DNA from: Pseudomonadota bacterium
GTDB lineage: Bacteria; Desulfobacterota; Desulfobacteria; Desulfobacterales; RPRI01
Reading direction: 5' to 3'
DNA length: 64,000 bases
Assembly: GCA_018817425.1 (NCBI GenBank)
Contig: JAHITX010000030.1
Coordinates: 1-64,000 of the forward strand
Shown: positions 1 to 64,000 of the stretch, in pieces
Layout: each line of letters opens with the position of its first letter
How positions within the stretch are numbered: position 1 is the stretch's first letter
Made by a program: the position numbers and the translations under genes
Notes under the pieces: generated by a model
Seen by the model: the letters and a program-made list of their open reading frames with translations, nothing else
Databases searched by the model: none
Told to the model about the DNA's origin: nothing

Positions 1-140
1 GCCACTTTCAAAACGTTTCAGTTTGGTCAAGCTCAAGGCGGGCGAAAATTTCAACCACAGGAATACATTGAGTATTTCGAGGATTGAAATTTGAGCCCAA
101 CGCAGAGATCGGCCAAAATGGGGCGTTTTGAAACTGGCTC
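1..140 (+). repeat. 142-bp hairpin repeat, copy 1 (first 2 bp outside window)
   Basis: One of four near-identical copies in the window (others at 3271-3412, 30082-30223 and 37065-37206). The ends are inverted repeats of the form GAGCCAnTTTCAAAACG. An inner inverted pair AAATTTCAA/TTGAAATTT lets the whole unit fold into one long imperfect hairpin. It contains no convincing gene. This copy ends 21 bp before the FmdE-family start codon, so it forms the leader or upstream spacer of that gene. Confidence 0.85.
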
Positions 141-161
141 TATTGATAAGGGGATTTTTTT

Positions 162-785
162 ATGGAAAACACATCACAATCCGATAAAGCGGAAACCGAA
201 ATACCCTTTGATCTTAAGCAATGTGTTGATTTTCATGGGCATCTTTGTCCAGGTCTTGTTTACGGTTATGTTGTCGCAAAAGAGAGTATAAAGCTGCTTG
301 ATATTAAACGCTCAATTGATGAAGAGGTTGTAGCCATTTGTGAGAATGATTCATGCGCAGTTGACGGGCTTCAGGTAATGATTGGTACAACTGCAGGCAA
401 AGGTAATCTGATAATTAAAGATTACGGGAAAAATGCATATACTGTTATAAACCGTTTTAAAGAAAAAGCTTTCCGATTCTCAAGAATAACCGAATATAAT
501 TACAGCGGTAAAAACTTAGATGAGTTCAATAAGCTTGAAAAAGCGGTTTCTGACGGAACAGCAAATGAACGGCAAAAAGCCCGCCAGAAATATTTAAAAG
601 CTGTCGATCTTTTTTCAAGGCCGTTTAATGAAGTTTTTTATACTAAAGAGATTAAATTTTTCATGCCGCCATATGCTCCTCTGGCACCTTCCATAGCATG
701 TGCCATATGTGGTGAAATGACCATGAAAACTAAGATGGTTCCAGAAGAAAACAGTAAATTAATCTGCATTCCTTGTTCAAATTAA
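162..785 (+). CDS. FmdE-family protein with C-terminal zinc-ribbon-like motif
   Basis: 207 aa. The N-terminal part carries the FmdE (formylmethanofuran dehydrogenase subunit E) signature C21-V-D-F-H25-G-H27-L-C29-P-G, the Cys/His set thought to bind metal in this family. The C-terminus has two CxxC pairs (C180/C183 and C202/C205) resembling a zinc ribbon, an arrangement common in stand-alone FmdE proteins of anaerobes. The start is set by AAGGGG at 148-153, 8 nt upstream of the ATG. No formylmethanofuran dehydrogenase genes are nearby, so a role in methanofuran chemistry is not supported; stand-alone FmdE proteins are often tied to molybdenum/tungsten enzymes, which is inference here. It is followed after 20 bp by the EIIA fusion and probably shares its transcript. 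Confidence 0.85.
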   Translation: MENTSQSDKAETEIPFDLKQCVDFHGHLCPGLVYGYVVAKESIKLLDIKRSIDEEVVAICENDSCAVDGLQVMIGTTAGKGNLIIKDYGKNAYTVINRFKEKAFRFSRITEYNYSGKNLDEFNKLEKAVSDGTANERQKARQKYLKAVDLFSRPFNEVFYTKEIKFFMPPYAPLAPSIACAICGEMTMKTKMVPEENSKLICIPCSN

Positions 786-805
786 GCAATGCGAGGCTTA
801 AGTAA

Positions 806-1492
806 ATGAAATTAAAACCCGTTGAATTTGCAGCTTGTCTCAATATTCAACAATCTACCGTAGAACGATGGATTCGCCAGGGCAAGATTCCTGTCAGGCA
901 ATCAGAAGGTTTTTGCATCTTCGATGAAAAAGCTTTAGATAAATGGGCCCAAAAGCACAATATCAACTTCACACTTTCTGATCATAACAGAAATGATACA
1001 AAAAAATCAGAGAAAAACGCACTTACTTTAGCGATGAAACGTGGTGGACTACACTATGATATCCCAGGAGATAGCGCTAACGAAGTTTTAAAAAATGCTG
1101 TATCCCTTGTCCCGGATATATCGGAGTATGACAAAGAAATACTATATAATAAGCTGATTGAACGTGAGAATTTAACTCCCACAGGTATCGGGAAAGGTGT
1201 TGCCATTCCTCACCCAAGAAGCCCTATGACAGGTACTGATACTAAAGCGTTTATCAGCACCTGTTTTTTAAAAAATAAAATTGATTTTAGCGCAATAGAC
1301 GGGAAACCGGTAACAGTAATGTTTTTGATTGTATGTCCATCAGTTAAATCTCATCTGTATATTCTGTCACGCATATCTTTTTGCTTAAGGGATAATTCAT
1401 TTATAAATTTTCTAAACAGCTCACCCACACCCGAAATATTTTACGAAAAGATAGACACGTTTGAAAAACGCCTGGAAAAGACCGATAAATGA
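806..1492 (+). CDS. HTH DNA-binding domain fused to PTS EIIA (PtsN-like)
   Basis: 228 aa, two domains. Residues ~1-50 form an excisionase/MerR-like helix-turn-helix (STVERWIRQGKIPVR). Residues ~72-222 are a type-2 PTS EIIA domain with the phosphorylatable histidine H136 in the motif AIPHPR. EIIA-Ntr proteins relay phosphate from the nitrogen PTS and regulate ion transport and sigma-54-linked functions; fusion to a DNA-binding domain suggests a phosphorylation-sensitive regulator. Its last codons overlap the ClC channel start by 4 nt (ATGA), so the two are translationally coupled and the channel is a plausible partner (inference). GAGG at 793-796 serves as ribosome-binding site. Confidence 0.85.
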   Translation: MKLKPVEFAACLNIQQSTVERWIRQGKIPVRQSEGFCIFDEKALDKWAQKHNINFTLSDHNRNDTKKSEKNALTLAMKRGGLHYDIPGDSANEVLKNAVSLVPDISEYDKEILYNKLIERENLTPTGIGKGVAIPHPRSPMTGTDTKAFISTCFLKNKIDFSAIDGKPVTVMFLIVCPSVKSHLYILSRISFCLRDNSFINFLNSSPTPEIFYEKIDTFEKRLEKTDK

Positions 1493-3216
1493 GAAACATA
1501 TTCTCACGACAATCTCCGCTAAAATGGGAAGCATTAAGGCATGATGACCGGCCTTTACTTATAATTACCGGCATGGTTGTTGGAGTATTCAGCGGAATTG
1601 CGGCATTTGCTTTGAACCGGTCGTTGGAATTCATGCTGGAGTTTTTTAGTCACTATAGATCTTACTGGTGGATATTTCTTCTCCCTGCAGCAGGGGCAGC
1701 CTTGTCTTCTCTTTTCTTAAACAAAGTTATCAGGGAAGAGCCGGGACACGGAGTTCCGGAAGTAATTAAATCTATCTCCAAATACGGAGGTTTTCTGCGC
1801 CTGCGCTCAAGTTTCTCCCGGCTGGTCTCAAGCTGCCTGACTATAGGAACTGGTGGATCAGCAGGGCCGGAAGCGCCGGTTGTAGTAAGCGGAGCTGCTA
1901 TTGGCTCCAATATCGCCCGTTTACTTTCCTTGAATGAGAGACAAAGGATAACCTTGGTGGGTTGCGGTGCTGCCGGAGCCATATCATCAATTTTTAACGC
2001 TCCGATTACCGGACTGATTTTTGTTATGGAAGTTATTCTTGGGGAATGGTCAACAGAAAAAATTGTGCCAATAGCTGTTGCCTCGGTTGCGGGAACGGAA
2101 ATAAGCCGTTTGCTGGCCGGCAATCAAATCGCCTTTAGCCATCATGTTTTTAATCTCTCTTTTCATGATCTGATAGCCTGTGTTGGGCTTGCTCTGGTAG
2201 CCGCCTTTTTGTCCATTGTAATGACAAGATCTTTGAGAGTAATGCATCAACGCTGTGAAAAAGTCAGATTGCCTCTGTGGGTTAAAGCTGCTATCGGAGG
2301 CTGTGCTGTGGGCATTTTTGGTTATTTCTTGCCGGATGTTCTTGGTGAAGGATACCATTCCATTAGAAAAATGATAGAAGGAGTTTACACACAAGGGGCT
2401 GGTATTGTGGCTATCGCCTGCTTTGCCAAAATTTTTGCTACCTCCCTTACTTTGGGATGGGGCGGCTCAGGAGGTATTTTCGCCCCCAGCCTGGTTATCG
2501 GAAGTTTTGCAGGACTTGCTTACAACAGAGGACTTTCCTATCTCTTCCCTAATTTCAATCTTGCGGGGGAAGGCTGCTATGCGCTCCTGGGCATGGCAGG
2601 TTTAATCGGAGGCATACTTCAGGCGCCCTTAACCGGTATCGCTTTGATTATTGAAATTACGGGCGGCTATGAAGTGATTGTTCCGTTGATTATAACATCT
2701 TCTCTTGCCGCAACAATATGCCATTATTTTGAACCGGCCTCTTTATATATGAAGGATCTTGTGGAAAGAGGCCAGCTTTTAAGACCGGGAACCGATGCCA
2801 GGGTACTCACGGATTTAAGCATCTCGGAACTTCTTGAAAAAGATGTTACCACTGTAAGACCGGATATGTCTCTAAGGGAGTTTGTAGAAATCGTTAAGTA
2901 TTCACATCGAAACTATTATCCGGTGGAAAACCCTGGAAGCAAACATTTTATGGGCCTGGTGCTTTTTGATGATATCCGGCCATATCTTTTCGATTCCATA
3001 ATGTATGATACTGTATTTGTGGAACAGATAATGGATCCGAGTGTGTTGACGGTTACAACCGATGATGATCTGTTAAAAATCCTTCGAATAATGGATGACA
3101 ATGGCCTTTACAGCATACCTGTTGTTGAAAACAAACGGTTTATGGGTATGATTTCAAAAGCAACTATATTGGATCATTACAGAAAAGAGCTGCTGGTGCA
3201 AACCATAGAAAGTTGA
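1489..3216 (+). CDS. ClC-type chloride channel/transporter with two C-terminal CBS domains
   Basis: 575 aa membrane protein. ClC selectivity motifs are visible: GHGVPE (86-91, the GSGIP position) and GPEAP (126-130), which keeps the gating glutamate as E128, plus the later GSGGIFAPSL motif. About ten hydrophobic segments run from residue 22 to 420. Residues ~448-565 form a CBS pair (DVTTVRPDMSLREF, then IMDPSVLTVTTDDDL). CBS domains in ClC proteins bind adenine nucleotides and tune gating. The gene starts inside the stop of the EIIA regulator (ATGA overlap). Whether it is a channel or a Cl-/H+ antiporter cannot be decided here. A 142-bp repeat begins 54 bp after the stop. Confidence 0.92.
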   Translation: MRNIFSRQSPLKWEALRHDDRPLLIITGMVVGVFSGIAAFALNRSLEFMLEFFSHYRSYWWIFLLPAAGAALSSLFLNKVIREEPGHGVPEVIKSISKYGGFLRLRSSFSRLVSSCLTIGTGGSAGPEAPVVVSGAAIGSNIARLLSLNERQRITLVGCGAAGAISSIFNAPITGLIFVMEVILGEWSTEKIVPIAVASVAGTEISRLLAGNQIAFSHHVFNLSFHDLIACVGLALVAAFLSIVMTRSLRVMHQRCEKVRLPLWVKAAIGGCAVGIFGYFLPDVLGEGYHSIRKMIEGVYTQGAGIVAIACFAKIFATSLTLGWGGSGGIFAPSLVIGSFAGLAYNRGLSYLFPNFNLAGEGCYALLGMAGLIGGILQAPLTGIALIIEITGGYEVIVPLIITSSLAATICHYFEPASLYMKDLVERGQLLRPGTDARVLTDLSISELLEKDVTTVRPDMSLREFVEIVKYSHRNYYPVENPGSKHFMGLVLFDDIRPYLFDSIMYDTVFVEQIMDPSVLTVTTDDDLLKILRIMDDNGLYSIPVVENKRFMGMISKATILDHYRKELLVQTIES

Positions 3217-3270
3217 AACAGTCGTTACTGAAAAACTCCTTTTCGCGATTTTCAAAAGAATATGTAATAT

Positions 3271-3412
3271 GAACCACTTTCAAAATGTTTCAGTTTGGTC
3301 AAGCTCAAGGCGGGCGAAAATTTTAACCGCAGGAATACATGGCGTATTTCGAGGATTAAAATTTGAGCCCAACGCTGAGATCGGCCAAAATGGGGCGTTT
3401 TGAAACTGGCTC
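3271..3412 (+). repeat. 142-bp hairpin repeat, copy 2
   Basis: Same element as at 1-140, with a few substitutions (left end GAACC rather than GAGCC). It is flanked by ATAT on both sides (left ...gtaATAT, right ATATgagc), which looks like a 4-bp target-site duplication. It lies between the ClC gene and the long AT-rich region upstream of the PEP-CTERM gene. Confidence 0.85.
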
Positions 3413-3497
3413 ATATGAGCAAAGCCATTTTTTTAGATAGCAATCTTACCTAAAGTTCTATAAAAACCAATATAGTTTTTACACACCAATTCCATAC

Positions 3498-3514
3498 TGT
3501 CGGATTTCTTTACA
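3498..3514 (+). promoter_or_regulatory. Direct-repeat box 1 (TGTCGGATTTCTTTACA), putative activator site
   Basis: Exact 17-bp sequence TGTCGGATTTCTTTACA, repeated at 3608 and 3844. Boxes 1 and 2 also share flanking bases, giving a 26-bp identity, and their starts are exactly 110 bp apart. The half-sites TGTCGG and TTTACA are not a simple palindrome. It lies about 430 bp upstream of the sigma-54 promoter, a position typical of enhancer sites. Binding protein unknown; an NtrC-type activator such as PrsR is the obvious candidate (inference). Confidence 0.65.
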
Positions 3515-3607
3515 TATTCCAATATTCTTCCAAACATAGTTAACATCTTGGTAATTTAATATATTCATATATTTATTATATTATTTATACAATATGCCAT
3601 AACATAC

Positions 3608-3624
3608 TGTCGGATTTCTTTACA
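3608..3624 (+). promoter_or_regulatory. Direct-repeat box 2, putative activator site
   Basis: Second exact copy of the 17-bp box, about 300 bp upstream of the sigma-54 promoter and 110 bp from box 1, so both should lie at similar helical phase (about 10.5 turns). Confidence 0.65.
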
Positions 3625-3843
3625 TATTTTTATAAAAATTCTGTTTAAAGTTATTCTATATTTCTATTACATATAATTTCAGTCAATTATATTTTATTGA
3701 TAGTAATTACTAATAGTAAGCAAAATTAAATAAATAATTCAAAGGCAAATATAACTATCATAAATATATAGAATATAACTTACAAAAGTATATTGTTTAG
3801 TCATTTTATTTTAAATCAATATTTTCCATTATACCTATAAATA

Positions 3844-3860
3844 TGTCGGATTTCTTTACA
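3844..3860 (+). promoter_or_regulatory. Direct-repeat box 3, putative activator site
   Basis: Third exact copy of the 17-bp box, 65 bp upstream of the -24 element and roughly 100 bp from the expected transcription start: the usual position for a proximal enhancer of a sigma-54 promoter. Confidence 0.68.
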
Positions 3861-3924
3861 CTTCAAGGATTACATTGAATCCATAATTTTTATAAATTAT
3901 ATAATATTAATTAGTTATATATTT

Positions 3925-3940
3925 TGGCCCAATTATTGCT
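3925..3940 (+). promoter_or_regulatory. Sigma-54 (RpoN) promoter of the PEP-CTERM gene
   Basis: TGGCCCAATTATTGCT matches the -24/-12 consensus TGGCAC-N5-TTGCW, with the invariant GG (3926-3927) and GC (3938-3939) separated by exactly 10 nt. Transcription would start near 3951, leaving a leader of about 124 nt before the ATG at 4075. PEP-CTERM genes in other bacteria are known to depend on RpoN with the PrsK/PrsR two-component system. Confidence 0.75.
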
Positions 3941-4074
3941 TTGAAAAATAAAACCACATTATTGTTGCATTATAATAGTAATAATATATCGTACCCTATT
4001 GTTTTGTTTAGCAATTTATCTTATAATGTTTTCACTTATCATTATTCGATAGTGAGAGTTAGGAGAACCTATTC

Positions 4075-4641
4075 ATGAAGCGCATTTTGATTTGTTTTTT
4101 GACCTGTATAACTTTTTTATTGTGGGCAAATATCTTATTAGCAACACCAGTTGATTTAAGTACTTTTGTGGCAGAAACGGGAGTAGTTGAAAGCAGTGGT
4201 GTGGTTACATTTACTGAAGCTGATACTTCTTTTTCCGCTTTTTATTTTTATCATCCTGCTTTTTATGTAGAACCCTCAGCAACAAAACTTACCTTTGACT
4301 ATTCATTTACAGTTTGTCCTGAAAATGATGACTGGCTTGTTGCTGTCATTAATTTTACAGATTATAAAAAGGAATTTGGGGGTTATAATAGTTCTACAAC
4401 GGATGATTTAATTTTTTCCGGATCATGGACAATTGATATGACTCCATATCAGGGCTCAGTAATAGATTTGGCTTTTGGTTTCGAGGCAAATGATTGGGGT
4501 TATGACTCATATGGCACTATTTCAAATATTAATATTCAAACAAGTTCTTCCGTTCCTGAACCGGGAACCATGATTTTCTTGGGTACCGGATTAGCGGGCT
4601 TGTTTTGTATCGGTAGAAGAAAATTTCTTAAAAATTTATAA
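4075..4641 (+). CDS. PEP-CTERM sorting-domain surface protein
   Basis: 188 aa. Sec signal peptide at residues 1-24, then a beta-rich domain of about 130 aa that I do not recognise, rich in aromatic and acidic residues. The C-terminus is a textbook PEP-CTERM tail: VPEPGT, a hydrophobic helix (MIFLGTGLAGLFCIG) and a basic end (RRKFLKNL). Such tails are recognised and cleaved by exosortase (XrtA/EpsH) and the protein is handed to the cell surface or EPS matrix. AGGAG at 4061-4065 sets the start. No exosortase lies in the window, but the EPS locus at 47.5-58 kb has the content of an XrtA-associated locus. Controlled by the sigma-54 promoter and three upstream boxes. Confidence 0.9.
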   Translation: MKRILICFLTCITFLLWANILLATPVDLSTFVAETGVVESSGVVTFTEADTSFSAFYFYHPAFYVEPSATKLTFDYSFTVCPENDDWLVAVINFTDYKKEFGGYNSSTTDDLIFSGSWTIDMTPYQGSVIDLAFGFEANDWGYDSYGTISNINIQTSSSVPEPGTMIFLGTGLAGLFCIGRRKFLKNL

Positions 4642-4751
4642 ATATACTATTTAAATTGTACTTCTGATAAAGCCAAACTGCCTGTTTGCTTTAAAATTGT
4701 TCTTTTTAGAAAAAGACAGTACGGAAACCCAAGGATTCTCAAAGAAAGAAT

Positions 4752-4799
4752 AACCGGGTTGTCAGAAGTTTAAAATAACTTTTGCGGCCCGGTTTTTTA
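4752..4799 (+). terminator. Candidate rho-independent terminator after the PEP-CTERM gene
   Basis: Outer stem AACCGGG (4752-4758) with CCCGGTT (4788-4794), inner pairing AAGTT/AACTT, then a T run. It lies about 110 bp past the stop codon. The rest of the gap up to the next gene (4800-5078) shows no recognisable element except the AGGGGG ribosome-binding site at 5068-5073. Confidence 0.5.
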
Positions 4800-5078
4800 T
4801 TTTTGGCCAATAGCGATATGAATATAAAAAGCCTTTAAAAAATAGGTGATGGCCTGAATTAATGGGGAGGAAAGTACTACAAGCTACAATATTTCCAATA
4901 TTCAAGTTTTCATGGTTTATTTATGTATATTGATATGCAGCTTTAGCTTATTCTATAAATGTTTTCGAAAATAAATATTGACTTCTTAAATTTTGCTGAG
5001 TAAGGGTTTTATGCTACATATTAAACTCCACATTTCAATACATTCCGTTTTAACTGATGGACTTTATAGGGGGTTCAT

Positions 5079-8000
5079 ATGAAAGAGAAGAGTTCGACAC
5101 CTTGCCGATTTATAGTTTTTTCATTGTTTGTTTTGCTTCTGCTTAGCCTTTCTGCAATAGCTTCTGCTGCAACCGAAGTGACCGGGGAAATCGATTTAGT
5201 ACAATCAAGGATGATGTATGACCGCAGTACAAGTGTCAACTATCTGAACGTTTCTTTATACAATAAAGGTTCGCATAATTTAGAGACACCGGTTTGGGTA
5301 GTATTTGATAATATTTCAACAGATGCTGTAACCGTTAATAACCCAGATGGCACCACGGTTGACGGGAAACCATATTATCTTTATGATTCTGAAATTACAG
5401 GGGGTCAACTGTACCCCGAAAGTACATCAGGCTCCAAGAGTTGGTTTTTTAACAATCCGACTCGTGCAAGATTTTCTTTTAGTGTTATTGTTTATGCTGC
5501 CGGCCCGCCTGAAATAAGCATATCCAATCCTCTAAACGGTTCTGTTATAAGCGATGATACACCGTATATAACTTTAAATTTCAGTGACGCGGGCACAGGA
5601 TGCAATTTAAGTAGTTTCTATATCCAAATCGATGGAACGGATTACTCCGGTTTTTTTACTATTACGGATTCTTCTGCAACATATCAGGTTGTGACGCCCC
5701 TTGCCCAGGGAAGTCATGTTATTTCAGCATCAATTGAAGACAATGCAGGCAACACGGGTACTGCTGTTGCCAATTTTACCGTCTTTAGCAGTACGGCACC
5801 TGTTCGTTATATTTTTTCGGTTGAAGGAAATCCATGGATATTTGCCTCTCCAGGAGACGGAACCTACGCTGAATATATGAGCGGATGGAATCTTGGATTA
5901 TCCGATTTTTCAGATATAGTAGCCCTGAGCAAGGTTGACAACGGGGATGATGTATTTTTTTCGTTGGCCAGTGAAGGCGGCATATTACGATCTTTTGGAG
6001 ATGAAAACAAAGATGTTTATTTTAACAACACCATGCTGGGTCTTGCTGAGACAGACCGGATCAGTGCTGAGCACATAGGGCTTGATGGTTCCGTGGTTTT
6101 CTCAATTGAGGGTCAGGCTGATGTAAATGAGTCCTTTGGGGGAAATACATATTGGTCTTATCTATATAATAACCAACTTGGAATTGATAATACAGTTCAA
6201 TTGAAATGTATACATATTGGTTATGATAATGAGATTTATTTTTGCCGCTCTGACAATTCAGGAATATTTCTATCGGACGGGAATAGTGCAAACAGTCAGT
6301 TTCTAACGCTTGCAGATCTTGGTGTGTATGGATATGAAATTGACGGCTTTGCTATTATTCCTGAGTCAACTCCTCCTACAATAAACATTACCAACCCGGT
6401 TGATGGGGCATTTCTAAATACTATTACTCCGCTAATAACAGTCATTTTCAGTGATGCTGATTCAGGAATTGACAAATCAACTTTTTATGCCCAGATCAAC
6501 GGCACTGATATGACAAATGCTTTTACCGTAACGGAAACCGACGCCAGTTATCAAATCGCTTCCAGCTTGCCGCTTCCCGTGGGTAGCAATAGCCTGACTG
6601 TGAAGGTGAGTGACCTTGTCGGCAATGAAGCTATTGAGACCTCAAATTTCACTGTCGGCATTCTAAGGGCAATTCCGGGTGCCACGCCGGTTAGTGGTTC
6701 AGCCCCACTAACAGTTTATTTTAGTACGGATGGCGAAGACCCTGCAGGTACTATTGAAATATTCAGATGGGATTTTGACGGCAATGGTTCCTGGGATACA
6801 TATGATACGGTTGCAAGAGATTATAACCATACTTATAACACTCCCGGAGTCTATAATGCCGTATTATATGTTAAAAGCAGCACCGGCGAATCGGCTACAG
6901 CAACAGTAACCATAACGGTTCAAAACAATCCGCCGACCGCTACGGCAAATGTGCAACCTTCAAACGGTGAGGTGCCACTGACAGTTCAGTTGATAGGTTC
7001 GGGTTATGACAGTGATGGTAGCATTGTCCTTTATGAGTGGGACTATGAGGGAGATGGTATCTACGACTGGTCTTCTACTACAACCGGAAATACCAGCTAT
7101 ACATATACGAACATAGGAACTTTCAGTGCTGTATTCAGAGTGACGGATAACAGTGGTCTAACGGCAACGGCTCACGCAATGACCACAGTAATAAGAACAG
7201 GACCTCCTGGTTCACCTACTGCAACGGCTTCGGCAAACCCGACAAATGGTAACGCACCTTTGAATGTTAATCTTTACGGTAGCGCTACCGACCCGAATAA
7301 TGATGTGGTTCTTTATGAGTGGGATTTTGAAAGTGACGGCACATATGACTGGTCTTCTGCAACATCCGGAAATACATCGCATACTTATACGGAAGCCGGG
7401 ACTCATACTGCCACTTTTAGGGTTACGGATTCAACCGGGTTAACGGGGATTGATCAGATTTTGATTACGGTGAATGTACAGACAAGCCTATCTATTCAGA
7501 AAAATTCGGTAGGATTTTTGGGTGCCGGAATGACGGCAAGCGCCAGCAGCCAATATAATTCATCCTATTCGCCTGACAAGGCCATTGATGGGAATACCTC
7601 TTCAAGATGGCAATCAGCTTATAGAAAAACCCCCTATTATGGTGTTAATACATGGTTTGAAATTGCCTACAATACTCCTCAATTATTGAATGGCTTTTCT
7701 GTAAGATGGTATTCTTCATCATATAGAATGTCTAGAGCAAGAATTGATGTTTATGATAATAATAACAGTCTTATCTATTCACAGGAGATTAATTTTCCAA
7801 GTGTAACTACTTCTACAGTTTCACTACCTGCTTTAGGGAACGCAACGAGGCTTCGCCTTACTGCTATTACAAGCGCCAATAATGATTATGTGAGAATTAA
7901 TGAATTCTATTCTGATGGCACTCTGATGCCGGGAAGCCCTGAACCAATAGGCACCAATATCAATACATCCATAAGCGCCGGATCAAAGGTGTCAATTTTG

Positions 8001-8876
8001 ATTAAAGATGCTGATGGAAATGTGGTTAGAACCCTTGTGAATAATGAAAACAGGAATATGGGCTCATATGCTGATTATTGGAATTGCAAAGATGATAATG
8101 GAATTGCTGTGAATGATGGCGTTTATTATGCAGTTATGCAGTATATACTTGATGGTCAGGTTGTAACTTATGATTTGACGAATACTACCGGCGGAACAAG
8201 ATCTGACTTTCCGATAAGTAGCGGTTGTAATACCCGATCAGGAACCTGGACAGAAAATTTTAGCCCTTTCGATGATCAGAAAGGAGCTTATTCGTTTACG
8301 CTTTGCAGTGCACAAGAAGTGACGTTTTTTATCGGGCCGCTTTGGGGTGGATCAGATCCCACAAGAATCAGAACGATATTAAACAGAGAAGCCTTTCCGG
8401 CAGGTACGCATACCATCTATTGGGATGGATTGGATGATAATGGAAATATTGCCCAGGCAGGTTCTGGAGATCTTCTAATTACCGGCGCATGGCGCTATAG
8501 TCTGCCTAATAATTCAATGGTAATGACCGGCGGAAGGCCCGAAATCAGTAATGTCAGTGCAGATCCAAATTATTACAGCCCGTTTAGTGAAAAATGCGAT
8601 GAGAATGGTAATGGTGAAGGGGTGGTTATCAACTATAATATTTCTGAAGATGTAGTTTCGGTGGAGCTTCGGGTATACAGTATTGAGACAAGCGCTTTGC
8701 TGAGGTCATCCAATATGGGTAGTGTATCAGAAGGAGCGAATGTTGCCTTCTGGGATGGTAAAAACAATAATGGCGAATATGTTGACATAGGGGATTACCG
8801 GATCGGCCTGGTTGCAACAGATGCAGGCGGGAATACATCGATGTTCAGATATACGCTGGTTCGGATAGATTATTAA
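5079..8876 (+). CDS. Large secreted multidomain protein: Ig-like, PKD, discoidin and FlgD-like repeats
   Basis: 1265 aa with a Sec signal peptide (1-30). Order of modules: Ig-like domain (~141-237), a propeller-like stretch of short repeats (~245-425), second Ig-like domain (~431-525), three PKD domains (~528-613, 616-705, 707-797; the WDFDGNG, WDYEGDG and WDFESDG motifs mark them), an F5/8C (discoidin-like) carbohydrate-binding domain (~807-947), then three FlgD-type Ig segments (~961-1027, 1074-1140, 1184-1264; NGIAVNDGVYYAVM is typical). No catalytic domain or C-terminal anchor is visible. Domain content suggests a surface or matrix glycan-binding protein. It precedes the Rhs gene by 57 bp and may be co-transcribed with it. 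AGGGGG at 5068-5073 fixes the start. Confidence 0.85.
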   Translation: MKEKSSTPCRFIVFSLFVLLLLSLSAIASAATEVTGEIDLVQSRMMYDRSTSVNYLNVSLYNKGSHNLETPVWVVFDNISTDAVTVNNPDGTTVDGKPYYLYDSEITGGQLYPESTSGSKSWFFNNPTRARFSFSVIVYAAGPPEISISNPLNGSVISDDTPYITLNFSDAGTGCNLSSFYIQIDGTDYSGFFTITDSSATYQVVTPLAQGSHVISASIEDNAGNTGTAVANFTVFSSTAPVRYIFSVEGNPWIFASPGDGTYAEYMSGWNLGLSDFSDIVALSKVDNGDDVFFSLASEGGILRSFGDENKDVYFNNTMLGLAETDRISAEHIGLDGSVVFSIEGQADVNESFGGNTYWSYLYNNQLGIDNTVQLKCIHIGYDNEIYFCRSDNSGIFLSDGNSANSQFLTLADLGVYGYEIDGFAIIPESTPPTINITNPVDGAFLNTITPLITVIFSDADSGIDKSTFYAQINGTDMTNAFTVTETDASYQIASSLPLPVGSNSLTVKVSDLVGNEAIETSNFTVGILRAIPGATPVSGSAPLTVYFSTDGEDPAGTIEIFRWDFDGNGSWDTYDTVARDYNHTYNTPGVYNAVLYVKSSTGESATATVTITVQNNPPTATANVQPSNGEVPLTVQLIGSGYDSDGSIVLYEWDYEGDGIYDWSSTTTGNTSYTYTNIGTFSAVFRVTDNSGLTATAHAMTTVIRTGPPGSPTATASANPTNGNAPLNVNLYGSATDPNNDVVLYEWDFESDGTYDWSSATSGNTSHTYTEAGTHTATFRVTDSTGLTGIDQILITVNVQTSLSIQKNSVGFLGAGMTASASSQYNSSYSPDKAIDGNTSSRWQSAYRKTPYYGVNTWFEIAYNTPQLLNGFSVRWYSSSYRMSRARIDVYDNNNSLIYSQEINFPSVTTSTVSLPALGNATRLRLTAITSANNDYVRINEFYSDGTLMPGSPEPIGTNINTSISAGSKVSILIKDADGNVVRTLVNNENRNMGSYADYWNCKDDNGIAVNDGVYYAVMQYILDGQVVTYDLTNTTGGTRSDFPISSGCNTRSGTWTENFSPFDDQKGAYSFTLCSAQEVTFFIGPLWGGSDPTRIRTILNREAFPAGTHTIYWDGLDDNGNIAQAGSGDLLITGAWRYSLPNNSMVMTGGRPEISNVSADPNYYSPFSEKCDENGNGEGVVINYNISEDVVSVELRVYSIETSALLRSSNMGSVSEGANVAFWDGKNNNGEYVDIGDYRIGLVATDAGGNTSMFRYTLVRIDY

Positions 8877-8933
8877 AAATATTTATATATATAAAGTTGC
8901 ATCTCAATAGAGCTTATAAGGAGAGGTGATAAA

Positions 8934-11900
8934 ATGACGGGAAAAAATGTTAATATTGTAATAAAGTCGGTTTTGTTACTGACATTACTATCCTTTCTGG
9001 CTGTATCAAATAGCGCTTGGTCTTATAATAAGAGTTGGGATCAGGGGCATAAGTGTGTGAATCCTTCCGGTGGAAACAACGGTTGGGGTAAATACAATAA
9101 TGAAGGGGTATTTCATGGAGAATATACTTCAAAGGAATGTTGTGAATTATTTTGTAAGGTTTGCCCGGTTTATGCCAACACAGGCCGATACCAAAAAACT
9201 TTTACAGATCTAATGCTTGCAGGGAATGGTCCATCCTTAAAAATTACAAGAACATATAATAGCCAGGAGTGGACTTCAAGTCTACTTGGGTATAGCTGGG
9301 CTTTGAACTTTGGAAGAAAGCTAATCATTACAAGGAATAAGCATAATGAGAAAATAATTGGAGTGCTTCTGCAAACCGGAGAAAAGAACTTTTATAAAGA
9401 AGATGACAACGGCACTTTGACGCGCCTTACAAAATATGGCGCTAATTATGATTTAATAAAGAATGGTGATAATACTTACACGATTAATGAAAAAAACGGG
9501 CTAAAATATGAACTGAGAATTGACGGCAAGATTAACAAAATAGTTGACAGAAATGATAATGAATTAAATTTTTCTTATAATTCTGTTGGATGTTTAAGTC
9601 GTATTACCAATGCATCCGGGAATTATGTGGATTTTCAGCTTGGACCAAATGGTAAGATTTCCTCTATTTCAGATAATTTCGGTAGAAGTATAAGCTATGC
9701 CTATGATCAAAACGGAAATCTGATTTCGGTTACAGATCCTCTGGGAAATACGATGCAGTATGTATACAACAGCAATAATTTTTTAACACAGATTATTGAT
9801 GCAAGAGGAAATACAATTGAGACAGTGGGGTATGATACCCATGAACCCCCCAGGGTTTCTACTTTTAAAGAAAAAGGGGAGACATACACCGTTACGTATT
9901 TTGACAACAGAACAGAAAAGAAAGATTCTCATGGAAACAAGTGGACTTATTATTTTAATGATGTTGGTGTGATACAAAGTGTAGTCGATCCATTGGGTAA
10001 TACAAAGCAGTTACAGCTTAATAAGATTACCGCAACAAGTGTGGATTGGGAAGAGGATTTTAATGGGAACCGGACAACTTATACATATGACGCAGAAGGA
10101 AATATTGCAAGCAAGACCGATCCATTAGGGAATACTTGGAATTATTCATATGTTGCTGGGACTGATTTAGTTCAATCTGAAACTGACCCTTTGGGAAGGA
10201 TTACAAGGTATGAATATGATAGTAAAGGGAATTTAACAACCATTATTAGGGGGTTTGGCGGAACTTTAGAAAGTTCTACCTCCTATGTTTCAGATGAACA
10301 TGGAAATTTGGTTAGTCTAATAGATTCATTAGGTAATATTACATCCTATGAGTATGATAATAGTGGGAATTTGTTAAGCGAGATAGATCCGTTAGGACAT
10401 ATTACAAAGTACACTTATGATTATGCAGGGAATCGTCTCTCAATGATAGATGGAAATGGAAATACTACCAATTTTTCATATGATATTATGGGAAATTTAC
10501 TTTCCGTGAAAGACCCACTTAACAATGTAACTCAATATTTTTATGATGCTAATGGGAATAGAATTACTATTCTATTCCCCGATAGCACAGAGATACGTTT
10601 TACTTATGATCAATATGATAGGATAATTCAGAAAACTGACCCTATTGGCAACATACAAAATTTTTCTTATGATCATAATGATAATATAATAAGCATTGTC
10701 GATGCCAATGGTCTTCAAATGACGTTTTCTTACGATATCTTTGGAAGAAAGACTGGAAAAACTGACCCCAAAGGAAGCCATGTATCACTTGCTTATGATG
10801 CAAATGGGAATATGATTTCCTTTACCGATAAAAATGGCAATAAGACACTTTACAGTTATGACGCTAACAATAATTTAACGAATAAAACGCTGTCTGATGG
10901 AGTATCATATTTTTATACATATGACGTATTGGGAAACCTGACTGGAAAAACCGACCCTAACGGCAGCATAATTACTTTTTCTTATGATAGTTTGAATAGA
11001 ATGATATCAAAATCATATTCAGATGGAAGCATAACAAACTTTGCCTATGATCTTATTGATAGGAAGATACTGGAATCTAATGATAATTCCACGAATACTT
11101 ATTCTTATGATGCTGCTGGTAGATTGATTCAAACGTCAATGAACGGGAAAAATATAACATATACGTATGATGCAAGAGGCAATAAATTAACAACAATAAC
11201 TCCCGAAAATTTAACAATTAGCTATAATTATAATACTGCAAATTTGATGACGCAATTACAATTACCTGATGGGAAAGGAGTAAGTTACAGCTATGATTCT
11301 TTGAATAGAATTATCAGAAAAGATTATACCAATGGCAGTTATTCAACATACAGTTATTATGGAACGGGTAATTTGCAACAGATTTTAAATTATAATGCTG
11401 ATGGAACCATAATATATAATCAGCTTAATTCATTAAATAATACTGGAAATATAGTAACAAAAACATTGCTTGCCGGTACAACAAATTATTTTTATGATAA
11501 TAATAATCAGATAACTCAAATTATTTATCCAGATACATCTCAAGAGTTGTTTGCATATGATTCGATGGGCAACAGGTTGTCAGCGATTAATCAAGCTTCT
11601 TTGAATTATAACAATAGAAACCAGCTAATAAGCAGCGGTGAGAAAGCATTCAGTTATGATAACAATGGAAATATGCGGCATTTGTCTTCAAATAATTTTA
11701 TAACTAATTATGCTTATAATTATGAGAATCAACTCATTTCTATTGTTCCACAAGATGGAATACAGTCATTCTATAAATATGACGTGAAAGGGAAACGGAT
11801 TGAAAAACAAATTAACGGTGAATCAATAAAATTTATATATGACGGAAATCATCTTTTAGGCGAGTATGATTCTGATGGTAATTTAATAAGGAACTATTTC

Positions 11901-12650
11901 TATGGTGAGAGAGATATAAATCCATGTTTGTTATATGATTATCAAGCTAATATTTTATATAATATACAATCTGATCATTTAGGAGCGCCACATATAATCA
12001 AAGATGAATCAGATAATGTTGTTTGGGCAGCTTCATATTCAGCATTTGGAATGATAGAGATATCTGTTGAGAATATCACTTATAATTTCCGATATCCGGG
12101 CCAGTATTTTGATTCTGAAAGTAATTTGGCATATAATATTAATAGATTTTATTGTTCCGAATTTGGAAGATATATTACTGAGGATCCCATTGGGCTTAGA
12201 GGTGGACTAAATAGTTATATATATTCTTCAAATAATCCTATTAATAATATTGATCCATTAGGACTAAAGGTCATTGCTTGTAAAAGGCCATTTGAATTCG
12301 GTAGTAAATGGTGGCAGAGGGGTGGCGCTTGGGTGTTCCCACCGCGGCATTGTTATTTGCAATTTAATAATAACAAATCTGACTCATGGGGTTATGATGA
12401 CAATGGTGTCCATAGAGAGATTAATCCAAATAAACCAACCAAATGTAAAGAAGCTAAAGGTGGTGGAAACAATAAGAATTGTCAAGACCAATGCATACGG
12501 AATAATATCCTTAAATACCAAAATGGACTAATACCTGGATGGGCTGGTAGTGATTATAAATTCATTAAGCATAACTGTTGCGATTGGGTAAGAGATAGTT
12601 TGAAAAGATGTGGAATGGAATTACCTTTTGTCGTTAATGCAGGGTTTTAG
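8934..12650 (+). CDS. Rhs/YD-repeat protein with variable C-terminal tip
   Basis: 1238 aa. Signal peptide (1-30), a DUF6531-like N-terminal segment (~75-130), about 25 YD repeats (G-N-x-x-x-x-Y-D-x-x-G type) to ~residue 1000, then the conserved Rhs core ending in DPIGLRGG and D1107-PLGL. After it comes a 127-aa unique tip with H1139 and N1214-C1215-C1216-D-W, a spacing that recalls permuted papain-like (NlpC/P60- or LRAT-type) domains. Rhs proteins make a shell around a toxic C-terminal tip. No VgrG, PAAR or Tc partner is nearby, so Sec export is the visible route. The start follows a strong AAGGAGAGG site. The next ORF lies 8 bp downstream, the usual place for an immunity gene. Confidence 0.88.
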   Translation: MTGKNVNIVIKSVLLLTLLSFLAVSNSAWSYNKSWDQGHKCVNPSGGNNGWGKYNNEGVFHGEYTSKECCELFCKVCPVYANTGRYQKTFTDLMLAGNGPSLKITRTYNSQEWTSSLLGYSWALNFGRKLIITRNKHNEKIIGVLLQTGEKNFYKEDDNGTLTRLTKYGANYDLIKNGDNTYTINEKNGLKYELRIDGKINKIVDRNDNELNFSYNSVGCLSRITNASGNYVDFQLGPNGKISSISDNFGRSISYAYDQNGNLISVTDPLGNTMQYVYNSNNFLTQIIDARGNTIETVGYDTHEPPRVSTFKEKGETYTVTYFDNRTEKKDSHGNKWTYYFNDVGVIQSVVDPLGNTKQLQLNKITATSVDWEEDFNGNRTTYTYDAEGNIASKTDPLGNTWNYSYVAGTDLVQSETDPLGRITRYEYDSKGNLTTIIRGFGGTLESSTSYVSDEHGNLVSLIDSLGNITSYEYDNSGNLLSEIDPLGHITKYTYDYAGNRLSMIDGNGNTTNFSYDIMGNLLSVKDPLNNVTQYFYDANGNRITILFPDSTEIRFTYDQYDRIIQKTDPIGNIQNFSYDHNDNIISIVDANGLQMTFSYDIFGRKTGKTDPKGSHVSLAYDANGNMISFTDKNGNKTLYSYDANNNLTNKTLSDGVSYFYTYDVLGNLTGKTDPNGSIITFSYDSLNRMISKSYSDGSITNFAYDLIDRKILESNDNSTNTYSYDAAGRLIQTSMNGKNITYTYDARGNKLTTITPENLTISYNYNTANLMTQLQLPDGKGVSYSYDSLNRIIRKDYTNGSYSTYSYYGTGNLQQILNYNADGTIIYNQLNSLNNTGNIVTKTLLAGTTNYFYDNNNQITQIIYPDTSQELFAYDSMGNRLSAINQASLNYNNRNQLISSGEKAFSYDNNGNMRHLSSNNFITNYAYNYENQLISIVPQDGIQSFYKYDVKGKRIEKQINGESIKFIYDGNHLLGEYDSDGNLIRNYFYGERDINPCLLYDYQANILYNIQSDHLGAPHIIKDESDNVVWAASYSAFGMIEISVENITYNFRYPGQYFDSESNLAYNINRFYCSEFGRYITEDPIGLRGGLNSYIYSSNNPINNIDPLGLKVIACKRPFEFGSKWWQRGGAWVFPPRHCYLQFNNNKSDSWGYDDNGVHREINPNKPTKCKEAKGGGNNKNCQDQCIRNNILKYQNGLIPGWAGSDYKFIKHNCCDWVRDSLKRCGMELPFVVNAGF

Positions 12651-12658
12651 ATGCACCT

Positions 12659-13639
12659 ATGTTATATAGAATAAAATTTAATTTTATAATTACTTTTTTA
12701 TTATTCACTTTTATCTTTTTTTTAATGATTGTAAATAAAGTTGGATATTGCGTGGATGATTCGAAATCGTTAAAATTTAATGTTCTATTTTGCTCTGGAA
12801 GAGATATCTACAAAGTATCAAGTAATGAAAAGATTCCTAACATTATTTATCGCCATGGTGATAGTGTACTTTCGATTAATGGGATATCACTTGCAAAAGA
12901 TTATAGTCAATTAGCATTTATTGAATATCGTTTTGATGAACATATATACAGTCGTTTATGCATTAGGGATTTGGAGGAGGAAAGTGATATAACAATATTG
13001 GGAGAATATAGAGCTTTATGCCTAAATCCAGCATTGTCGCCAGATGGGTCGAAAATTGCTTTTATTTATACGAATAATGAAGGAGAAGGTTTTCTCCATT
13101 TAATTGATGTCTATACAAGACACGAAAACGTAATTGTCTCGAAGATAGTTAATAATGATGCAAGATCATTTCCCTCTTGGTCCGCAGATGGGAAAAAAAT
13201 CCTTTTTGATACAGCAAAAGGCGCAGTGGCTTATGTAGAATTAGAAACCGGCAATATTACTACAATAGCAAATGGAGAGTTAGCATCTTGGTATGCAAAT
13301 AGTAACTATATCACTTATAGATCTAAAGATTCTAATAATATATTCTATAGTAAGTTTGATAAAAAAGAAGAGAATGATCATGTTTTTTTAAATGGTAAGA
13401 AGCTAAAGCTTGTTGGATCTATCTGGTCTCCCATAACCTGGTCTCAAAACGGAAGTTTTATATGTTTTTATACATATAAAGAAACCTTTTGGGGAAAACC
13501 TAAGTCATATATATATATTTATGCCATAAATTCAGAGGAAATTAAAAGTGTAATTGAGTTGGGAAAGATAACACCAAGTGGTGCTTGTTTTTTGATTATT
13601 CAAGGGGGAAATGAGGTCAAATCTACGTTTGACCATTAG
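12659..13639 (+). CDS. PD40/TolB-like beta-propeller protein, candidate immunity or accessory protein
   Basis: 326 aa. N-terminal signal/anchor helix (~7-27), then PD40-type propeller blades (LSPDGSKIAFIY, PSWSADGKKILF). It follows the Rhs tip by 8 bp, where an immunity protein would be expected, though propellers are not a classical immunity fold. The last nine codons (ending NEVKSTFDH) and the stop lie inside a segment that is duplicated at the end of the ORF at 14448-14963, so its 3' end was supplied by recombination. Ribosome-binding site weak. Function uncertain; the PD40 assignment is firmer than the immunity role. Confidence 0.65.
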   Translation: MLYRIKFNFIITFLLFTFIFFLMIVNKVGYCVDDSKSLKFNVLFCSGRDIYKVSSNEKIPNIIYRHGDSVLSINGISLAKDYSQLAFIEYRFDEHIYSRLCIRDLEEESDITILGEYRALCLNPALSPDGSKIAFIYTNNEGEGFLHLIDVYTRHENVIVSKIVNNDARSFPSWSADGKKILFDTAKGAVAYVELETGNITTIANGELASWYANSNYITYRSKDSNNIFYSKFDKKEENDHVFLNGKKLKLVGSIWSPITWSQNGSFICFYTYKETFWGKPKSYIYIYAINSEEIKSVIELGKITPSGACFLIIQGGNEVKSTFDH

Positions 13640-13871
13640 CTGATCTCTTGAACAAAATAATTTAATAGGGGTCGCCCGCTCTTAGCTCTTGATATTTTAT
13701 ATTAACTGCTATCCTGTTTTTGTATCATATCTGCATGCCAAAGTAGATACAAACATACAAACGGATTTATTGTTTGGTCAGGGAAGTATACAAGTTTTGG
13801 GGAGGTAGAGGCAAATATTATAACTTTTGAAAATGATATTAGGTTTCCGGGACAATACTTTGACAGTGAAA
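13609..13871 (+). repeat. Rhs cassette junction repeat, copy A
   Basis: About 260 bp closely matched at 14933-15195. It holds the last codons and stop of the upstream ORF, a 7-bp inverted repeat GGTCAAA/TTTGACC (13615-13634), a non-coding spacer, and the beginning of a truncated Rhs core (reading SFGEVEANI then RFPGQYFD). It marks the joint between two tip cassettes. Confidence 0.8.
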
Positions 13872-14446
13872 CCGGGCTGCATTATAATTACCACAGGTAT
13901 TATGATCCGGGTACTGGGAGGTATTTGACGGCAGATCCAATAGGGCAAAGCGGTGGCGTGAACCTTTTTATTTATGTCCTAAATAACCCGGTGAATTTTA
14001 TTGATCCGTTTGGTTTGGAAATAAGAGTTTATTCTTCGAATGCTTTTGACGTCTCTGGTTTGAATCATGCTTTTGTATATTCAACTGAGACAGGTCGTGG
14101 GAAAGGCACCAACGGCTCCTCCGGGGCTACCCTTGGAAATGGTGTTAGTGACCTAACAAGTCCCTATTATGTGGTTACTTTGCCACCAGGTATGTCAGAA
14201 AACGATTTCATGGATAGAATTGATGCAGCAAACGGATGGAATAACTGGTTGTGGTTTCCTTGGGTCAACGATTGCCACTCAGATCTTAAGAATGCTTTCA
14301 ATCAAGCAGGAGTACAATATCCAGGTGCGCCAAATGGAAGAATAGACATTGATGACAACATAAGAAATAGTTTTAATAATTTTATGCGGCAATTAAGTCA
14401 ACTCAATAATCCCGAAAATCTTTATCGGCTCTTTGGAGGCTATTAA
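13739..14446 (+). pseudogene. Orphan Rhs core fragment with displaced tip
   Basis: An open frame (from 13706, no credible start codon or ribosome-binding site) encodes the end of an Rhs core: GLHYNYHRYYDPGTGRYLTADPIG, then NPVNFIDPFGL, then a 130-aa tip. The tip has a histidine in NHAFVY (codon at 14066) and a cysteine in NDC (codon at 14273), with downstream residues aligning to the tip of the intact Rhs protein, so both tips belong to one family. Lacking the N-terminal shell and a start, it is probably a silent donor cassette for tip exchange, as known for rhs orphan tips. Tight coupling (1 nt) to the lipoprotein gene that follows supports a toxin/immunity pairing. A TTG at 13925 is the only in-frame start candidate. 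Confidence 0.75.
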
Positions 14447-14447
14447 G

Positions 14448-14963
14448 ATGTGGTCTGATAAGGCTAATGTATCGTTAGAAAGAGCATTGATAGGGGCATT
14501 GATAATGCTTCTCTTTGCGATCTCTTGCACTGGTTCGGAATATACTACCCAGCATTTTTCTTTTCCTCCTGAAAGCAAGCCACATGAGAATGATTGGCAA
14601 TATATCACATTGGTAATTGTGTCATCAGATAATAGTCCAATCACTTATAAGTCAGAGAAGGTTGTGAAAATCAAAATTCACGATCAAAATAATAACATAT
14701 TTCTGGACGATGACTATAGATTTACTTGCGCTTCAGTAAGAGCGAATGTTGTTTGGGATAAATTTGAAGAAATCAAAATTGATCTTTATGAAGTAGGCAA
14801 TAAATATGCAAAAGGCTCATACAATGAGCAACTCTTGAATGTAGGACCAACTCGCCTGATTTCTTTGATATATCAATATGATAAAAAAAATAACGAGTTC
14901 AAAAGAACAAACCGTGAAGGAACAGAAAAAATAAATGAGGTCAAATCTACGTTTGACCATTAG
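14448..14963 (+). CDS. Putative lipoprotein, candidate immunity protein of the orphan tip
   Basis: 171 aa. ATG at 14448 preceded by GGAGG (14435-14439), 1 nt after the orphan tip stop. Residues 10-27 form a lipoprotein signal (LLFAISC, lipobox cysteine C27), followed by a beta-rich domain of ~140 aa with no family I recognise. Position directly after a toxin tip argues for an immunity role in the periplasm, which is inference. The last codons (NEVKSTFDH, stop) are identical to those of the ORF at 12659-13639 because both genes run into copies of the same duplicated junction. Confidence 0.6.
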   Translation: MWSDKANVSLERALIGALIMLLFAISCTGSEYTTQHFSFPPESKPHENDWQYITLVIVSSDNSPITYKSEKVVKIKIHDQNNNIFLDDDYRFTCASVRANVVWDKFEEIKIDLYEVGNKYAKGSYNEQLLNVGPTRLISLIYQYDKKNNEFKRTNREGTEKINEVKSTFDH

Positions 14964-15195
14964 CTGATCTCTTAAAATAAATAGGGGACAATTCCGCTCT
15001 TAGTTCTTGATATTTATATTAACTGTACCCTGTTTTTGTATCATAGGAGTTCTGCATGCCATAGTAGATACAAAGATACAACCGGATCTATTGTTTTTGG
15101 TCAGGGAAGTATACAAGTTTCGGAAAGATAGAGACAAATATTACAACTTTTGAAAATGATATTAGGTTTCCGGGCCAGTTTTGTGATGCCAATGA
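14933..15195 (+). repeat. Rhs cassette junction repeat, copy B
   Basis: Second copy of the junction at 13609-13871, including the inverted repeat GGTCAAA/TTTGACC (14939-14958). It differs by small indels, including two extra T in the run near 15092 that break the Rhs core frame. Confidence 0.8.
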
Positions 15196-15205
15196 TCTAC
15201 AATAA
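15080..15205 (+). pseudogene. Truncated Rhs core remnant
   Basis: Reads SGKYTSFGK, then FENDIRFPGQF and a stop at 15203-15205. It is the same core stretch as in copy A but cut off after FPGQ, with its tip lost. It shows that a further cassette once lay here. It has no start and is interrupted by a small indel upstream, so it is not a gene. Confidence 0.65.
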
Positions 15206-15296
15206 AGAACTATTCGATAAATTTTTAGTTGCTTTGGATTTGAGATTATTTCGATTACTTAATATACATTAACAGTCATTAATTATGGAGGCATTC

Positions 15297-15761
15297 ATGA
15301 ATATATTACAAACAAGTAAAGTGAAAATTAAGTTGTCATTTTTAATATCAATCTTAGTGCTAATCTCTATGCCTCAATTTAGTATAGCCGAAATTTCAAC
15401 TAACTCCTATTGTCAACTTACCATAGCTGAAATGCAACAACAGATTTCAAATTACCAGGCATTAATTTCCCTCGCAAACCAATTCAGAGACGATCCGACA
15501 GCTCTTGCCCAACAAGAAGCAATAATAAGAGCTCAATTCGATCAGGAAAAAGAAGCCCGTTATAGTTCATTCGGCACTACAGCGCAGGAATATGTGCTGT
15601 ATATGGGTAAAAACGAAACTGCGGTAAAAGCATATTTAGAAAACAATCCAGACGTTAAACAGCAAATAGATGATTTATCCGATCAGCTTAAAGCACTTAT
15701 GGATGAGCATCAGGCGGTTAAGGAGTCGATAATAAATCAAGAACCGCCGCCATTACCATAA
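15297..15761 (+). CDS. Secreted alpha-helical protein of unknown function
   Basis: 154 aa. ATG at 15297 chosen over an ATG 12 nt upstream because GGAGG (15287-15291) sits 5 nt before it. Signal peptide with cleavage near FSIA (about residue 31), then an almost entirely helical, Gln/Glu-rich region with coiled-coil character (QIDDLSDQLKALMDEHQ) and a proline-rich end (EPPPLP). I recognise no family. It is the first gene of the set of envelope proteins separated by CACGAAG palindromes. Confidence 0.65.
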   Translation: MNILQTSKVKIKLSFLISILVLISMPQFSIAEISTNSYCQLTIAEMQQQISNYQALISLANQFRDDPTALAQQEAIIRAQFDQEKEARYSSFGTTAQEYVLYMGKNETAVKAYLENNPDVKQQIDDLSDQLKALMDEHQAVKESIINQEPPPLP

Positions 15762-15780
15762 TTGAAACCGCAGATTGATA

Positions 15781-15850
15781 ACCACGAAGTACACGAAGAA
15801 ACACGAAGATTTTATTGTCCCCTTCGCACACTTCGTGCTCTTCGTAGTGT
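15781..15850 (+). repeat. CACGAAG palindrome, copy 1
   Basis: Left arm ACCACGAAGTACACGAAG with a further CACGAAG, and right arm CTTCGTGCTCTTCGTAGTG, separated by a short T-rich loop: an imperfect 70-bp inverted repeat filling the gap between two genes. Same family at 16778/17160, 18392, 19510 and 20391. Confidence 0.85.
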
Positions 15851-15872
15851 AAAAATAAAAATGAACTAATAA

Positions 15873-16760
15873 ATGAAAAGCTCCTCTATAATAGTTGCGA
15901 TATGTATAATGTTTTTTGCCACTACCGGAAACTGTGATATCGCATTTGTGGCAAGCATCGGCGGTAACTGGGACTTATTTACAGTTAATGATGACGGAAG
16001 TAATTTGGTCCGTTTGACCGAAACCCAATATGATGAAAAGACTCCATCATGGTCTTTTGACGGCAAAAAAATTGTTTACGCCACAAGTGATGGAAACTTA
16101 AATCTTATTGATGTACAAACAAAAGAAACTCACCAAATAGCCGTTTCCGAAAAAAAATACCCAAAGATAACTCCATCCTTTTCACCGGATAACAAAGAAA
16201 TAGCATTTGCCCGGTTCAGAGCTCCCGAAGAGGGAGATGACACGGATCTTCTCATCTATAACCTTGAGACAAAGCAAACCGAAAGAGTTCTTGATCAGTA
16301 TGCAATTCAGATGTGGCCGGCATGGTCGCCTGACGGCAGCCGGTTGGTTTATGCAAACATTCACTGTTCATCCGCCTGCGGCAGGATCATACAAGAACTC
16401 TGGATTGTCGATCCAAGAGGAAATTTTTCAAGACAACTATTGATGACAAATTCCCTGTGCCAGGAACCTGCATGGTCTTCAGATGGTAAGCAGGTTGTAT
16501 TTTCTTCAGATAAAAGCGGAAATTATGATATTTGGGTACTTTCTCTTGATGACCGGAAACTAAAGCAGATAACAACCTATAGTGGCCTTGATATAAGCCC
16601 TTCATGGTCAACGGATGGCAAGAAATTAGCGTTTGTATCGACACGGTCGGGGATAATGGAAATATGGATAAAGGATATGGGAAGCGGTAAGTTGAGGCGG
16701 TTGAGGCCGTTCGGGGAAAAGGGTGTGGAATGTAAAGATGTTGCGTGGAACCGCAAATGA
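15873..16760 (+). CDS. TolB-like PD40 beta-propeller protein, periplasmic
   Basis: 295 aa. Signal peptide (~1-21), then six PD40/WD40-like blades with repeated motifs of the type PSWSFDGKKIVY, PSFSPDNKEIAF, PAWSPDGSRLVY, PAWSSDGKQVVF and PSWSTDGKKLAF. It lacks the N-terminal domain of true TolB. Propellers of this kind bind peptides or scaffold envelope proteins; no specific activity can be assigned. It shares its fold with the ORF after the Rhs tip (12659-13639), but that ORF's blades are much more divergent. No clear ribosome-binding site is visible upstream. Confidence 0.75.
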   Translation: MKSSSIIVAICIMFFATTGNCDIAFVASIGGNWDLFTVNDDGSNLVRLTETQYDEKTPSWSFDGKKIVYATSDGNLNLIDVQTKETHQIAVSEKKYPKITPSFSPDNKEIAFARFRAPEEGDDTDLLIYNLETKQTERVLDQYAIQMWPAWSPDGSRLVYANIHCSSACGRIIQELWIVDPRGNFSRQLLMTNSLCQEPAWSSDGKQVVFSSDKSGNYDIWVLSLDDRKLKQITTYSGLDISPSWSTDGKKLAFVSTRSGIMEIWIKDMGSGKLRRLRPFGEKGVECKDVAWNRK

Positions 16761-16777
16761 ACAAAAGAAAAGATTAC

Positions 16778-16797
16778 ACCACGAAGGGCACGAAGAA
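16778..16797 (+). repeat. CACGAAG palindrome, copy 2, left arm
   Basis: ACCACGAAGGGCACGAAGAA directly precedes the GxxExxY start codon (ATG overlaps the end of the arm). The matching right arm is at 17160-17190, on the other side of the gene. Confidence 0.8.
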
Positions 16798-17157
16798 TGG
16801 AGTTTGATGAATTGTCTAACAAGGTAATCGGATGTGCTCTGGAAGTTCATCGTCATTTAGGTCCGGGTTTGCTTGAATCCACTTATGAACAATGCCTTGC
16901 CCATGAATTGAAAACGGCAGGCATTCCCTTCAAATTACAGCATCCGCTTCCCGTTGATTATAAAAGCATCAGGCTCGACTGCGGATACCGAATCGACATC
17001 CTGGTAGAAGATAATATTATAGTTGGATTAAAAGATACTGCCGATTCACGAGGCCCAAATATTGACGTATATGAAATTGTCGGGCGTGAAGATTGGTTTG
17101 TTAATGAATTTCAATGTAAGATATCTAAAAAGTGGAATTAAACGATTTGTTTTATAA
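16797..17157 (+). pseudogene. GxxExxY (PDDEXK_3) family gene, frameshifted
   Basis: N-terminal part is a clear GxxExxY protein: VIGCALEVHRHLGPGLLEST, then YEQCLAHEL and DCGYRIDILVED. Near 17034 the frame is lost: the original frame runs on in meaningless sequence to 17141, whereas the +1 frame reads [20 protein letters not shown] and ends ...IKRFVL with a stop at 17155-17157, the normal family C-terminus. A few residues expected between IVGLK and LPIHEAQ are also missing, so a small out-of-frame deletion is likely. The family is related to PDDEXK nucleases; its role is unknown. The gene exactly fills the space between the two arms of a CACGAAG palindrome. Confidence 0.85.
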
Positions 17158-17159
17158 TT

Positions 17160-17190
17160 TCTTCGTGTTCTTCGTGCCCTTCGTGGTGAA
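17160..17190 (+). repeat. CACGAAG palindrome, copy 2, right arm
   Basis: TCTTCGTGTTCTTCGTGCCC followed by TTCGTGGTGAA, complementary to the left arm at 16778-16797. It begins 3 nt after the reconstructed stop of the GxxExxY gene. Confidence 0.8.
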
Positions 17191-17214
17191 AAACACAAGC
17201 CATAAGGAGATGTA

Positions 17215-18381
17215 ATGAAAAAAGCTTGCCTGATTTTACTGGCCCTGGTTTTCACTTGTTCCTGTGCAACAAAGCCGGTTACCCAAATGGATGAACCACC
17301 ACCACTACCTGAATTATCGATAATGCCTGTTAAAAAAGATATCAAACCATTATTCGGTAATTTGCTGAAAGAAGTCACCATTTCCAAAACATCTTTCAAT
17401 CCTTCCCAAAAAGAAGAAATAGCTCTTTCATTTTCCCTTTCAAAACCAGCGAGGGTAACGGTTCATGTATATGATCCCGACAGTGATCTTATCAATACAA
17501 TTGAAGAGAATAAGGAGATGCAGCCAGGAGTAAATACAGTTATTTGGAATGGAACGGATATAGCAGGTAATATTGTTCCGGATGAGGCATATTTCTTTAC
17601 AATTACTGCAAAAGATGAATCCGGCAAAGAGGAAATCTATGATCCCACTACTTTTTCCGGAGGAGAAGAGCATGATATTACCACTGCGCATATTGATCCA
17701 CAGCAGTATAACATAAATTATTCAATGCCGGAGATGGGGCGTGTCATGATACGAATGGGAATACAGGGCGGCCCCCTGATGAACCAGTTGGTGGACTGGA
17801 AACCCAGAGTAAAGGGTGCCATAACAGAGTATTGGAACGGTCAAGATAAAGACAATCTGTTAGATATTTACAATAATCCCAAATTCAAGATGATTGTCAC
17901 CTATTTTTCATTGCCGGACAATTCGGTTATTGCTTATGGAAACAAAAAAATTGATTTTCTTGAATACAAAAATAATGTAGTTGAAAAAAGGTTACAAAAG
18001 CCTGTACGGCCTACTTCGGTTCTACGCCGCTCTCATCACTATAATATCCTTAGAACAATCGACTATTGCCCGGAAATCAAAGTGGAATTTGCAAATGTAA
18101 AAGGCACGGAGGGCAATGGCATTCCAGTAATCCAGGGGAAAACAATGGTAAAGGTTATGCTTGATGAAAAAGACAAGATCATATTTCAGAATTTTCAGTT
18201 TGAGATATGTTTTTTCCTCGATCACAAGTTTTATGCCGAGGACGAAACAGGCTATACGCCTTTTAACTGGGTGTGGGACCTTTCAAATGTCGAGGAAGGT
18301 GAGCATTTGCTTACTGTGAATATATCGAGTTTCAAAGACCAGATCGGGATGATAAGTAAGAAAGTGAAAGTAGTGAAATAA
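17215..18381 (+). CDS. Lipoprotein with FlgD-like Ig domain
   Basis: 388 aa. Lipoprotein signal (LVFTCSC, C15 or C17). A proline-rich linker (EPPPLPELS) is followed by a FlgD-type Ig segment at ~60-150 (VTVHVYDPDSD, then VIWNGTDIAGNIVPDEAYFF), a second divergent copy (~155-250), and a C-terminal beta domain. Similar FlgD-like segments end the giant protein at 5079-8876, suggesting a shared assembly context. AAGGAGA at 17204-17210 sets the start. Likely anchored in the outer membrane. Function unknown; it lies in the middle of the envelope-protein set between two CACGAAG palindromes. Confidence 0.7.
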   Translation: MKKACLILLALVFTCSCATKPVTQMDEPPPLPELSIMPVKKDIKPLFGNLLKEVTISKTSFNPSQKEEIALSFSLSKPARVTVHVYDPDSDLINTIEENKEMQPGVNTVIWNGTDIAGNIVPDEAYFFTITAKDESGKEEIYDPTTFSGGEEHDITTAHIDPQQYNINYSMPEMGRVMIRMGIQGGPLMNQLVDWKPRVKGAITEYWNGQDKDNLLDIYNNPKFKMIVTYFSLPDNSVIAYGNKKIDFLEYKNNVVEKRLQKPVRPTSVLRRSHHYNILRTIDYCPEIKVEFANVKGTEGNGIPVIQGKTMVKVMLDEKDKIIFQNFQFEICFFLDHKFYAEDETGYTPFNWVWDLSNVEEGEHLLTVNISSFKDQIGMISKKVKVVK

Positions 18382-18391
18382 TGAATTGGAA

Positions 18392-18462
18392 ACCACGAAG
18401 TACACGAAGAAACACGAAGATATATTTATACTCCTTCGAGTTCTTCGTGCTCTTCGTGGTGT
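18392..18462 (+). repeat. CACGAAG palindrome, copy 3
   Basis: Complete copy: ACCACGAAGTACACGAAG with a third CACGAAG, loop, then CTTCGTGCTCTTCGTGGTGT. A long frame running through it produces a false N-terminal extension on the next gene. Confidence 0.85.
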
Positions 18463-18484
18463 AATAATATTGAGGCTATTTCAT

Positions 18485-19504
18485 ATGAAATCTTTTAGAT
18501 TATTTTTATTATTGGTATGTTGTGTGACATTATTTACTTCCTGTGCTTCTCTGGAAAAGGTAACACTGGAAAAAGCACCGGAGCCCAAAATAGTATTTGA
18601 AGAACTCGAATATGACTTTGGAATTGCCGGGCCGGAAGAGAGCATCTCACATTCTTTTATTTTTACAAATGAAGGGATCTTGCCACTCACCATCAATAAG
18701 GTGAGTACTGATTGCGGGTGTACAGCAGCGGTTGTTTCAGAAAAAGTGATCCCGTCAGATGGAATTGGAGAGATCAGGGCTGTGTTTGAAACCAGACGGT
18801 ATGAAGGGGAACAGGAAAAGCATATTACTGTTTATTCAAATGATCCTGAAGCGCCTGAGATTGAATTGATCATTAAGGGAGTAATAAAAAGAGATGTGGC
18901 GGTAGTTCCACAGGGAATCAATTTCGGTGATGTGGAAAGGGGAAAAACCGCTATCGGCAGTGTGAGACTCCTGCAGCTGTCAAGTCAGAAGCTGGTTTTG
19001 GAAAAAGTCGATGCCGACAAGAGGTATTTTGAGGTGGAAACGTCTCCATTTACAGAAGACAACAGCCGGGGATTTAATATCCATGTCACTTTAAAACCTG
19101 ATGTTCCGGTGGGAAGACTTAATGATGTGATTACTATCCATACAAACCTGAAAAAAAGACCCCGGATTGATGTTGCTGTCTGGGCCAATATTTTGGGACG
19201 TATCAGGGTCGAGCCGGGCGCGTTGTCATTTGGCAGTGTTGGGAAAGGGGATAAGTTTTCCAAAGCTATTTCCGTTTCTGCCAGTGATGGAACAACGTTT
19301 CAAATTGTAAAGATTGAATGTGATCTGCCGTTTCTGCATTTTGATACTCCTTTGGGCAAAAAGAGGAGTGCTTTTGAGATAAAGGGTAAAGTTGACAAAA
19401 TAAGCCCTGCGGGGAATGTGTCTTCACAACTGAGCATTTATACTGATGATCCGGATCAGAATGTGATTCATGTACCCGTTTATGGGGTTGTGAAAGCTCA
19501 ATAA
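18485..19504 (+). CDS. DUF1573-family lipoprotein
   Basis: 339 aa. ATG at 18485 with GAGG at 18472-18475; a longer frame from 18386 would translate the palindrome and is rejected. Lipoprotein signal ending FTSC (C20). DUF1573 (ASH/MSP-like Ig fold) at ~37-140 with the hallmark STDCGCTAAVV, followed by two more Ig-like repeats (~140-240 and 240-335). These folds bind partners in envelope or surface assemblies; no enzyme activity is expected. Part of the 15.3-20.4 kb set of envelope proteins. Confidence 0.85.
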   Translation: MKSFRLFLLLVCCVTLFTSCASLEKVTLEKAPEPKIVFEELEYDFGIAGPEESISHSFIFTNEGILPLTINKVSTDCGCTAAVVSEKVIPSDGIGEIRAVFETRRYEGEQEKHITVYSNDPEAPEIELIIKGVIKRDVAVVPQGINFGDVERGKTAIGSVRLLQLSSQKLVLEKVDADKRYFEVETSPFTEDNSRGFNIHVTLKPDVPVGRLNDVITIHTNLKKRPRIDVAVWANILGRIRVEPGALSFGSVGKGDKFSKAISVSASDGTTFQIVKIECDLPFLHFDTPLGKKRSAFEIKGKVDKISPAGNVSSQLSIYTDDPDQNVIHVPVYGVVKAQ

Positions 19505-19509
19505 TAAAT

Positions 19510-19588
19510 CACCACGAAGGTCACGAAGAAAGCGAAGAAATATAAAAAATAAAAAAACTTCGTGCCCCTTCGTGCTCTTCGTGGTGAA
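19510..19588 (+). repeat. CACGAAG palindrome, copy 4
   Basis: ACCACGAAGGTCACGAAGAA, A-rich loop, then CTTCGTGCCCCTTCGTG and CTCTTCGTGGTGAA. It fills the gap between the DUF1573 gene and the barrel gene. Confidence 0.85.
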
Positions 19589-19613
19589 ACAATTAACAAA
19601 AGCGGAAGGGAAA

Positions 19614-20363
19614 ATGAAAAAAGCGCATTTTATCTTTATATTACTGCTAATCTTGTTTGTGTGTTGTCCTCAAATTGTTGTGGCTGGTCCACCGGTTGTT
19701 ATCGGAAATGCTGAAGTTATTCCTTACAAAACTTGGGAGGCCTGGGGTACTTTTAACTACAAGCATACAAAAGACGCCAAGATCTACAGTGTACCAACAA
19801 TTGAAATAATATACGGGCTTTTACCCAGGCTGGAAGTCGGCATTGAAAGTGCTTATGCCATAGAAGACGAGGATGGCCATAAAATCAGAGGTATTGATTT
19901 TGTTGCCATTCAGCCGAAATATCTCATAAAAGAAGAAGAAAAGATATATCCGGCAATAGCCGCAACTCTCCAGTTGGAAGTGCCAACTGATAGTGGCAAA
20001 GACTCTCTCGAATGGGATGATAGAATTTGGGCTCCAGGATTGGCGATGCAGAAACATTTTGGAAAGATTTTGTGCATTACGCAACTTAAATACTATTTTG
20101 ATAAAGATTACGACACGGAAAAATACAGGTTCGGAGTTGATGTATTCTATAAATTGACGGATAGACTCAAACTCTTGAGCGAAGTTTATACGATAAAATA
20201 TATTCATTCATCTAAAATTGATGAGACGAATTTCAGACTTGGTTTTAAGTATAATTTTTTAAAAAATGCAAAGGTGTATTTTGCCGCAGGACGAAGCCTG
20301 AGAAGTGTTAAGGAGAACAGACCGTATTTTGAAGGTTCGGGTGGTGTCATGTTTGAATTTTAA
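19614..20363 (+). CDS. Putative outer-membrane beta-barrel protein (transporter-like)
   Basis: 249 aa. ATG at 19614 after GAAGGGA; the longer frame from 19572 begins inside the palindrome. Signal peptide (1-~23, ending VVAGPP), then alternating hydrophobic beta strands with many aromatic residues and a terminal phenylalanine (GGVMFEF), as in outer-membrane barrels. The pattern (yGLLPRLEVGIES, later RLKLLSEVYT) resembles the small 'MetA-pathway of phenol degradation' barrel family. It ends the envelope set and may be its outer-membrane component. Specific substrate unknown. Confidence 0.65.
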   Translation: MKKAHFIFILLLILFVCCPQIVVAGPPVVIGNAEVIPYKTWEAWGTFNYKHTKDAKIYSVPTIEIIYGLLPRLEVGIESAYAIEDEDGHKIRGIDFVAIQPKYLIKEEEKIYPAIAATLQLEVPTDSGKDSLEWDDRIWAPGLAMQKHFGKILCITQLKYYFDKDYDTEKYRFGVDVFYKLTDRLKLLSEVYTIKYIHSSKIDETNFRLGFKYNFLKNAKVYFAAGRSLRSVKENRPYFEGSGGVMFEF

Positions 20364-20390
20364 CAAACTTAGTATTTCTTAACCACGAAG

Positions 20391-20441
20391 GTTTCTATTT
20401 AATTAAACTTCTTCGTGACTCTTCGTGCCCTTCGTGGTGAA
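20391..20441 (+). repeat. CACGAAG palindrome, copy 5 (short left arm)
   Basis: Left arm reduced to AACCACGAAGG. Right arm complete: CTTCGTGACTCTTCGTGCCC then TTCGTGGTGA. It lies between the barrel gene and the ABC substrate-binding gene. Confidence 0.8.
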
Positions 20442-20482
20442 TATTCTTTTTCATAGAAACAATACGATATAAGGATTTCAAA

Positions 20483-21496
20483 ATGAGAAAAACCGTTAAT
20501 ATTTTATTGGCCATATTGATTATCTGTCTGATATTTGGTTGCTCAAAAGATAAGCAACAAGAAGTGGTGATTTATACTTCTTTGGACCAGATATATTCTG
20601 ACCCTGTTTTTAAAGATTATGAGAAAAAGACCGGAGTCAGGGTCAAGGCAGTATTTGATGTTGAAGCGGCAAAAACGACAGGGCTTGTAAACAGACTGAT
20701 AGCAGAAAAAGACCGCCCAAAATGCGATGTGTTCTGGAATTCTGAGATCGGCAGGACCATTACTTTGAAACAAAAGGGGATTCTGGCCGTCTATCGATCT
20801 CCTTCCGCTAAAGATATTCCTGAGCTGTTTAAAGACAAGGACGGTTTCTGGACAGGTTTTGCAGCCCGTGCCCGGGTGCTTGTTTACAATACAAACCTTT
20901 TAAAGCAAGAAGATCTGCCCAAATCTATTTTTGAACTGACGGAAGCCAAATGGAAAGGAAAGGTTGCTCTTGCATATCCGCTTTTTGGCACAACAGCCAC
21001 TCACATGGCGGCTATGTATTGCTTACTGGGACAGGAAAAGACTGAAGGTTATTTAAAAGCGCTAAGGGCAAACGATGTTGTAATTGTAAACGGGAATTCC
21101 ACTGCAAGAGATATTGTTGTTGAGGGTAAGCTTCCCATTGCTTTCACCGATACTGATGACGTGAATGTTGCCGTTCAATCCGGCAAACCGGTGAAAATGT
21201 TATATCCAGACCATGACGGAATTGGAACTCTATTGATTCCTAACACGGTTGCGCTTATCAAAAACGGTCCGAATCCTGAAGAGGGAAAGAAGCTCATTGA
21301 TTATCTGCTCAGCAGGGAAGTGGAAAGCAAACTCTCCTTTTGCGAATCCGCGCAGATGCCTCTCAGGGACAATGTAAAAAAACCGGGTCATGTGCCGGAA
21401 TTTACATCCATAAAGGCCATGGAAGTGGATTATTATGAAGTTGAAGGGAATATGGAAAAATCAGCCGGGTTTTGTCAAAGCCTGTTTATAAGATAA
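20483..21496 (+). CDS. ABC transporter substrate-binding lipoprotein, Fe(III)-type
   Basis: 337 aa. Lipoprotein signal ending IFGC (C20). The rest is an extracellular solute-binding protein of the FbpA/AfuA class (VVIYTSLDQIYSDPVF, then CDVFWNSEIGRT, WTGFAARARVLVYNT, and a C-terminal SREVESKLSFCESAQMPL). Family members bind ferric iron or, in some cases, other anion complexes, and deliver to an FbpB/FbpC-type permease and ATPase, which follow here. AAGGA before the ATG supports the start. The C-terminal end overlaps the region from which the permease could start if a TTG were used. Confidence 0.85.
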   Translation: MRKTVNILLAILIICLIFGCSKDKQQEVVIYTSLDQIYSDPVFKDYEKKTGVRVKAVFDVEAAKTTGLVNRLIAEKDRPKCDVFWNSEIGRTITLKQKGILAVYRSPSAKDIPELFKDKDGFWTGFAARARVLVYNTNLLKQEDLPKSIFELTEAKWKGKVALAYPLFGTTATHMAAMYCLLGQEKTEGYLKALRANDVVIVNGNSTARDIVVEGKLPIAFTDTDDVNVAVQSGKPVKMLYPDHDGIGTLLIPNTVALIKNGPNPEEGKKLIDYLLSREVESKLSFCESAQMPLRDNVKKPGHVPEFTSIKAMEVDYYEVEGNMEKSAGFCQSLFIR

Positions 21497-21501
21497 TCCA
21501 A

Positions 21502-23064
21502 ATGAATCCTCCACGCGGTTTTTCCTTTACTATTGTTTTCCTGTTTGGTGCAGTAGTCCTATTACCCATATTCTATATGTTGCTTATGCCGTTTCGGGCG
21601 GATACCGCCGAGCAATTTGGCGAATTATTCGCAGTGTTTGACAGCCGTCACATTGGCCTTGCCAAAAACAGCCTTGAATTGGCCGGGGGAGCTGCCTTAT
21701 TGAGCATTATTGTTGGAGTGCCTCTTGCGTCACTGATAAGCAGAACAGATCTTTGGGGCAAAAGAGTGATAGGAGTTGCGTATTTTATTCCTGTCCTGAT
21801 TCCTCCCTATATCCATGCAATTGTATGGACCCATATGGGCCCATTTATTGAGCATAATTTTTTTTTTGATATACACAGTTTGGCGGGGGCGATTTTAGTC
21901 CTTACTCTTTCCTATTTCCCCTTTGTCACAATAATGACCATTGCAGGCTTAAAGTCAATTGACAGGAACCTGGAGGAGGCATCTTTTTTATCCCACAACA
22001 GGTTCCAAACCTTCTACAAAATTACAATACCTCTTATTACACCCCATATAATTTCAGGGGCAATATTTGTTTTTGTGTTTTCCGTTATAAATGTTAGCGT
22101 CCCTGATATCTTAAGAGTGAAAGTATATCCGCTTGAGATTTTTATCCAGTTCAGTGCTTTTTATAACGAAAAGGCTGCAACTTTATTGTCTCTGCCTCTG
22201 ATTGGAGTGACTTTTGTTTTAATTGCCCTGCAAAAGTTTTACATGAAAGACCGGTCATATATCCAAATATCTGCAGGTATTAAAAAATATTCAAAATATA
22301 AACTTGGTGTATTTAATATTGTTGCCTTGATTTTTTGTATAGCAATACTTTGTTTTTCCGTCATCGTTCCAGTAGCTGTTTTGATAAAAACTGCGGGGGG
22401 GCTTGATACTTACATAAGAGTTTTGAGCACATCCTCGGATCAGATCTGCTACAGTGTAATACTCGCATTTTGCGGGGCTGTGCTTACAATGTTTCTGGGA
22501 TTTTCATTGGCTTATCTGATAGACAGGTTGAAAGGTCGGCCAATGGTCTTTTTATCATGGGCGACATTTCTGCCTCTTTCCATACCGGCAACGACCTTGG
22601 GTATTGGTCTGATAGGCGTTTGGAATAGGCCCGTGGCGGATCTGGTCTACAGCAGTTCTATTATTATCGTTTTGGGTTATATTGCACGTTTCATCCCATA
22701 CTCGGTAATCGTGCTTGGCTCGGGTCTGAAACAAGTTGATAGACGGCTGGAAGAAGCGGCGTTTTTGGCTGGATCATACTGGTCAAATATGATTCGAAAG
22801 ATTGTTATCCCTTTGCTACGACATAACTTGTTTGCTGTTTTTTTTATAGTATTCGTTCTTTCTTTCGGTGAGCTGGGAACAACGCTTTTAATCATTCCGC
22901 CCGGAAGAGAAACAATCCCGATAAAGGCTTATAATTTGATGCATTATGGTGCAGATCAAATGGTGGCAGCGTTGTGCCTGATACTTGTAACCTTGATACT
23001 TGCCATTTCAGGTGTTTTTCTGATATTCCATAAAAAAATGTTTAGGATTGCAGAAATAAAATGA
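21502..23064 (+). CDS. ABC transporter permease, FbpB-like (two fused membrane domains)
   Basis: 520 aa, about 12 transmembrane helices in two homologous halves, each with the EAA loop that docks the ATPase (first near residue 160, EEASFLSHNRFQTFYKITIP; second near residue 420, EEAAFLAGSYW). This is the layout of iron(III) permeases such as FbpB/SfuB. ATG at 21502 was preferred; a TTG at 21472 would give 10 more residues and overlap the upstream gene by 25 bp. The 3' end overlaps the ATPase gene (ATGA), showing coupled translation. Confidence 0.88.
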   Translation: MNPPRGFSFTIVFLFGAVVLLPIFYMLLMPFRADTAEQFGELFAVFDSRHIGLAKNSLELAGGAALLSIIVGVPLASLISRTDLWGKRVIGVAYFIPVLIPPYIHAIVWTHMGPFIEHNFFFDIHSLAGAILVLTLSYFPFVTIMTIAGLKSIDRNLEEASFLSHNRFQTFYKITIPLITPHIISGAIFVFVFSVINVSVPDILRVKVYPLEIFIQFSAFYNEKAATLLSLPLIGVTFVLIALQKFYMKDRSYIQISAGIKKYSKYKLGVFNIVALIFCIAILCFSVIVPVAVLIKTAGGLDTYIRVLSTSSDQICYSVILAFCGAVLTMFLGFSLAYLIDRLKGRPMVFLSWATFLPLSIPATTLGIGLIGVWNRPVADLVYSSSIIIVLGYIARFIPYSVIVLGSGLKQVDRRLEEAAFLAGSYWSNMIRKIVIPLLRHNLFAVFFIVFVLSFGELGTTLLIIPPGRETIPIKAYNLMHYGADQMVAALCLILVTLILAISGVFLIFHKKMFRIAEIK

Positions 23065-23777
23065 TATCAATAACTAACCTTACGAAAAGATATGGAGGAA
23101 CAAAAGCACTAAAGGGTGTAACGCTTGAGGTTTCACCTAACGAAATTCTGGCATTAGTCGGACCTTCAGGATGCGGCAAGACAAGCCTTTTAAGGCTTAT
23201 TGCCGGTCTGGAGCACCCTGACGATGGAAATATATTAATTGATAATGCTACGGTCGGCACGCAGTATGGGTTTATTCCGCCTCACAAGAGAAAGTTGTCT
23301 ATGGTGTTTCAGGATCTTGCTCTCTGGCCCCATATGTCTGTCAAAGCGCATATTGGATTTGTTCTCAAGGCTAAGAAATTGTCTAAAGAAGCCATGCAAC
23401 ACGAGACGGATCAAATTCTAAAAAACGTTAATCTAAATAATTACAATAATCGATACCCTCATCAACTCTCAGGGGGGGAGAGACAGCGCCTTGCAATTGC
23501 AAGAGCAATTGCCTCAGATCCTTTGTATTTGCTTATGGATGAGCCCTTCAGCAATCTTGACCCTGTGTTGAAAGAAGAATTGCAGGATTTTATTATCGGA
23601 CTCAAGAACAGGCTGGGAATGGGTATTATATATGTAACACATAATATTGAGGAGGTAATTGTAATGGCTGATCGAATTGCAATTATGAACAGAGGGGAAC
23701 TAAAACAGGTGGGAACTAAGGATGAAGTACTTGGCAATCCTATGGATGAATTTGTCCGTCGATTCCTAAAGCTTTAA
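23061..23777 (+). CDS. ABC transporter ATPase, FbpC-like
   Basis: 238 aa. Walker A GPSGCGKTS (34-42), Q-loop (VFQDLALWPHM), signature LSGGERQR, Walker B LLMDEPFSNLD and switch histidine in YVTHN. The C-terminal regulatory extension of many FbpC proteins is lacking, so this is the short form. Its start overlaps the permease stop by 4 nt. It powers uptake through the permease at 21502-23064. Confidence 0.92.
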   Translation: MISITNLTKRYGGTKALKGVTLEVSPNEILALVGPSGCGKTSLLRLIAGLEHPDDGNILIDNATVGTQYGFIPPHKRKLSMVFQDLALWPHMSVKAHIGFVLKAKKLSKEAMQHETDQILKNVNLNNYNNRYPHQLSGGERQRLAIARAIASDPLYLLMDEPFSNLDPVLKEELQDFIIGLKNRLGMGIIYVTHNIEEVIVMADRIAIMNRGELKQVGTKDEVLGNPMDEFVRRFLKL

Positions 23778-24278
23778 ATGACTATGAAAAAATCCAAATT
23801 AATTTATTCAATATTTATTTCTTTGTTTGTCTTTATCATTTTTGTTTCCTGCTCTCATGCCTCAGCCGGTCAAAAACACCTGGTATTTTCTACATGTGAA
23901 GGTTTTGAGGTAGATAAGTGCGCATCAATCTGGCTCATAAAGCGCTTTATTGACAAGAATGCCGAGATAAAATTTTTTCCAAAGGGTGAAACAATAAAAG
24001 AAGGTATATTATTTGATACTCCGGAAGCCAAATTTAGGCGATACTTTAACATGTCTACGTTTGAAAGCCTGTTGCTGCATTATAATATAAAAAATGCAAA
24101 AGCTGTTCATATAGGTAAAATCATACATGATATTGAGGTAAACACATGGGAGAGAAAAGTCATGAACGAGACCATTTCAGTAAAGGACACCGTAAACAGG
24201 ATCATCTTGGAAGCAAACGACAGTAAGGAAATTATTGAAAGATGTAACAGCTATTTCGATGCTCTTTATGAGGAGTAA
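23778..24278 (+). CDS. Exported ChrB-like (chromate-resistance C-terminal domain) protein
   Basis: 166 aa. N-terminal hydrophobic signal with a possible lipobox (FVSC, C25). The mature part matches the ChrB C-terminal ('Chrome_Resist') pattern: VDKCASIWLIKRFIDKNAEI, then FPKG, LFDTPEAKFRR, and later IHDIEVN. In ChrB this domain is cytoplasmic and attached to a regulator; here it stands alone behind a signal peptide. It begins directly after the ABC ATPase stop codon, so it probably belongs to the import operon and may handle the same oxyanion or metal (inference). Convergent with mltA, with a 49-bp gap holding a weak GGCC stem followed by T-rich sequence. Confidence 0.7.
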   Translation: MTMKKSKLIYSIFISLFVFIIFVSCSHASAGQKHLVFSTCEGFEVDKCASIWLIKRFIDKNAEIKFFPKGETIKEGILFDTPEAKFRRYFNMSTFESLLLHYNIKNAKAVHIGKIIHDIEVNTWERKVMNETISVKDTVNRIILEANDSKEIIERCNSYFDALYEE

Positions 24279-24327
24279 TTAGTATAGGTTCCCAAGCTGC
24301 TTAAGCGGCCGACAGATCTTTTTGGCC

Positions 24328-25548
24328 TTATTTTTTGGCCGGTTTTAATACAAGAAAATAAAAACTCCCCTCATGTTGCATGTTCCCTGCTGCTATTTCG
24401 GCATATTTCCCGTTACCCCAAAAAAGATCCGCCCGGCCCGGCCCGCGTATCGCACCTCCCGTATCCTGGGCTAATACAAATTTATTATAATTTGACCAGG
24501 CAATAATTTCTCCGTTTTCATCTATATCAGGTTTTAATGTTTCTACATAAACTAACCCTGATAATGGAAATATGCTTTTGTCCAATGCTACTGATCTTTG
24601 CGGCGTAAGTTTTACTTCAAGATATCCAAAAGGCCCGGCTTGTTCAGTCTTAAAAAAAACATAGCTTGGGTTATGATTTAAAATTTCGTGCATTTTTTCA
24701 GGATTGGAATATAAATACTTACGAATATTTTGCATAGACATTTCCGAACGCGGTATAATATCCTGCTGAATCAATAAAGCTCCGATACTTTTATATGGAT
24801 GCCCATTTGTAGCATGATAATGGACATTTAAAATTTCTCCGTTATCAAGATCAATCTTTCCCGACCCTTGTATCTGAAGAAAAAAAAGGCTGACCGGATC
24901 TTTGACCCAAGCAATAACTATAGCTTCATTTTCAGCAATTGCTCCCGTTTCGATTTGCTTACGATCGTAGTAAGGCACAACCGTTTGGCCTGTATATCGT
25001 CCTGTAATTTTTTCTCCTTTATATTTTGAAGAAAATGAGGAAAGATTGATAGTAACAAGATCTGATGGCATCCCGTAAACCGGATATTTATATATGTCAT
25101 TTTTAAAAAGGCTTCCTTCAAGCTCAGGCTCATAATATCCTGTAAACAGAACTCTTCCGTTTTTATCGTTTCCTGTAGATTTATAAACATAGTAATTCGT
25201 TTTAATATAATCTCTTAAGGCATCCGCTGATGGCCTGCTTATAATAAACTTTTGAAAAGCTTCTAAAGATTCTACCATTTGAGATGTAGTATAAATATCA
25301 TTGGCAAATTTAAATTTTTTATCGGCAGGCCTTTTTAAAAGGTAAGAAAGACTTTGCTTTATGCTTTCATCCAGATTTTCATAATTTAAATCATCACAAA
25401 AATCAGGATATTTTGAGGAAGATAGTTTTACCATTGCTTCCATTTCAACTCTGGAGCCCAATATAAATTTAGCACATCCTGTAAAGCCCAAAATCAAAAC
25501 AGATAACAGAAAGAAAGCAACTAATATGTTTTTTATTTTTTTTTGCAT
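24328..25548 (-). CDS. mltA: Membrane-bound lytic murein transglycosylase A
   Basis: 406 aa from the ATG at 25548, chosen because it starts a lipoprotein signal ending FTGC (C25); the frame is open further upstream but that would bury the signal. MltA domain with GYYEPELEGS and VPYYDRKQI, and the 3D-domain motif QDTGGAIRGPGRADLFWG, whose aspartates include the catalytic acid. The enzyme cleaves the MurNAc-GlcNAc bond from the inner face of the outer membrane. The start lies 19 bp after the moaC stop, so both are probably in one transcript. Confidence 0.93.
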   Translation of the reverse strand: MQKKIKNILVAFFLLSVLILGFTGCAKFILGSRVEMEAMVKLSSSKYPDFCDDLNYENLDESIKQSLSYLLKRPADKKFKFANDIYTTSQMVESLEAFQKFIISRPSADALRDYIKTNYYVYKSTGNDKNGRVLFTGYYEPELEGSLFKNDIYKYPVYGMPSDLVTINLSSFSSKYKGEKITGRYTGQTVVPYYDRKQIETGAIAENEAIVIAWVKDPVSLFFLQIQGSGKIDLDNGEILNVHYHATNGHPYKSIGALLIQQDIIPRSEMSMQNIRKYLYSNPEKMHEILNHNPSYVFFKTEQAGPFGYLEVKLTPQRSVALDKSIFPLSGLVYVETLKPDIDENGEIIAWSNYNKFVLAQDTGGAIRGPGRADLFWGNGKYAEIAAGNMQHEGSFYFLVLKPAKK

Positions 25549-25567
25549 TATCAAATCCAAATTTTTG

Positions 25568-26059
25568 TCAGGAAGAACTATATTTTTCTCTCGTGAATTT
25601 TCCGCTTTTGCCGCCTTGTTTTTCAATAAGGCATATATCTGAAATAGTCATTTCCCTGTCATAGGATTTACACATATCATATATAGTTAAAGCCGCAACG
25701 GATACAGCCGTTAAAGCTTCCATTTCAATACCTGTCTGGCTGAAAATCTTAGCTGAAGCCTCTATTCTTATAGTATTTGAAACATCATCCGGATAAAAAT
25801 CCACAGCAACATGCGTTAAATTTAATGGATGGCACATCGGTATAAGTTCCGATGTTTTTTTGGCCGCCATTATTCCGGCAATCCTGGCTGTTTCTAAGAC
25901 ATTTCCTTTTTTAACCTTTTGATTCATTATCATCGCCAAGGTATCTTTTTTCATGGAAACAAAACCACCAGCAATTGCACTTCTTTGAGTTGGTTTTTTT
26001 TCTGTAACATCAACCATGCGCACATTGCCGTTTTTATCAATATGAGTAAAAGAAGACAC
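25568..26059 (-). CDS. moaC: Cyclic pyranopterin monophosphate synthase
   Basis: 163 aa. A GTG at 26059 is taken as start: it is preceded by AAAGGGGA at good spacing and gives the usual N-terminus (V)SSFTHIDKNGNVRMVDV; an ATG 33 nt upstream lacks such a site. Family motifs KKTSELIPMCHPL and TGIEMEALTAVSVAALT are present. MoaC converts the MoaA product to cyclic pyranopterin monophosphate in molybdopterin synthesis, which fits an anaerobe with molybdenum/tungsten enzymes. No other moa gene is adjacent. Confidence 0.94.
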   Translation of the reverse strand: MSSFTHIDKNGNVRMVDVTEKKPTQRSAIAGGFVSMKKDTLAMIMNQKVKKGNVLETARIAGIMAAKKTSELIPMCHPLNLTHVAVDFYPDDVSNTIRIEASAKIFSQTGIEMEALTAVSVAALTIYDMCKSYDREMTISDICLIEKQGGKSGKFTREKYSSS

Positions 26060-26135
26060 TATGATTTCCCCTTTCCTTTTGTCAGCTAACAATTCATGAG
26101 CTTTGTAAATTTATAAGCTATCTTTTTCTTATTCG

Positions 26136-27539
26136 CTAAAGCTTTATAACTTTCATCATGTTGGTAGTGCCTGCAACATATTCTTTTGAACCGGATGTAA
26201 TCACAACAAGATCTCCTTTTGATACACGATTTGAAGAAAGCACCGAAAAAACCGTATTCTCACTACCGCAACTATCAGCATCCGGATATGCTACAAGACT
26301 TGGCAAACATCCCCAGTATAGGGCAAGGCGTCTTGCCGTAGTTTTTTCGGGAGAAAGAGCTATAATTAAGGGTTTAGGCCTGAACCGTGAAATATGGGCG
26401 GCTGTTGAACCGGAACGAGTTGTGGCAACAATGGCCTTAACACCAAGATGATCTGCAAGAATGCATGAAGCATACGCAACCGATTCGGAAACATCAGCTT
26501 TATGCAAAAGATTTAAGTATTTTTCATGCGGATAATTTTCTTCGGCGCTTTCGGCTATCTTGCTCATGTACTGAACCGCCTGAACTGGGTAGTCACCGCT
26601 TGCCGTTTCCTCTGAAAGCATAATAGCATCAGCACCATCTAATACTGCATTTGCAACATCATTGGCTTCAGCTCTTGTGGGACGTGGTGAATTGACCATA
26701 GAGCGAAGCATCTGGGTAGCTATAATAACCGGTTTGCCCATATCATTTGCTTTTTTAACAAGCATTTTCTGAATATTCGGCACAGTTTCCAGAGGTATCT
26801 CTACACCAAGGTCACCACGCGCAACCATTATTCCATCCGATACATCCATGATTTCTTCTATATTGTTAAGAGCCTCATGTTTTTCTATTTTAGCTATAAC
26901 TGGAGTATTTTTATGCGCTTTTTTAATTATATTTTTCAGAAAAATAATATCTTTTGCACTTCTTACAAAAGATAGAGCAACATAATCTACATTGTTTTTA
27001 AGCCCGAAAACAAGATCCCCTTGATCTTTATAAGTCAGTGCATCAGTTTTTATAGTGCCGGTAGGAAGATTTATTCCCTTATTGGAAGTAAGAACTCCGC
27101 CGGTTATGACTTCACAGATTATATCTATATGGTGTATCCTTTTTACAACAAGCTCCAGCATGCCGTCTGCAAGCAGTATCCTGTCTCCCGGCTTAACATC
27201 AGATGCAAGACTCTGATACGATACGGACACCCTTTCGGAATTACCCTCAACAATTTTGCTTGTAAGTGTAAAAGTCTGGCCGGGCTCAAGACGAACACCC
27301 GGTTCTTTTACTTTTCCCACTCTGATTTTAGGGCCGCAAAGATCCTGTAAAATAGCTACATGCGCGCCAAGCTTGTCTGAAATAGCCCGAATATCGGCCA
27401 TCTTTTGAAGATGTTCTTCATGAGTGCCATGCGAAAAATTCAATCTGGCTACATTCATCCCGTTTAAAATAAGTTTTTCTAAAACTTCGGGTGACTCGCT
27501 GGATGGGCCTATTGTGCATACGATTTTTGTTTTCGGCAT
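26136..27539 (-). CDS. pyk: Pyruvate kinase
   Basis: 467 aa from the ATG at 27539 (AAAGGA upstream), giving the typical start MPKTKIVCTIGPSSES. Motifs: NVARLNFSHG (substrate/K+ region), AKIEKHEAL and MVARGDLGVE (active site), and a C-terminal allosteric domain. The enzyme makes pyruvate and ATP from phosphoenolpyruvate and ADP. The gene lies 32 bp downstream of holA. Confidence 0.95.
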   Translation of the reverse strand: MPKTKIVCTIGPSSESPEVLEKLILNGMNVARLNFSHGTHEEHLQKMADIRAISDKLGAHVAILQDLCGPKIRVGKVKEPGVRLEPGQTFTLTSKIVEGNSERVSVSYQSLASDVKPGDRILLADGMLELVVKRIHHIDIICEVITGGVLTSNKGINLPTGTIKTDALTYKDQGDLVFGLKNNVDYVALSFVRSAKDIIFLKNIIKKAHKNTPVIAKIEKHEALNNIEEIMDVSDGIMVARGDLGVEIPLETVPNIQKMLVKKANDMGKPVIIATQMLRSMVNSPRPTRAEANDVANAVLDGADAIMLSEETASGDYPVQAVQYMSKIAESAEENYPHEKYLNLLHKADVSESVAYASCILADHLGVKAIVATTRSGSTAAHISRFRPKPLIIALSPEKTTARRLALYWGCLPSLVAYPDADSCGSENTVFSVLSSNRVSKGDLVVITSGSKEYVAGTTNMMKVIKL

Positions 27540-27571
27540 GTATATAATATCCTTTTTGCAATTTATTGATA

Positions 27572-29059
27572 TTAAGATCGACGGCAAATACTCAATATAA
27601 CATTTTCAAGTACTGTTTTAGGATTATGACCGGATGATTTTAAGTGCAAGTCGGCGTTTTTCAGGTATTCAAATGCAAAAAGAAGCTCATCCATGCTGAA
27701 TTTTTCCGATTTTTTAATCAAACCCCATAAAGGATAAGGGCTTTTTGAATTTTTCGCAATCAAAAGATCGGTGCCGGGTTTGCTTTTCTTTTTTGTGTGT
27801 TTTTTCTTTTGCTCATTTACAGTATCAGCATATTGGTCTTCCGATAAAAAACTATCCGTGGATTCAATATGATTTAAAAATGCATCTTCATACTTTTCTA
27901 TAGCAGGCAAGGTAACCGAGACAAAACGGGGATATGGAAACCCGGCTTCCCAGGCTTTGCCATAAGAACTCTTTGTAAATCCTTTAATACAAATTATTTT
28001 TCTCATCTGGTTTATTATTGCAGATAGTGCCTGAAGAGGATGAATTCCGGAATAAAGAAGAGAACCAAGGAAAAATAAAGAATCCGTAAAATTTCTATCG
28101 GATACGGCATTTGTCAATTCATAAATTGGGTCCAGTTTTGTTCTTTTCAAAACCGCTTCTACATCTCGTGCAGTTATTTTATTTCTCTTATCCGTATAAT
28201 TTATTAGCTTTTCAACATTGTTTAACAAGGTCCGCAGATCAAATCCTGTCATTTCATACATTGCAAGATATGCGTCATTGTCTATTGTCTTGCCGCTTTT
28301 TACCAGTACTTCATTAATCCTTTCACGAATAATAATTTCCCTGGCACTTTTTTCATTTCTGGAATCACCTTTGGGAATCTGACAATTGATTATCACCCCT
28401 TTTTCTTTTAATGATTTATAAAGGCTTAATCTTTTATCAACAAACTGTGCCGTTACTACCATGTGGTTTTCTTGGGGAAAACCCTTACCAATAGCATTAA
28501 GAAAAAAAGAAGTACTGTCTATCGATTCTGAAACACTTACATTATTACCAAGACAATATGAAATAATATCATCGAACCATGAATCGTCTGCTCCGGCGTC
28601 ATCAATGCCAAGCGATTTGCTTCTGTTTGCTTTATCCACATCATCGAAAGAAAGCCCAAGCAGAGACATTACGTTTGTAAAAACCTTAGAGGCTTTTTTC
28701 ATGTCCTTTTTTCCATAATATTCTTTTGCTTTTTCAAGAAGGCTCGCATTGGTTTCTTTTGAATAAAATAAATTAGAGTCAGTAAAAGCAATTACTTTTC
28801 TTCCCGGCATAAAAGAAAAAGTGTTAGCACGTTCGACCGCATCAAATATGTTTTCGTTTACCCCGTCAATTATATCGAAATTAAGATTTTCAGTTATCGA
28901 AGAAGAATCTGAAGAATCCGGCAGTAAAGCTTTTATTAGCTCTTCGAGTGCAGTTTTACACAGCAGCTCTTCGCCATGGATAAGATATACCGGGGAAAAG
29001 CCGCTTATAGTTGCGTCTTTGGTATGATTTTTGAGTTCTTTATAATCTATTTCAGGCAT
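27572..29059 (-). CDS. holA: DNA polymerase III delta subunit (clamp loader), enlarged
   Basis: 495 aa against about 340 for most HolA proteins. N-terminal PVYLIHGEELLCKTALEELI and the C-terminal helical domain (DAYLAMYEMTGFDLRTLLNN, then YELTNAVSDRNFTDSL) identify the delta subunit. Extra length comes mainly from an insert at ~120-190, rich in Asp/Ser (DDVDKANRSKSLGIDDAGAD), and a Lys-rich loop near residue 415 (EQKKKHTKKKSK). The protein opens the beta clamp during loading. The insert has no recognised domain. Confidence 0.85.
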   Translation of the reverse strand: MPEIDYKELKNHTKDATISGFSPVYLIHGEELLCKTALEELIKALLPDSSDSSSITENLNFDIIDGVNENIFDAVERANTFSFMPGRKVIAFTDSNLFYSKETNASLLEKAKEYYGKKDMKKASKVFTNVMSLLGLSFDDVDKANRSKSLGIDDAGADDSWFDDIISYCLGNNVSVSESIDSTSFFLNAIGKGFPQENHMVVTAQFVDKRLSLYKSLKEKGVIINCQIPKGDSRNEKSAREIIIRERINEVLVKSGKTIDNDAYLAMYEMTGFDLRTLLNNVEKLINYTDKRNKITARDVEAVLKRTKLDPIYELTNAVSDRNFTDSLFFLGSLLYSGIHPLQALSAIINQMRKIICIKGFTKSSYGKAWEAGFPYPRFVSVTLPAIEKYEDAFLNHIESTDSFLSEDQYADTVNEQKKKHTKKKSKPGTDLLIAKNSKSPYPLWGLIKKSEKFSMDELLFAFEYLKNADLHLKSSGHNPKTVLENVILSICRRS

Positions 29060-29076
29060 TTTATATAATAAATAAA

Positions 29077-29182
29077 GGGTTCAGGGATTCGAGGGGCCAA
29101 GGGGTCAAGTGTTTATTTTCTTAAGTTATAAAATACTTTCCTTTTCACTCGAGTCCTTGAACCCTGGACCCCTTGAACCCTA
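29077..29182. repeat. Intergenic inverted repeat of the GGGTTCA...TGAACCC type
   Basis: Left arm AGGGTTCAGGGATTCGAGGG then GGTCAAGTG; right arm CACTCGAGTCCTTGAACCCT then GGACCCCTTGAACCCT. The arms are imperfect inverted repeats around a T/A-rich loop, so the segment could form a hairpin between lgt and holA. It is different in sequence from the other repeat families in the window. Confidence 0.7.
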
Positions 29183-29220
29183 TAGTAATTGTCAAAATAA
29201 TATTTCGTTTTTTGTTATAA

Positions 29221-29988
29221 TTATTTACTTTTCGCTTTGTTACCCAAGACAACAAGCATTATAGCTGATATTATCGCAGCCAAGATCCCCACTGCCTGAG
29301 AAACAGAAAGAATTCCAAAGACAAAATCGCCTCTGAAATCGGCCCTGAATACTTCTATAATAGATCTTGTTATTCCATAAACTAAAACATAAATCCAAAA
29401 TACCTGACCGTTAAATTTTTTATGCCTGCGAATATACAGCAGCAACAAAAATATAATCAGATTATTCAAAGCTGAATAAAGCTGGGTTGGATGAAGAGGC
29501 GTACCGATAGGGGCAAGAGAATCCGGATTGTTAAAAGTAACTGCCCAGGGTAATTCGCAGTATTTCCCATAGCAGCAACCCGCAAAAAAGCATCCTATTC
29601 TTCCGAAAAAATGCGCAAGAGCAATTGAAGGAGCCAGAATGTCAGTTGTTTTCATTACAGGAATTCTTTTTATTTTAAAATAGATAATTCCAGTAATAAA
29701 TGCTGCTATAAAGCCCCCGTAAAAAACAAGCCCACCGTTCCATACCTTAAATATTTCAACCGGATTATCAAGAAACAGCCCCGGATTTGTTGCAACGTAG
29801 AACAGACGCGAACCAATAATTGCTGAAACCAGAATATAAAAACAAAGGTCCATTATCATGTCAGGGTTTTCGCCAAGTCTTTTTGCTTCTTTTGTCGCAA
29901 AAAGTATTCCCACAAGAAAACCCAATGCAATGAAAAAGCCATAAGTATATATTGATAATGGCCCAATTTTTAAGAGAATAGGATGCAT
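29221..29988 (-). CDS. lgt: Prolipoprotein diacylglyceryl transferase
   Basis: 255 aa integral membrane enzyme with seven hydrophobic segments. Lgt signature at ~130-145 (HFFGRIGCFFAGCCYGKYC) with the conserved arginine, and an N-terminal GPLSIYTYGFFIALGFLVG. It attaches diacylglycerol to the lipobox cysteine of prolipoproteins, the step before LspA, whose gene lies just upstream, separated by a 142-bp repeat. Many lipoproteins in this window depend on it. Confidence 0.95.
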   Translation of the reverse strand: MHPILLKIGPLSIYTYGFFIALGFLVGILFATKEAKRLGENPDMIMDLCFYILVSAIIGSRLFYVATNPGLFLDNPVEIFKVWNGGLVFYGGFIAAFITGIIYFKIKRIPVMKTTDILAPSIALAHFFGRIGCFFAGCCYGKYCELPWAVTFNNPDSLAPIGTPLHPTQLYSALNNLIIFLLLLYIRRHKKFNGQVFWIYVLVYGITRSIIEVFRADFRGDFVFGILSVSQAVGILAAIISAIMLVVLGNKAKSK

Positions 29989-30081
29989 ATAATCTCCTTT
30001 TGGATAGAATATGAATTATCTCCAATATTCTATTTCGGTTCGTATACTAAATGCGGTTGCAGCTAAAACAGTGTTAAATCA

Positions 30082-30223
30082 GAGCCAGTTTCAAAACGCC
30101 CCATTTTGGCCGATCTCTGCGTTGGGCTCAAATTTCAATCCTCGAAATACTCAATGTATTCCTGTGGTTGAAATTTTCTCCCGCCTTGAGCTTGGCCAAA
30201 CTGAAACGTTTTGAAAGTGGCTC
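30082..30223 (-). repeat. 142-bp hairpin repeat, copy 3 (inverted orientation)
   Basis: Same element, opposite orientation to the other three copies. It is flanked by ATCA on both sides (left ...aaATCA, right ATCAgtct), a candidate 4-bp target duplication. It begins 1 nt beyond the lspA stop codon, separating lspA from lgt. Confidence 0.88.
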
Positions 30224-30224
30224 A

Positions 30225-30725
30225 TCAGTCTGGCATTTTTTTAAGCAGAATATGAAACAACAATATACACATCCCGATGGAAATAGCACTGTCTGCAACA
30301 TTAAATGCCGGCCAGTGTAAATTTCCTATATAGAAATCCAGAAAATCAACAACTTTCCCGAAACGTATTCTATCAACCAAATTTCCCAACGCTCCGCCAA
30401 AGATCAAGGCAAGAGCAGTTGCAAGCATAGAATAATTTCTTGGCGTAACTTTATAAAAATAGAAAATAAGACATAATGCAAGAAATGAAATAACAACAAA
30501 AACCAGTTTTCTGATAACAGGGCTTTGGTCTGAAAGAAATCCAAATGCTCCACCAGGATTATGAATATGGGTAAGGCTGAAAAAACTGTCAATAACCGGT
30601 ATGGAATGATAAAGCGGCATATATTTTAATACTATTATCTTTGTAGCCTGATCAAGCAAGAGAACTATTCCGGCTATAATTATAAGTTTTATATATTTAT
30701 TTATTTTCACTTTACTATTTGCCAT
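30225..30725 (-). CDS. lspA: Lipoprotein signal peptidase II
   Basis: 166 aa, four transmembrane helices. Catalytic aspartate regions [20 protein letters not shown] and FNVADSAI are intact; [12 protein letters not shown] is the other conserved box. It cleaves the signal peptide of diacylglyceryl-modified prolipoproteins. The start overlaps the ileS end by 11 bp. The stop codon is almost at the edge of the 142-bp repeat, so insertion occurred right behind the gene without damaging it. Confidence 0.96.
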
Positions 30726-33522
30726 TTACTATTTGCTTAAGTGCATCCTGGCATCTGTTGCAAATAGTTGGTGCATCAGCGTTTGAGCCTACGGACATAT
30801 CGTAAATCCAACATCTTTCACACTTTTTTCCAGGTGCCGGTTCTGCTGAAATATATAGCCCTTCTATCTCATGGCTTTGTGTCGAACCTTCGTGTTTCCC
30901 GTTTTTAATCAAAGTCACATCCGAAGTAATAAAAATAGTTTTTAATTCTTCTAAATATTCGGCAAGAAGATCAAACAAATCATCTTTTGCGGATATTTTA
31001 ACAGAAGCATTAAGCGAGTGCCCGATTATTTTTTTAGCTCTTGCTTCTTCAAGTACCTTGGTAACCTCGGTACGAACTTCGATTATTTTTTTCCATTTTT
31101 GTCCAAGAGCTTTATCTTTCCATTCATCAGAAGCAGCAGGCAAAAGGGCAAGATGAACGCTTTCTTCTTTACCTTTATATGCAGGCATGGCTTTCCATAT
31201 ATCTTCTGAAGTAAAGGGAAGAATCGGAGCCATAATTTTTGTAATAGAATCAAGTATTAAATACATAACGGTTTGTGCACTTCTTCGCTCTAAGGACTCA
31301 GAATACGAAGTATAAAGCCTGTCTTTTAAAATATCGAGATAAAAAGCCGATAGATCTGTTGTGCAATAATTATAAAGGCTATGATATATTGTATGAAATT
31401 CATAAGAATCATAAGCCTTAATTGTCTTTTCTGTCAGTTCGCAAAGTTTAAAAAGAGCATACTTGTCTATTTCAGGCATCAAACCATATTCAACTTTGTC
31501 CTTTTCATAATCAAAATCAAATAAATTTCCCAGCATGAACCTGCATGTATTTCTGATTCTTCTGTAGGCGTCACTTAATTGTTTGAGTATATTGTCGGAA
31601 ATCCGGATATCATCCCTGTAATCGGAAGCGGAAACCCAGAGCCTTAGGATTTCGGCTCCGTATTTATCTATAACCTTTTTGGGAGCAATTACATTGCCAA
31701 TAGATTTTGACATCTTTTTGCCATTTGCATCAACAACAAATCCATGGGTCAAAACCGATTTGTAAGGAGCCTTTTCTCTTGTCCCAACTGAAGTTAGAAG
31801 AGAGCTGTGAAACCATCCTCTATGCTGATCGCTTCCTTCAAGATACAGATCTGCAGGCCACTTAAGATACGGGCGCTGTTCAAGTACTGCGGCATGGCTT
31901 ACCCCCGAATCAAACCATACATCAAGGATATCCGTTTCCTTTCTGAAAGTATCACTTCCACATTTACTGCAAATACTTCCCTCGGGAATAAGTTCTGATG
32001 CTTCTTTTTCAAACCATATATCTGCTCCGTGTTCTTTGAAAAGCTCAAACAAATGATCAGCTATCTTTTGATTAATATGAAGAGCATTACATTTTTCACA
32101 GAAGAAAACAGCTATTGGGACACCCCATGCACGCTGTCTTGAAACACACCAGTCCGGTCTGTTTTCAATCATTCCGTAAATTCTTTCTCTTCCCCAGGCA
32201 GGCATCCATTTTACCCTGTCGATTTCTTCAAGTGCTTTTTTTCGAAGACCTGTTTTATCCATGGAAATAAACCACTGAGGCGTTGCCCTGAAAATAACGG
32301 GCTTTTTACAACGCCAGCAATGGGGATAAGAATGTGAGATTTTTTCTTCGGCAACAAGAGAGCCTGATTCTTTAAGTTTTAAAACTATATCGTCATTTGC
32401 CTTAAAAACAAATTTACCATTAAAAAATTCCACATCATCTGTAAAACAGCCATTGTCATTAACAGGAGAATAGGTATCAAGACCATACTGAAGACCAACT
32501 TCATAGTCTTCCCGTCCATGCCCTGGAGCCGTATGGACACAACCTGTACCGGCATCTAACGTAACATGATTGCCAAGTATTATAAGTGAATCCCTGTTAT
32601 ATAAAGGATGTAAACAATGTTTTTTCTCAAGCAGCTGTGCTCTTATTTCACAAAGAACCGAATAGTCCGAAATATCAAAAATTTTCATGCACTTTTGGGC
32701 AAGGTCGGAAGCTAATATAAATACTTCATTGTTTCCCACATCTACCGCAGAATATTTGAAATCAGGATGCAAAGCCACAGCAAGATTTGCAGGAATAGTC
32801 CATGGAGTTGTTGTCCAGATAACTATATATGTTTTTTTACCTGAAAGCTCCGGAATTTCTTCTGAGACATCATCTGAAAGTAAAAATTTTACAAATACTG
32901 ACGGAGATGATGCATCCTCATATTCTATTTCAGCTTCCGCAAGTGCTGTTTTACAGCTACAGCACCAGTGTATAGGCTTTTTGCTATGAAAAAGACTTCC
33001 TTCCAAAGCGAATTTGATACATTCTCTGGCAATGATAGCTTCGTATTCATAGGCCATTGTGAGATACGGATTATCCCACTCAGCTAAAACTCCGAGTCTT
33101 TTGAATTCTTCACGCTGTATGTCAACATATTTTTCTGCATACCGCCTGCAAAGCTTTCTTATCTGGGCCTGGGAATGTTTTTTGGCTTCAGAACCAAGCT
33201 CCTTATCAACATTATGTTCTATAGGCAGCCCGTGGCAGTCCCAACCCGGAACATATACAGCGTTAAAATTTGCCATCTGCCTGCTTCGAACTATAATATC
33301 CTTTAATATTTTGTTTAATGCGGTTCCGATATGTATATTCCCGTTTGCATAGGGAGGACCGTCATGGAGAATAAAAAATTCCCGATCATTTGAAGCAGTT
33401 CGTATCTTGTTATATAAATTAATATCTTCCCATACTTTTAATAAAACAGGTTCCCGCTTTGCCAGATCGGCTTTCATGGCAAACCCTGTAATGGGAAGAT
33501 TAAGCGTTTTCTTGTAATCCAT
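30715..33522 (-). CDS. ileS: Isoleucyl-tRNA synthetase
   Basis: 935 aa from ATG at 33522 with GGAGGAG just upstream. Class I synthetase motifs: [18 protein letters not shown] (HIGH motif) and [11 protein letters not shown] (KMSKS). The CP1 editing domain lies between them. The C-terminus has a zinc-binding set ([10 protein letters not shown], then ICNRCQDAL). Charges tRNA-Ile. Part of the common ileS-lspA gene order. Confidence 0.97.
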
Positions 33523-33600
33523 CAACTCCTCCAAAAATCATATAATAAATAAAATTGTGTTTTGTATTAACAAAGCATTTGTCTGTCAAGGTTATTGAAA

Positions 33601-34287
33601 TTAAGATCGTTCTTCTTGCTTTTTTATATCGGATCTTCTGATATAATACGGAACAATTGATGCGACATCCTCAATATCATTATTCAAAAACTTCTTAATT
33701 CCTAATAATGCAACAGTCGAAGCTTTAATAACATTAAATTCATCAGATATAAAGTGAACCAAACCACCAAGCTTTTCTTCTATAACTTCTCTGTAAAGTT
33801 TTGAGCCATCACCAATAAACAGGCAGGGTTCATTAATATCTTCTATTGCTTTTTCCGGAAGAATATTTTTCTCCTGTGTTTGTTTTTTAACCATTCCAGC
33901 TACAAATCTATAACGTGATGAATAAACTTCACCCTTTCGCGCATCTATCATAACACATATCAGATAAGGGGTTTCAGGTAATTGTTCTGCAAGCGCATCA
34001 AGGGTTGATATACCGGCCACAGGTTTTCCTGTTGCTTCGGCAAAACCCTTTACGGAACTTATTCCTATACGAAGGCCTGTAAAACTTCCCGGCCCTTTTG
34101 TAACGGAAAATCCATCCAGATCATGCGGATTTAAACCGGAGGTTTCAAAAATCTTTTTTATCATACTCATAAGATGTTTTGAATGAGTCTCCCGCACTTC
34201 ACTAACAAGCTCTGCAAGAAGATTTTTATTATGAACTATAGCCACACTGCAACTTTTAGCAGCAGTATCAACAGCAAGTATTTTCAT
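33601..34287 (-). CDS. tsaB: tRNA threonylcarbamoyladenosine synthesis protein TsaB
   Basis: 228 aa from ATG at 34287 (MKILAVDTAAKSCSVAI). ASKHA-type fold; THSKHLM and TKGPGSFTGLRIG are the family boxes. TsaB pairs with TsaD and TsaE to make t6A37 in tRNA. The TsaC-type synthase needed for the first step is also in this window (38896-39501). It lies 39 bp downstream of lon. Confidence 0.93.
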   Translation of the reverse strand: MKILAVDTAAKSCSVAIVHNKNLLAELVSEVRETHSKHLMSMIKKIFETSGLNPHDLDGFSVTKGPGSFTGLRIGISSVKGFAEATGKPVAGISTLDALAEQLPETPYLICVMIDARKGEVYSSRYRFVAGMVKKQTQEKNILPEKAIEDINEPCLFIGDGSKLYREVIEEKLGGLVHFISDEFNVIKASTVALLGIKKFLNNDIEDVASIVPYYIRRSDIKKQEERS

Positions 34288-34325
34288 AATAATCAAATGC
34301 CGATTCTTTTGGAAATGATCCCGGT

Positions 34326-36746
34326 TTATGCTTTTGCTTTCCCATCCTGCTCATCTGTTTTATCATCTGCCGTATATCCCTCAATAGCTAAAGGAAGAAC
34401 TTCATCCATCTGTTTTACAGTAATAAATTTGATCTTGCGTTTTACGTTTTGAGGTATTTCTTTAAGATCTTTAATATTTTTTTCAGGTATAATTATAGTT
34501 TGAATCCCTGCTCTAAGTGCGCCAAGCGCTTTTTCTTTAAGACCACCAATAGGAAGGACTCTTCCTCTAAGTGTAATTTCACCGGTCATGGCCACATATT
34601 TATTAATCGGCTTATTTATAAGAACCGAAATAAGAGCCGTTGCCATTGCAATACCTGCTGATGGGCCATCTTTGGGAATTGCTCCTGCCGGAACATGTAT
34701 GTGCACATCAGTATTATCAAAAATATTTTCCTCTATACCATAAGAAGAAAGATTGGCTCTTGCGTAACTTAGTGCAGCCCTTGCTGATTCCTGCATCACT
34801 TCCCCAAGCTGTCCTGTTATTATCAGCTCCCCTTTTCCTGCAATCAATGCCGCTTCAATATAAAGAGCTTCTCCTCCGACCTGTGTCCATGCAAGACCTG
34901 TCGAAAGGCCGATCTGACTCTCCTCCTGATCCATTTCAGGTATAAATTTTGGAACACCTAAATATTTTTGAAGATTTTTTCTCGAAATATCAAAAGAGCC
35001 TTTTTCGCCTTCTGCAATCTTTCTTGCTACTTTACGGCAGATGGTACCTATCTCTCTTTCAAGATTTCTCAACCCGGCTTCCGATGTGTATTCATTGATT
35101 ATCTGGGACATCGCTTCCGAACTGATTGATAACTTCTTAGTACTTATGCCGTTTTCCTTTGCCTGGCGCGGAAAGAGAAAAGTTTCTGCTATTATTTTCT
35201 TTTCTTCCGAAGTATAGCCGGAAAGGTTAATCACTTCCATTCTGTCTAAAAGAGCGGAAGGAATAGTATCCGTTAAGTTTGCGGTAAGAATAAACATTAC
35301 CTTTGAAAGATCAAAAGGAAGATTAAGATAATGATCACTGAAAGCAGAATTCTGCTCCGGATCAAGGGCTTCCAAAAGTGCAGCCGAAGGATCACCGCGA
35401 AAATCCGCACCCACTTTATCAATTTCATCCATCATAAAAACAGGGTTGTTTGAACCGCACTGTTTCAAACCGGTTAAGATACGACCTGGAAGTGCCCCTA
35501 TATATGTACGTCTGTGCCCCCTTATTTCAGCCTCATCCCTTATTCCGCCAAGAGATATCCTGACAAATTTTCTTTTCATTGCAGTCGATATAGCTTTTCC
35601 AAGAGAAGTTTTGCCTACACCGGGAGGGCCTATAAAGCATAGAATCGGACCCTTCATTTTTGCATTAAGCTTTCTAACGCTAAGATATTCCAGTATCCTG
35701 TCTTTTACATTATCAAGCCCATAGTGATCCGTATCGAGAACTTTTTTTGCATGTTTGATATTAATAATATCTTTTGTTGCTTTACTCCAGGGAAGTTCAA
35801 CAAGCCAGTCGAGATAAGTTCTTATTACAGAAGCTTCTGCAGAATCCGTATGCATCATTTCAAACCGCTTAAGCTGCTTTTCAGCCTCTTTTTCAGCTTC
35901 TTTAGACATTTTGCAGCGTTTTATTTTTTTTCTGTATGAACTTAGTTCCTGGCTTCTTTCATCATTATCACCAAGCTCCTTGTTAATAGCTCTCATCTGC
36001 TCTCTGAGATAGTAATCACGCTGGCTTTTTGATATCTCATCTTTTACATCGGATTGTATCTTGGCCTGCATAGCAGAAAGCTGTACTTCTTTTGATAAAA
36101 GTTCATTTACTTTCTTAAGACGTTTAAGCGGATTAACAAGTTCCAACAACTGTTGGGATTCTTCGATTTTCAGCTTAAGGTTTGAGGCAACAAGATCGGC
36201 AAGCTTTCCGGGATCATTTATTCCTTCCAATATAGAACCAACATCACCAGTAAGTTCCCCACGAAAAGCCATTATCTTCTCTGAGTTTTCGCGTACAATT
36301 CTCATCAATGCCTGAATCTCAAGAGAAACCTCCTTTAGAGGCGCCTCGGAAATCCTTTCGATTTTTACACGATAAATTGATTTTCGCCTGACAAAATTCA
36401 CTATTTTAGCCTTCGCTACACCTTGCACAAGCGCTTTCACACGGCCATCGGGAAGCTTTAACATTCTTAAAACCTTGCTTACAGTACCAATACGAAACAT
36501 TTCATCCTGAGCAGGATTCTCGACATTAGGATCTTTCTGAGTGACAAGCAGTAAAAAACCGTCTTTTCTAACCGCCTCCTCCACAGCTCTGACCGACTTT
36601 TCACGGCCTACAAAAAGCGGAAGAAGCATGTCGGTAAAAATCACAACATCGCGCACCGGCATAAGTGGCATAATTTCCGGAAAATTTGTATCGTTTTCAT
36701 CCTCTTCGATCATTTTTATCAGATCATCCTTGTCGGTCTCGGCCAT
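34326..36746 (-). CDS. lon: ATP-dependent protease Lon
   Basis: 806 aa, complete. N-terminal substrate domain (PLMPVRDVVIFTDMLLPLFV), coiled-coil region, AAA+ module with Walker A GPPGVGKTSLGKA and Walker B FMMDEIDK, and C-terminal protease domain with the catalytic serine in KDGPSAGIAMATAL and lysine in GLKEKALGA. Degrades damaged and regulatory proteins. First gene of the minus-strand block. Confidence 0.97.
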   Translation of the reverse strand: MAETDKDDLIKMIEEDENDTNFPEIMPLMPVRDVVIFTDMLLPLFVGREKSVRAVEEAVRKDGFLLLVTQKDPNVENPAQDEMFRIGTVSKVLRMLKLPDGRVKALVQGVAKAKIVNFVRRKSIYRVKIERISEAPLKEVSLEIQALMRIVRENSEKIMAFRGELTGDVGSILEGINDPGKLADLVASNLKLKIEESQQLLELVNPLKRLKKVNELLSKEVQLSAMQAKIQSDVKDEISKSQRDYYLREQMRAINKELGDNDERSQELSSYRKKIKRCKMSKEAEKEAEKQLKRFEMMHTDSAEASVIRTYLDWLVELPWSKATKDIINIKHAKKVLDTDHYGLDNVKDRILEYLSVRKLNAKMKGPILCFIGPPGVGKTSLGKAISTAMKRKFVRISLGGIRDEAEIRGHRRTYIGALPGRILTGLKQCGSNNPVFMMDEIDKVGADFRGDPSAALLEALDPEQNSAFSDHYLNLPFDLSKVMFILTANLTDTIPSALLDRMEVINLSGYTSEEKKIIAETFLFPRQAKENGISTKKLSISSEAMSQIINEYTSEAGLRNLEREIGTICRKVARKIAEGEKGSFDISRKNLQKYLGVPKFIPEMDQEESQIGLSTGLAWTQVGGEALYIEAALIAGKGELIITGQLGEVMQESARAALSYARANLSSYGIEENIFDNTDVHIHVPAGAIPKDGPSAGIAMATALISVLINKPINKYVAMTGEITLRGRVLPIGGLKEKALGALRAGIQTIIIPEKNIKDLKEIPQNVKRKIKFITVKQMDEVLPLAIEGYTADDKTDEQDGKAKA

Positions 36747-37064
36747 TTTTTCTCCTGCGTATCTTATTTGCTATAACAACTTAAAGTTATAAGCATAAAA
36801 TTAACGTGAAATTTCAATTTTATAGTTCTTCCATATTATTTTACATTTTTTACGAACCATGATTAATATTAATCAGGTTTATAACTATATAACAATATAT
36901 TATTTTGGCAATAACAGGCTTGATTTTTTTATTCAATATACATAAGCTGCATATTAGTATACTTAACAGAGATATGTAATTGAAAATATCCCGAATATAC
37001 AATTTTATTTATAATTCAAATGCCAATAATCACCAAACAGTTAACATATTATTTTTATATACAG
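36747..37064. other. Gap between divergent lon and pilD
   Basis: 318 bp, AT-rich. It must contain the lon promoter on the minus strand, but I could not pick a convincing -35/-10 pair, and no heat-shock-type element is obvious. The pilD-proximal side is taken up by a 142-bp repeat that follows. Confidence 0.4.
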
Positions 37065-37206
37065 GAGCCACTTTCAAAACGTTTCAGTTTGGTCAAGCTC
37101 AAGGCGGGTGAAAATTTCAACCACAGGAATACATTTAGTATTTCGAGGATTGAAATTTGAGCCCAACACAGAGATCGGCCAAAATGGGGCGTTTTGAAAC
37201 TGGCTC
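37065..37206 (+). repeat. 142-bp hairpin repeat, copy 4
   Basis: Same element, ending 17 bp before the chosen pilD start. Flanks (ACAG on the left, CCAT on the right) show no target duplication. An ORF read through its right end would give pilD a false N-terminal extension. Confidence 0.85.
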
Positions 37207-37223
37207 CCATGAAAGGCTTTGTT

Positions 37224-38000
37224 ATGTATAATTATGTTATCCATATATTAACATTTATATTCGGGCTTTTAATAGGAAGTTTCATGAATGTGTGCATATA
37301 CAGGCTTCCTCTTTCAAAATCAATTGTCACACCCCGTTCAATGTGCCCCGGCTGTGATAGCTTTATAAAATTTTACGATAATATCCCGGTCTTAAGCTAT
37401 ATATTCCTTAGGGGAAAATGCAGAAAATGTAACATACATATTCCTTTGCGCTATCCTTTGGTTGAAATTATAAGCGGCTTTGCCGCTCTTTCATGTTTTA
37501 TTAAATTCGGACTTTCAGTGGAAACGATAGTGTATTTTGCTTTTACGGCCGCACTTATTGTAATTACCTTTATTGATATAGACCATCAAATTATACCTGA
37601 TGTTATATCTTTGCCCGGTATACCGACAGGTTTATTGCTGGCATCATTTTTTCTGCCGTCAATGAACTTTAAAGAATCTATCATAGGAATTCTTGCCGGC
37701 GGAGGAAGCTTGTTTGCCGTAGCCTGGATATACAGTCTTATCACAAAAAAAGAGGGCATGGGTGGTGGCGACATAAAGCTTCTTGCAATGATAGGCTCCT
37801 TTATTGGATGGCAAGGAGTTTTATTTACTATTTTTACCGCTTCTTTAACCGGAACGATAGTCGGAATTACAGTTATGCTTAAAACCAGAAAAAATGTAAA
37901 ACTGGCTGTACCCTTTGGACCGTTTCTTTCTATCGGAGCTATCTTATATATCCTTTTCGGGACAGAAATAATTTCATGGTATTTTAATATATTGAAATAA
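37224..38000 (+). CDS. pilD: Prepilin peptidase / N-methyltransferase
   Basis: 258 aa from ATG at 37224, favoured by AAAGG at 37212-37216; upstream in-frame starts at 37209 and 37194 lack a ribosome-binding site and the latter lies in the repeat. Four-cysteine zinc motif C41xxC44...C66xxC69. The two catalytic aspartates lie in DIDHQIIPD and GGGDIKL. Eight transmembrane segments. It cleaves and N-methylates type IV pilin and pseudopilin precursors. No pilus genes are adjacent. Confidence 0.93.
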   Translation: MYNYVIHILTFIFGLLIGSFMNVCIYRLPLSKSIVTPRSMCPGCDSFIKFYDNIPVLSYIFLRGKCRKCNIHIPLRYPLVEIISGFAALSCFIKFGLSVETIVYFAFTAALIVITFIDIDHQIIPDVISLPGIPTGLLLASFFLPSMNFKESIIGILAGGGSLFAVAWIYSLITKKEGMGGGDIKLLAMIGSFIGWQGVLFTIFTASLTGTIVGITVMLKTRKNVKLAVPFGPFLSIGAILYILFGTEIISWYFNILK

Positions 38001-38242
38001 CATATTAACAATATTTCATTTTCTGCTCGCGGCGAAAACGCGGTTTTACCGGATTACAAAAAACGCGCGAATCATAAGGCATTTTAATTGGATATTTTGT
38101 ACCCATATGTTGATCCGTATCCATTATTTATGCATACAGGTTATCCATAGCCCGTTTTATTTTTAAAAAACTATTTAAAAAAACTGACAGAATATCTCTT
38201 TTATTAAATAAGTTATAAATAATTTACAGCCTATTGATAAAA
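38001..38242. other. Gap upstream of the ZraP-like gene
   Basis: Non-coding and AT-rich apart from a short GC-rich stretch with repeated CGCG near 38030-38070. No clear pilD terminator. Activator sites for the sigma-54 promoter at 38243 should lie here; a loose inverted pair GGATA/TATCC at about 38090-38122 is the only candidate I saw. Confidence 0.35.
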
Positions 38243-38258
38243 TGGCATACAGGTTGCT
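38243..38258 (+). promoter_or_regulatory. Sigma-54 (RpoN) promoter of the ZraP-like gene
   Basis: TGGCATACAGGTTGCT: GG (38244-38245) and GC (38256-38257) are exactly 10 nt apart, matching the -24/-12 consensus. Expected start near 38269, about 80 nt before the ATG. In E. coli the homologous zraP gene is sigma-54 dependent and activated by ZraR, which makes this match more credible. Confidence 0.72.
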
Positions 38259-38348
38259 TTACAATAAAGCAATCGCTTGCAAAAATACCATCGTGAATTT
38301 CAAATGTCGTTTTTATTATGAATTAACACAACACAAATAGGAGGTATT

Positions 38349-38834
38349 ATGAAAAAACAATTTTTTACAATCTTTTTAGCTATAGCAATCGTTGCCTTTG
38401 CTTTTAACGCTTTTGCAGTTCAGGGAAATGGATATGGCCCTGGAGACGGATATAGCCCAAAAAAAGGTCAAGGATATGGACCCGGAGACGGATATGGCCG
38501 TGGTTCCTGCTATATGAAAAATCTCAGCGAAGATGAAATGAAAAAAGCAGATGAAGAACGCAAAGCTTTTTTTAAGGCAACTGAAGAACTAAGGCAGGAA
38601 ATCTATGCAAAAAAACTTGAATTAAAAAGTGAAATCGCCAAAAAAAATACGGATATTGAAAAATCCAAAAAAATCCAAAATGAGATCTCCGGGCTTAAAG
38701 CTCAGTTCGATCAGAAACGGCTTGAGCATAAGCTAAAAATGAAAGCAATAAATCCTACATTAATCAGAGGCTTTGGCGGTCGCGGACACGAACGAATGAT
38801 GAATAAACCATGCATGAAAAATATGAATAAATAA
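38349..38834 (+). CDS. ZraP/Spy-like periplasmic metal- or stress-sensing chaperone
   Basis: 161 aa. Signal peptide (1-23, ending AFA), a Gly/Tyr-rich repeat segment (GNGYGPGDGY, QGYGPGDGYG), then a helical domain with the ZraP/CpxP-type pattern (EELRQEIYAKKLELKSEIAK, then LKAQFDQKRLEHKLKMK) and a tail with His, Met and Cys that could bind metal. Family members are periplasmic chaperones or zinc-binding repressors of two-component systems. AGGAGG lies upstream of the ATG. A strong hairpin follows the stop. Confidence 0.82.
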   Translation: MKKQFFTIFLAIAIVAFAFNAFAVQGNGYGPGDGYSPKKGQGYGPGDGYGRGSCYMKNLSEDEMKKADEERKAFFKATEELRQEIYAKKLELKSEIAKKNTDIEKSKKIQNEISGLKAQFDQKRLEHKLKMKAINPTLIRGFGGRGHERMMNKPCMKNMNK

Positions 38835-38853
38835 TGGATACTTAAAGACACTG

Positions 38854-38888
38854 ACAGGCCGGGGGCAAATTAGCTCCGGCCTGTTTTG
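38854..38888. terminator. Hairpin terminator between the convergent ZraP-like and tsaC genes
   Basis: Perfect 9-bp stem ACAGGCCGG/CCGGCCTGT with partly pairing loop ends, followed by TTTT on the plus strand. It lies midway between two converging genes and could serve both. Confidence 0.8.
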
Positions 38889-38895
38889 TAAGAAC

Positions 38896-39501
38896 TTATA
38901 GAATGGATACATCTCCAATTCCTTGCCGGATAACCTCAGGAATATCATCAATCAGTGAAACAACACTTGATGGTTGTCCTACAACCGGCCCCCCATCAAT
39001 TACTACGCTGATTCGTGTATTATAATATTCATTGATTAAAGACGGATTATCGAAGACAGTACCATCCGGCATAGTGGCGCTGGTTGTAATAACAGGATTT
39101 CCAAGCTCCTCAACAAGAGCAAGGCAAATTTTATTGTTTGGCACCCTGATTCCTGCTGTTTTCCGGTTTGTAAGCATTATTTTAGGGACCAGCTTTGATC
39201 CTTCAAGTACAAAAGTGTATGGCCCGGGCAAAAGTCTTTTCATAGTCTTGTAAGCATAGTTTGATACCTTGGCGTAATCACTTATGTTTTTCAATCCGGA
39301 ACATATGAAACTAAAAGGCCTGTTTTTATCCCTTTGTTTTAATAAATATATTTTCTCAATAGCCTTTTTGTTCATTATATCACAGCCAATTCCATAATAT
39401 GTATCGGTTGGATAAGCTATGACCCCACCCTTCTTAAGTATATCAACTACCTTGCTGATAAGACGTTTCTGTGGATTTACAGGGTTGACTTCTAAAAGCA
39501 T
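38896..39501 (-). CDS. tsaC: L-threonylcarbamoyladenylate synthase (Sua5/YciO/YrdC)
   Basis: 201 aa from ATG at 39501 (MLLEVNPVNPQKRLISKVVD). Motifs: GGVIAYPTDTYYGIGCD, KQRDKNRPFSFIC, LPGPYTFVLEG and RTAGIRVP-type box (RKTAGIRVPNN), ending with a VSLIDD/VIRQG segment. Makes threonylcarbamoyl-AMP for t6A in tRNA. The sequence is nearer the YciO-like branch in length, so the exact paralogue is uncertain; gene symbol given on the basis of fold and likely role. Confidence 0.82.
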   Translation of the reverse strand: MLLEVNPVNPQKRLISKVVDILKKGGVIAYPTDTYYGIGCDIMNKKAIEKIYLLKQRDKNRPFSFICSGLKNISDYAKVSNYAYKTMKRLLPGPYTFVLEGSKLVPKIMLTNRKTAGIRVPNNKICLALVEELGNPVITTSATMPDGTVFDNPSLINEYYNTRISVVIDGGPVVGQPSSVVSLIDDIPEVIRQGIGDVSIL

Positions 39502-39564
39502 AGTTATTCTTTCAGTAAAAGAGTTGATACAGCGGTATGAAGTATCTTTTTTAAAATAAATCAA

Positions 39565-39837
39565 AAATAATAATCCATTATTTAATACATCTGCTATTTC
39601 ATTGTCAAGTGAAGGGAATTTAATCTTGCCAAAAACATCCTGTTCTGATAGTTAAAAAATCTTATAAAAATCCCTATCCGGCCCTTCCTTCTATAATTAG
39701 AAGGAGGAAAAATTAAAGGTGATTTTGGTTCTTATGCAGCCTTGATCAGGTAAATTATCAAAATTCTTGCTATTCCAATAGTTTAATAAATAGTAAATTT
39801 ATAACTTAGCAGTATACTAAATACTGTGGAGGAACTC
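39565..39837. other. Gap upstream of guaB with a short palindrome
   Basis: Non-coding. It holds the perfect inverted repeat TCCTTCT-ATAATT-AGAAGGA (39686-39705), about 130 bp before guaB, which could be an operator or mRNA hairpin. No XMP or purine riboswitch was recognised. GGAGGA at 39828-39833 is the guaB ribosome-binding site. Confidence 0.45.
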
Positions 39838-41301
39838 ATGTTAAAAACAGAAATTGAGGAAGCCTATTCTTTTGACGATGTTTTGCTCGTACCAAACTAT
39901 TCAGAGGTGCTGCCTAAAGATATCGATACAACTACACAACTAACCAAAAATATAACATTAAATATTCCGATTGTAAGCGCTGCCATGGATACGGTAACTG
40001 AATCACAAACTGCTATCAGCATGGCCAGAGAAGGTGGAATCGGTTTTATCCACAGAAATATGAGCATAAAAAGTCAGGCTGTTGAAGTTGATAAAGTTAA
40101 GAAATCGGAAAGTGGGATGATAGTTAATCCAATCACTATAAATCCCGATCATAAAGTTTATGAAGTTGTACAATTGATGGAAGAATACAAAATTTCAGGC
40201 GTACCCGTCACAAAAGGGGATAAACTTGTCGGAATAGTAACAAACAGAGATTTGCGTTTCGAAACCAACCTTGACAAGAAGGTATGTGATGTAATGACAA
40301 AGGATAATCTTGTTACAGTTTCTGAAGGCATCTCGCTTGAAGATTCAAAAAAACTTTTACATGAGCACAGAATTGAAAAACTTCTTGTAGTTGATAAAAA
40401 AGGTCGCCTTGCAGGCATGATAACTATAAAAGATATTGAAAAAATAAAAAAATACCCGAATGCATGTAAAGATAAAATGGGAAGACTCAGAGTAGGAGCT
40501 GCCGTAGGCGTTGGCCCTGATATACAAGAACGTACAGAAAAGCTTTTGGGCGCTGGCGCTGATGTTATTCTAATTGATACTGCTCACGGACATACAAAAA
40601 ATGTTTTAGATGCTGTAAAGATTTTAAAAAGTACCTTTAAAGATATAGAACTTATAGCTGGAAATATTGCAACGGAAAAAGGAGCTGCTGCTCTTGTTAA
40701 AGCCGGAGCTGATGCAGTAAAAATCGGAATCGGCCCCGGCTCCATTTGTACAACCCGTATTGTTGCCGGAGCAGGAGTGCCTCAGTTAACAGCAATAATG
40801 AACTGCAAAAAAATTGCTGATAAAACAGGAATTCCGCTTATCGCCGATGGTGGCATCAAATTTTCAGGAGATCTTACAAAGGCACTTGGAGCAGGTGCAC
40901 ATGTAATCATGATTGGCGGATTATTTGCCGGAACAGAGGAAAGCCCCGGTGAATCAATCTTTTTCCAGGGACGAACATATAAGGTTTACAGGGGCATGGG
41001 ATCTATTGAAGCCATGAAATCCGGAAGCAAAGACAGATATCATCAGGAGCATCAGGATGAAGACGACAAGCTTGTTCCTGAAGGAATTGTGGGCCGTGTT
41101 CCTTCCAGAGGTTCTCTTTCGTCAAATATTCTACAGCTTGTGGGAGGGCTTAAAGCCGGAATGGGATATGTTGGATGCAAAAATCTGAAAGAATTAAGGG
41201 AAAAAGCAAAATTTATTAAGATATCTGCCGCAGGATTAAGAGAAAGTCATGTTCACGATGTAATTATAACCAAAGAAGCCCCCAATTACAGGCTTGACTG
41301 A
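39838..41301 (+). CDS. guaB: Inosine-5'-monophosphate dehydrogenase
   Basis: 487 aa from ATG at 39838 after GGAGGA. TIM-barrel IMPDH with catalytic C304 in [17 protein letters not shown], the flap region (GRVPSRGSL), and a central CBS pair (~93-205). Converts IMP to XMP with NAD+, the committed step to GMP. It is followed after 14 bp by dnaE. Confidence 0.97.
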
Positions 41302-41315
41302 AATCAGGTTTAATA

Positions 41316-44300
41316 ATGTCTAATATATCTTTTCCTTTTGTTCATCTTCATGTTCATACTCAGTACAGTCTTCTTGATGGTGCCATAAGATTCAAACATC
41401 TATTTAATCGTGCACATGATTTTAACATGGATTCTGTTGCAATAACCGATCACGGCAGCATGTTCGGAGCTTTGGAATTTTATTCAAACGCAATTGAGAA
41501 TAATATAAAACCTATCATTGGATGCGAATGTTACTTAGCGCCACGCAAACTTACAGATAAAACTTCTATAGATGGAAAAGGGCTTTCCCATCTTATACTT
41601 CTTGCTGAAAATAACGAAGGCTATAGAAATCTTTGCAAACTTGCATCAATTGCCCAGCTGGAAGGTTTTTACTATAAGCCTCGAATAGATAAAGAAGTAC
41701 TGCAAAAATACAGCAAAGGCCTCATTGCTCTTTCGGCATGTCTTCATGGCGAAATCCCAACGCTTATAGGCCAGGGGGATATTAAGCAAGCCGATAGTGC
41801 CGCACGTTTTTATCAGGATTTGTTTGGTGAAAACAATTTTTTCTTAGAACTTCAGCATAACGGGATAGAAATTCAAACCAAGATAAATGAAGCTCTTGTT
41901 GATATGGGCAAAAGGCTTTCCATACCCCTTGTTGCAACCAATGACTGCCATTATCTTAACAAGGAAGATGCCCGCGCGCATGAAATTCTTTTATGCATAC
42001 AGACTGCAAAAACAGTAAAAGACCCGTCTCATTTTAAATTTGAGACCGACCAGCTTTATTTCAAATCCGGCGAAGAAATGAATTCCTTTTTCGCAACAAC
42101 CCCTGATGCGCTTAAAAATACCACAGAAATTGCAAAAAGATGCAATGTGGAAATGGATTTTAATAATTACCATTTTCCGTTGTTTACTACTATCGAAGGA
42201 CAAAGCGAACAGGAACTTCTTGAACAAAAAGTTTCCAAAGGCTTCGAGCAGGTTCTTGCAAAAATTAAACTGAAAAATCCATCGATAGATGAAAACCTAT
42301 ACAGGGAACGCTTAAAACATGAAATGTCGGTTATTATTTCAATGGGCTTTCCCGGATATTTTCTGATTGTCTCTGATTTTATACAATATGCCAAAGATAA
42401 TAATATCCCAGTCGGTCCCGGACGAGGATCTGCAGCTGGAAGTCTTGTCGCATACTCACTTGGAATTACCAATCTTGATCCAATCGAACATGGTCTTATT
42501 TTTGAACGGTTCTTAAATCCGGCGCGTAAAAGTATGCCGGATATTGATGTCGATTTCTGCATAAACGGTCGTGACAGAGTTCTAAAATATGTTGTAGAAA
42601 AATACGGTGAAAACAGGGTTTCCCAGATTATCACATTTGGATCAATGAAGCCCAGAGCTGTAATACGTGATGTCGGACGCGCATTAGATATTCCCTTGCG
42701 CGAAGTAGATGAAATTGCAAAGATGATTCCTGATGTTTTAAATATAAGCCTTGATGAAGCATTAAAACAGGAACCAAAGCTGTCGGAGCTTGTCAAACAG
42801 CGATCTGATATTGCAGAACTGATTGCCATTTGCCGCACACTTGAAGGATTAACCCGTCATGCATCGACACATGCTGCCGGAGTTGTTATTTCAGATAAAC
42901 CACTCGATGAATATCTGCCTCTTTACAAGGGTAAAAACGGCGAACTTGTTACACAGTTTGATATGAAGCGGGTTGAAAAGATTGGGCTTGTAAAGTTCGA
43001 TTTTTTAGGACTTCGTAATCTTACTGTAATCGCAAACACGCTTTCCCTTATTTCAAAACAAGGTAAAACCCCTCCTGATATTGATAATCTGGTTCTTAAT
43101 GATCCGGCCACATATAAACTTCTTTCAGATGGAAATACAACCGGAGTATTCCAGCTTGAAAGCAAAGGGATGAAAGAGCTTCTTAAAAGGGTCAGACCCG
43201 AGAATTTTGAAGATATAACAGCGCTTGTAGCTCTTTACAGACCCGGCCCATTAGAAAGCGGAATGATTGATGATTATGTGGAAAGAAAGCACGGCAGAAA
43301 ATCTGTTGAATATCTTATACCTGATCTTGAACCCATACTTAAAGAAACTTATGGAGTAATAGTATATCAGGAACAGGTAATGAAAATTGCCGGTGTTATA
43401 GCTGGTTATTCCATGGCTGAAGCCGATGATCTTAGAAAAGCAATGGGTAAGAAGATCGTAGAAATTATGGCTGCGCAAAGGAAACGTTTTGTTAGTGGTG
43501 CAACCGCAAAAGGCGTACCGAAAGAAAATGCCGATACACTATTTGCCCTTATTGATAAATTCGGCGGTTATGGATTTAACAAATCTCACAGTGCGGCATA
43601 TGCACTTATCGCATACCAAACCGCATATCTGAAGACACACTACCAGGTTGAGTTCATGGCCTCACTATTAACCAGTGAAATGGGTTCTACGGATAGTGTT
43701 GTAAAATATATTGCCGAGTGCGCAAGCCACGATGTTCCTGTTCTTCCCCCTGATATTAATGAAAGCGACAGGGATTTTTCCGTAAACAACCAAAAGATAA
43801 GGTTCGGCCTTGTCGCAGTCAAAAACGTGGGAGAAGGCGCTATTGATGCAGTAGTTGAAACAAGAAATATTAAGAAATTTACTTCTCTGTTTGACTTTTG
43901 CGAACGGGTTGATCTTAAAAAAGTTAATAAACGCGTTATAGAAAGCCTGATAAAATGCGGAGCATTCGATTTAACAGGAAGCTTTCGTTCAAGAATGATG
44001 GCTTCTCTTGAAGATGCTGTCGAATACGGACAGAGAGTCCAAAGAGAAAAAAACAGTCCGCAAATAGGTTTATTCGGATCTATTGAAGATAATGGCGCAT
44101 TACCTGATACTCCTGCAATTCCTGAAATTGATGAATGGAACGAAAAAGAACTTCTCGCCTTTGAAAAAGAATATCTTGGTTTTTACATCACCGGGCATCC
44201 GCTTAACAAGTATAAAGAACTTCTTCTAAAATATACCAACACGGATTCTTTTGCTATAAAAGATATGAATGACGGTGAAATTGCAAGATTCGGCGGAATA

Positions 44301-44840
44301 ATAACAAGCACAAGAGTAATTAAAACCAGAAAAGGGGATGACATGGCATATGTTGTAACGGAAGATATGCATGGAAGCATTGAAACCACTGTTTTCCCTT
44401 CCGTTTATGCTTTTGCCTTTGATGAAATTGCTACAGACAAATCTATTATTATCCAGGGCAAGATTCAAAAAGATGAGAAATCATTAAAAGTGCTTGCCGA
44501 TGCTATCGTTCCGTTTGAAAAAGTTGAAGAAAAATGGACATCAGAAATACATTTTAATATTGATATAGTAACATCTTCAAAAGATTCGCTTTTGAAATTG
44601 AAAAATATTATTATAAATCACCCCGGCCTATCTAAAGGCTTTGTACATTTAATAGACCCTGGGAAATCGGATATTATCATAGAACTTCCGGATACAATGA
44701 AATTAAAGCCCGGTTTTTTACTTGAAAAAGAAGTAAATATCCTTCTGGGATACAATGCTGTGGAAAGTGTATGCAAACCTATAGAACTTCATGCAGTAAA
44801 CAATAACAGTAAATATCACAAAAAAAGCAGAAGTATATAA
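41316..44840 (+). CDS. dnaE: DNA polymerase III alpha subunit
   Basis: 1174 aa. N-terminal PHP domain (FVHLHVHTQYSLLDGAI, then TDHGSMFG), palm with GPGRGSAAGSLVAYSLGI and the aspartates of MPDIDVDF, fingers (GIPLREVDE-like helices, VYQEQVM), and a C-terminal OB/tau-binding region. Class DnaE1 by length and layout. Main replicative polymerase. Lies in an apparent transcript with guaB and the GDP-mannose gene that follows after 8 bp. Confidence 0.97.
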   Translation: MSNISFPFVHLHVHTQYSLLDGAIRFKHLFNRAHDFNMDSVAITDHGSMFGALEFYSNAIENNIKPIIGCECYLAPRKLTDKTSIDGKGLSHLILLAENNEGYRNLCKLASIAQLEGFYYKPRIDKEVLQKYSKGLIALSACLHGEIPTLIGQGDIKQADSAARFYQDLFGENNFFLELQHNGIEIQTKINEALVDMGKRLSIPLVATNDCHYLNKEDARAHEILLCIQTAKTVKDPSHFKFETDQLYFKSGEEMNSFFATTPDALKNTTEIAKRCNVEMDFNNYHFPLFTTIEGQSEQELLEQKVSKGFEQVLAKIKLKNPSIDENLYRERLKHEMSVIISMGFPGYFLIVSDFIQYAKDNNIPVGPGRGSAAGSLVAYSLGITNLDPIEHGLIFERFLNPARKSMPDIDVDFCINGRDRVLKYVVEKYGENRVSQIITFGSMKPRAVIRDVGRALDIPLREVDEIAKMIPDVLNISLDEALKQEPKLSELVKQRSDIAELIAICRTLEGLTRHASTHAAGVVISDKPLDEYLPLYKGKNGELVTQFDMKRVEKIGLVKFDFLGLRNLTVIANTLSLISKQGKTPPDIDNLVLNDPATYKLLSDGNTTGVFQLESKGMKELLKRVRPENFEDITALVALYRPGPLESGMIDDYVERKHGRKSVEYLIPDLEPILKETYGVIVYQEQVMKIAGVIAGYSMAEADDLRKAMGKKIVEIMAAQRKRFVSGATAKGVPKENADTLFALIDKFGGYGFNKSHSAAYALIAYQTAYLKTHYQVEFMASLLTSEMGSTDSVVKYIAECASHDVPVLPPDINESDRDFSVNNQKIRFGLVAVKNVGEGAIDAVVETRNIKKFTSLFDFCERVDLKKVNKRVIESLIKCGAFDLTGSFRSRMMASLEDAVEYGQRVQREKNSPQIGLFGSIEDNGALPDTPAIPEIDEWNEKELLAFEKEYLGFYITGHPLNKYKELLLKYTNTDSFAIKDMNDGEIARFGGIITSTRVIKTRKGDDMAYVVTEDMHGSIETTVFPSVYAFAFDEIATDKSIIIQGKIQKDEKSLKVLADAIVPFEKVEEKWTSEIHFNIDIVTSSKDSLLKLKNIIINHPGLSKGFVHLIDPGKSDIIIELPDTMKLKPGFLLEKEVNILLGYNAVESVCKPIELHAVNNNSKYHKKSRSI

Positions 44841-44848
44841 ATAACAAT

Positions 44849-46207
44849 ATGCAACCCACAACAAACAATATCTATTCCGTTCTTCTTGCAGGTGGAACCG
44901 GAACCCGTCTATGGCCTGTTTCAAGAGAGCTATATCCAAAACAGCTTGTAAGATTTATCGGCAATTATTCCTTAGTCCAGAGTACTATAAAAAGGCTTGC
45001 ATCCGTTATAGACCCAGATAAAATAAAAATAGTATGCGCAAAGGAATACCTGCATGAAACTGCAAGGCATATGCAAGAAATAGGTATAAATCCGGATGGC
45101 AAAATAATATGCGAACCCCGCGGACGTAATACGGCACCTGCAATTTTACTTGCAGTATTGAATATTATAAAGATTAAAGAAGACGCGATGATTTGTGTAT
45201 TTCCAACAGACCACGTTATAAAAAATATATCACTCTTTAATAAGAAACTTAAATCCGCCATAAAATTAGCTGAAAAAGGCTACATTGTCACATTCGGAAT
45301 AAAGCCCGATTATCCTGAAACAGGATACGGCTATATAGAGGCAAGCAGTAAAGTTTCACCTGATGGACTACATATTAACCGATTTGTTGAAAAACCGGAT
45401 AAAAAAACTGCGCAACAGTATTTAGAAGCCGGAAATTTTTACTGGAACAGCGGTATGTTAGTCTTTAAAGCTGATGTAATGCTTGAAGAATTCAAAAAAT
45501 TTACACCTTCTCTTTTTGAAATGATGACAAATATAACCTCAAGAAAAAACCAATTTACAAAAAAGCATTATGGAGAATTAGAAGATATTCCCATAGATAT
45601 TGCAATAATGGAAAAAACTGAAAAAGGATTGGTTATTCCTTCCGATTTTGGCTGGAGTGATATCGGATCATGGAAATCATTGTATGATTTTCTGCCCAAA
45701 GATAAAACAAATAATGTACTTGATGGTGATGTTGTTATCGAGAATACAAAAAATTGTTTTATCATGGGACGCGAAAGGCTTATAGCTGCAAACCATCTTG
45801 AAAATATTGTTATAGTTGAAACCCCCGATTCTGTTTTTGTGTCAGATATTGCTAACAGCAGAAACGTCAAAAATATAGTATCAAAACTAAAGAAAAGTAA
45901 ACGCAAAGAATATAAACGTCATAAAACGGTTTACTACCAATGGGGAAATATCACCCTTCTTGAACAAAAAAAGGGGTTTACTGTTACAAATATAATTGTA
46001 TACCCCGGTTCATTATATAAAATTTCCAATCCATACGGCAGGACTAAGCAATATCTTGCGGTAGACGGAATTGCAAAAATTGAGTCAGTCAATAAAACTC
46101 TAAAACTTATTAAAGGAAAATCCTTTGTATTTTCAGAAAAAAAAACCATAAACATTTCAAACCCCAATGATAGCTCTATTGAGTTGATTTGTGTGGAAAC
46201 AGTGTAA
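44849..46207 (+). CDS. manC: Mannose-1-phosphate guanylyltransferase / mannose-6-phosphate isomerase
   Basis: 452 aa. N-terminal nucleotidyltransferase with LLAGGTGTRLWPVSRELYPK and FVEKPDKKTA; C-terminal cupin isomerase region (~355-450) is shorter and less conserved than in AlgA, so the isomerase activity is less certain. Supplies GDP-mannose for exopolysaccharide. It begins the polysaccharide region directly after dnaE and ends 14 bp before the aminotransferase gene. Confidence 0.9.
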   Translation: MQPTTNNIYSVLLAGGTGTRLWPVSRELYPKQLVRFIGNYSLVQSTIKRLASVIDPDKIKIVCAKEYLHETARHMQEIGINPDGKIICEPRGRNTAPAILLAVLNIIKIKEDAMICVFPTDHVIKNISLFNKKLKSAIKLAEKGYIVTFGIKPDYPETGYGYIEASSKVSPDGLHINRFVEKPDKKTAQQYLEAGNFYWNSGMLVFKADVMLEEFKKFTPSLFEMMTNITSRKNQFTKKHYGELEDIPIDIAIMEKTEKGLVIPSDFGWSDIGSWKSLYDFLPKDKTNNVLDGDVVIENTKNCFIMGRERLIAANHLENIVIVETPDSVFVSDIANSRNVKNIVSKLKKSKRKEYKRHKTVYYQWGNITLLEQKKGFTVTNIIVYPGSLYKISNPYGRTKQYLAVDGIAKIESVNKTLKLIKGKSFVFSEKKTINISNPNDSSIELICVETV

Positions 46208-46221
46208 AGGAATCGTTACTT

Positions 46222-47358
46222 ATGAAAGTGCCTCTTCTAGATTTAAAAGCACAATATAACAGCATTAAAGAAGAAATATTAAAAATAACCGCCGAAATAT
46301 ATGAAAGCCAGTATTTTATCCTGGGTCCGCATGTAGAAAAACTGGAAAATGAGATAGCAAACTATTGTTCAACAAAATATGCTCTCGGGGTATCATCAGG
46401 CACTGATGCGCTTCTTCTTGCACTTATGGCATCAGGCATAGGGCCTGGAGATAGTGTGATCACCTCACCCTATACTTTTTTTGCAACAGCCGGAGCAATA
46501 GTTAGAACCGGTGCAAAACCGATTTTTGCAGATATTGATCCGGACACTTATAATATTTCTCCTGATAAGATATCAGAAACAATTTCCTCAATGAAACAAA
46601 ATGAGCGGGAAACCTTAAAGGCCATTATGCCTGTTCATCTTTACGGTCAGTGTGCAGACATAGGGGCTATACTTGAAATTGCAGAAAATGCTAATCTTCT
46701 GGTAATAGAAGATGCAGCTCAGGCTATAGGTTCTGAATATAAAAAAAAGCGGGCCGGATCTTTTGGCGATTTCGGCTGTTTCTCATTTTTCCCTTCTAAA
46801 AATCTCGGGGCTTTTGGAGACGGAGGGATTATTACTACAAATTCTTCAACATTTTATGAAAAAATGCAAATACTAAGGGTTCATGGTTCCCATCCCAAAT
46901 ATTACCACAAATATATAGGCGGTAATTTCAGGCTTGACGCTCTTCAGGCTGCAATTGTATCAGTTAAATTAAAATATCTTGACCAATGGACTGCCGCAAG
47001 GCAAAATAATGCACAAAAATACAGACTGCTATTTGACAAAGCCGGTCTTTCTGAAAGAATAACTCTTCCTCCTGAAAAAGAAAACCGCCATATATATAAT
47101 CAGTTTATAATAAAAGTGTCCGGAAAAAGAGATGAACTAAGATCTTATTTAAATGATGCCGGAATAGGCACTGAAATTTACTATCCGGTCCCACTCCATC
47201 TTCAGGAATGTTTTTCGTCTCTTGGCTATAAAAAAGGCGATATGCCTGTTTCGGAGGATTCTTCCGCAAATACTATTGCATTGCCCATTTACCCCGAACT
47301 TACAGACGATATGCAGATTTATGTGGTAGAAGAAATAAAAAAGTTTTATCAAATTTAG
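46222..47358 (+). CDS. DegT/DnrJ/EryC1/StrS-family sugar aminotransferase (first of two)
   Basis: 378 aa from ATG at 46222 (MKVPLLDLKAQYNSIKEE). PLP-fold markers: GTDALLLAL, ViEDAAQAIGSEYK, and the lysine of FFPSKNLGAFGDGG, which forms the Schiff base. Such enzymes aminate 3- or 4-keto nucleotide sugars. A paralogue lies at 55877-56986; this copy is separated from the Wlb-like genes, so its sugar substrate is open. Confidence 0.88.
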   Translation: MKVPLLDLKAQYNSIKEEILKITAEIYESQYFILGPHVEKLENEIANYCSTKYALGVSSGTDALLLALMASGIGPGDSVITSPYTFFATAGAIVRTGAKPIFADIDPDTYNISPDKISETISSMKQNERETLKAIMPVHLYGQCADIGAILEIAENANLLVIEDAAQAIGSEYKKKRAGSFGDFGCFSFFPSKNLGAFGDGGIITTNSSTFYEKMQILRVHGSHPKYYHKYIGGNFRLDALQAAIVSVKLKYLDQWTAARQNNAQKYRLLFDKAGLSERITLPPEKENRHIYNQFIIKVSGKRDELRSYLNDAGIGTEIYYPVPLHLQECFSSLGYKKGDMPVSEDSSANTIALPIYPELTDDMQIYVVEEIKKFYQI

Positions 47359-47412
47359 ATACCAAGCTTAAAATGTCAGATAATACTATGAGGTTTGATT
47401 TGCCTAAAATCA

Positions 47413-47441
47413 TTGACATATCAGTAAATTTTTGATTTTAT
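47413..47441 (+). promoter_or_regulatory. Candidate sigma-70 promoter of the EPS export operon
   Basis: TTGACA (47413-47418), 17-nt spacer, TTTTAT (47436-47441; 4 of 6 consensus bases), about 60 bp before the export lipoprotein gene. It lies in the only sizeable gap (145 bp) between the aminotransferase and the export genes. Confidence 0.5.
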
Positions 47442-47503
47442 TACCAGGAATTTCATAAAAACCTTTTCAACAATAATCAAATTGTTATATGGGAAATTTA
47501 AAT

Positions 47504-48118
47504 ATGAAAATTCATAAAAAACTAAATTTTATAATTACATTATTTTTTTTGATTGCTTTACTCCCGGCATGTACTTCATTCAAACCAAAAAATGATTTAA
47601 CCCCACCCGTAAAAACAGTCGATAAAACTGCTGTTGATAGTAATACTTATATTATAGGTGCGGAAGATGTCCTTGATATCTTTGTCTGGAGGGAAGAATC
47701 TTTGACAAAATCCGTTACTGTCAGGATGGATGGGAAAATATCATTACCTCTTACAGACGATATCCAGGCCGCAGGTCTTACACCTTTACAACTTAAAGAA
47801 GTTATAACAACCAAGCTTAAAAACTTCATTGGAAACCCGACAATCTCTGTAACAGTAACTCAGGCAAACAGTTATAAAGTATATGTCACCGGCCAGGTAA
47901 AAAATCCAGGGGTTTTCAAACTTCGCAGTGAGACTTCCTTTTTGCAACTAATAGTCATGATAGGAGGTTTTACCGACTGGGCAGATCAGAAAAATATTGA
48001 GATTATAAGAAAAGAAAACGGAATGGAAAAAAGAATTCCGATAAATTATGAGAAAATTATTGAAGGAAAAGAGCCTGATATTGCAATTAAAAACGGAGAC
48101 GCAGTGATTGTGCCATGA
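47504..48118 (+). CDS. Polysaccharide export outer-membrane lipoprotein (Wza/BexD-like)
   Basis: 204 aa from ATG at 47504 (GGGA at 47491-47494); an ATG 15 nt upstream is possible. Lipobox LPAC (C23). Poly_export domain (YIIGAEDVLDIFVW, RMDGKISLPL) and one SLBB domain (SYKVYVTGQVKNPGVFKL). Short form as found in exosortase-linked EPS loci. Forms the outer-membrane export channel. Its stop overlaps the next start (ATGA). Confidence 0.92.
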   Translation: MKIHKKLNFIITLFFLIALLPACTSFKPKNDLTPPVKTVDKTAVDSNTYIIGAEDVLDIFVWREESLTKSVTVRMDGKISLPLTDDIQAAGLTPLQLKEVITTKLKNFIGNPTISVTVTQANSYKVYVTGQVKNPGVFKLRSETSFLQLIVMIGGFTDWADQKNIEIIRKENGMEKRIPINYEKIIEGKEPDIAIKNGDAVIVP

Positions 48119-49437
48119 AGAAAATATTTTTGACGATATATTTTTATAATTTATCACATAAGATGTGTGTTCTGCCAATTAAGCCCCTGATGCTTTTTGT
48201 ACTGATTATATTTGCACCGGTGGTTGCTTTTTCTGCCGACACATTTTCACAAGACAGGTTTCATCCTTATATTTCTGTAGAAGAAGAGTATAATGACAAC
48301 CTTGATCTTACATCAAACAATAAAAAAAAAGATTTTATTACTACAATCAAGCCCGGTCTGAAATATTCAAATATGGATACATTTTCTGGGATAGACCTTG
48401 ATTATAATGCCGGTTTTGTGTTTTACGGGCAACATGAGAATTTAAACTATATTAGCCACAATGCTTCATTAAATGCCAAATATCTTACAAAAGAGCATTT
48501 CAATTTCTTTCTAAAAGACTCTTTCATCCGTTCGGATGATCCAAGAGAAAGGGAATACTTTACACCCGCGGAGGAAAACAAGTTTGTTCTTTCCACTGAA
48601 ACACAAAGAGAAAAATACTGGCGGAATGTTTTATCACCTACTGTAGAATACCAGTTCGGACCACAAAACCGGATCGGAGTCAATTATCGAAACAATATAT
48701 ACAGGATAGACAGCTCTAATCCGGATGACAGCCAGGAAGATTTTGTTAATCCTTTTTTTTCATGGAAGCTTGATCAGAAAAATGACATCTATTTAGATTA
48801 TGGTTATACTATCGGAAATTTTGAAAGCTCTGCAGATTTTACAAGCCATAAAGCAACTATGCGTTACACAAACCATTTTGGTCCAAAATCGTCGGTTTTT
48901 GGAGAATACAATTTTTCAACGCGAAACTTTGATCCTCCAAGTGTTGATTACGATATCCATCAACCATTTATTGGCGTATCTTATTCCTTCAACCCAAATT
49001 TTGATGCAAGCGCCCAGATAGGATATTTTGTTAAAGATCCGGAAACCGGTTCACGTACAGACGGTATGAGTTATAAAGCCGGGATAACTAACCGGAATGT
49101 AAAAACTTCATATGTACTAAGCTTGCAGGGCGGATATAATGAAGATTATTTTACTTCAGAAAATCTGGGATTCAGCCGATATCACAGATTAACAGGATCC
49201 ATAACACATTCACTTGCTATGAGAACTTCTCTTGGCTTATATGGAAATGTTGAGCGATCCACGTTTGATACCGGCAAGAAAGACTGGATATGGGGTACAG
49301 GTTGTAATCTGTCACACAAACCTTTGAAATGGCTGACATTATATCTGGACATATCGCACAAAAACAAAGATTCCAACATATCTACAGATGATTACACTGA
49401 AAACAGGGGAATTTTTAAAATCACTGCAACGTACTAA
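48115..49437 (+). CDS. Outer-membrane beta-barrel protein of the EPS locus
   Basis: 440 aa. Hydrophobic signal at ~22-41 (cleavage after FSA), so the real start may be the ATG at 48163. After ISVEEEYNDNLDLTS follow regularly alternating strands to the C-terminus (KITATY). The opening 'EEYNDN' pattern and its place between export lipoprotein and chain-length protein match the uncharacterised barrel family that accompanies exosortase/PEP-CTERM EPS loci (TIGR03016-like). Presumed role: secretion of the polymer across the outer membrane. Translationally coupled to the upstream gene. Confidence 0.8.
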   Translation: MKKIFLTIYFYNLSHKMCVLPIKPLMLFVLIIFAPVVAFSADTFSQDRFHPYISVEEEYNDNLDLTSNNKKKDFITTIKPGLKYSNMDTFSGIDLDYNAGFVFYGQHENLNYISHNASLNAKYLTKEHFNFFLKDSFIRSDDPREREYFTPAEENKFVLSTETQREKYWRNVLSPTVEYQFGPQNRIGVNYRNNIYRIDSSNPDDSQEDFVNPFFSWKLDQKNDIYLDYGYTIGNFESSADFTSHKATMRYTNHFGPKSSVFGEYNFSTRNFDPPSVDYDIHQPFIGVSYSFNPNFDASAQIGYFVKDPETGSRTDGMSYKAGITNRNVKTSYVLSLQGGYNEDYFTSENLGFSRYHRLTGSITHSLAMRTSLGLYGNVERSTFDTGKKDWIWGTGCNLSHKPLKWLTLYLDISHKNKDSNISTDDYTENRGIFKITATY

Positions 49438-49475
49438 TAAAAATACAACAAACCATAGAGCCGGAAATAAAAACC

Positions 49476-50987
49476 ATGATTAATTCAGCACGTTCTTACA
49501 GCATCATTGATTATGTTGAAATATTGAAAAGAAGAATCTGGTATTTTATTATTCCTTTTTTTATCATACTGCCAGGCACTATACTTTATGCCGTCTATGC
49601 ACCCAGAATATATAAAGCGTCAACGCTTGTTCTTGTTTCACCGCAAAAGGTTCCGGAAGCATTTGTTCAATCCACTGTAACATCACACATCGAAGAGCGT
49701 TTACAGTCTATTTCAAAAGAGGTAATGAGCAGGACCCGACTGGAACAGGTAATGGATGAATTTAAGTTATACCGTGAAGAAAGCAAAAAACTTTCAAAGG
49801 AACAACTTGTTGGGTTGATGCAAAAAAATATCACAGTCGAACTTCCTTCCAGAAAAGAAGAAAAAACATTTTTTACCATAGCATATACCGGCATAAATCC
49901 GGAAATTGTCGCTACCGTTGCCAACAGATTAACATCTCTTTTCATTGAAGAGAATCTCAAGCTAAGAGAGCAGCAGGCAACCGGAACAACGGAATTTTTG
50001 ACAGCTGAACTTGCTTCTTCAAAAAAAAGGCTGGAAGAACTGGAAATGATAGTCAGCCGGTATAAAAAACGATATATGGGCGAATTGCCGGAGCAACTTG
50101 ACACCAGCTTGAAAATTCTGGAGCAGCTTCAAAACCAGTACCAGAGAATAGGAGAAAATCTTAACGCAGCCCAGGACCGGAAATTATTTATTCAGAAGCA
50201 GATCTCAGATTTTGAATCGCCGGCTACAGCCTCGGAAACCGGAACAATCGGACTAAAAGATAATGCCCTGGCCGGACCTTTGTCTGCTTCTGCCAACAGA
50301 CTGGCACCAGCTCAATCCAGAGCAAAAAGCAAAAGTTCATATGAGTTGCAAAAAGATGAATTGACAAAACTTTTAGATGAATTAACATCCCAATACACTG
50401 AAAATCATCCTGACGTAATTACAACAAAGAAAAAGCTGGCCGATCTTGAATCCAAACATGAATCTGATGAAGAAACGGTTCAAGAGTCATACGATCTGAA
50501 AAAAGACCCTCGCTACATAGAATTAAACAAGCAGCTTCAGATGATAGATCTTGAGATAAAACAATATCAGTCCGAAATAACCGGCATATCAAAACAAATA
50601 ACTATCTACAGAACAAGGATTGAAAATATACCATCACGCGAGCAGGAAATGGCTTCGCTTATGCGGGAATACAGCAAAACAAAAGAAAATTATGAGACCT
50701 TGTTCAAAAAGAGCCAGGAAGCTCAGCAAGCGGAGAATCTGGAGTTTAAACAAAAAGGAGAACAATTTAAGATAATTGATCCAGCCCGTATTCCGGAAAA
50801 ACCATTCTCCCCGGATATTAAAAAAGTTCTTCTCATCGGTTTTGCTCTTTGTATAGGATGTAGCATCGGACTAGCCGTTTTACGTGAACAGATGGATACA
50901 TCTTTCCACGATGCGGAAGATGTTGAGCTGGTTCTTGGTCTGAGGGTAATCGCCACCATACCAAGTATTGAGAAAGAAGCAGCCTGA
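49476..50987 (+). CDS. Polysaccharide chain-length determinant (Wzz/GNVR type)
   Basis: 503 aa. Transmembrane helix at ~19-42, Wzz domain, a long coiled-coil middle (~160-420), and a second transmembrane helix (~448-468) followed by FHDAEDVELVLGLRVIATIP. The shape matches exosortase-linked chain-length proteins (TIGR03007-like) without a fused kinase; the separate kinase is at 51929. It controls polymer length and co-polymerase function in the inner membrane. Confidence 0.9.
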   Translation: MINSARSYSIIDYVEILKRRIWYFIIPFFIILPGTILYAVYAPRIYKASTLVLVSPQKVPEAFVQSTVTSHIEERLQSISKEVMSRTRLEQVMDEFKLYREESKKLSKEQLVGLMQKNITVELPSRKEEKTFFTIAYTGINPEIVATVANRLTSLFIEENLKLREQQATGTTEFLTAELASSKKRLEELEMIVSRYKKRYMGELPEQLDTSLKILEQLQNQYQRIGENLNAAQDRKLFIQKQISDFESPATASETGTIGLKDNALAGPLSASANRLAPAQSRAKSKSSYELQKDELTKLLDELTSQYTENHPDVITTKKKLADLESKHESDEETVQESYDLKKDPRYIELNKQLQMIDLEIKQYQSEITGISKQITIYRTRIENIPSREQEMASLMREYSKTKENYETLFKKSQEAQQAENLEFKQKGEQFKIIDPARIPEKPFSPDIKKVLLIGFALCIGCSIGLAVLREQMDTSFHDAEDVELVLGLRVIATIPSIEKEAA

Positions 50988-50989
50988 AA

Positions 50990-51919
50990 ATGTATAAAAA
51001 GTATTATGGTTTAATTAACAAACCTTTTGAAATAACACCTGATCCTGGATTTTTCTTTTTTAGTGAGAAACATAAAGAAGCACTTGCTCATCTTAAATAT
51101 GCAGTAAAGGAAGGAAAAGGGTTCAGCCTCATTACAGGAGAAGTAGGTACAGGGAAAACCACTCTCGTGCACATGCTTTTAAGTAATTTAGGTCCGAATG
51201 TTCGTACCGCTAATATTTTTAATCCTATAATGTCACCCGGTGATTTTATCACTTATGTTTGTATTGATCTTGGAATAAAAACAACTACTGATAAATCACG
51301 CGGGCATAATCTAATGTTGCTTTATAATTTTCTTCTGGATTGTTTTAATAAAAAGCAATTGGTTTTTTTGATAATCGATGAAGCCCAGTGCATGAACCCA
51401 AAAATCCTGGAAGAAGTCAGATTATTAACAAATTTTGAAACTTCAAAAAATAAGTTGCTCCATATAATTCTTCTGGGACAACCTGAATTAAACGAAACTA
51501 TAGCCGACACCCGATTCAGAGCCTTAAAACAAAGAATTACCGTTCGTTATAACTTGAGCGAATTTAATTTTAGTGAAACAAAAGAGTATATACAATACAG
51601 ACTTAAAAAAGCGGGAGGCCGTAATCTTTCTTTATTCGACAAAAACTCCATAAAAGAAATATATAAATATTCAAAAGGTACCCCCCGTTTGATAAATACC
51701 GTATGTGATAATGCTCTTATCATTGGATTTTCACGTAATTTAAGACGTATCGGGAAACCGGTTATTTTAGAAGCCATCAGAGATCTGGAAGGATTGCAGA
51801 AAAATAAGAAAAAATTAATTTTGCCCGTAATCTTTTTTGTTATTTTAATTCTTATGTGCACAACGGTTACCATATTTATAATTTATCCGGATTTTTTTGA
51901 TAAAATTATTAATTTTTAA
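50990..51919 (+). CDS. ExeA-like AAA ATPase of the EPS locus
   Basis: 309 aa. N-terminal YGLINKPFEITPDPGFFF, Walker A GEVGTGKTT (50-58), Walker B VFLIIDEAQ, arginine-rich sensor region (RFRALKQRITVRYNL), and a C-terminal transmembrane helix (~275-300). This is the pattern of the PEP-CTERM/exosortase-associated ATPase (TIGR03015-like). Full-length relatives carry a longer periplasmic C-terminus; here the protein stops just after the helix. It starts 2 nt after the chain-length gene. Confidence 0.88.
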   Translation: MYKKYYGLINKPFEITPDPGFFFFSEKHKEALAHLKYAVKEGKGFSLITGEVGTGKTTLVHMLLSNLGPNVRTANIFNPIMSPGDFITYVCIDLGIKTTTDKSRGHNLMLLYNFLLDCFNKKQLVFLIIDEAQCMNPKILEEVRLLTNFETSKNKLLHIILLGQPELNETIADTRFRALKQRITVRYNLSEFNFSETKEYIQYRLKKAGGRNLSLFDKNSIKEIYKYSKGTPRLINTVCDNALIIGFSRNLRRIGKPVILEAIRDLEGLQKNKKKLILPVIFFVILILMCTTVTIFIIYPDFFDKIINF

Positions 51920-51928
51920 AGGATTGTT

Positions 51929-52780
51929 ATGGGAAAAATATTTGAAGCGCTGCAAAAAGCAGAAGAAGAAAATATTCAGGCATCTACAGCGGAAACTATC
52001 GAATCCTCACCAGTTAACACTGTTTTTGACGACAAGCTAGTTTGCTATTTCCAGTCCGGTTCAATTGTTTCGGAACAGTTTAAAAAACTTAGAACATATC
52101 TTTTAATGCCTGCGCTTGGTGAAAAACCCAAAACAATTCTTATAACGAGCGCTTTTAGCGGGGAAGGCAAAAGCCTGATTGCAATAAACCTTGCTATTAC
52201 AATCGCTATGGAATTCCACAGCCACGCCCTTTTATTAGACTGCGATCTCAGGAATCCCTCACTTTCAAGGTGGTTTGGCGTCGATAAAGCTAAAGGTTTA
52301 TCGGATTATCTGCTGGGATATGCAGATTTACCGGATCTTATAATGAAAACTGGTATTGATAAGCTTAATATTCTTACCGGAGGCAGCAGCCAGGAAAATC
52401 CTGTTGAAATGATCGGTTCGAAAAAGATGGAAAGCCTCATTGACGAGTTGAAATCCCGCTATAGCGACCGGCATATTATACTTGATTCTTCCCCCGTGCT
52501 TGCAACAACAGAACCGCATGTACTTTACAAATTAGTTGACTGTATTATTCTTGTAATAAGGGCTGGCATAACACCAAGAGGGCCCATTCAACAGGCCATT
52601 AAGTTTCTTGGAAAAGACAAAATTATCGGCGTTGTTTTAAATGATATGAATTTTAAATCAGCTGCGCTTCGATCCCGGTATTTTGGGACCTCACAGTACT
52701 ATCCATATCATGGGAATGTTAAAAAAGATAAATCCAAAAGTTTTGGTCGTAAAATTAGCTCAAAGTTTAATAATAAATGA
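51929..52780 (+). CDS. BY-type tyrosine kinase (CpsD/CapB-like)
   Basis: 283 aa. Walker A SAFSGEGKS (74-82), Walker A' ALLLDCDLRNP and Walker B HIILDSSP identify a bacterial tyrosine kinase. The C-terminus has a modest tyrosine cluster (YFGTSQYYPYHG) as autophosphorylation site. It works with the chain-length protein to control polymer assembly. Last gene of the tightly packed export operon. Confidence 0.9.
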   Translation: MGKIFEALQKAEEENIQASTAETIESSPVNTVFDDKLVCYFQSGSIVSEQFKKLRTYLLMPALGEKPKTILITSAFSGEGKSLIAINLAITIAMEFHSHALLLDCDLRNPSLSRWFGVDKAKGLSDYLLGYADLPDLIMKTGIDKLNILTGGSSQENPVEMIGSKKMESLIDELKSRYSDRHIILDSSPVLATTEPHVLYKLVDCIILVIRAGITPRGPIQQAIKFLGKDKIIGVVLNDMNFKSAALRSRYFGTSQYYPYHGNVKKDKSKSFGRKISSKFNNK

Positions 52781-52847
52781 GAAAAATGAATAGTTGTCAT
52801 TTTTCAAGATTTCATACCCTGTATTATAAAAATTTTAACGCTTAAAA

Positions 52848-52863
52848 TGTGATATTTGTCACA
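52848..52863. promoter_or_regulatory. CRP/FNR-type operator
   Basis: TGTGATATTTGTCACA is a perfect TGTGA-N6-TCACA palindrome, preceded by AAA as in the CRP consensus. It lies 68 bp after the kinase stop and 214 bp before the sugar transferase gene, within a 296-bp very AT-rich gap, so cAMP- or other Crp-family control of that gene is plausible. A second imperfect pair GGTTAT/ATAACC lies near 53039-53064, close to the ribosome-binding site. Confidence 0.6.
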
Positions 52864-53076
52864 GACATAATTATTGTTAAATGTTATATAATTTATTATA
52901 ATAACAATAAGAATTATAATTATATATAATACTATACATATTAAGGGCTTATCCAAACTCTTTAAACATGACGAAATAAAAACATTTCGGTTATGATTGA
53001 AAAGTCTTTTTTATATAAGTATAAATATCGAACTACCGGTTATGAAACAATTGCCTTATAACCAAGGAGAATAGTA

Positions 53077-54261
53077 ATGAATTTTGAATCAAACCAGGAA
53101 GCTATGGATACATTAAACTTATCTGTAAAAAAATTTACAAAATTTCTTCATGATACATCTAAGGCGGTTACAGAACCTTTTTCCGAAGTAAGCCATATGT
53201 TTTTTGACATGACTCAGTTTCTCTATATGCTTAAGATAGAAAGAAAAAGAACAGAGCGATCAAACAAACCGTTCATTCTCATGCTGCTTGATATCTCAGA
53301 ACTACAAACCAAAAAAGATAAGGATTCTGCTGAAAAAATGAAACAAGTTCTTATTTCCTGTTTAAGAGAAACTGATATTAGTGGCTGGTATGAAACAAAT
53401 AAGATTATGGGCGCAATATTTACGGAAATAAATTCAATAGACGAAACTTCGATGGAAAGTATACTTAGAAAAGTATATGACAGTATCAATATCGCAATAG
53501 ATGTAGTACTGGCAAAAAAAATTAAAATATCAGTCCATGCTTTCCCGGAGGCAAATGGCGATTCGAAGATTAATGGCGGATTGTTTAATACAACTCTTTA
53601 TCCCGACCTTTCAAAACAGAGCATTTCAAAACAGGCAAAATCAATTTTAAAAATGATAATGGATTTTACAGGTAGTTTGTTTGCCCTTTTTTTTCTTGCT
53701 CCTGTTTTTTTTATTATTGCATTAGCCATAAAACTGACATCAAAAGGTCCGGTTTTTTTCAAGCAGGAAAGAATGGGATTAAACGGCAAGAAATTCTCCT
53801 TCTTAAAATTCAGATCAATGTATGAAAACAGTGATAGTCAATGCCATAAAGAATATATTGAAAAATTTATCGGGCAGGGTGATTCCGATCCAAATACTCC
53901 TGGGGTATATAAGTTATGTAATGATACACGAATTACACCACTAGGTAATTTCATTAGAAAAACAAGCCTTGATGAACTTCCTCAATTTATTAATGTGCTA
54001 AAAGGAGAAATGTCGCTTGTTGGACCGCGCCCTCCCATCCCTTATGAATGTGAGCTTTACGATATCTGGCACAAACGCAGATTGCTTTCCGCCAAACCAG
54101 GTATTACCGGGTTATGGCAGGTTACAGGAAGAAGCAAAACCACTTTTGATGAAATGGTTCGTCTTGATCTGAAATATATTAATAACTGGTCGTTGTGGCT
54201 TGATATTAAACTTCTTCTGAAAACCCCGCTTGTAATTCTCACCGGTGAGGGAGCACATTAA
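53077..54261 (+). CDS. Priming sugar transferase with N-terminal degenerate GGDEF-like domain
   Basis: 394 aa. C-terminal half (~185-394) is a bacterial sugar transferase (PglC/WcaJ type): membrane helix, KLTSKGPVFFKQERMGLNG, FLKFRSMYEN, TSLDELPQFINVLKGEMSLV, GPRPPIPYE, KPGITGLWQV. It puts the first sugar phosphate on undecaprenyl phosphate. The N-terminal part (~45-165) resembles a GGDEF domain: ERKRTERSNKPFILMLLDIS, then LRETDISGWYETNKIMGAIF, where the GGDEF motif would be is YETNKI, so it cannot be a normal cyclase. It may act as a sensor or binding domain. Ribosome-binding site AAGGAG. Confidence 0.87.
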   Translation: MNFESNQEAMDTLNLSVKKFTKFLHDTSKAVTEPFSEVSHMFFDMTQFLYMLKIERKRTERSNKPFILMLLDISELQTKKDKDSAEKMKQVLISCLRETDISGWYETNKIMGAIFTEINSIDETSMESILRKVYDSINIAIDVVLAKKIKISVHAFPEANGDSKINGGLFNTTLYPDLSKQSISKQAKSILKMIMDFTGSLFALFFLAPVFFIIALAIKLTSKGPVFFKQERMGLNGKKFSFLKFRSMYENSDSQCHKEYIEKFIGQGDSDPNTPGVYKLCNDTRITPLGNFIRKTSLDELPQFINVLKGEMSLVGPRPPIPYECELYDIWHKRRLLSAKPGITGLWQVTGRSKTTFDEMVRLDLKYINNWSLWLDIKLLLKTPLVILTGEGAH

Positions 54262-54388
54262 CCATAAACCGGGCAGGAGCAATCAAGGTTTGGGATTCGA
54301 GGATCAAAAAAAGAATAATCAAATATTATACATACCGCCTGAATACGAATCCATGATACAACCTACCCATTTATAAAAGGAATATTTT

Positions 54389-55393
54389 ATGATTCACGTT
54401 GGTGTAATTGGCTATGGCTACTGGGGCCCCAACCTTGTCAGAAACTTCAGCACTGCCGATGGTTCGGAAGTTTCTATCGTATGTGATACAAACAGCCAGT
54501 CTCTTAAGAAAGCACTCAAGAGACACCCCGGAATTAATACAACTACAGATTATAAAGAAGTAATTAAAGATCCAGGTATTGATGCAGTTGTAATAGCTAC
54601 TCCTGTATTCACACATTATGAACTTGCAAAAATGGCTCTTGAAGAAGGTAAAAATGTATTTATTGAAAAACCCTTCACATACTCCAGCAATGAGGCCCAG
54701 GATCTGGTCGAAATAGCTTTAAAGAAAAATCTTAAAATTATGGTGGACCACACATTTCTTTATACAGGTGCAGTAAGGAGGATAAAGCAGCTTGTTGATG
54801 ATAAAGTGCTGGGAAATCTTTACTACTATGACTCAACCAGGGTCAATCTGGGTCTCTTCCAACATGATGTTAATGTGGTATGGGATCTCGCTCCGCATGA
54901 TATTTCCATAATGCTGTATGTATTAGGTGAAAAACCGCAGGCTGTAATTGCCACAGGGGCAGAACACTTTGATCGAGGTCTGGAAGATGTTGCATACCTT
55001 ACATTTTACTTTTCCAATAATTTAATAGCACATATCAATGTAAACTGGCTCTCTCCCATAAAGATGCGAACAACACTAATCGGGGGCCAGAAAAAAATGC
55101 TTGTCTGGAATGATCTTGAACCTGATGAAAAGATAAAAATCTACGATAAAGGTGTCCAGGTAAAAACAAAAGAAGGACAATATAACCTGCTGGTATCCTA
55201 TCGTTCGGGAGACATGTGGGCACCTAAGATTGATCATACTGAAGCACTTCAACTCACTGTCGATAGTTTTATAAATTATTTAAATGGCGGCGGTAAAGTT
55301 GAAAATGATGGTGTTGCAGGGTATGAGGTGGTAAGAATGCTTGAAGCATCTACTGAATCACTCAAAAACAAAGGGAAATTAGTGCAGTTATGA
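54389..55393 (+). CDS. Gfo/Idh/MocA oxidoreductase, WlbA/WbpB-like
   Basis: 334 aa. Rossmann [15 protein letters not shown] at the N-terminus, [12 protein letters not shown] (EKP motif) and [13 protein letters not shown]. Similar to enzymes that oxidise C3 of UDP-GlcNAc-uronic acid (WlbA/WbpB). The next two genes are the acetyltransferase and aminotransferase of the same pathway, and the 3' end overlaps the acetyltransferase start by 4 nt, which supports the assignment. Confidence 0.85.
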
Positions 55394-55863
55394 ATTATCT
55401 CTGTATTGCCGATAATGTAATACTTGGAAATGATGTCACACTTTCAAAATTTATCAACCTTTATGGATGCACTATAGGCGATAATACAAAGATTGGTGCA
55501 TTTGTGGAAGTACAGAAGAATGCTTTTATAGGAAAGAACTGCAAAATATCAAGCCATTCTTTTATCTGTGAAGGAGTAACCATAGAAGACGAAGTGTTCA
55601 TAGGCCACAATGTAACTTTTATTAATGATAAAAAGCCACGGGCCACCACTAAAGATGGTAACTTACAGACTGAGTCCGATTGGAAGGTTGAGCCAACTCT
55701 TGTAAAAAGAGGAGCTTCTATAGGTTCTAGCAGCACAATTCTCTCCGAGATTACGATCGGAGAATATGCTATTATAGGTGCCGGAAGCGTTGTTACAAAA
55801 GATGTGCCACCGAATGCTGTTGTTGCCGGGAATCCGGCTAAAATACTCAAAAAAAAGGTTTGA
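55390..55863 (+). CDS. Hexapeptide-repeat N-acetyltransferase, WlbB/WbpD-like
   Basis: 157 aa. Left-handed beta-helix hexapeptides ([20 protein letters not shown]), then [14 protein letters not shown] and [20 protein letters not shown]. WbpD/WlbB enzymes acetylate the 3-amino group of UDP-2-acetamido-3-amino-glucuronate. Coupled to the oxidoreductase gene by an ATGA overlap. Confidence 0.9.
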
Positions 55864-55876
55864 GGTATAATTAATT

Positions 55877-56986
55877 ATGAAAATACCGTTTCTTGATCTG
55901 AAATCTCAATATCTTTCAATTAAAAATGAAGTCGACTATGCAATAAAGCAAGTCATTGATAACTGCGCATTTGCGGGTGGGCCTTTTGTTGAACGCTTCG
56001 AAAAAGCCTTTGCGCCTTACTGCCAATGCAAAGAAGCCATTGGTGTGGGCAGCGGAACAGATGCCTTATGGATTGCCTTGATAGCCCTTGGGATAGGAGA
56101 TGGTGACGAGGTTATTACAGTACCTGCTTCTTTTATTGCCACAGCCGAAGCTATCAGTTTTAGCGGAGCAAAACCGGTTTTTGTAGATGTCGATAAAGCT
56201 ACCTGCAATATGAATCCCAAGCTTATTGAAGCAGCAATTACATCTAAGACAAAAGCCATTATCCCGGTTCATCTTTTCGGACAAATGGCCGATATGGACC
56301 CTATTACAAAAATAGCAAAAAAACATAATCTTTTTGTAATCGAAGATGCTTGCCAGGCTCATGGGGCGGAATATAAGGGGAAACGTGCAGGATCAATAGG
56401 GGATGCCGGATGTTTCAGTTTTTATCCCGGCAAAAACCTTGGTGCATATGGTGAAGCCGGAGCAGTTGTTACAAATAATATCGAATTAGCGGAAAAAATG
56501 CGCATCTTTCGTGATCACGGACAGTCAAAAAAATATTTTCATAAAATGATAGGCTGGAACGGACGCATGGACGGAATACAGGGCGCCATACTTGAAGTAA
56601 AGCTTAAATATCTTTCGGCATGGAATGATGCCAGGAGAAAAAATGCAGGAATTTACAAAGAATTGTTTGAAGATACAGAGCACATTTTACTTCCTGTTGA
56701 AACATCACAAACAAAACATGTGTATCACATATATGCAATAAGAACCAAAAGGAGGGATACGCTTATAGAGTATCTTACAAAAGCCGGTATATCATGCGGA
56801 ATTCACTATCCGGTTCCAATACATCTTCAGGATGCATATAAGACTATGGAACTTGAAAAAGGCAGTTTTCCTGTAGCGGAAAAATGTGCGGATGAGCTTG
56901 TTTCACTTCCCATGTTTCCTGAATTGACCCAGGAGCAGATTGAATATGTAGCGCATGAAATAAAACGGTTTGCGATTGGCAGTTAG
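55877..56986 (+). CDS. DegT/DnrJ-family aminotransferase, WlbC/WbpE-like
   Basis: 369 aa. [32 protein letters not shown], and the Schiff-base lysine in [14 protein letters not shown]. Given its neighbours it most likely transaminates the 3-keto intermediate made by the WlbA-like enzyme. It is paralogous to 46222-47358 but clearly diverged. After the stop begins a short stretch of TGTAAACCG-type repeat sequence. Confidence 0.9.
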
Positions 56987-57068
56987 CGTTTATCGTTTAG
57001 CTGTAAGCCGTATAGCGAAGAGTGGAAACTAATTTTAAATGAAAACCGAGAACCGGAGACTGTAAACC

Positions 57069-58109
57069 GTGGCTTCTGCTTTTCAGATTTTGGATCCTGA
57101 AAGCTATGAAAAATGGGATGATGAGATTTCTATGCTCCATAATTGCTCTGTTTTTCATTCGATTGCCTGGTTAAAAGTTTTATCCGATTCCTATAATTAT
57201 ATACCATGTTATTTTGCAGCTTATAATAAAGATAAATTAGCATCTATAGTTCCGATGATGGATATAAAAAGTACTATAACCGGACGCAGGGGAGTTTCTC
57301 TGCCGTTTACCGATTATTGTGATCCACTTATTTCAAAAGATATAAAATTTCAGGATATATTTGATCAGATTATAAAATATGCTAAAAAGCATAACTGGAA
57401 GTATATAGAACTAAGAAGTGGCGACAAGTATTTGCCCAATGCAGTTGTTTCGTCCGGTTTTTTTGGACACCGTATTAATCTTTTACGCAAAGAAAATGAA
57501 ATTTATAAACTTTTAAAAAATACTTTCAAAAGAAATATTAAAAAAGCAGATACAAGTGGCGTAAGCATTAATTTTTTCTCTACCATTGAAGCTGTGAAAG
57601 AGTTTTACAGACTTAATTGCATAACGAGAAAAAGGCATGGTCTTCCTCCTCAGCCGTATCGTTTTTTTAAAAATATATATAAACATATTGTATCAAAAGA
57701 GCTTGGGATTGTGGCTCTTGCATCTTATAATGAAAAATATATTGCAGGGGCTGTTTTCCTTCATTTTGGCGAAGAAGCTATTTACAAGTTTGGCGCCTCG
57801 GATATAAAGTATCAGAATCTGAGGCCAAATAACCTTGTCATGTGGGAAGCCATTAAATGGTATGCCAAAAAAGGTTATAAAAGTCTTTGTCTTGGCAGAA
57901 CTGAGATAGAAAACCACGGCCTAAGGCAGTTTAAGCTGGGAATGGGTGCAGAAGAATATATAATCAAGTATTACCGGTATGATATTAAAAACGGTTCATT
58001 TGTGAAGGAGCCGGAAAAAGTCAGCCCGTTTCAGACTAAAGTTTTTGGTAAAATGCCCATATTTGCGCTTAAGACCATTGGAACGCTTTACTACAGGCAT
58101 GCCGGATAA
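57069..58109 (+). CDS. FemAB/GNAT-like protein, exosortase-locus type
   Basis: 346 aa from a GTG at 57069 (GGAG at 57055-57058); the first in-frame ATG is much further in. Two GNAT-like halves: SVFHSIAWLKVLSDSY, KNTFKRNIKKADTSGV and FLHFGEEAIYKFGASD, ending in a segment with KYYRYDIKNGSF. It resembles FemAB-type proteins found with PEP-CTERM EPS systems (TIGR03019-like). Activity unknown; probably aminoacylation or acylation of a surface polymer or lipid-linked sugar. Confidence 0.78.
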   Translation: MASAFQILDPESYEKWDDEISMLHNCSVFHSIAWLKVLSDSYNYIPCYFAAYNKDKLASIVPMMDIKSTITGRRGVSLPFTDYCDPLISKDIKFQDIFDQIIKYAKKHNWKYIELRSGDKYLPNAVVSSGFFGHRINLLRKENEIYKLLKNTFKRNIKKADTSGVSINFFSTIEAVKEFYRLNCITRKRHGLPPQPYRFFKNIYKHIVSKELGIVALASYNEKYIAGAVFLHFGEEAIYKFGASDIKYQNLRPNNLVMWEAIKWYAKKGYKSLCLGRTEIENHGLRQFKLGMGAEEYIIKYYRYDIKNGSFVKEPEKVSPFQTKVFGKMPIFALKTIGTLYYRHAG

Positions 58110-58204
58110 TTTATAGCTTAAGTTTATAGCAATCAATGCCGATTTTACTGTTTGGCAGTTATTATTAATAGATAATGTAACTGAGGGGGCGGAGCTGTAT
58201 AAAT

Positions 58205-58364
58205 CGGTTGACGGTTGACAGTTAACGGTAGACCGTAAACTGACAACTGCTTTTATCCGTCAACCATGAACTGTGAACTGTAAACCGCTTTTACCCGTCA
58301 ACCGTGAACTGTGAACTGTGAACCGCTTTTAACCGTGAACCGTGAACTGTAAACCGCTTTTAAC
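58205..58364 (+). repeat. GTGAACTGTAAACCG short-repeat cluster
   Basis: The 275-bp gap 58110-58384 is dominated by near-tandem repeats of about 30-40 bp built from the words CCGTGAACTGTGAACTG, TAAACCGCTTTT and CGGTTGACGGTTGACAGTT. Related words occur at 57045-57070, 60058-60083 and 60338-60352. The beginning of the gap has no recognisable element. Confidence 0.75.
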
Positions 58365-58384
58365 TGATTAAGGAACAAAATTCT

Positions 58385-60076
58385 ATGGCTGTTAAAAAAA
58401 CTATCAAGAAACCTAAAAAAATTGTTGATAACAAAGAAGTCTCAGTTTCTCCTGGCGGTGAAGTCTTCTCTATCCCCGGCCCTGCGGATTATAAAAAAGA
58501 ATTCACCCATTTAAAAGCTCTTGTTGCCGGTCAGCGAAAAATGAACCGTGAAATAGTTGTTGTAATGGGAGTTGGTTTTGTCGGTGCAGTTATGGCAGGT
58601 GTAGTTGCCGATTCGATTGACAAAATCAGCGGCAAACCCGGCAAATTTGTAATCGGTATGCAGCGCCCTTCTTCTCGCTCGTTCTGGAAAATACCATATA
58701 TGAACCGGGGAATAGCTCCTGTAGAAGCTGAAGATCCCGAAGTTGCTCCTCTTATTGCCCGCTGCGTAAAAGAGAAAAAAACCCTCATTGCTACTTTCAC
58801 TTATGACGCTCTTAGTCTGGCCGATGTGGTTGTTGTGGATGTTCAGTGCGATTATTTCAAGGAAACTTTTGGAAACTGTCGAGAAGGTCATGCTGAAATA
58901 GCCGCTTTAGAAGATAGCCTTAAGATTATAGGCGAAAGAATCAATCCGGATTGTCTGGTTCTTATTGAAACCACGGTTCCTCCGGGAACAACTGAATATG
59001 TAGCCTACCCTTTAATGAAAAAGGCTTTCGAAAACCGGGGTATCCAGTCCGATCCCCTGCTTTCTCATTCTTATGAAAGAGTCATGCCGGGGCGTGATTA
59101 TGTGGCATCCATCCGTGATTTCTGGAGGGTATGCAGCGGAATAAACGATGCTTCACGCAAACGAGTCGAGAAATTTCTTACCGAAATATTAAACGTTGAT
59201 GAATTTCCTCTTACTGTTTTAGACCGTCCCATAGAGAGTGAAACCTGTAAAATAGTAGAAAACTCTTATCGGGCAACCATACTGGCGTTTCTGAACGAAT
59301 GGAGTCTTTTTGCCGAAAGAAATGGTGTAGATCTTATAAAGGTTATCAAAGCCATCAAGATTCGCCCGACTCATAGCAATATTATATTTCCGGGTCCCGG
59401 CATAGGCGGCTATTGCCTTCCAAAAGACGGCGGGTTGGGTGTATGGTCTTATCATACTCTTATGGGCTTCGACGATGATATTTTTAAAATCACACCGCTT
59501 GCAATAGATATCAATGATACCCGTTCTCTTCATGCCGCAGAGCTTGTCCGCGACGCTTTAAGGAATATGAGTAAAATAGTGGCGGCTTCCAAAGTTGCTG
59601 TTTTAGGAGCTTCCTACAGAGAAGATGTCGGAGATACCCGCTATAGCGGTTCGGAAATACTGGTTCGCAAACTCAGTGAGATGGGCGCAGAAATATGTGT
59701 TCACGATCCTTATGTAAAACACTGGTGGGAGCTTGAAAAACAAGATACCTACCCTGCCCCCGGTCATTCATGGGCACGTTTTTTCAGAAACCAAGACAAA
59801 CTAACTGAAACACACATAGAGCCAAACCTTAAAAAAGTCCTTAAGGGAGTAGATGCCCTGGTGCTGGCAGTCCGCCATCAGGCTTATCTCAAACTTGATC
59901 CGGACGAGGTTGTCAAAATGGTCGGCCGACCAGTAGCTGTCATTGATTGCTTCGGAATTCTGGAAGATAAGCAAATACAACGTTATTTTGAACTGGATTG
60001 CGAAGTAAAAGGATTGGGCAGAGGGCATATGAAAAGAATAAAAGATAGGGTAAAACGGTTACCGGTTGACGGTTGA
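58385..60076 (+). CDS. Nucleotide-sugar dehydrogenase (UDP-glucose/GDP-mannose DH superfamily), long form
   Basis: 563 aa, well above the usual ~430. A Lys-rich N-terminal extension (~1-55) precedes the Rossmann GVGFVGAVMAG (~62-72). Middle domain with ETTVPPGTTEY, active-site cysteine C344 in PGIGGYCLPKDGG, and C-terminal domain with GASYREDVGDTRYSGSE. An insert at ~75-130 adds further length. It probably oxidises a UDP-HexNAc to its uronic acid, the step before the WlbA-like enzyme, but substrate is not proven. The last residues (LPVDG) and stop are read from an intergenic repeat. Confidence 0.8.
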   Translation: MAVKKTIKKPKKIVDNKEVSVSPGGEVFSIPGPADYKKEFTHLKALVAGQRKMNREIVVVMGVGFVGAVMAGVVADSIDKISGKPGKFVIGMQRPSSRSFWKIPYMNRGIAPVEAEDPEVAPLIARCVKEKKTLIATFTYDALSLADVVVVDVQCDYFKETFGNCREGHAEIAALEDSLKIIGERINPDCLVLIETTVPPGTTEYVAYPLMKKAFENRGIQSDPLLSHSYERVMPGRDYVASIRDFWRVCSGINDASRKRVEKFLTEILNVDEFPLTVLDRPIESETCKIVENSYRATILAFLNEWSLFAERNGVDLIKVIKAIKIRPTHSNIIFPGPGIGGYCLPKDGGLGVWSYHTLMGFDDDIFKITPLAIDINDTRSLHAAELVRDALRNMSKIVAASKVAVLGASYREDVGDTRYSGSEILVRKLSEMGAEICVHDPYVKHWWELEKQDTYPAPGHSWARFFRNQDKLTETHIEPNLKKVLKGVDALVLAVRHQAYLKLDPDEVVKMVGRPVAVIDCFGILEDKQIQRYFELDCEVKGLGRGHMKRIKDRVKRLPVDG

Positions 60077-60115
60077 CAGTTATCAGTTCTCGATATCCAT
60101 CAACTCTAAACCGTT

Positions 60116-60355
60116 TCTCCGTGACTCTGTGTTCTCTGTGAGAGATTAATTTGCAGTAAAAATATTCAGCCACCGACCAACGCAAACAAACACAGAAAGA
60201 GATTTGATTAACATTCAAATAAAACTTACCTGCGATAGCAGCATGTCAGCCTTTTAAGAATTTTTCCTCTCAAAAAATTCTTAAAAAAACTCTGTGACTC
60301 TGTGCTCTCTGTGAGAGATAAAATAACCATTAAATAACCGTAAACTGTATTAAGG
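60116..60355 (+). repeat. CTCTGTG intergenic repeat, copies at 60.1-60.35 kb
   Basis: Short copy (60116-60148, GTGACTCTGTGTTCTCTGTG) followed by a ~150-bp unit with a GCAGACAAACG-like segment, ACCTGCGATAGCAGcATGTC, a hairpin AAGAATTTTT/AAAAAATTCTT and a second CTCTGTGACTCTGTGCTCTC. A nearly identical long unit occurs at 62760-62962. It fills the gap between the two dehydrogenase genes. Confidence 0.8.
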
Positions 60356-60363
60356 AAAATTAA

Positions 60364-61659
60364 ATGAATATAACTGTTGCTGGAACCGGATATGTTGGCC
60401 TTGTTACAGGAACCGGGTTTGCAAATTTAGGCAACAATGTAATCTGTTTTGATATAGATCAAAAGAAAGTAGACACTCTTGCAAAAGGAGAGCTTACTAT
60501 ATATGAACCGGGCCTTGAAGAGATTTTTAAAAGAAATATTAAAACCGGACGGCTGATCTTTACATCAGATCCCCAAAAAGCTGTAAAAGAATCCAAAATC
60601 ATTTTAATCTGTGTAGGTACTCCTTGCAATCATATACAGGAAGCCGATTTAACTTCGGTTGAAAACGTTGCAAAGCAGATCGGTAAGTTTATGAACGGCT
60701 ATAAGGTAGTTGTAAATAAAAGCACGGTGCCTGTAGGAACTGCCGAATTTGTCAGAAATATTATAAAATCAAACCGGAAAAAAAAGATCGAGTTTGATGT
60801 GGTTTCAAATCCGGAATTTTTAAGAGAAGGCGCTGCTATAAAGGATTTTGAAAATCCGGACAGAATCATTATCGGAACAGACAGCAAAAAAGCCGAAAAA
60901 GTAATGGTTTCACTTTACCGGTCTGTTGCAAGAACCGGAAGGCCTATAATGCTTACCGATATAAAGAGTGCCGAAATAATTAAATACGCTGGTAATGCAA
61001 TGCTTGCAACAAGGATAAGTTTTATGAACCAACTGTCTTTTTTATGCGATAAAACCGGCGCAAATATCAGGGATGTTTCCAAAGGTCTGGGGCTTGACAG
61101 CAGAATCGGCCCGCGTTTTCTTCATGCAGGCATAGGCTATGGTGGAAGTTGCTTTCCCAAGGACGTAAAAGCTCTTATATCTACTTTAAAAAAACATGAA
61201 TGCGATTCTGATCTTTTTGAAGCAGTTGACAAAATAAATGAAAAGCAAAAAAGCGTACCGGTAGAAAAACTCAAATCTATTATGAAATTGAAAGGCGCTG
61301 CAATTGCTGTCTGGGGACTTTCATTCAAGCCCAAAACAGACGATATAAGAGACGCTCCATCACTTAAAATAATCGGTGAGCTTCAAACACTTGGGGCAAC
61401 AATTCATGCCTATGACCCAATTGCAATGGAAAACGCCGGGAAAATTTTGAAAAAAGTCATATTCTATGAAAATCCTTATGATGCATCTAAAACCTGTGAT
61501 GCTCTTATTGTTGCAACCGAATGGGATGAATTCAGAAATATTGATATGAAAACAGTAAAATCGCTTATGAAAAAACCTGTAATTGTTGACGGAAGAAATA
61601 TATACGACCGGGATGAACTGACAAAACTTGGTTTCACATATTTAGGAATCGGAAGATAG
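60364..61659 (+). CDS. ugd: UDP-glucose 6-dehydrogenase
   Basis: 431 aa, standard length. Rossmann AGTGYVGLVTGTGFANLG, NKSTVPVGTAE, SNPEFLREGAAI, catalytic C263 in GYGGSCFPKD, and C-terminal WGLSFKPKTDDIRDAPS. Oxidises UDP-glucose to UDP-glucuronate for polysaccharide synthesis. TTAAGGAAAAT precedes the ATG. Confidence 0.93.
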   Translation: MNITVAGTGYVGLVTGTGFANLGNNVICFDIDQKKVDTLAKGELTIYEPGLEEIFKRNIKTGRLIFTSDPQKAVKESKIILICVGTPCNHIQEADLTSVENVAKQIGKFMNGYKVVVNKSTVPVGTAEFVRNIIKSNRKKKIEFDVVSNPEFLREGAAIKDFENPDRIIIGTDSKKAEKVMVSLYRSVARTGRPIMLTDIKSAEIIKYAGNAMLATRISFMNQLSFLCDKTGANIRDVSKGLGLDSRIGPRFLHAGIGYGGSCFPKDVKALISTLKKHECDSDLFEAVDKINEKQKSVPVEKLKSIMKLKGAAIAVWGLSFKPKTDDIRDAPSLKIIGELQTLGATIHAYDPIAMENAGKILKKVIFYENPYDASKTCDALIVATEWDEFRNIDMKTVKSLMKKPVIVDGRNIYDRDELTKLGFTYLGIGR

Positions 61660-61690
61660 AGTGAATGCAAATAAATACTGGAGGCCGTTT

Positions 61691-61921
61691 ATGGAACGAG
61701 TAATCAAAATACATATTGAAAAGCTCCCGGAGGGTATATATTTAGGAACTTCAGATGATATTCAGGGCCTTGTTGCCCAAGGGCGGACAATAAGTGAAAC
61801 AATCGAAATTGCCAGAGACATTGCACGGCGACTACTCGAAGCAGAGATAGAAAGGCATGGCTCTACGCCGGCAAGCGAAATACCTGAAAAATTTGATTAT
61901 CCGTTAGTTATAGGAATTTAA
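61691..61921 (+). CDS. hicB: HicB-like antitoxin
   Basis: 76 aa from ATG at 61691 (GGAGG at 61680-61684); a longer frame from 61661 is less likely. Partial RNase-H-like HicB fold: KIHIEKLPEGIYLGTSDDIQ, then GLVAQGRTISETIEIARDIA. No DNA-binding C-terminal domain. The stop is followed at once by the HicA start (TAAATG), so the two are coupled. Confidence 0.83.
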   Translation: MERVIKIHIEKLPEGIYLGTSDDIQGLVAQGRTISETIEIARDIARRLLEAEIERHGSTPASEIPEKFDYPLVIGI

Positions 61922-62149
61922 ATGGGAAGGCTTTCCGTATTTCGGTATCGAGAGATTATCAAAAGGTTGAAGAGATTTGGCTTTACTTTCGATCGCCAGG
62001 CTGCCGGGAGCCATGAAATTTGGTATAATTCATCAACCGGAAGGTATACGACAGTTCCAAATCATCCGGGAGACATGCCTGAAGGGACATTGCGCGCAAT
62101 TTTAAAACAAGCCGGAATAGATATAGATGGATTTGTCGGTAAATTATGA
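61922..62149 (+). CDS. hicA: HicA-like mRNA interferase toxin
   Basis: 75 aa, double-stranded-RNA-binding-like fold. YREIIKRLKRFGFTFDRQA, catalytic histidine H31 in GSHEIW, and VPNHPGDMPEGTLRAILKQA, the typical HicA end. Cleaves mRNA when released from HicB. Here the antitoxin gene comes first, opposite to the classical hicAB order. Confidence 0.9.
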   Translation: MGRLSVFRYREIIKRLKRFGFTFDRQAAGSHEIWYNSSTGRYTTVPNHPGDMPEGTLRAILKQAGIDIDGFVGKL

Positions 62150-62211
62150 TAGTTTTAAAGTATTGTTTACCTCTCGATTCGAAAATGCAAGATCCAACAC
62201 TTAAAACAATA

Positions 62212-62318
62212 TGTCAGCTTTTTTAAGAATTTCTCACTCAAAAAATTCTTAAAAATAACTCTGTGACTCTGTGCTCTCTGTGAGAGATAAAATAGCCATT
62301 AAATACCGATAGCCGTAA
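62212..62318 (+). repeat. CTCTGTG intergenic repeat, copy between hicA and the lone HicB gene
   Basis: ATGTCAGCTTTTTTAAGAAT, a hairpin AAGAATTTCT/AAAAAATTCTT, CTCTGTGACTCTGTGCTCTC, then AGATAAAATAGCCATTAAAT and CCGTAAAC-type words. Same order of elements as the other copies. Confidence 0.8.
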
Positions 62319-62350
62319 ACCTTTCTTGGATGGATATCAGGAGGGATATA

Positions 62351-62617
62351 ATGGAAAATATAATAAAAGCGGAAATTTACAATGACGGCGAATACTACTG
62401 TGGAAAATGTATTGATTTTGACATTTTCACTCAGGGAAAAACTCTTGATGAACTTGTTCAAAATTTAAAAGAAGCTATACAGCTTCATTTTGAAGATAAC
62501 CCGGATAGCCTATCCAAATTTATTCCTAATCCAACACTAAACGATATTCTGAATAAAGTTGCTCTCTGGAACCAGAAAACTAAGAGAGAGCTTATAGAAA
62601 TGCTGCGCAAATACTGA
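62351..62617 (+). CDS. Lone HicB-family protein
   Basis: 88 aa from ATG at 62351 with GGAGGG at 62340-62345. IIKAEIYNDGEYYCGKCIDF, then TQGKTLDELVQNLKEAIQLH is the HicB-type fold. The C-terminus (NQKTKRELIEML) does not look like a DNA-binding domain. No HicA toxin follows within the 359-bp gap downstream, so this is an orphan antitoxin or has another role. Confidence 0.72.
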   Translation: MENIIKAEIYNDGEYYCGKCIDFDIFTQGKTLDELVQNLKEAIQLHFEDNPDSLSKFIPNPTLNDILNKVALWNQKTKRELIEMLRKY

Positions 62618-62713
62618 TTATAATCTCTCGCAGAGCCAGCGGAGATCACAAAGATAAAAACCCAAATATAATACCTTCTACCTTGGGCCTTGAACCTAAA
62701 ACCTGATTATAGG

Positions 62714-62962
62714 TGTCAGTCTTTAAAGAATTTTACTCTCAAAAATTCTTTAAAATAACTCTGAGACTCTGTGCTCTCTGTGAGAGATTAATTTTCAGTA
62801 AATATATTCAGCCGCAGACAAACGCAGAAAGAGATTTGGTGAACGTTCAATTATAAGACAACTTACCTGCGATAGCAGTATGTCAGCATTTTAAGATTTT
62901 TTCCTCTCAAAAAATTCTTTAAAATAACTCTGTGACTCCGTGCTCTCTGTGAGAGATAAAAA
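62714..62962 (+). repeat. CTCTGTG intergenic repeats, double copy
   Basis: First unit has TCTTTAAAGAATTTTACTCT with the AAAATTCTTT partner and CTCTGAGACTCTGTGCTCTC; the second has GCCGCAGACAAACGCAGAAA, ACCTGCGATAGCAGTATGTC and CTCTGTGACTCCGTGCTCTC. It accounts for most of the 62618-62976 gap; the remaining part (62618-62713) shows nothing recognisable. Confidence 0.8.
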
Positions 62963-62976
62963 TATGAGGTGATGCT

Positions 62977-63291
62977 ATGCTCCAAAAACCATTATTCGTT
63001 AGGGCTGAATGGGACGAAGATGTCCGTGTATGGGTTGCTACCAGTGACGATGTTCCCGGCCTCGCAACAGAGGAGGAAAATTTAGAGGCACTTATTGAAA
63101 AATTAAAGATATTGATTCCGGAACTTCTTGATGCAAATGGCATAAAACGAGGATATGAAGTCCCTTTCGAAATCCTAACAAGAAGATTTGAAACTGCTCA
63201 ACAAGCAGAAGTCAATATATATCCGTCTGTTGGCCTTGAATACATAGAATTATTAGCCGCCGACCAACGCAGACAAAAACTAACTTTATAA
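62977..63291 (+). CDS. DUF1902/HicB-like protein
   Basis: 104 aa. VRAEWDEDVRVWVATSDDVP and GLATEEENLEALIEKLK are the DUF1902 pattern, a HicB-like fold usually paired with a HicA. No partner follows. The last ~12 residues (AADQRRQKLTL) are read from an intergenic repeat (GCCGACCAACGCAGAC), so the natural end was probably replaced when the repeat arrived. GAGGTGATGCT precedes the ATG. Confidence 0.75.
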   Translation: MLQKPLFVRAEWDEDVRVWVATSDDVPGLATEEENLEALIEKLKILIPELLDANGIKRGYEVPFEILTRRFETAQQAEVNIYPSVGLEYIELLAADQRRQKLTL

Positions 63292-63425
63292 TATCTGCGA
63301 ACGTCCGCGTTTGTCTGCGGCTAATATGAAATTAAATTTTTCCTCTCAAAGAATCAGTAATAAATACTCTGAGACTCTGTGCTCTCTGTGAGAGATAAAA
63401 CAGCCATTAAATAACCGTAAACCAC
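63258..63425 (+). repeat. Hairpin plus CTCTGTG repeat upstream of mntA
   Basis: An inverted pair (TTAGCCGCCGACCAACGCAG at 63255-63274 and CGTTTGTCTGCGGCTAAT ending near 63327), then CTCTGAGACTCTGTGCTCTC, AGATAAAACAGCCATTAAAT and CCGTAAACC. Same order of elements as the copies at 60.3 and 62.2 kb. Confidence 0.75.
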
Positions 63426-63432
63426 TTTTATC

Positions 63433-63852
63433 ATGATCAAAAACAAACCTATAAAGCATAATATTTACGAACTGATTCCAAGGGCTGAAACTTATTTTAA
63501 AAATAGAAAAGATGTTCTGTTTGCATATCTTTTCGGCAGCTTTGCTTCAATGACAATAACACCGTTAAGTGATTTGGATATTGCTGTATATCTGAGCGGC
63601 AAATATCTTTCCCCAAAAAGGTTGCAAATACTGGGAGATTTAACAGACATTTTCAAAACCGATGAAATTGATCTTGTGATTTTAAACACGGCGCCACTTA
63701 CGCTTCGTATGAAAATTTTAAAGAACAAAAAAATCCTTGCCGACAATGATCCATTTTTTCGTCATTCTTATGAATCCGTAACCATGAGAACTTATTTCGA
63801 TTTTTCAATTCTCGAAAAGCGCATACTTAATAGGCGGTTTTTAAGTGGTTGA
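63433..63852 (+). CDS. mntA: MNT-family nucleotidyltransferase (MntA-like antitoxin)
   Basis: 139 aa. Minimal nucleotidyltransferase with G35-S36 and the D47-x-D49 pair (GSFASMTITPLSDLDIAVY), then DEIDLVILNTAPLTLRMKIL. In HEPN/MNT modules this protein AMPylates and silences the HepT toxin. The HepT-like frame starts inside its last codons (8-nt overlap from a GTG at 63845). The start codon follows repeat sequence with no clear ribosome-binding site. Confidence 0.87.
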   Translation: MIKNKPIKHNIYELIPRAETYFKNRKDVLFAYLFGSFASMTITPLSDLDIAVYLSGKYLSPKRLQILGDLTDIFKTDEIDLVILNTAPLTLRMKILKNKKILADNDPFFRHSYESVTMRTYFDFSILEKRILNRRFLSG

Positions 63853-64000
63853 CAATATACTAATTCTAAAGAAAATGTCCGAACTTGAGCAATACCTGGC
63901 ACAATTAAATGAGTTTTCCGGAATATCAATTTCAAAAACCTTAATGACTTTACCGAATTTAAAAATGCAATAATTCGATATTTAAAAAGTACTGAGGATT
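63845..64000 (+). pseudogene. HepT-like (HEPN) toxin, frame-broken and cut by window end
   Basis: From GTG at 63845 the frame reads VDNILILKKMSELEQYLAQL, then NEFSGISIS, a normal HepT start, but hits a stop at 63971. In the -1 frame from about 63934 it continues NLNDFTEFKNAIIRYLKSTE, the expected HepT sequence, to the window end. The break is at a run of five A (63934-63938). A single-base indel or a slippage site would explain it. The active-site RX4-6H region lies outside the window. Confidence 0.7.

Follow-up and report, generated by a model that had tools for sequence, protein, structure and literature searches.

A probable PrsR-controlled sigma-54 enhancer and promoter of a PEP-CTERM gene, and the helically phased spacing of such boxes

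The window, that is, the whole 64,000-nucleotide stretch of DNA analysed here, carries near its beginning a gene on the plus strand (4075-4641) that encodes a PEP-CTERM sorting-domain protein of 188 amino acids. The protein starts with an N-terminal signal peptide, as read from its sequence, ends with the C-terminal segment VPEPGTMIFLGTGLAGLFCIGRRK, and matches both PF07589 (28.5 bits, cut-off 20.7) and TIGR02595 (20.6, cut-off 16). A probable ribosome-binding site, AGGAG, can be read off the plus strand at 4061-4065. No close orthologue of this protein was found in the genus, and its best match beyond the genome, 38% identical, belongs to another family. The PEP-CTERM gene is soon followed by a gene for a large secreted protein of 1265 residues (5079-8876) with PKD, F5/8 type C, and FlgD Ig-like domains, for which neither a box of the kind described below nor a PEP-CTERM tail was seen. 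The region 8934-12650 encodes a 1238-residue protein with RHS/YD-type repeats, judging by eye from the translation.

The region upstream of the PEP-CTERM gene (3417-4074) has a G+C content of 22%. It contains three exact copies of the 17-mer TGTCGGATTTCTTTACA, all of them on the plus strand, at 3498-3514 (box 1), 3608-3624 (box 2), and 3844-3860 (box 3), as an earlier note on this DNA had claimed. These are the only exact copies in the window, and no further sites were found there with up to three mismatches allowed; shuffled sequence yields a mean of 0.32 sites at three mismatches, with none of 100 shuffles reaching three sites. The two distal boxes lie 110 bp apart, and their identity extends past the 17-mer (atacTGTCGGATTTCTTTACAtatt); box 3 lies 236 bp beyond box 2. 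A good sigma-54 (-24/-12) promoter element, TTGGCCCAATTATTGCT, follows the proximal box on the same strand after a gap of 63 nt, which is also the most frequent gap among related loci. The element occupies positions 3924-3940, with GG at 3926-3927 and GC at 3938-3939, and corresponds to the GG-N10-GC promoter that had been placed at 3925. Its core, TGGY-N7-YTGC, occurs in 17 of 4000 Markov sequences of equal composition. Counting from the -12 GC, transcription on the plus strand is predicted to start near 3951, as previously proposed.

A direct repeat of about 143 bp is present at 1-140 and again at 3273-3415. It has at least 40 copies in the genome, nearly all with 93-97% identity, and its ends look like mutual inverted repeats, resembling those of a MITE; since many copies are located at contig ends, the repeat probably fragments the assembly. 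The second copy stops shortly before box 1, at about 3415, which might suggest that the 17-mer belongs to a mobile repeat, or to some other repeat without a regulatory role, and is not a binding site. The boxes, however, fall outside the repeat, the sequence between them is largely unrelated among promoters, and they are found in one orientation, together with sigma-54 sites, in many phyla. The mobile-repeat explanation is contradicted by these observations, and the chance that the 17-mer is a non-regulatory repeat is negligible.

A search of the whole genome (5.12 Mb) points instead to a regulon. The pattern TGTCGG-N5-TTTACA has 43 exact sites, compared to none for a reversed control pattern. 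When a few mismatches are allowed, 19 clusters of at least two boxes are found; 12 of them have three boxes, making this the commonest multi-box form in the genome. Strong sigma-54 sites lie downstream of many proximal boxes, at gaps near 62, 94, 105, or 126 nt. At least one box lies within 700 bp upstream of 11 of the 27 PEP-CTERM matches that have enough upstream sequence, and other clusters stand ahead of genes that are absent from the family-search list but encode VPIPGA/VPLPSA-type tails. Nearly all multi-box targets that can be resolved encode PEP-CTERM or VPxP-tailed secreted proteins, most of them with a sigma-54 site, while a few clusters reach the end of a contig, stand before other genes, or have no assignable gene after them (those on contigs C74, C34, and C25, and one on C63). 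The box type is thus enriched ahead of both PEP-CTERM genes and sigma-54 sites, the outcome by which the earlier note had proposed that a regulon would be defined, and the regulon reading is well supported.

On C74 (1597-1721) and C34 (3068-3084), boxes with sigma-54-like sites stand before genes without an evident PEP-CTERM tail, which are possible non-PEP-CTERM targets of PrsR. Additionally, the promoter regions on C123 (97142-97572) and C134 (955-1385) are near-duplicates of each other (87% identity). Two of their boxes lie on one strand and a third on the opposite strand, so that a divergent gene may be controlled as well.

The regulator expected to act on such a regulon is encoded in the genome. 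The genes prsR (at about 30555-31913) and prsK are adjacent on contig C20; PrsR matches TIGR02915 with 642 bits (cut-off 502.6) and PrsK matches TIGR02916 with 403 bits (cut-off 300). PrsR consists of receiver, sigma-54 activation, and Fis-type domains, and its sigma-54 contact loop reads GSFTGA rather than GAFTGA. The best match to TIGR03109, the EpsH/XrtA exosortase family, scores 205 bits, the cut-off being 208. Among 291 genomes of the class to which the host belongs, a box with a sigma-54 site was found in 7 of 22 PrsR-positive genomes and in 3 of the 269 others (Fisher p 5e-7, uncorrected for shared ancestry).

The same genome encodes more than 40 sigma-54 activators, and a common motif has been predicted for DVU0110 and DVUA0057 in Desulfovibrionales (PMC4641369), so that the binder could be a protein other than PrsR. 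Were the boxes bound by another activator, such as a DVU0110-like response regulator, PrsR would be absent from them or secondary, and boxes do occur in some genomes of the same genus that lack a PrsR above the cut-off. Across the class, however, the box with its sigma-54 site accompanies PrsR, and the genes targeted by the box are PEP-CTERM genes, the defining targets of PrsR as described by Haft et al. in 2006 (PMC1569441). Another activator in the place of PrsR is accordingly very unlikely. Judged from its sequence features, the region is very probably a PrsR-controlled sigma-54 enhancer and promoter of a gene for a PEP-CTERM surface protein. The binding of PrsR to these boxes is inferred, as are the direction in which the gene is regulated and the part played by the distal pair.

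The arrangement closely resembles one that has been known for some time. In 2006, Haft et al. reported a motif 1 of 17 nt with TTTACA at its 3' end, repeated in some cases and separated from a sigma-54 motif by a spacer of 62.8 nt on average (range 32-92); this motif region precedes 99 of 167 proteobacterial PEP-CTERM genes, and PrsR was the proposed binder (PMC1569441). That region and the locus in the window share a 17-nt, TTTACA-ended motif, a gap of about 63 nt, and a sigma-54 site, in addition to single-gene PEP-CTERM operons, long upstream regions, and the presence of PrsR and PrsK in the genome (PMC1569441). The box fits motif 1 in its length, its TTTACA end, its repetition, its spacing, and the genes that it targets. 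Because Haft et al. described the same arrangement, both the box and its repetition were already known, and the novelty attributed to the box and its triple arrangement in the earlier note is not supported: the box fits the 2006 motif (PMC1569441), and the triple arrangement is the form taken by 12 of the 19 clusters in this genome. The remainder of that reading, an NtrC-type enhancer acting with RpoN and PrsK/PrsR on a PEP-CTERM gene, stands as a prediction, supported by the enrichment across the regulon and by the adjacent PrsR and PrsK. Two features differ from the 2006 account. Promoters here usually have two or three boxes, and the phased spacing of about 101, 112, and 122 bp, seen across many assemblies, is not described in that paper (PMC1569441).

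Comparison with Desulfovibrio vulgaris brings in a regulator that has been studied directly. DVUA0057, which is 52% identical to the PrsR of the host across the alignment, binds the promoters of the DVUA0032-0031 and DVUA0036-0041 operons by DAP-chip (PMC3333781, PMC4641369). On the plasmid of D. vulgaris RCH1, boxes with one mismatch are located upstream of the genes that match these two operons, the correspondence having been established by gene order and annotation. The two regulons are alike in having a PrsR homologue, PEP-CTERM promoters (bound in vitro in the case of DVUA0057), and near-identical boxes (PMC3333781, PMC4641369). They differ in extent, since the DVUA0057 regulon comprises six operons, with one recognisable box per inspected stretch, as opposed to 43 exact sites in the host genome. 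In Aquincola tertiaricarbonis, the PEP-CTERM gene pepA has a mapped, RpoN-dependent -24/-12 promoter with a predicted enhancer upstream (PMC9850573), the same combination of gene, promoter type, and predicted enhancer as in the window. Its promoter was proven experimentally, whereas that in the window is predicted from sequence; the parts of that account consulted here do not discuss a multi-box layout (PMC9850573).

Whether the distal boxes contribute can be approached through related promoters. Since no close orthologue of the gene was found in the genus, paralogous promoters were used for the footprint; those on contigs C30 (the window), C1, and C111 are 66-74% identical. When these are aligned, conservation is concentrated in islands at all three boxes and at the sigma-54 core, an argument for the distal boxes being in use. 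A promoter with a 102-bp pair in another genome of the genus aligns poorly outside the boxes. Being paralogous, the three promoters also owe some of their similar geometry to inheritance, and many genomes make use of fewer boxes, both of which would agree with a proximal box and promoter that function alone, the distal boxes being leftovers of a duplication of the promoter region. Relics would not be expected, though, to persist as intact islands amid diverging flanks, nor to show helically phased spacing in 56 assemblies, and we consider this explanation unlikely.

The phasing emerged when 84,980 species genomes were scanned for pairs of boxes with a spacing of 97-127 bp. This gave 106 stretches, mainly from Proteobacteria and Desulfobacterota, while a few belonged to MAGs from other phyla. 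With one weight given to each assembly (the 80 loci listed come from 56 assemblies), the distances between boxes peak at about 101, 112, and 121-125 bp and are nearly empty at 105-108 and 116-117 bp. Randomisations of two kinds, 5000 of each, never gave a phasing as strong; being confined to 97-127 bp, the scan tests phase within that range and not a preference for about 110 bp. The latter preference is drawn from the spacings in five genomes taken with no distance limit, where 59 of 88 neighbouring spacings fall between 80 and 130 bp. Two pairs from the genome G297 (188 and 121 bp) are left out of the spacing tally, with the conclusion unaltered. Extra boxes beside a pair share its orientation in 13 cases and oppose it in none. 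The gaps between box and sigma-54 site likewise advance in steps of about 11 bp (61-63, 71, 82-86, 95, 105, and 119-129). The 110-bp pair in the window lies close to the 112-bp peak. In this genome alone the phasing of distances between boxes is suggestive (p 0.057), and support for it comes from the multi-genome set. A Planctomycetota MAG (JAJRRS010000151.1) has seven boxes in a regular array that advances by 102 or 204 bp at a time.

Phased spacing of this kind looks like cooperation of PrsR on one face of the helix or looping by PrsR. Tentatively, we can propose a PrsR enhancer grammar, possible rather than probable, in which boxes in direct orientation occupy one face of the helix at intervals of about 9, 10, or 11 turns, the gaps to the promoter change in steps of about 11 bp, and PrsR units cooperate via a small DNA loop. 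A similar tolerance is found in the sigma-54 enhancers of the Vibrio qrr genes, in which length changes of 10-11 bp are tolerated (PMC4740811), as they are in the box gaps here. The qrr system belongs to the LuxO regulon, however, and its tolerance concerns the length of the loop between enhancer and promoter, not the spacing from box to box (PMC4740811). No earlier report of a spacing rule for PrsR boxes was found in the literature searched, where this rule alone among the features described here appears to be unreported.

The most likely sequence of events at the locus is of the NtrC type. PrsK, a membrane kinase, would be expected to phosphorylate PrsR, which would use its Fis-type helix-turn-helix to bind the three 17-bp boxes and would then assemble. 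By looping, PrsR would touch the sigma-54 RNA polymerase parked at 3924-3940 and would use ATP to open the promoter. Activation probably proceeds mainly from box 3, the one nearest to the promoter, while the distal pair, separated by about ten turns and thus on one face of the helix, probably aids assembly or looping.

With these results, the 2006 prediction of PEP-CTERM regulation also covers a little-known bacterium and its large regulon; the genus of this bacterium includes, in addition, a MAG deposited as Desulfonema limicola. The novelty lies in a modest architectural regularity in the spacing of the boxes. If the proposed grammar is true, PrsR boxes some 110 bp apart would contrast with the closely packed sites of NtrC, and the phased multi-box spacing predicts an assembly of PrsR for which insertions of half a helical turn would be harmful and those of a full turn harmless.
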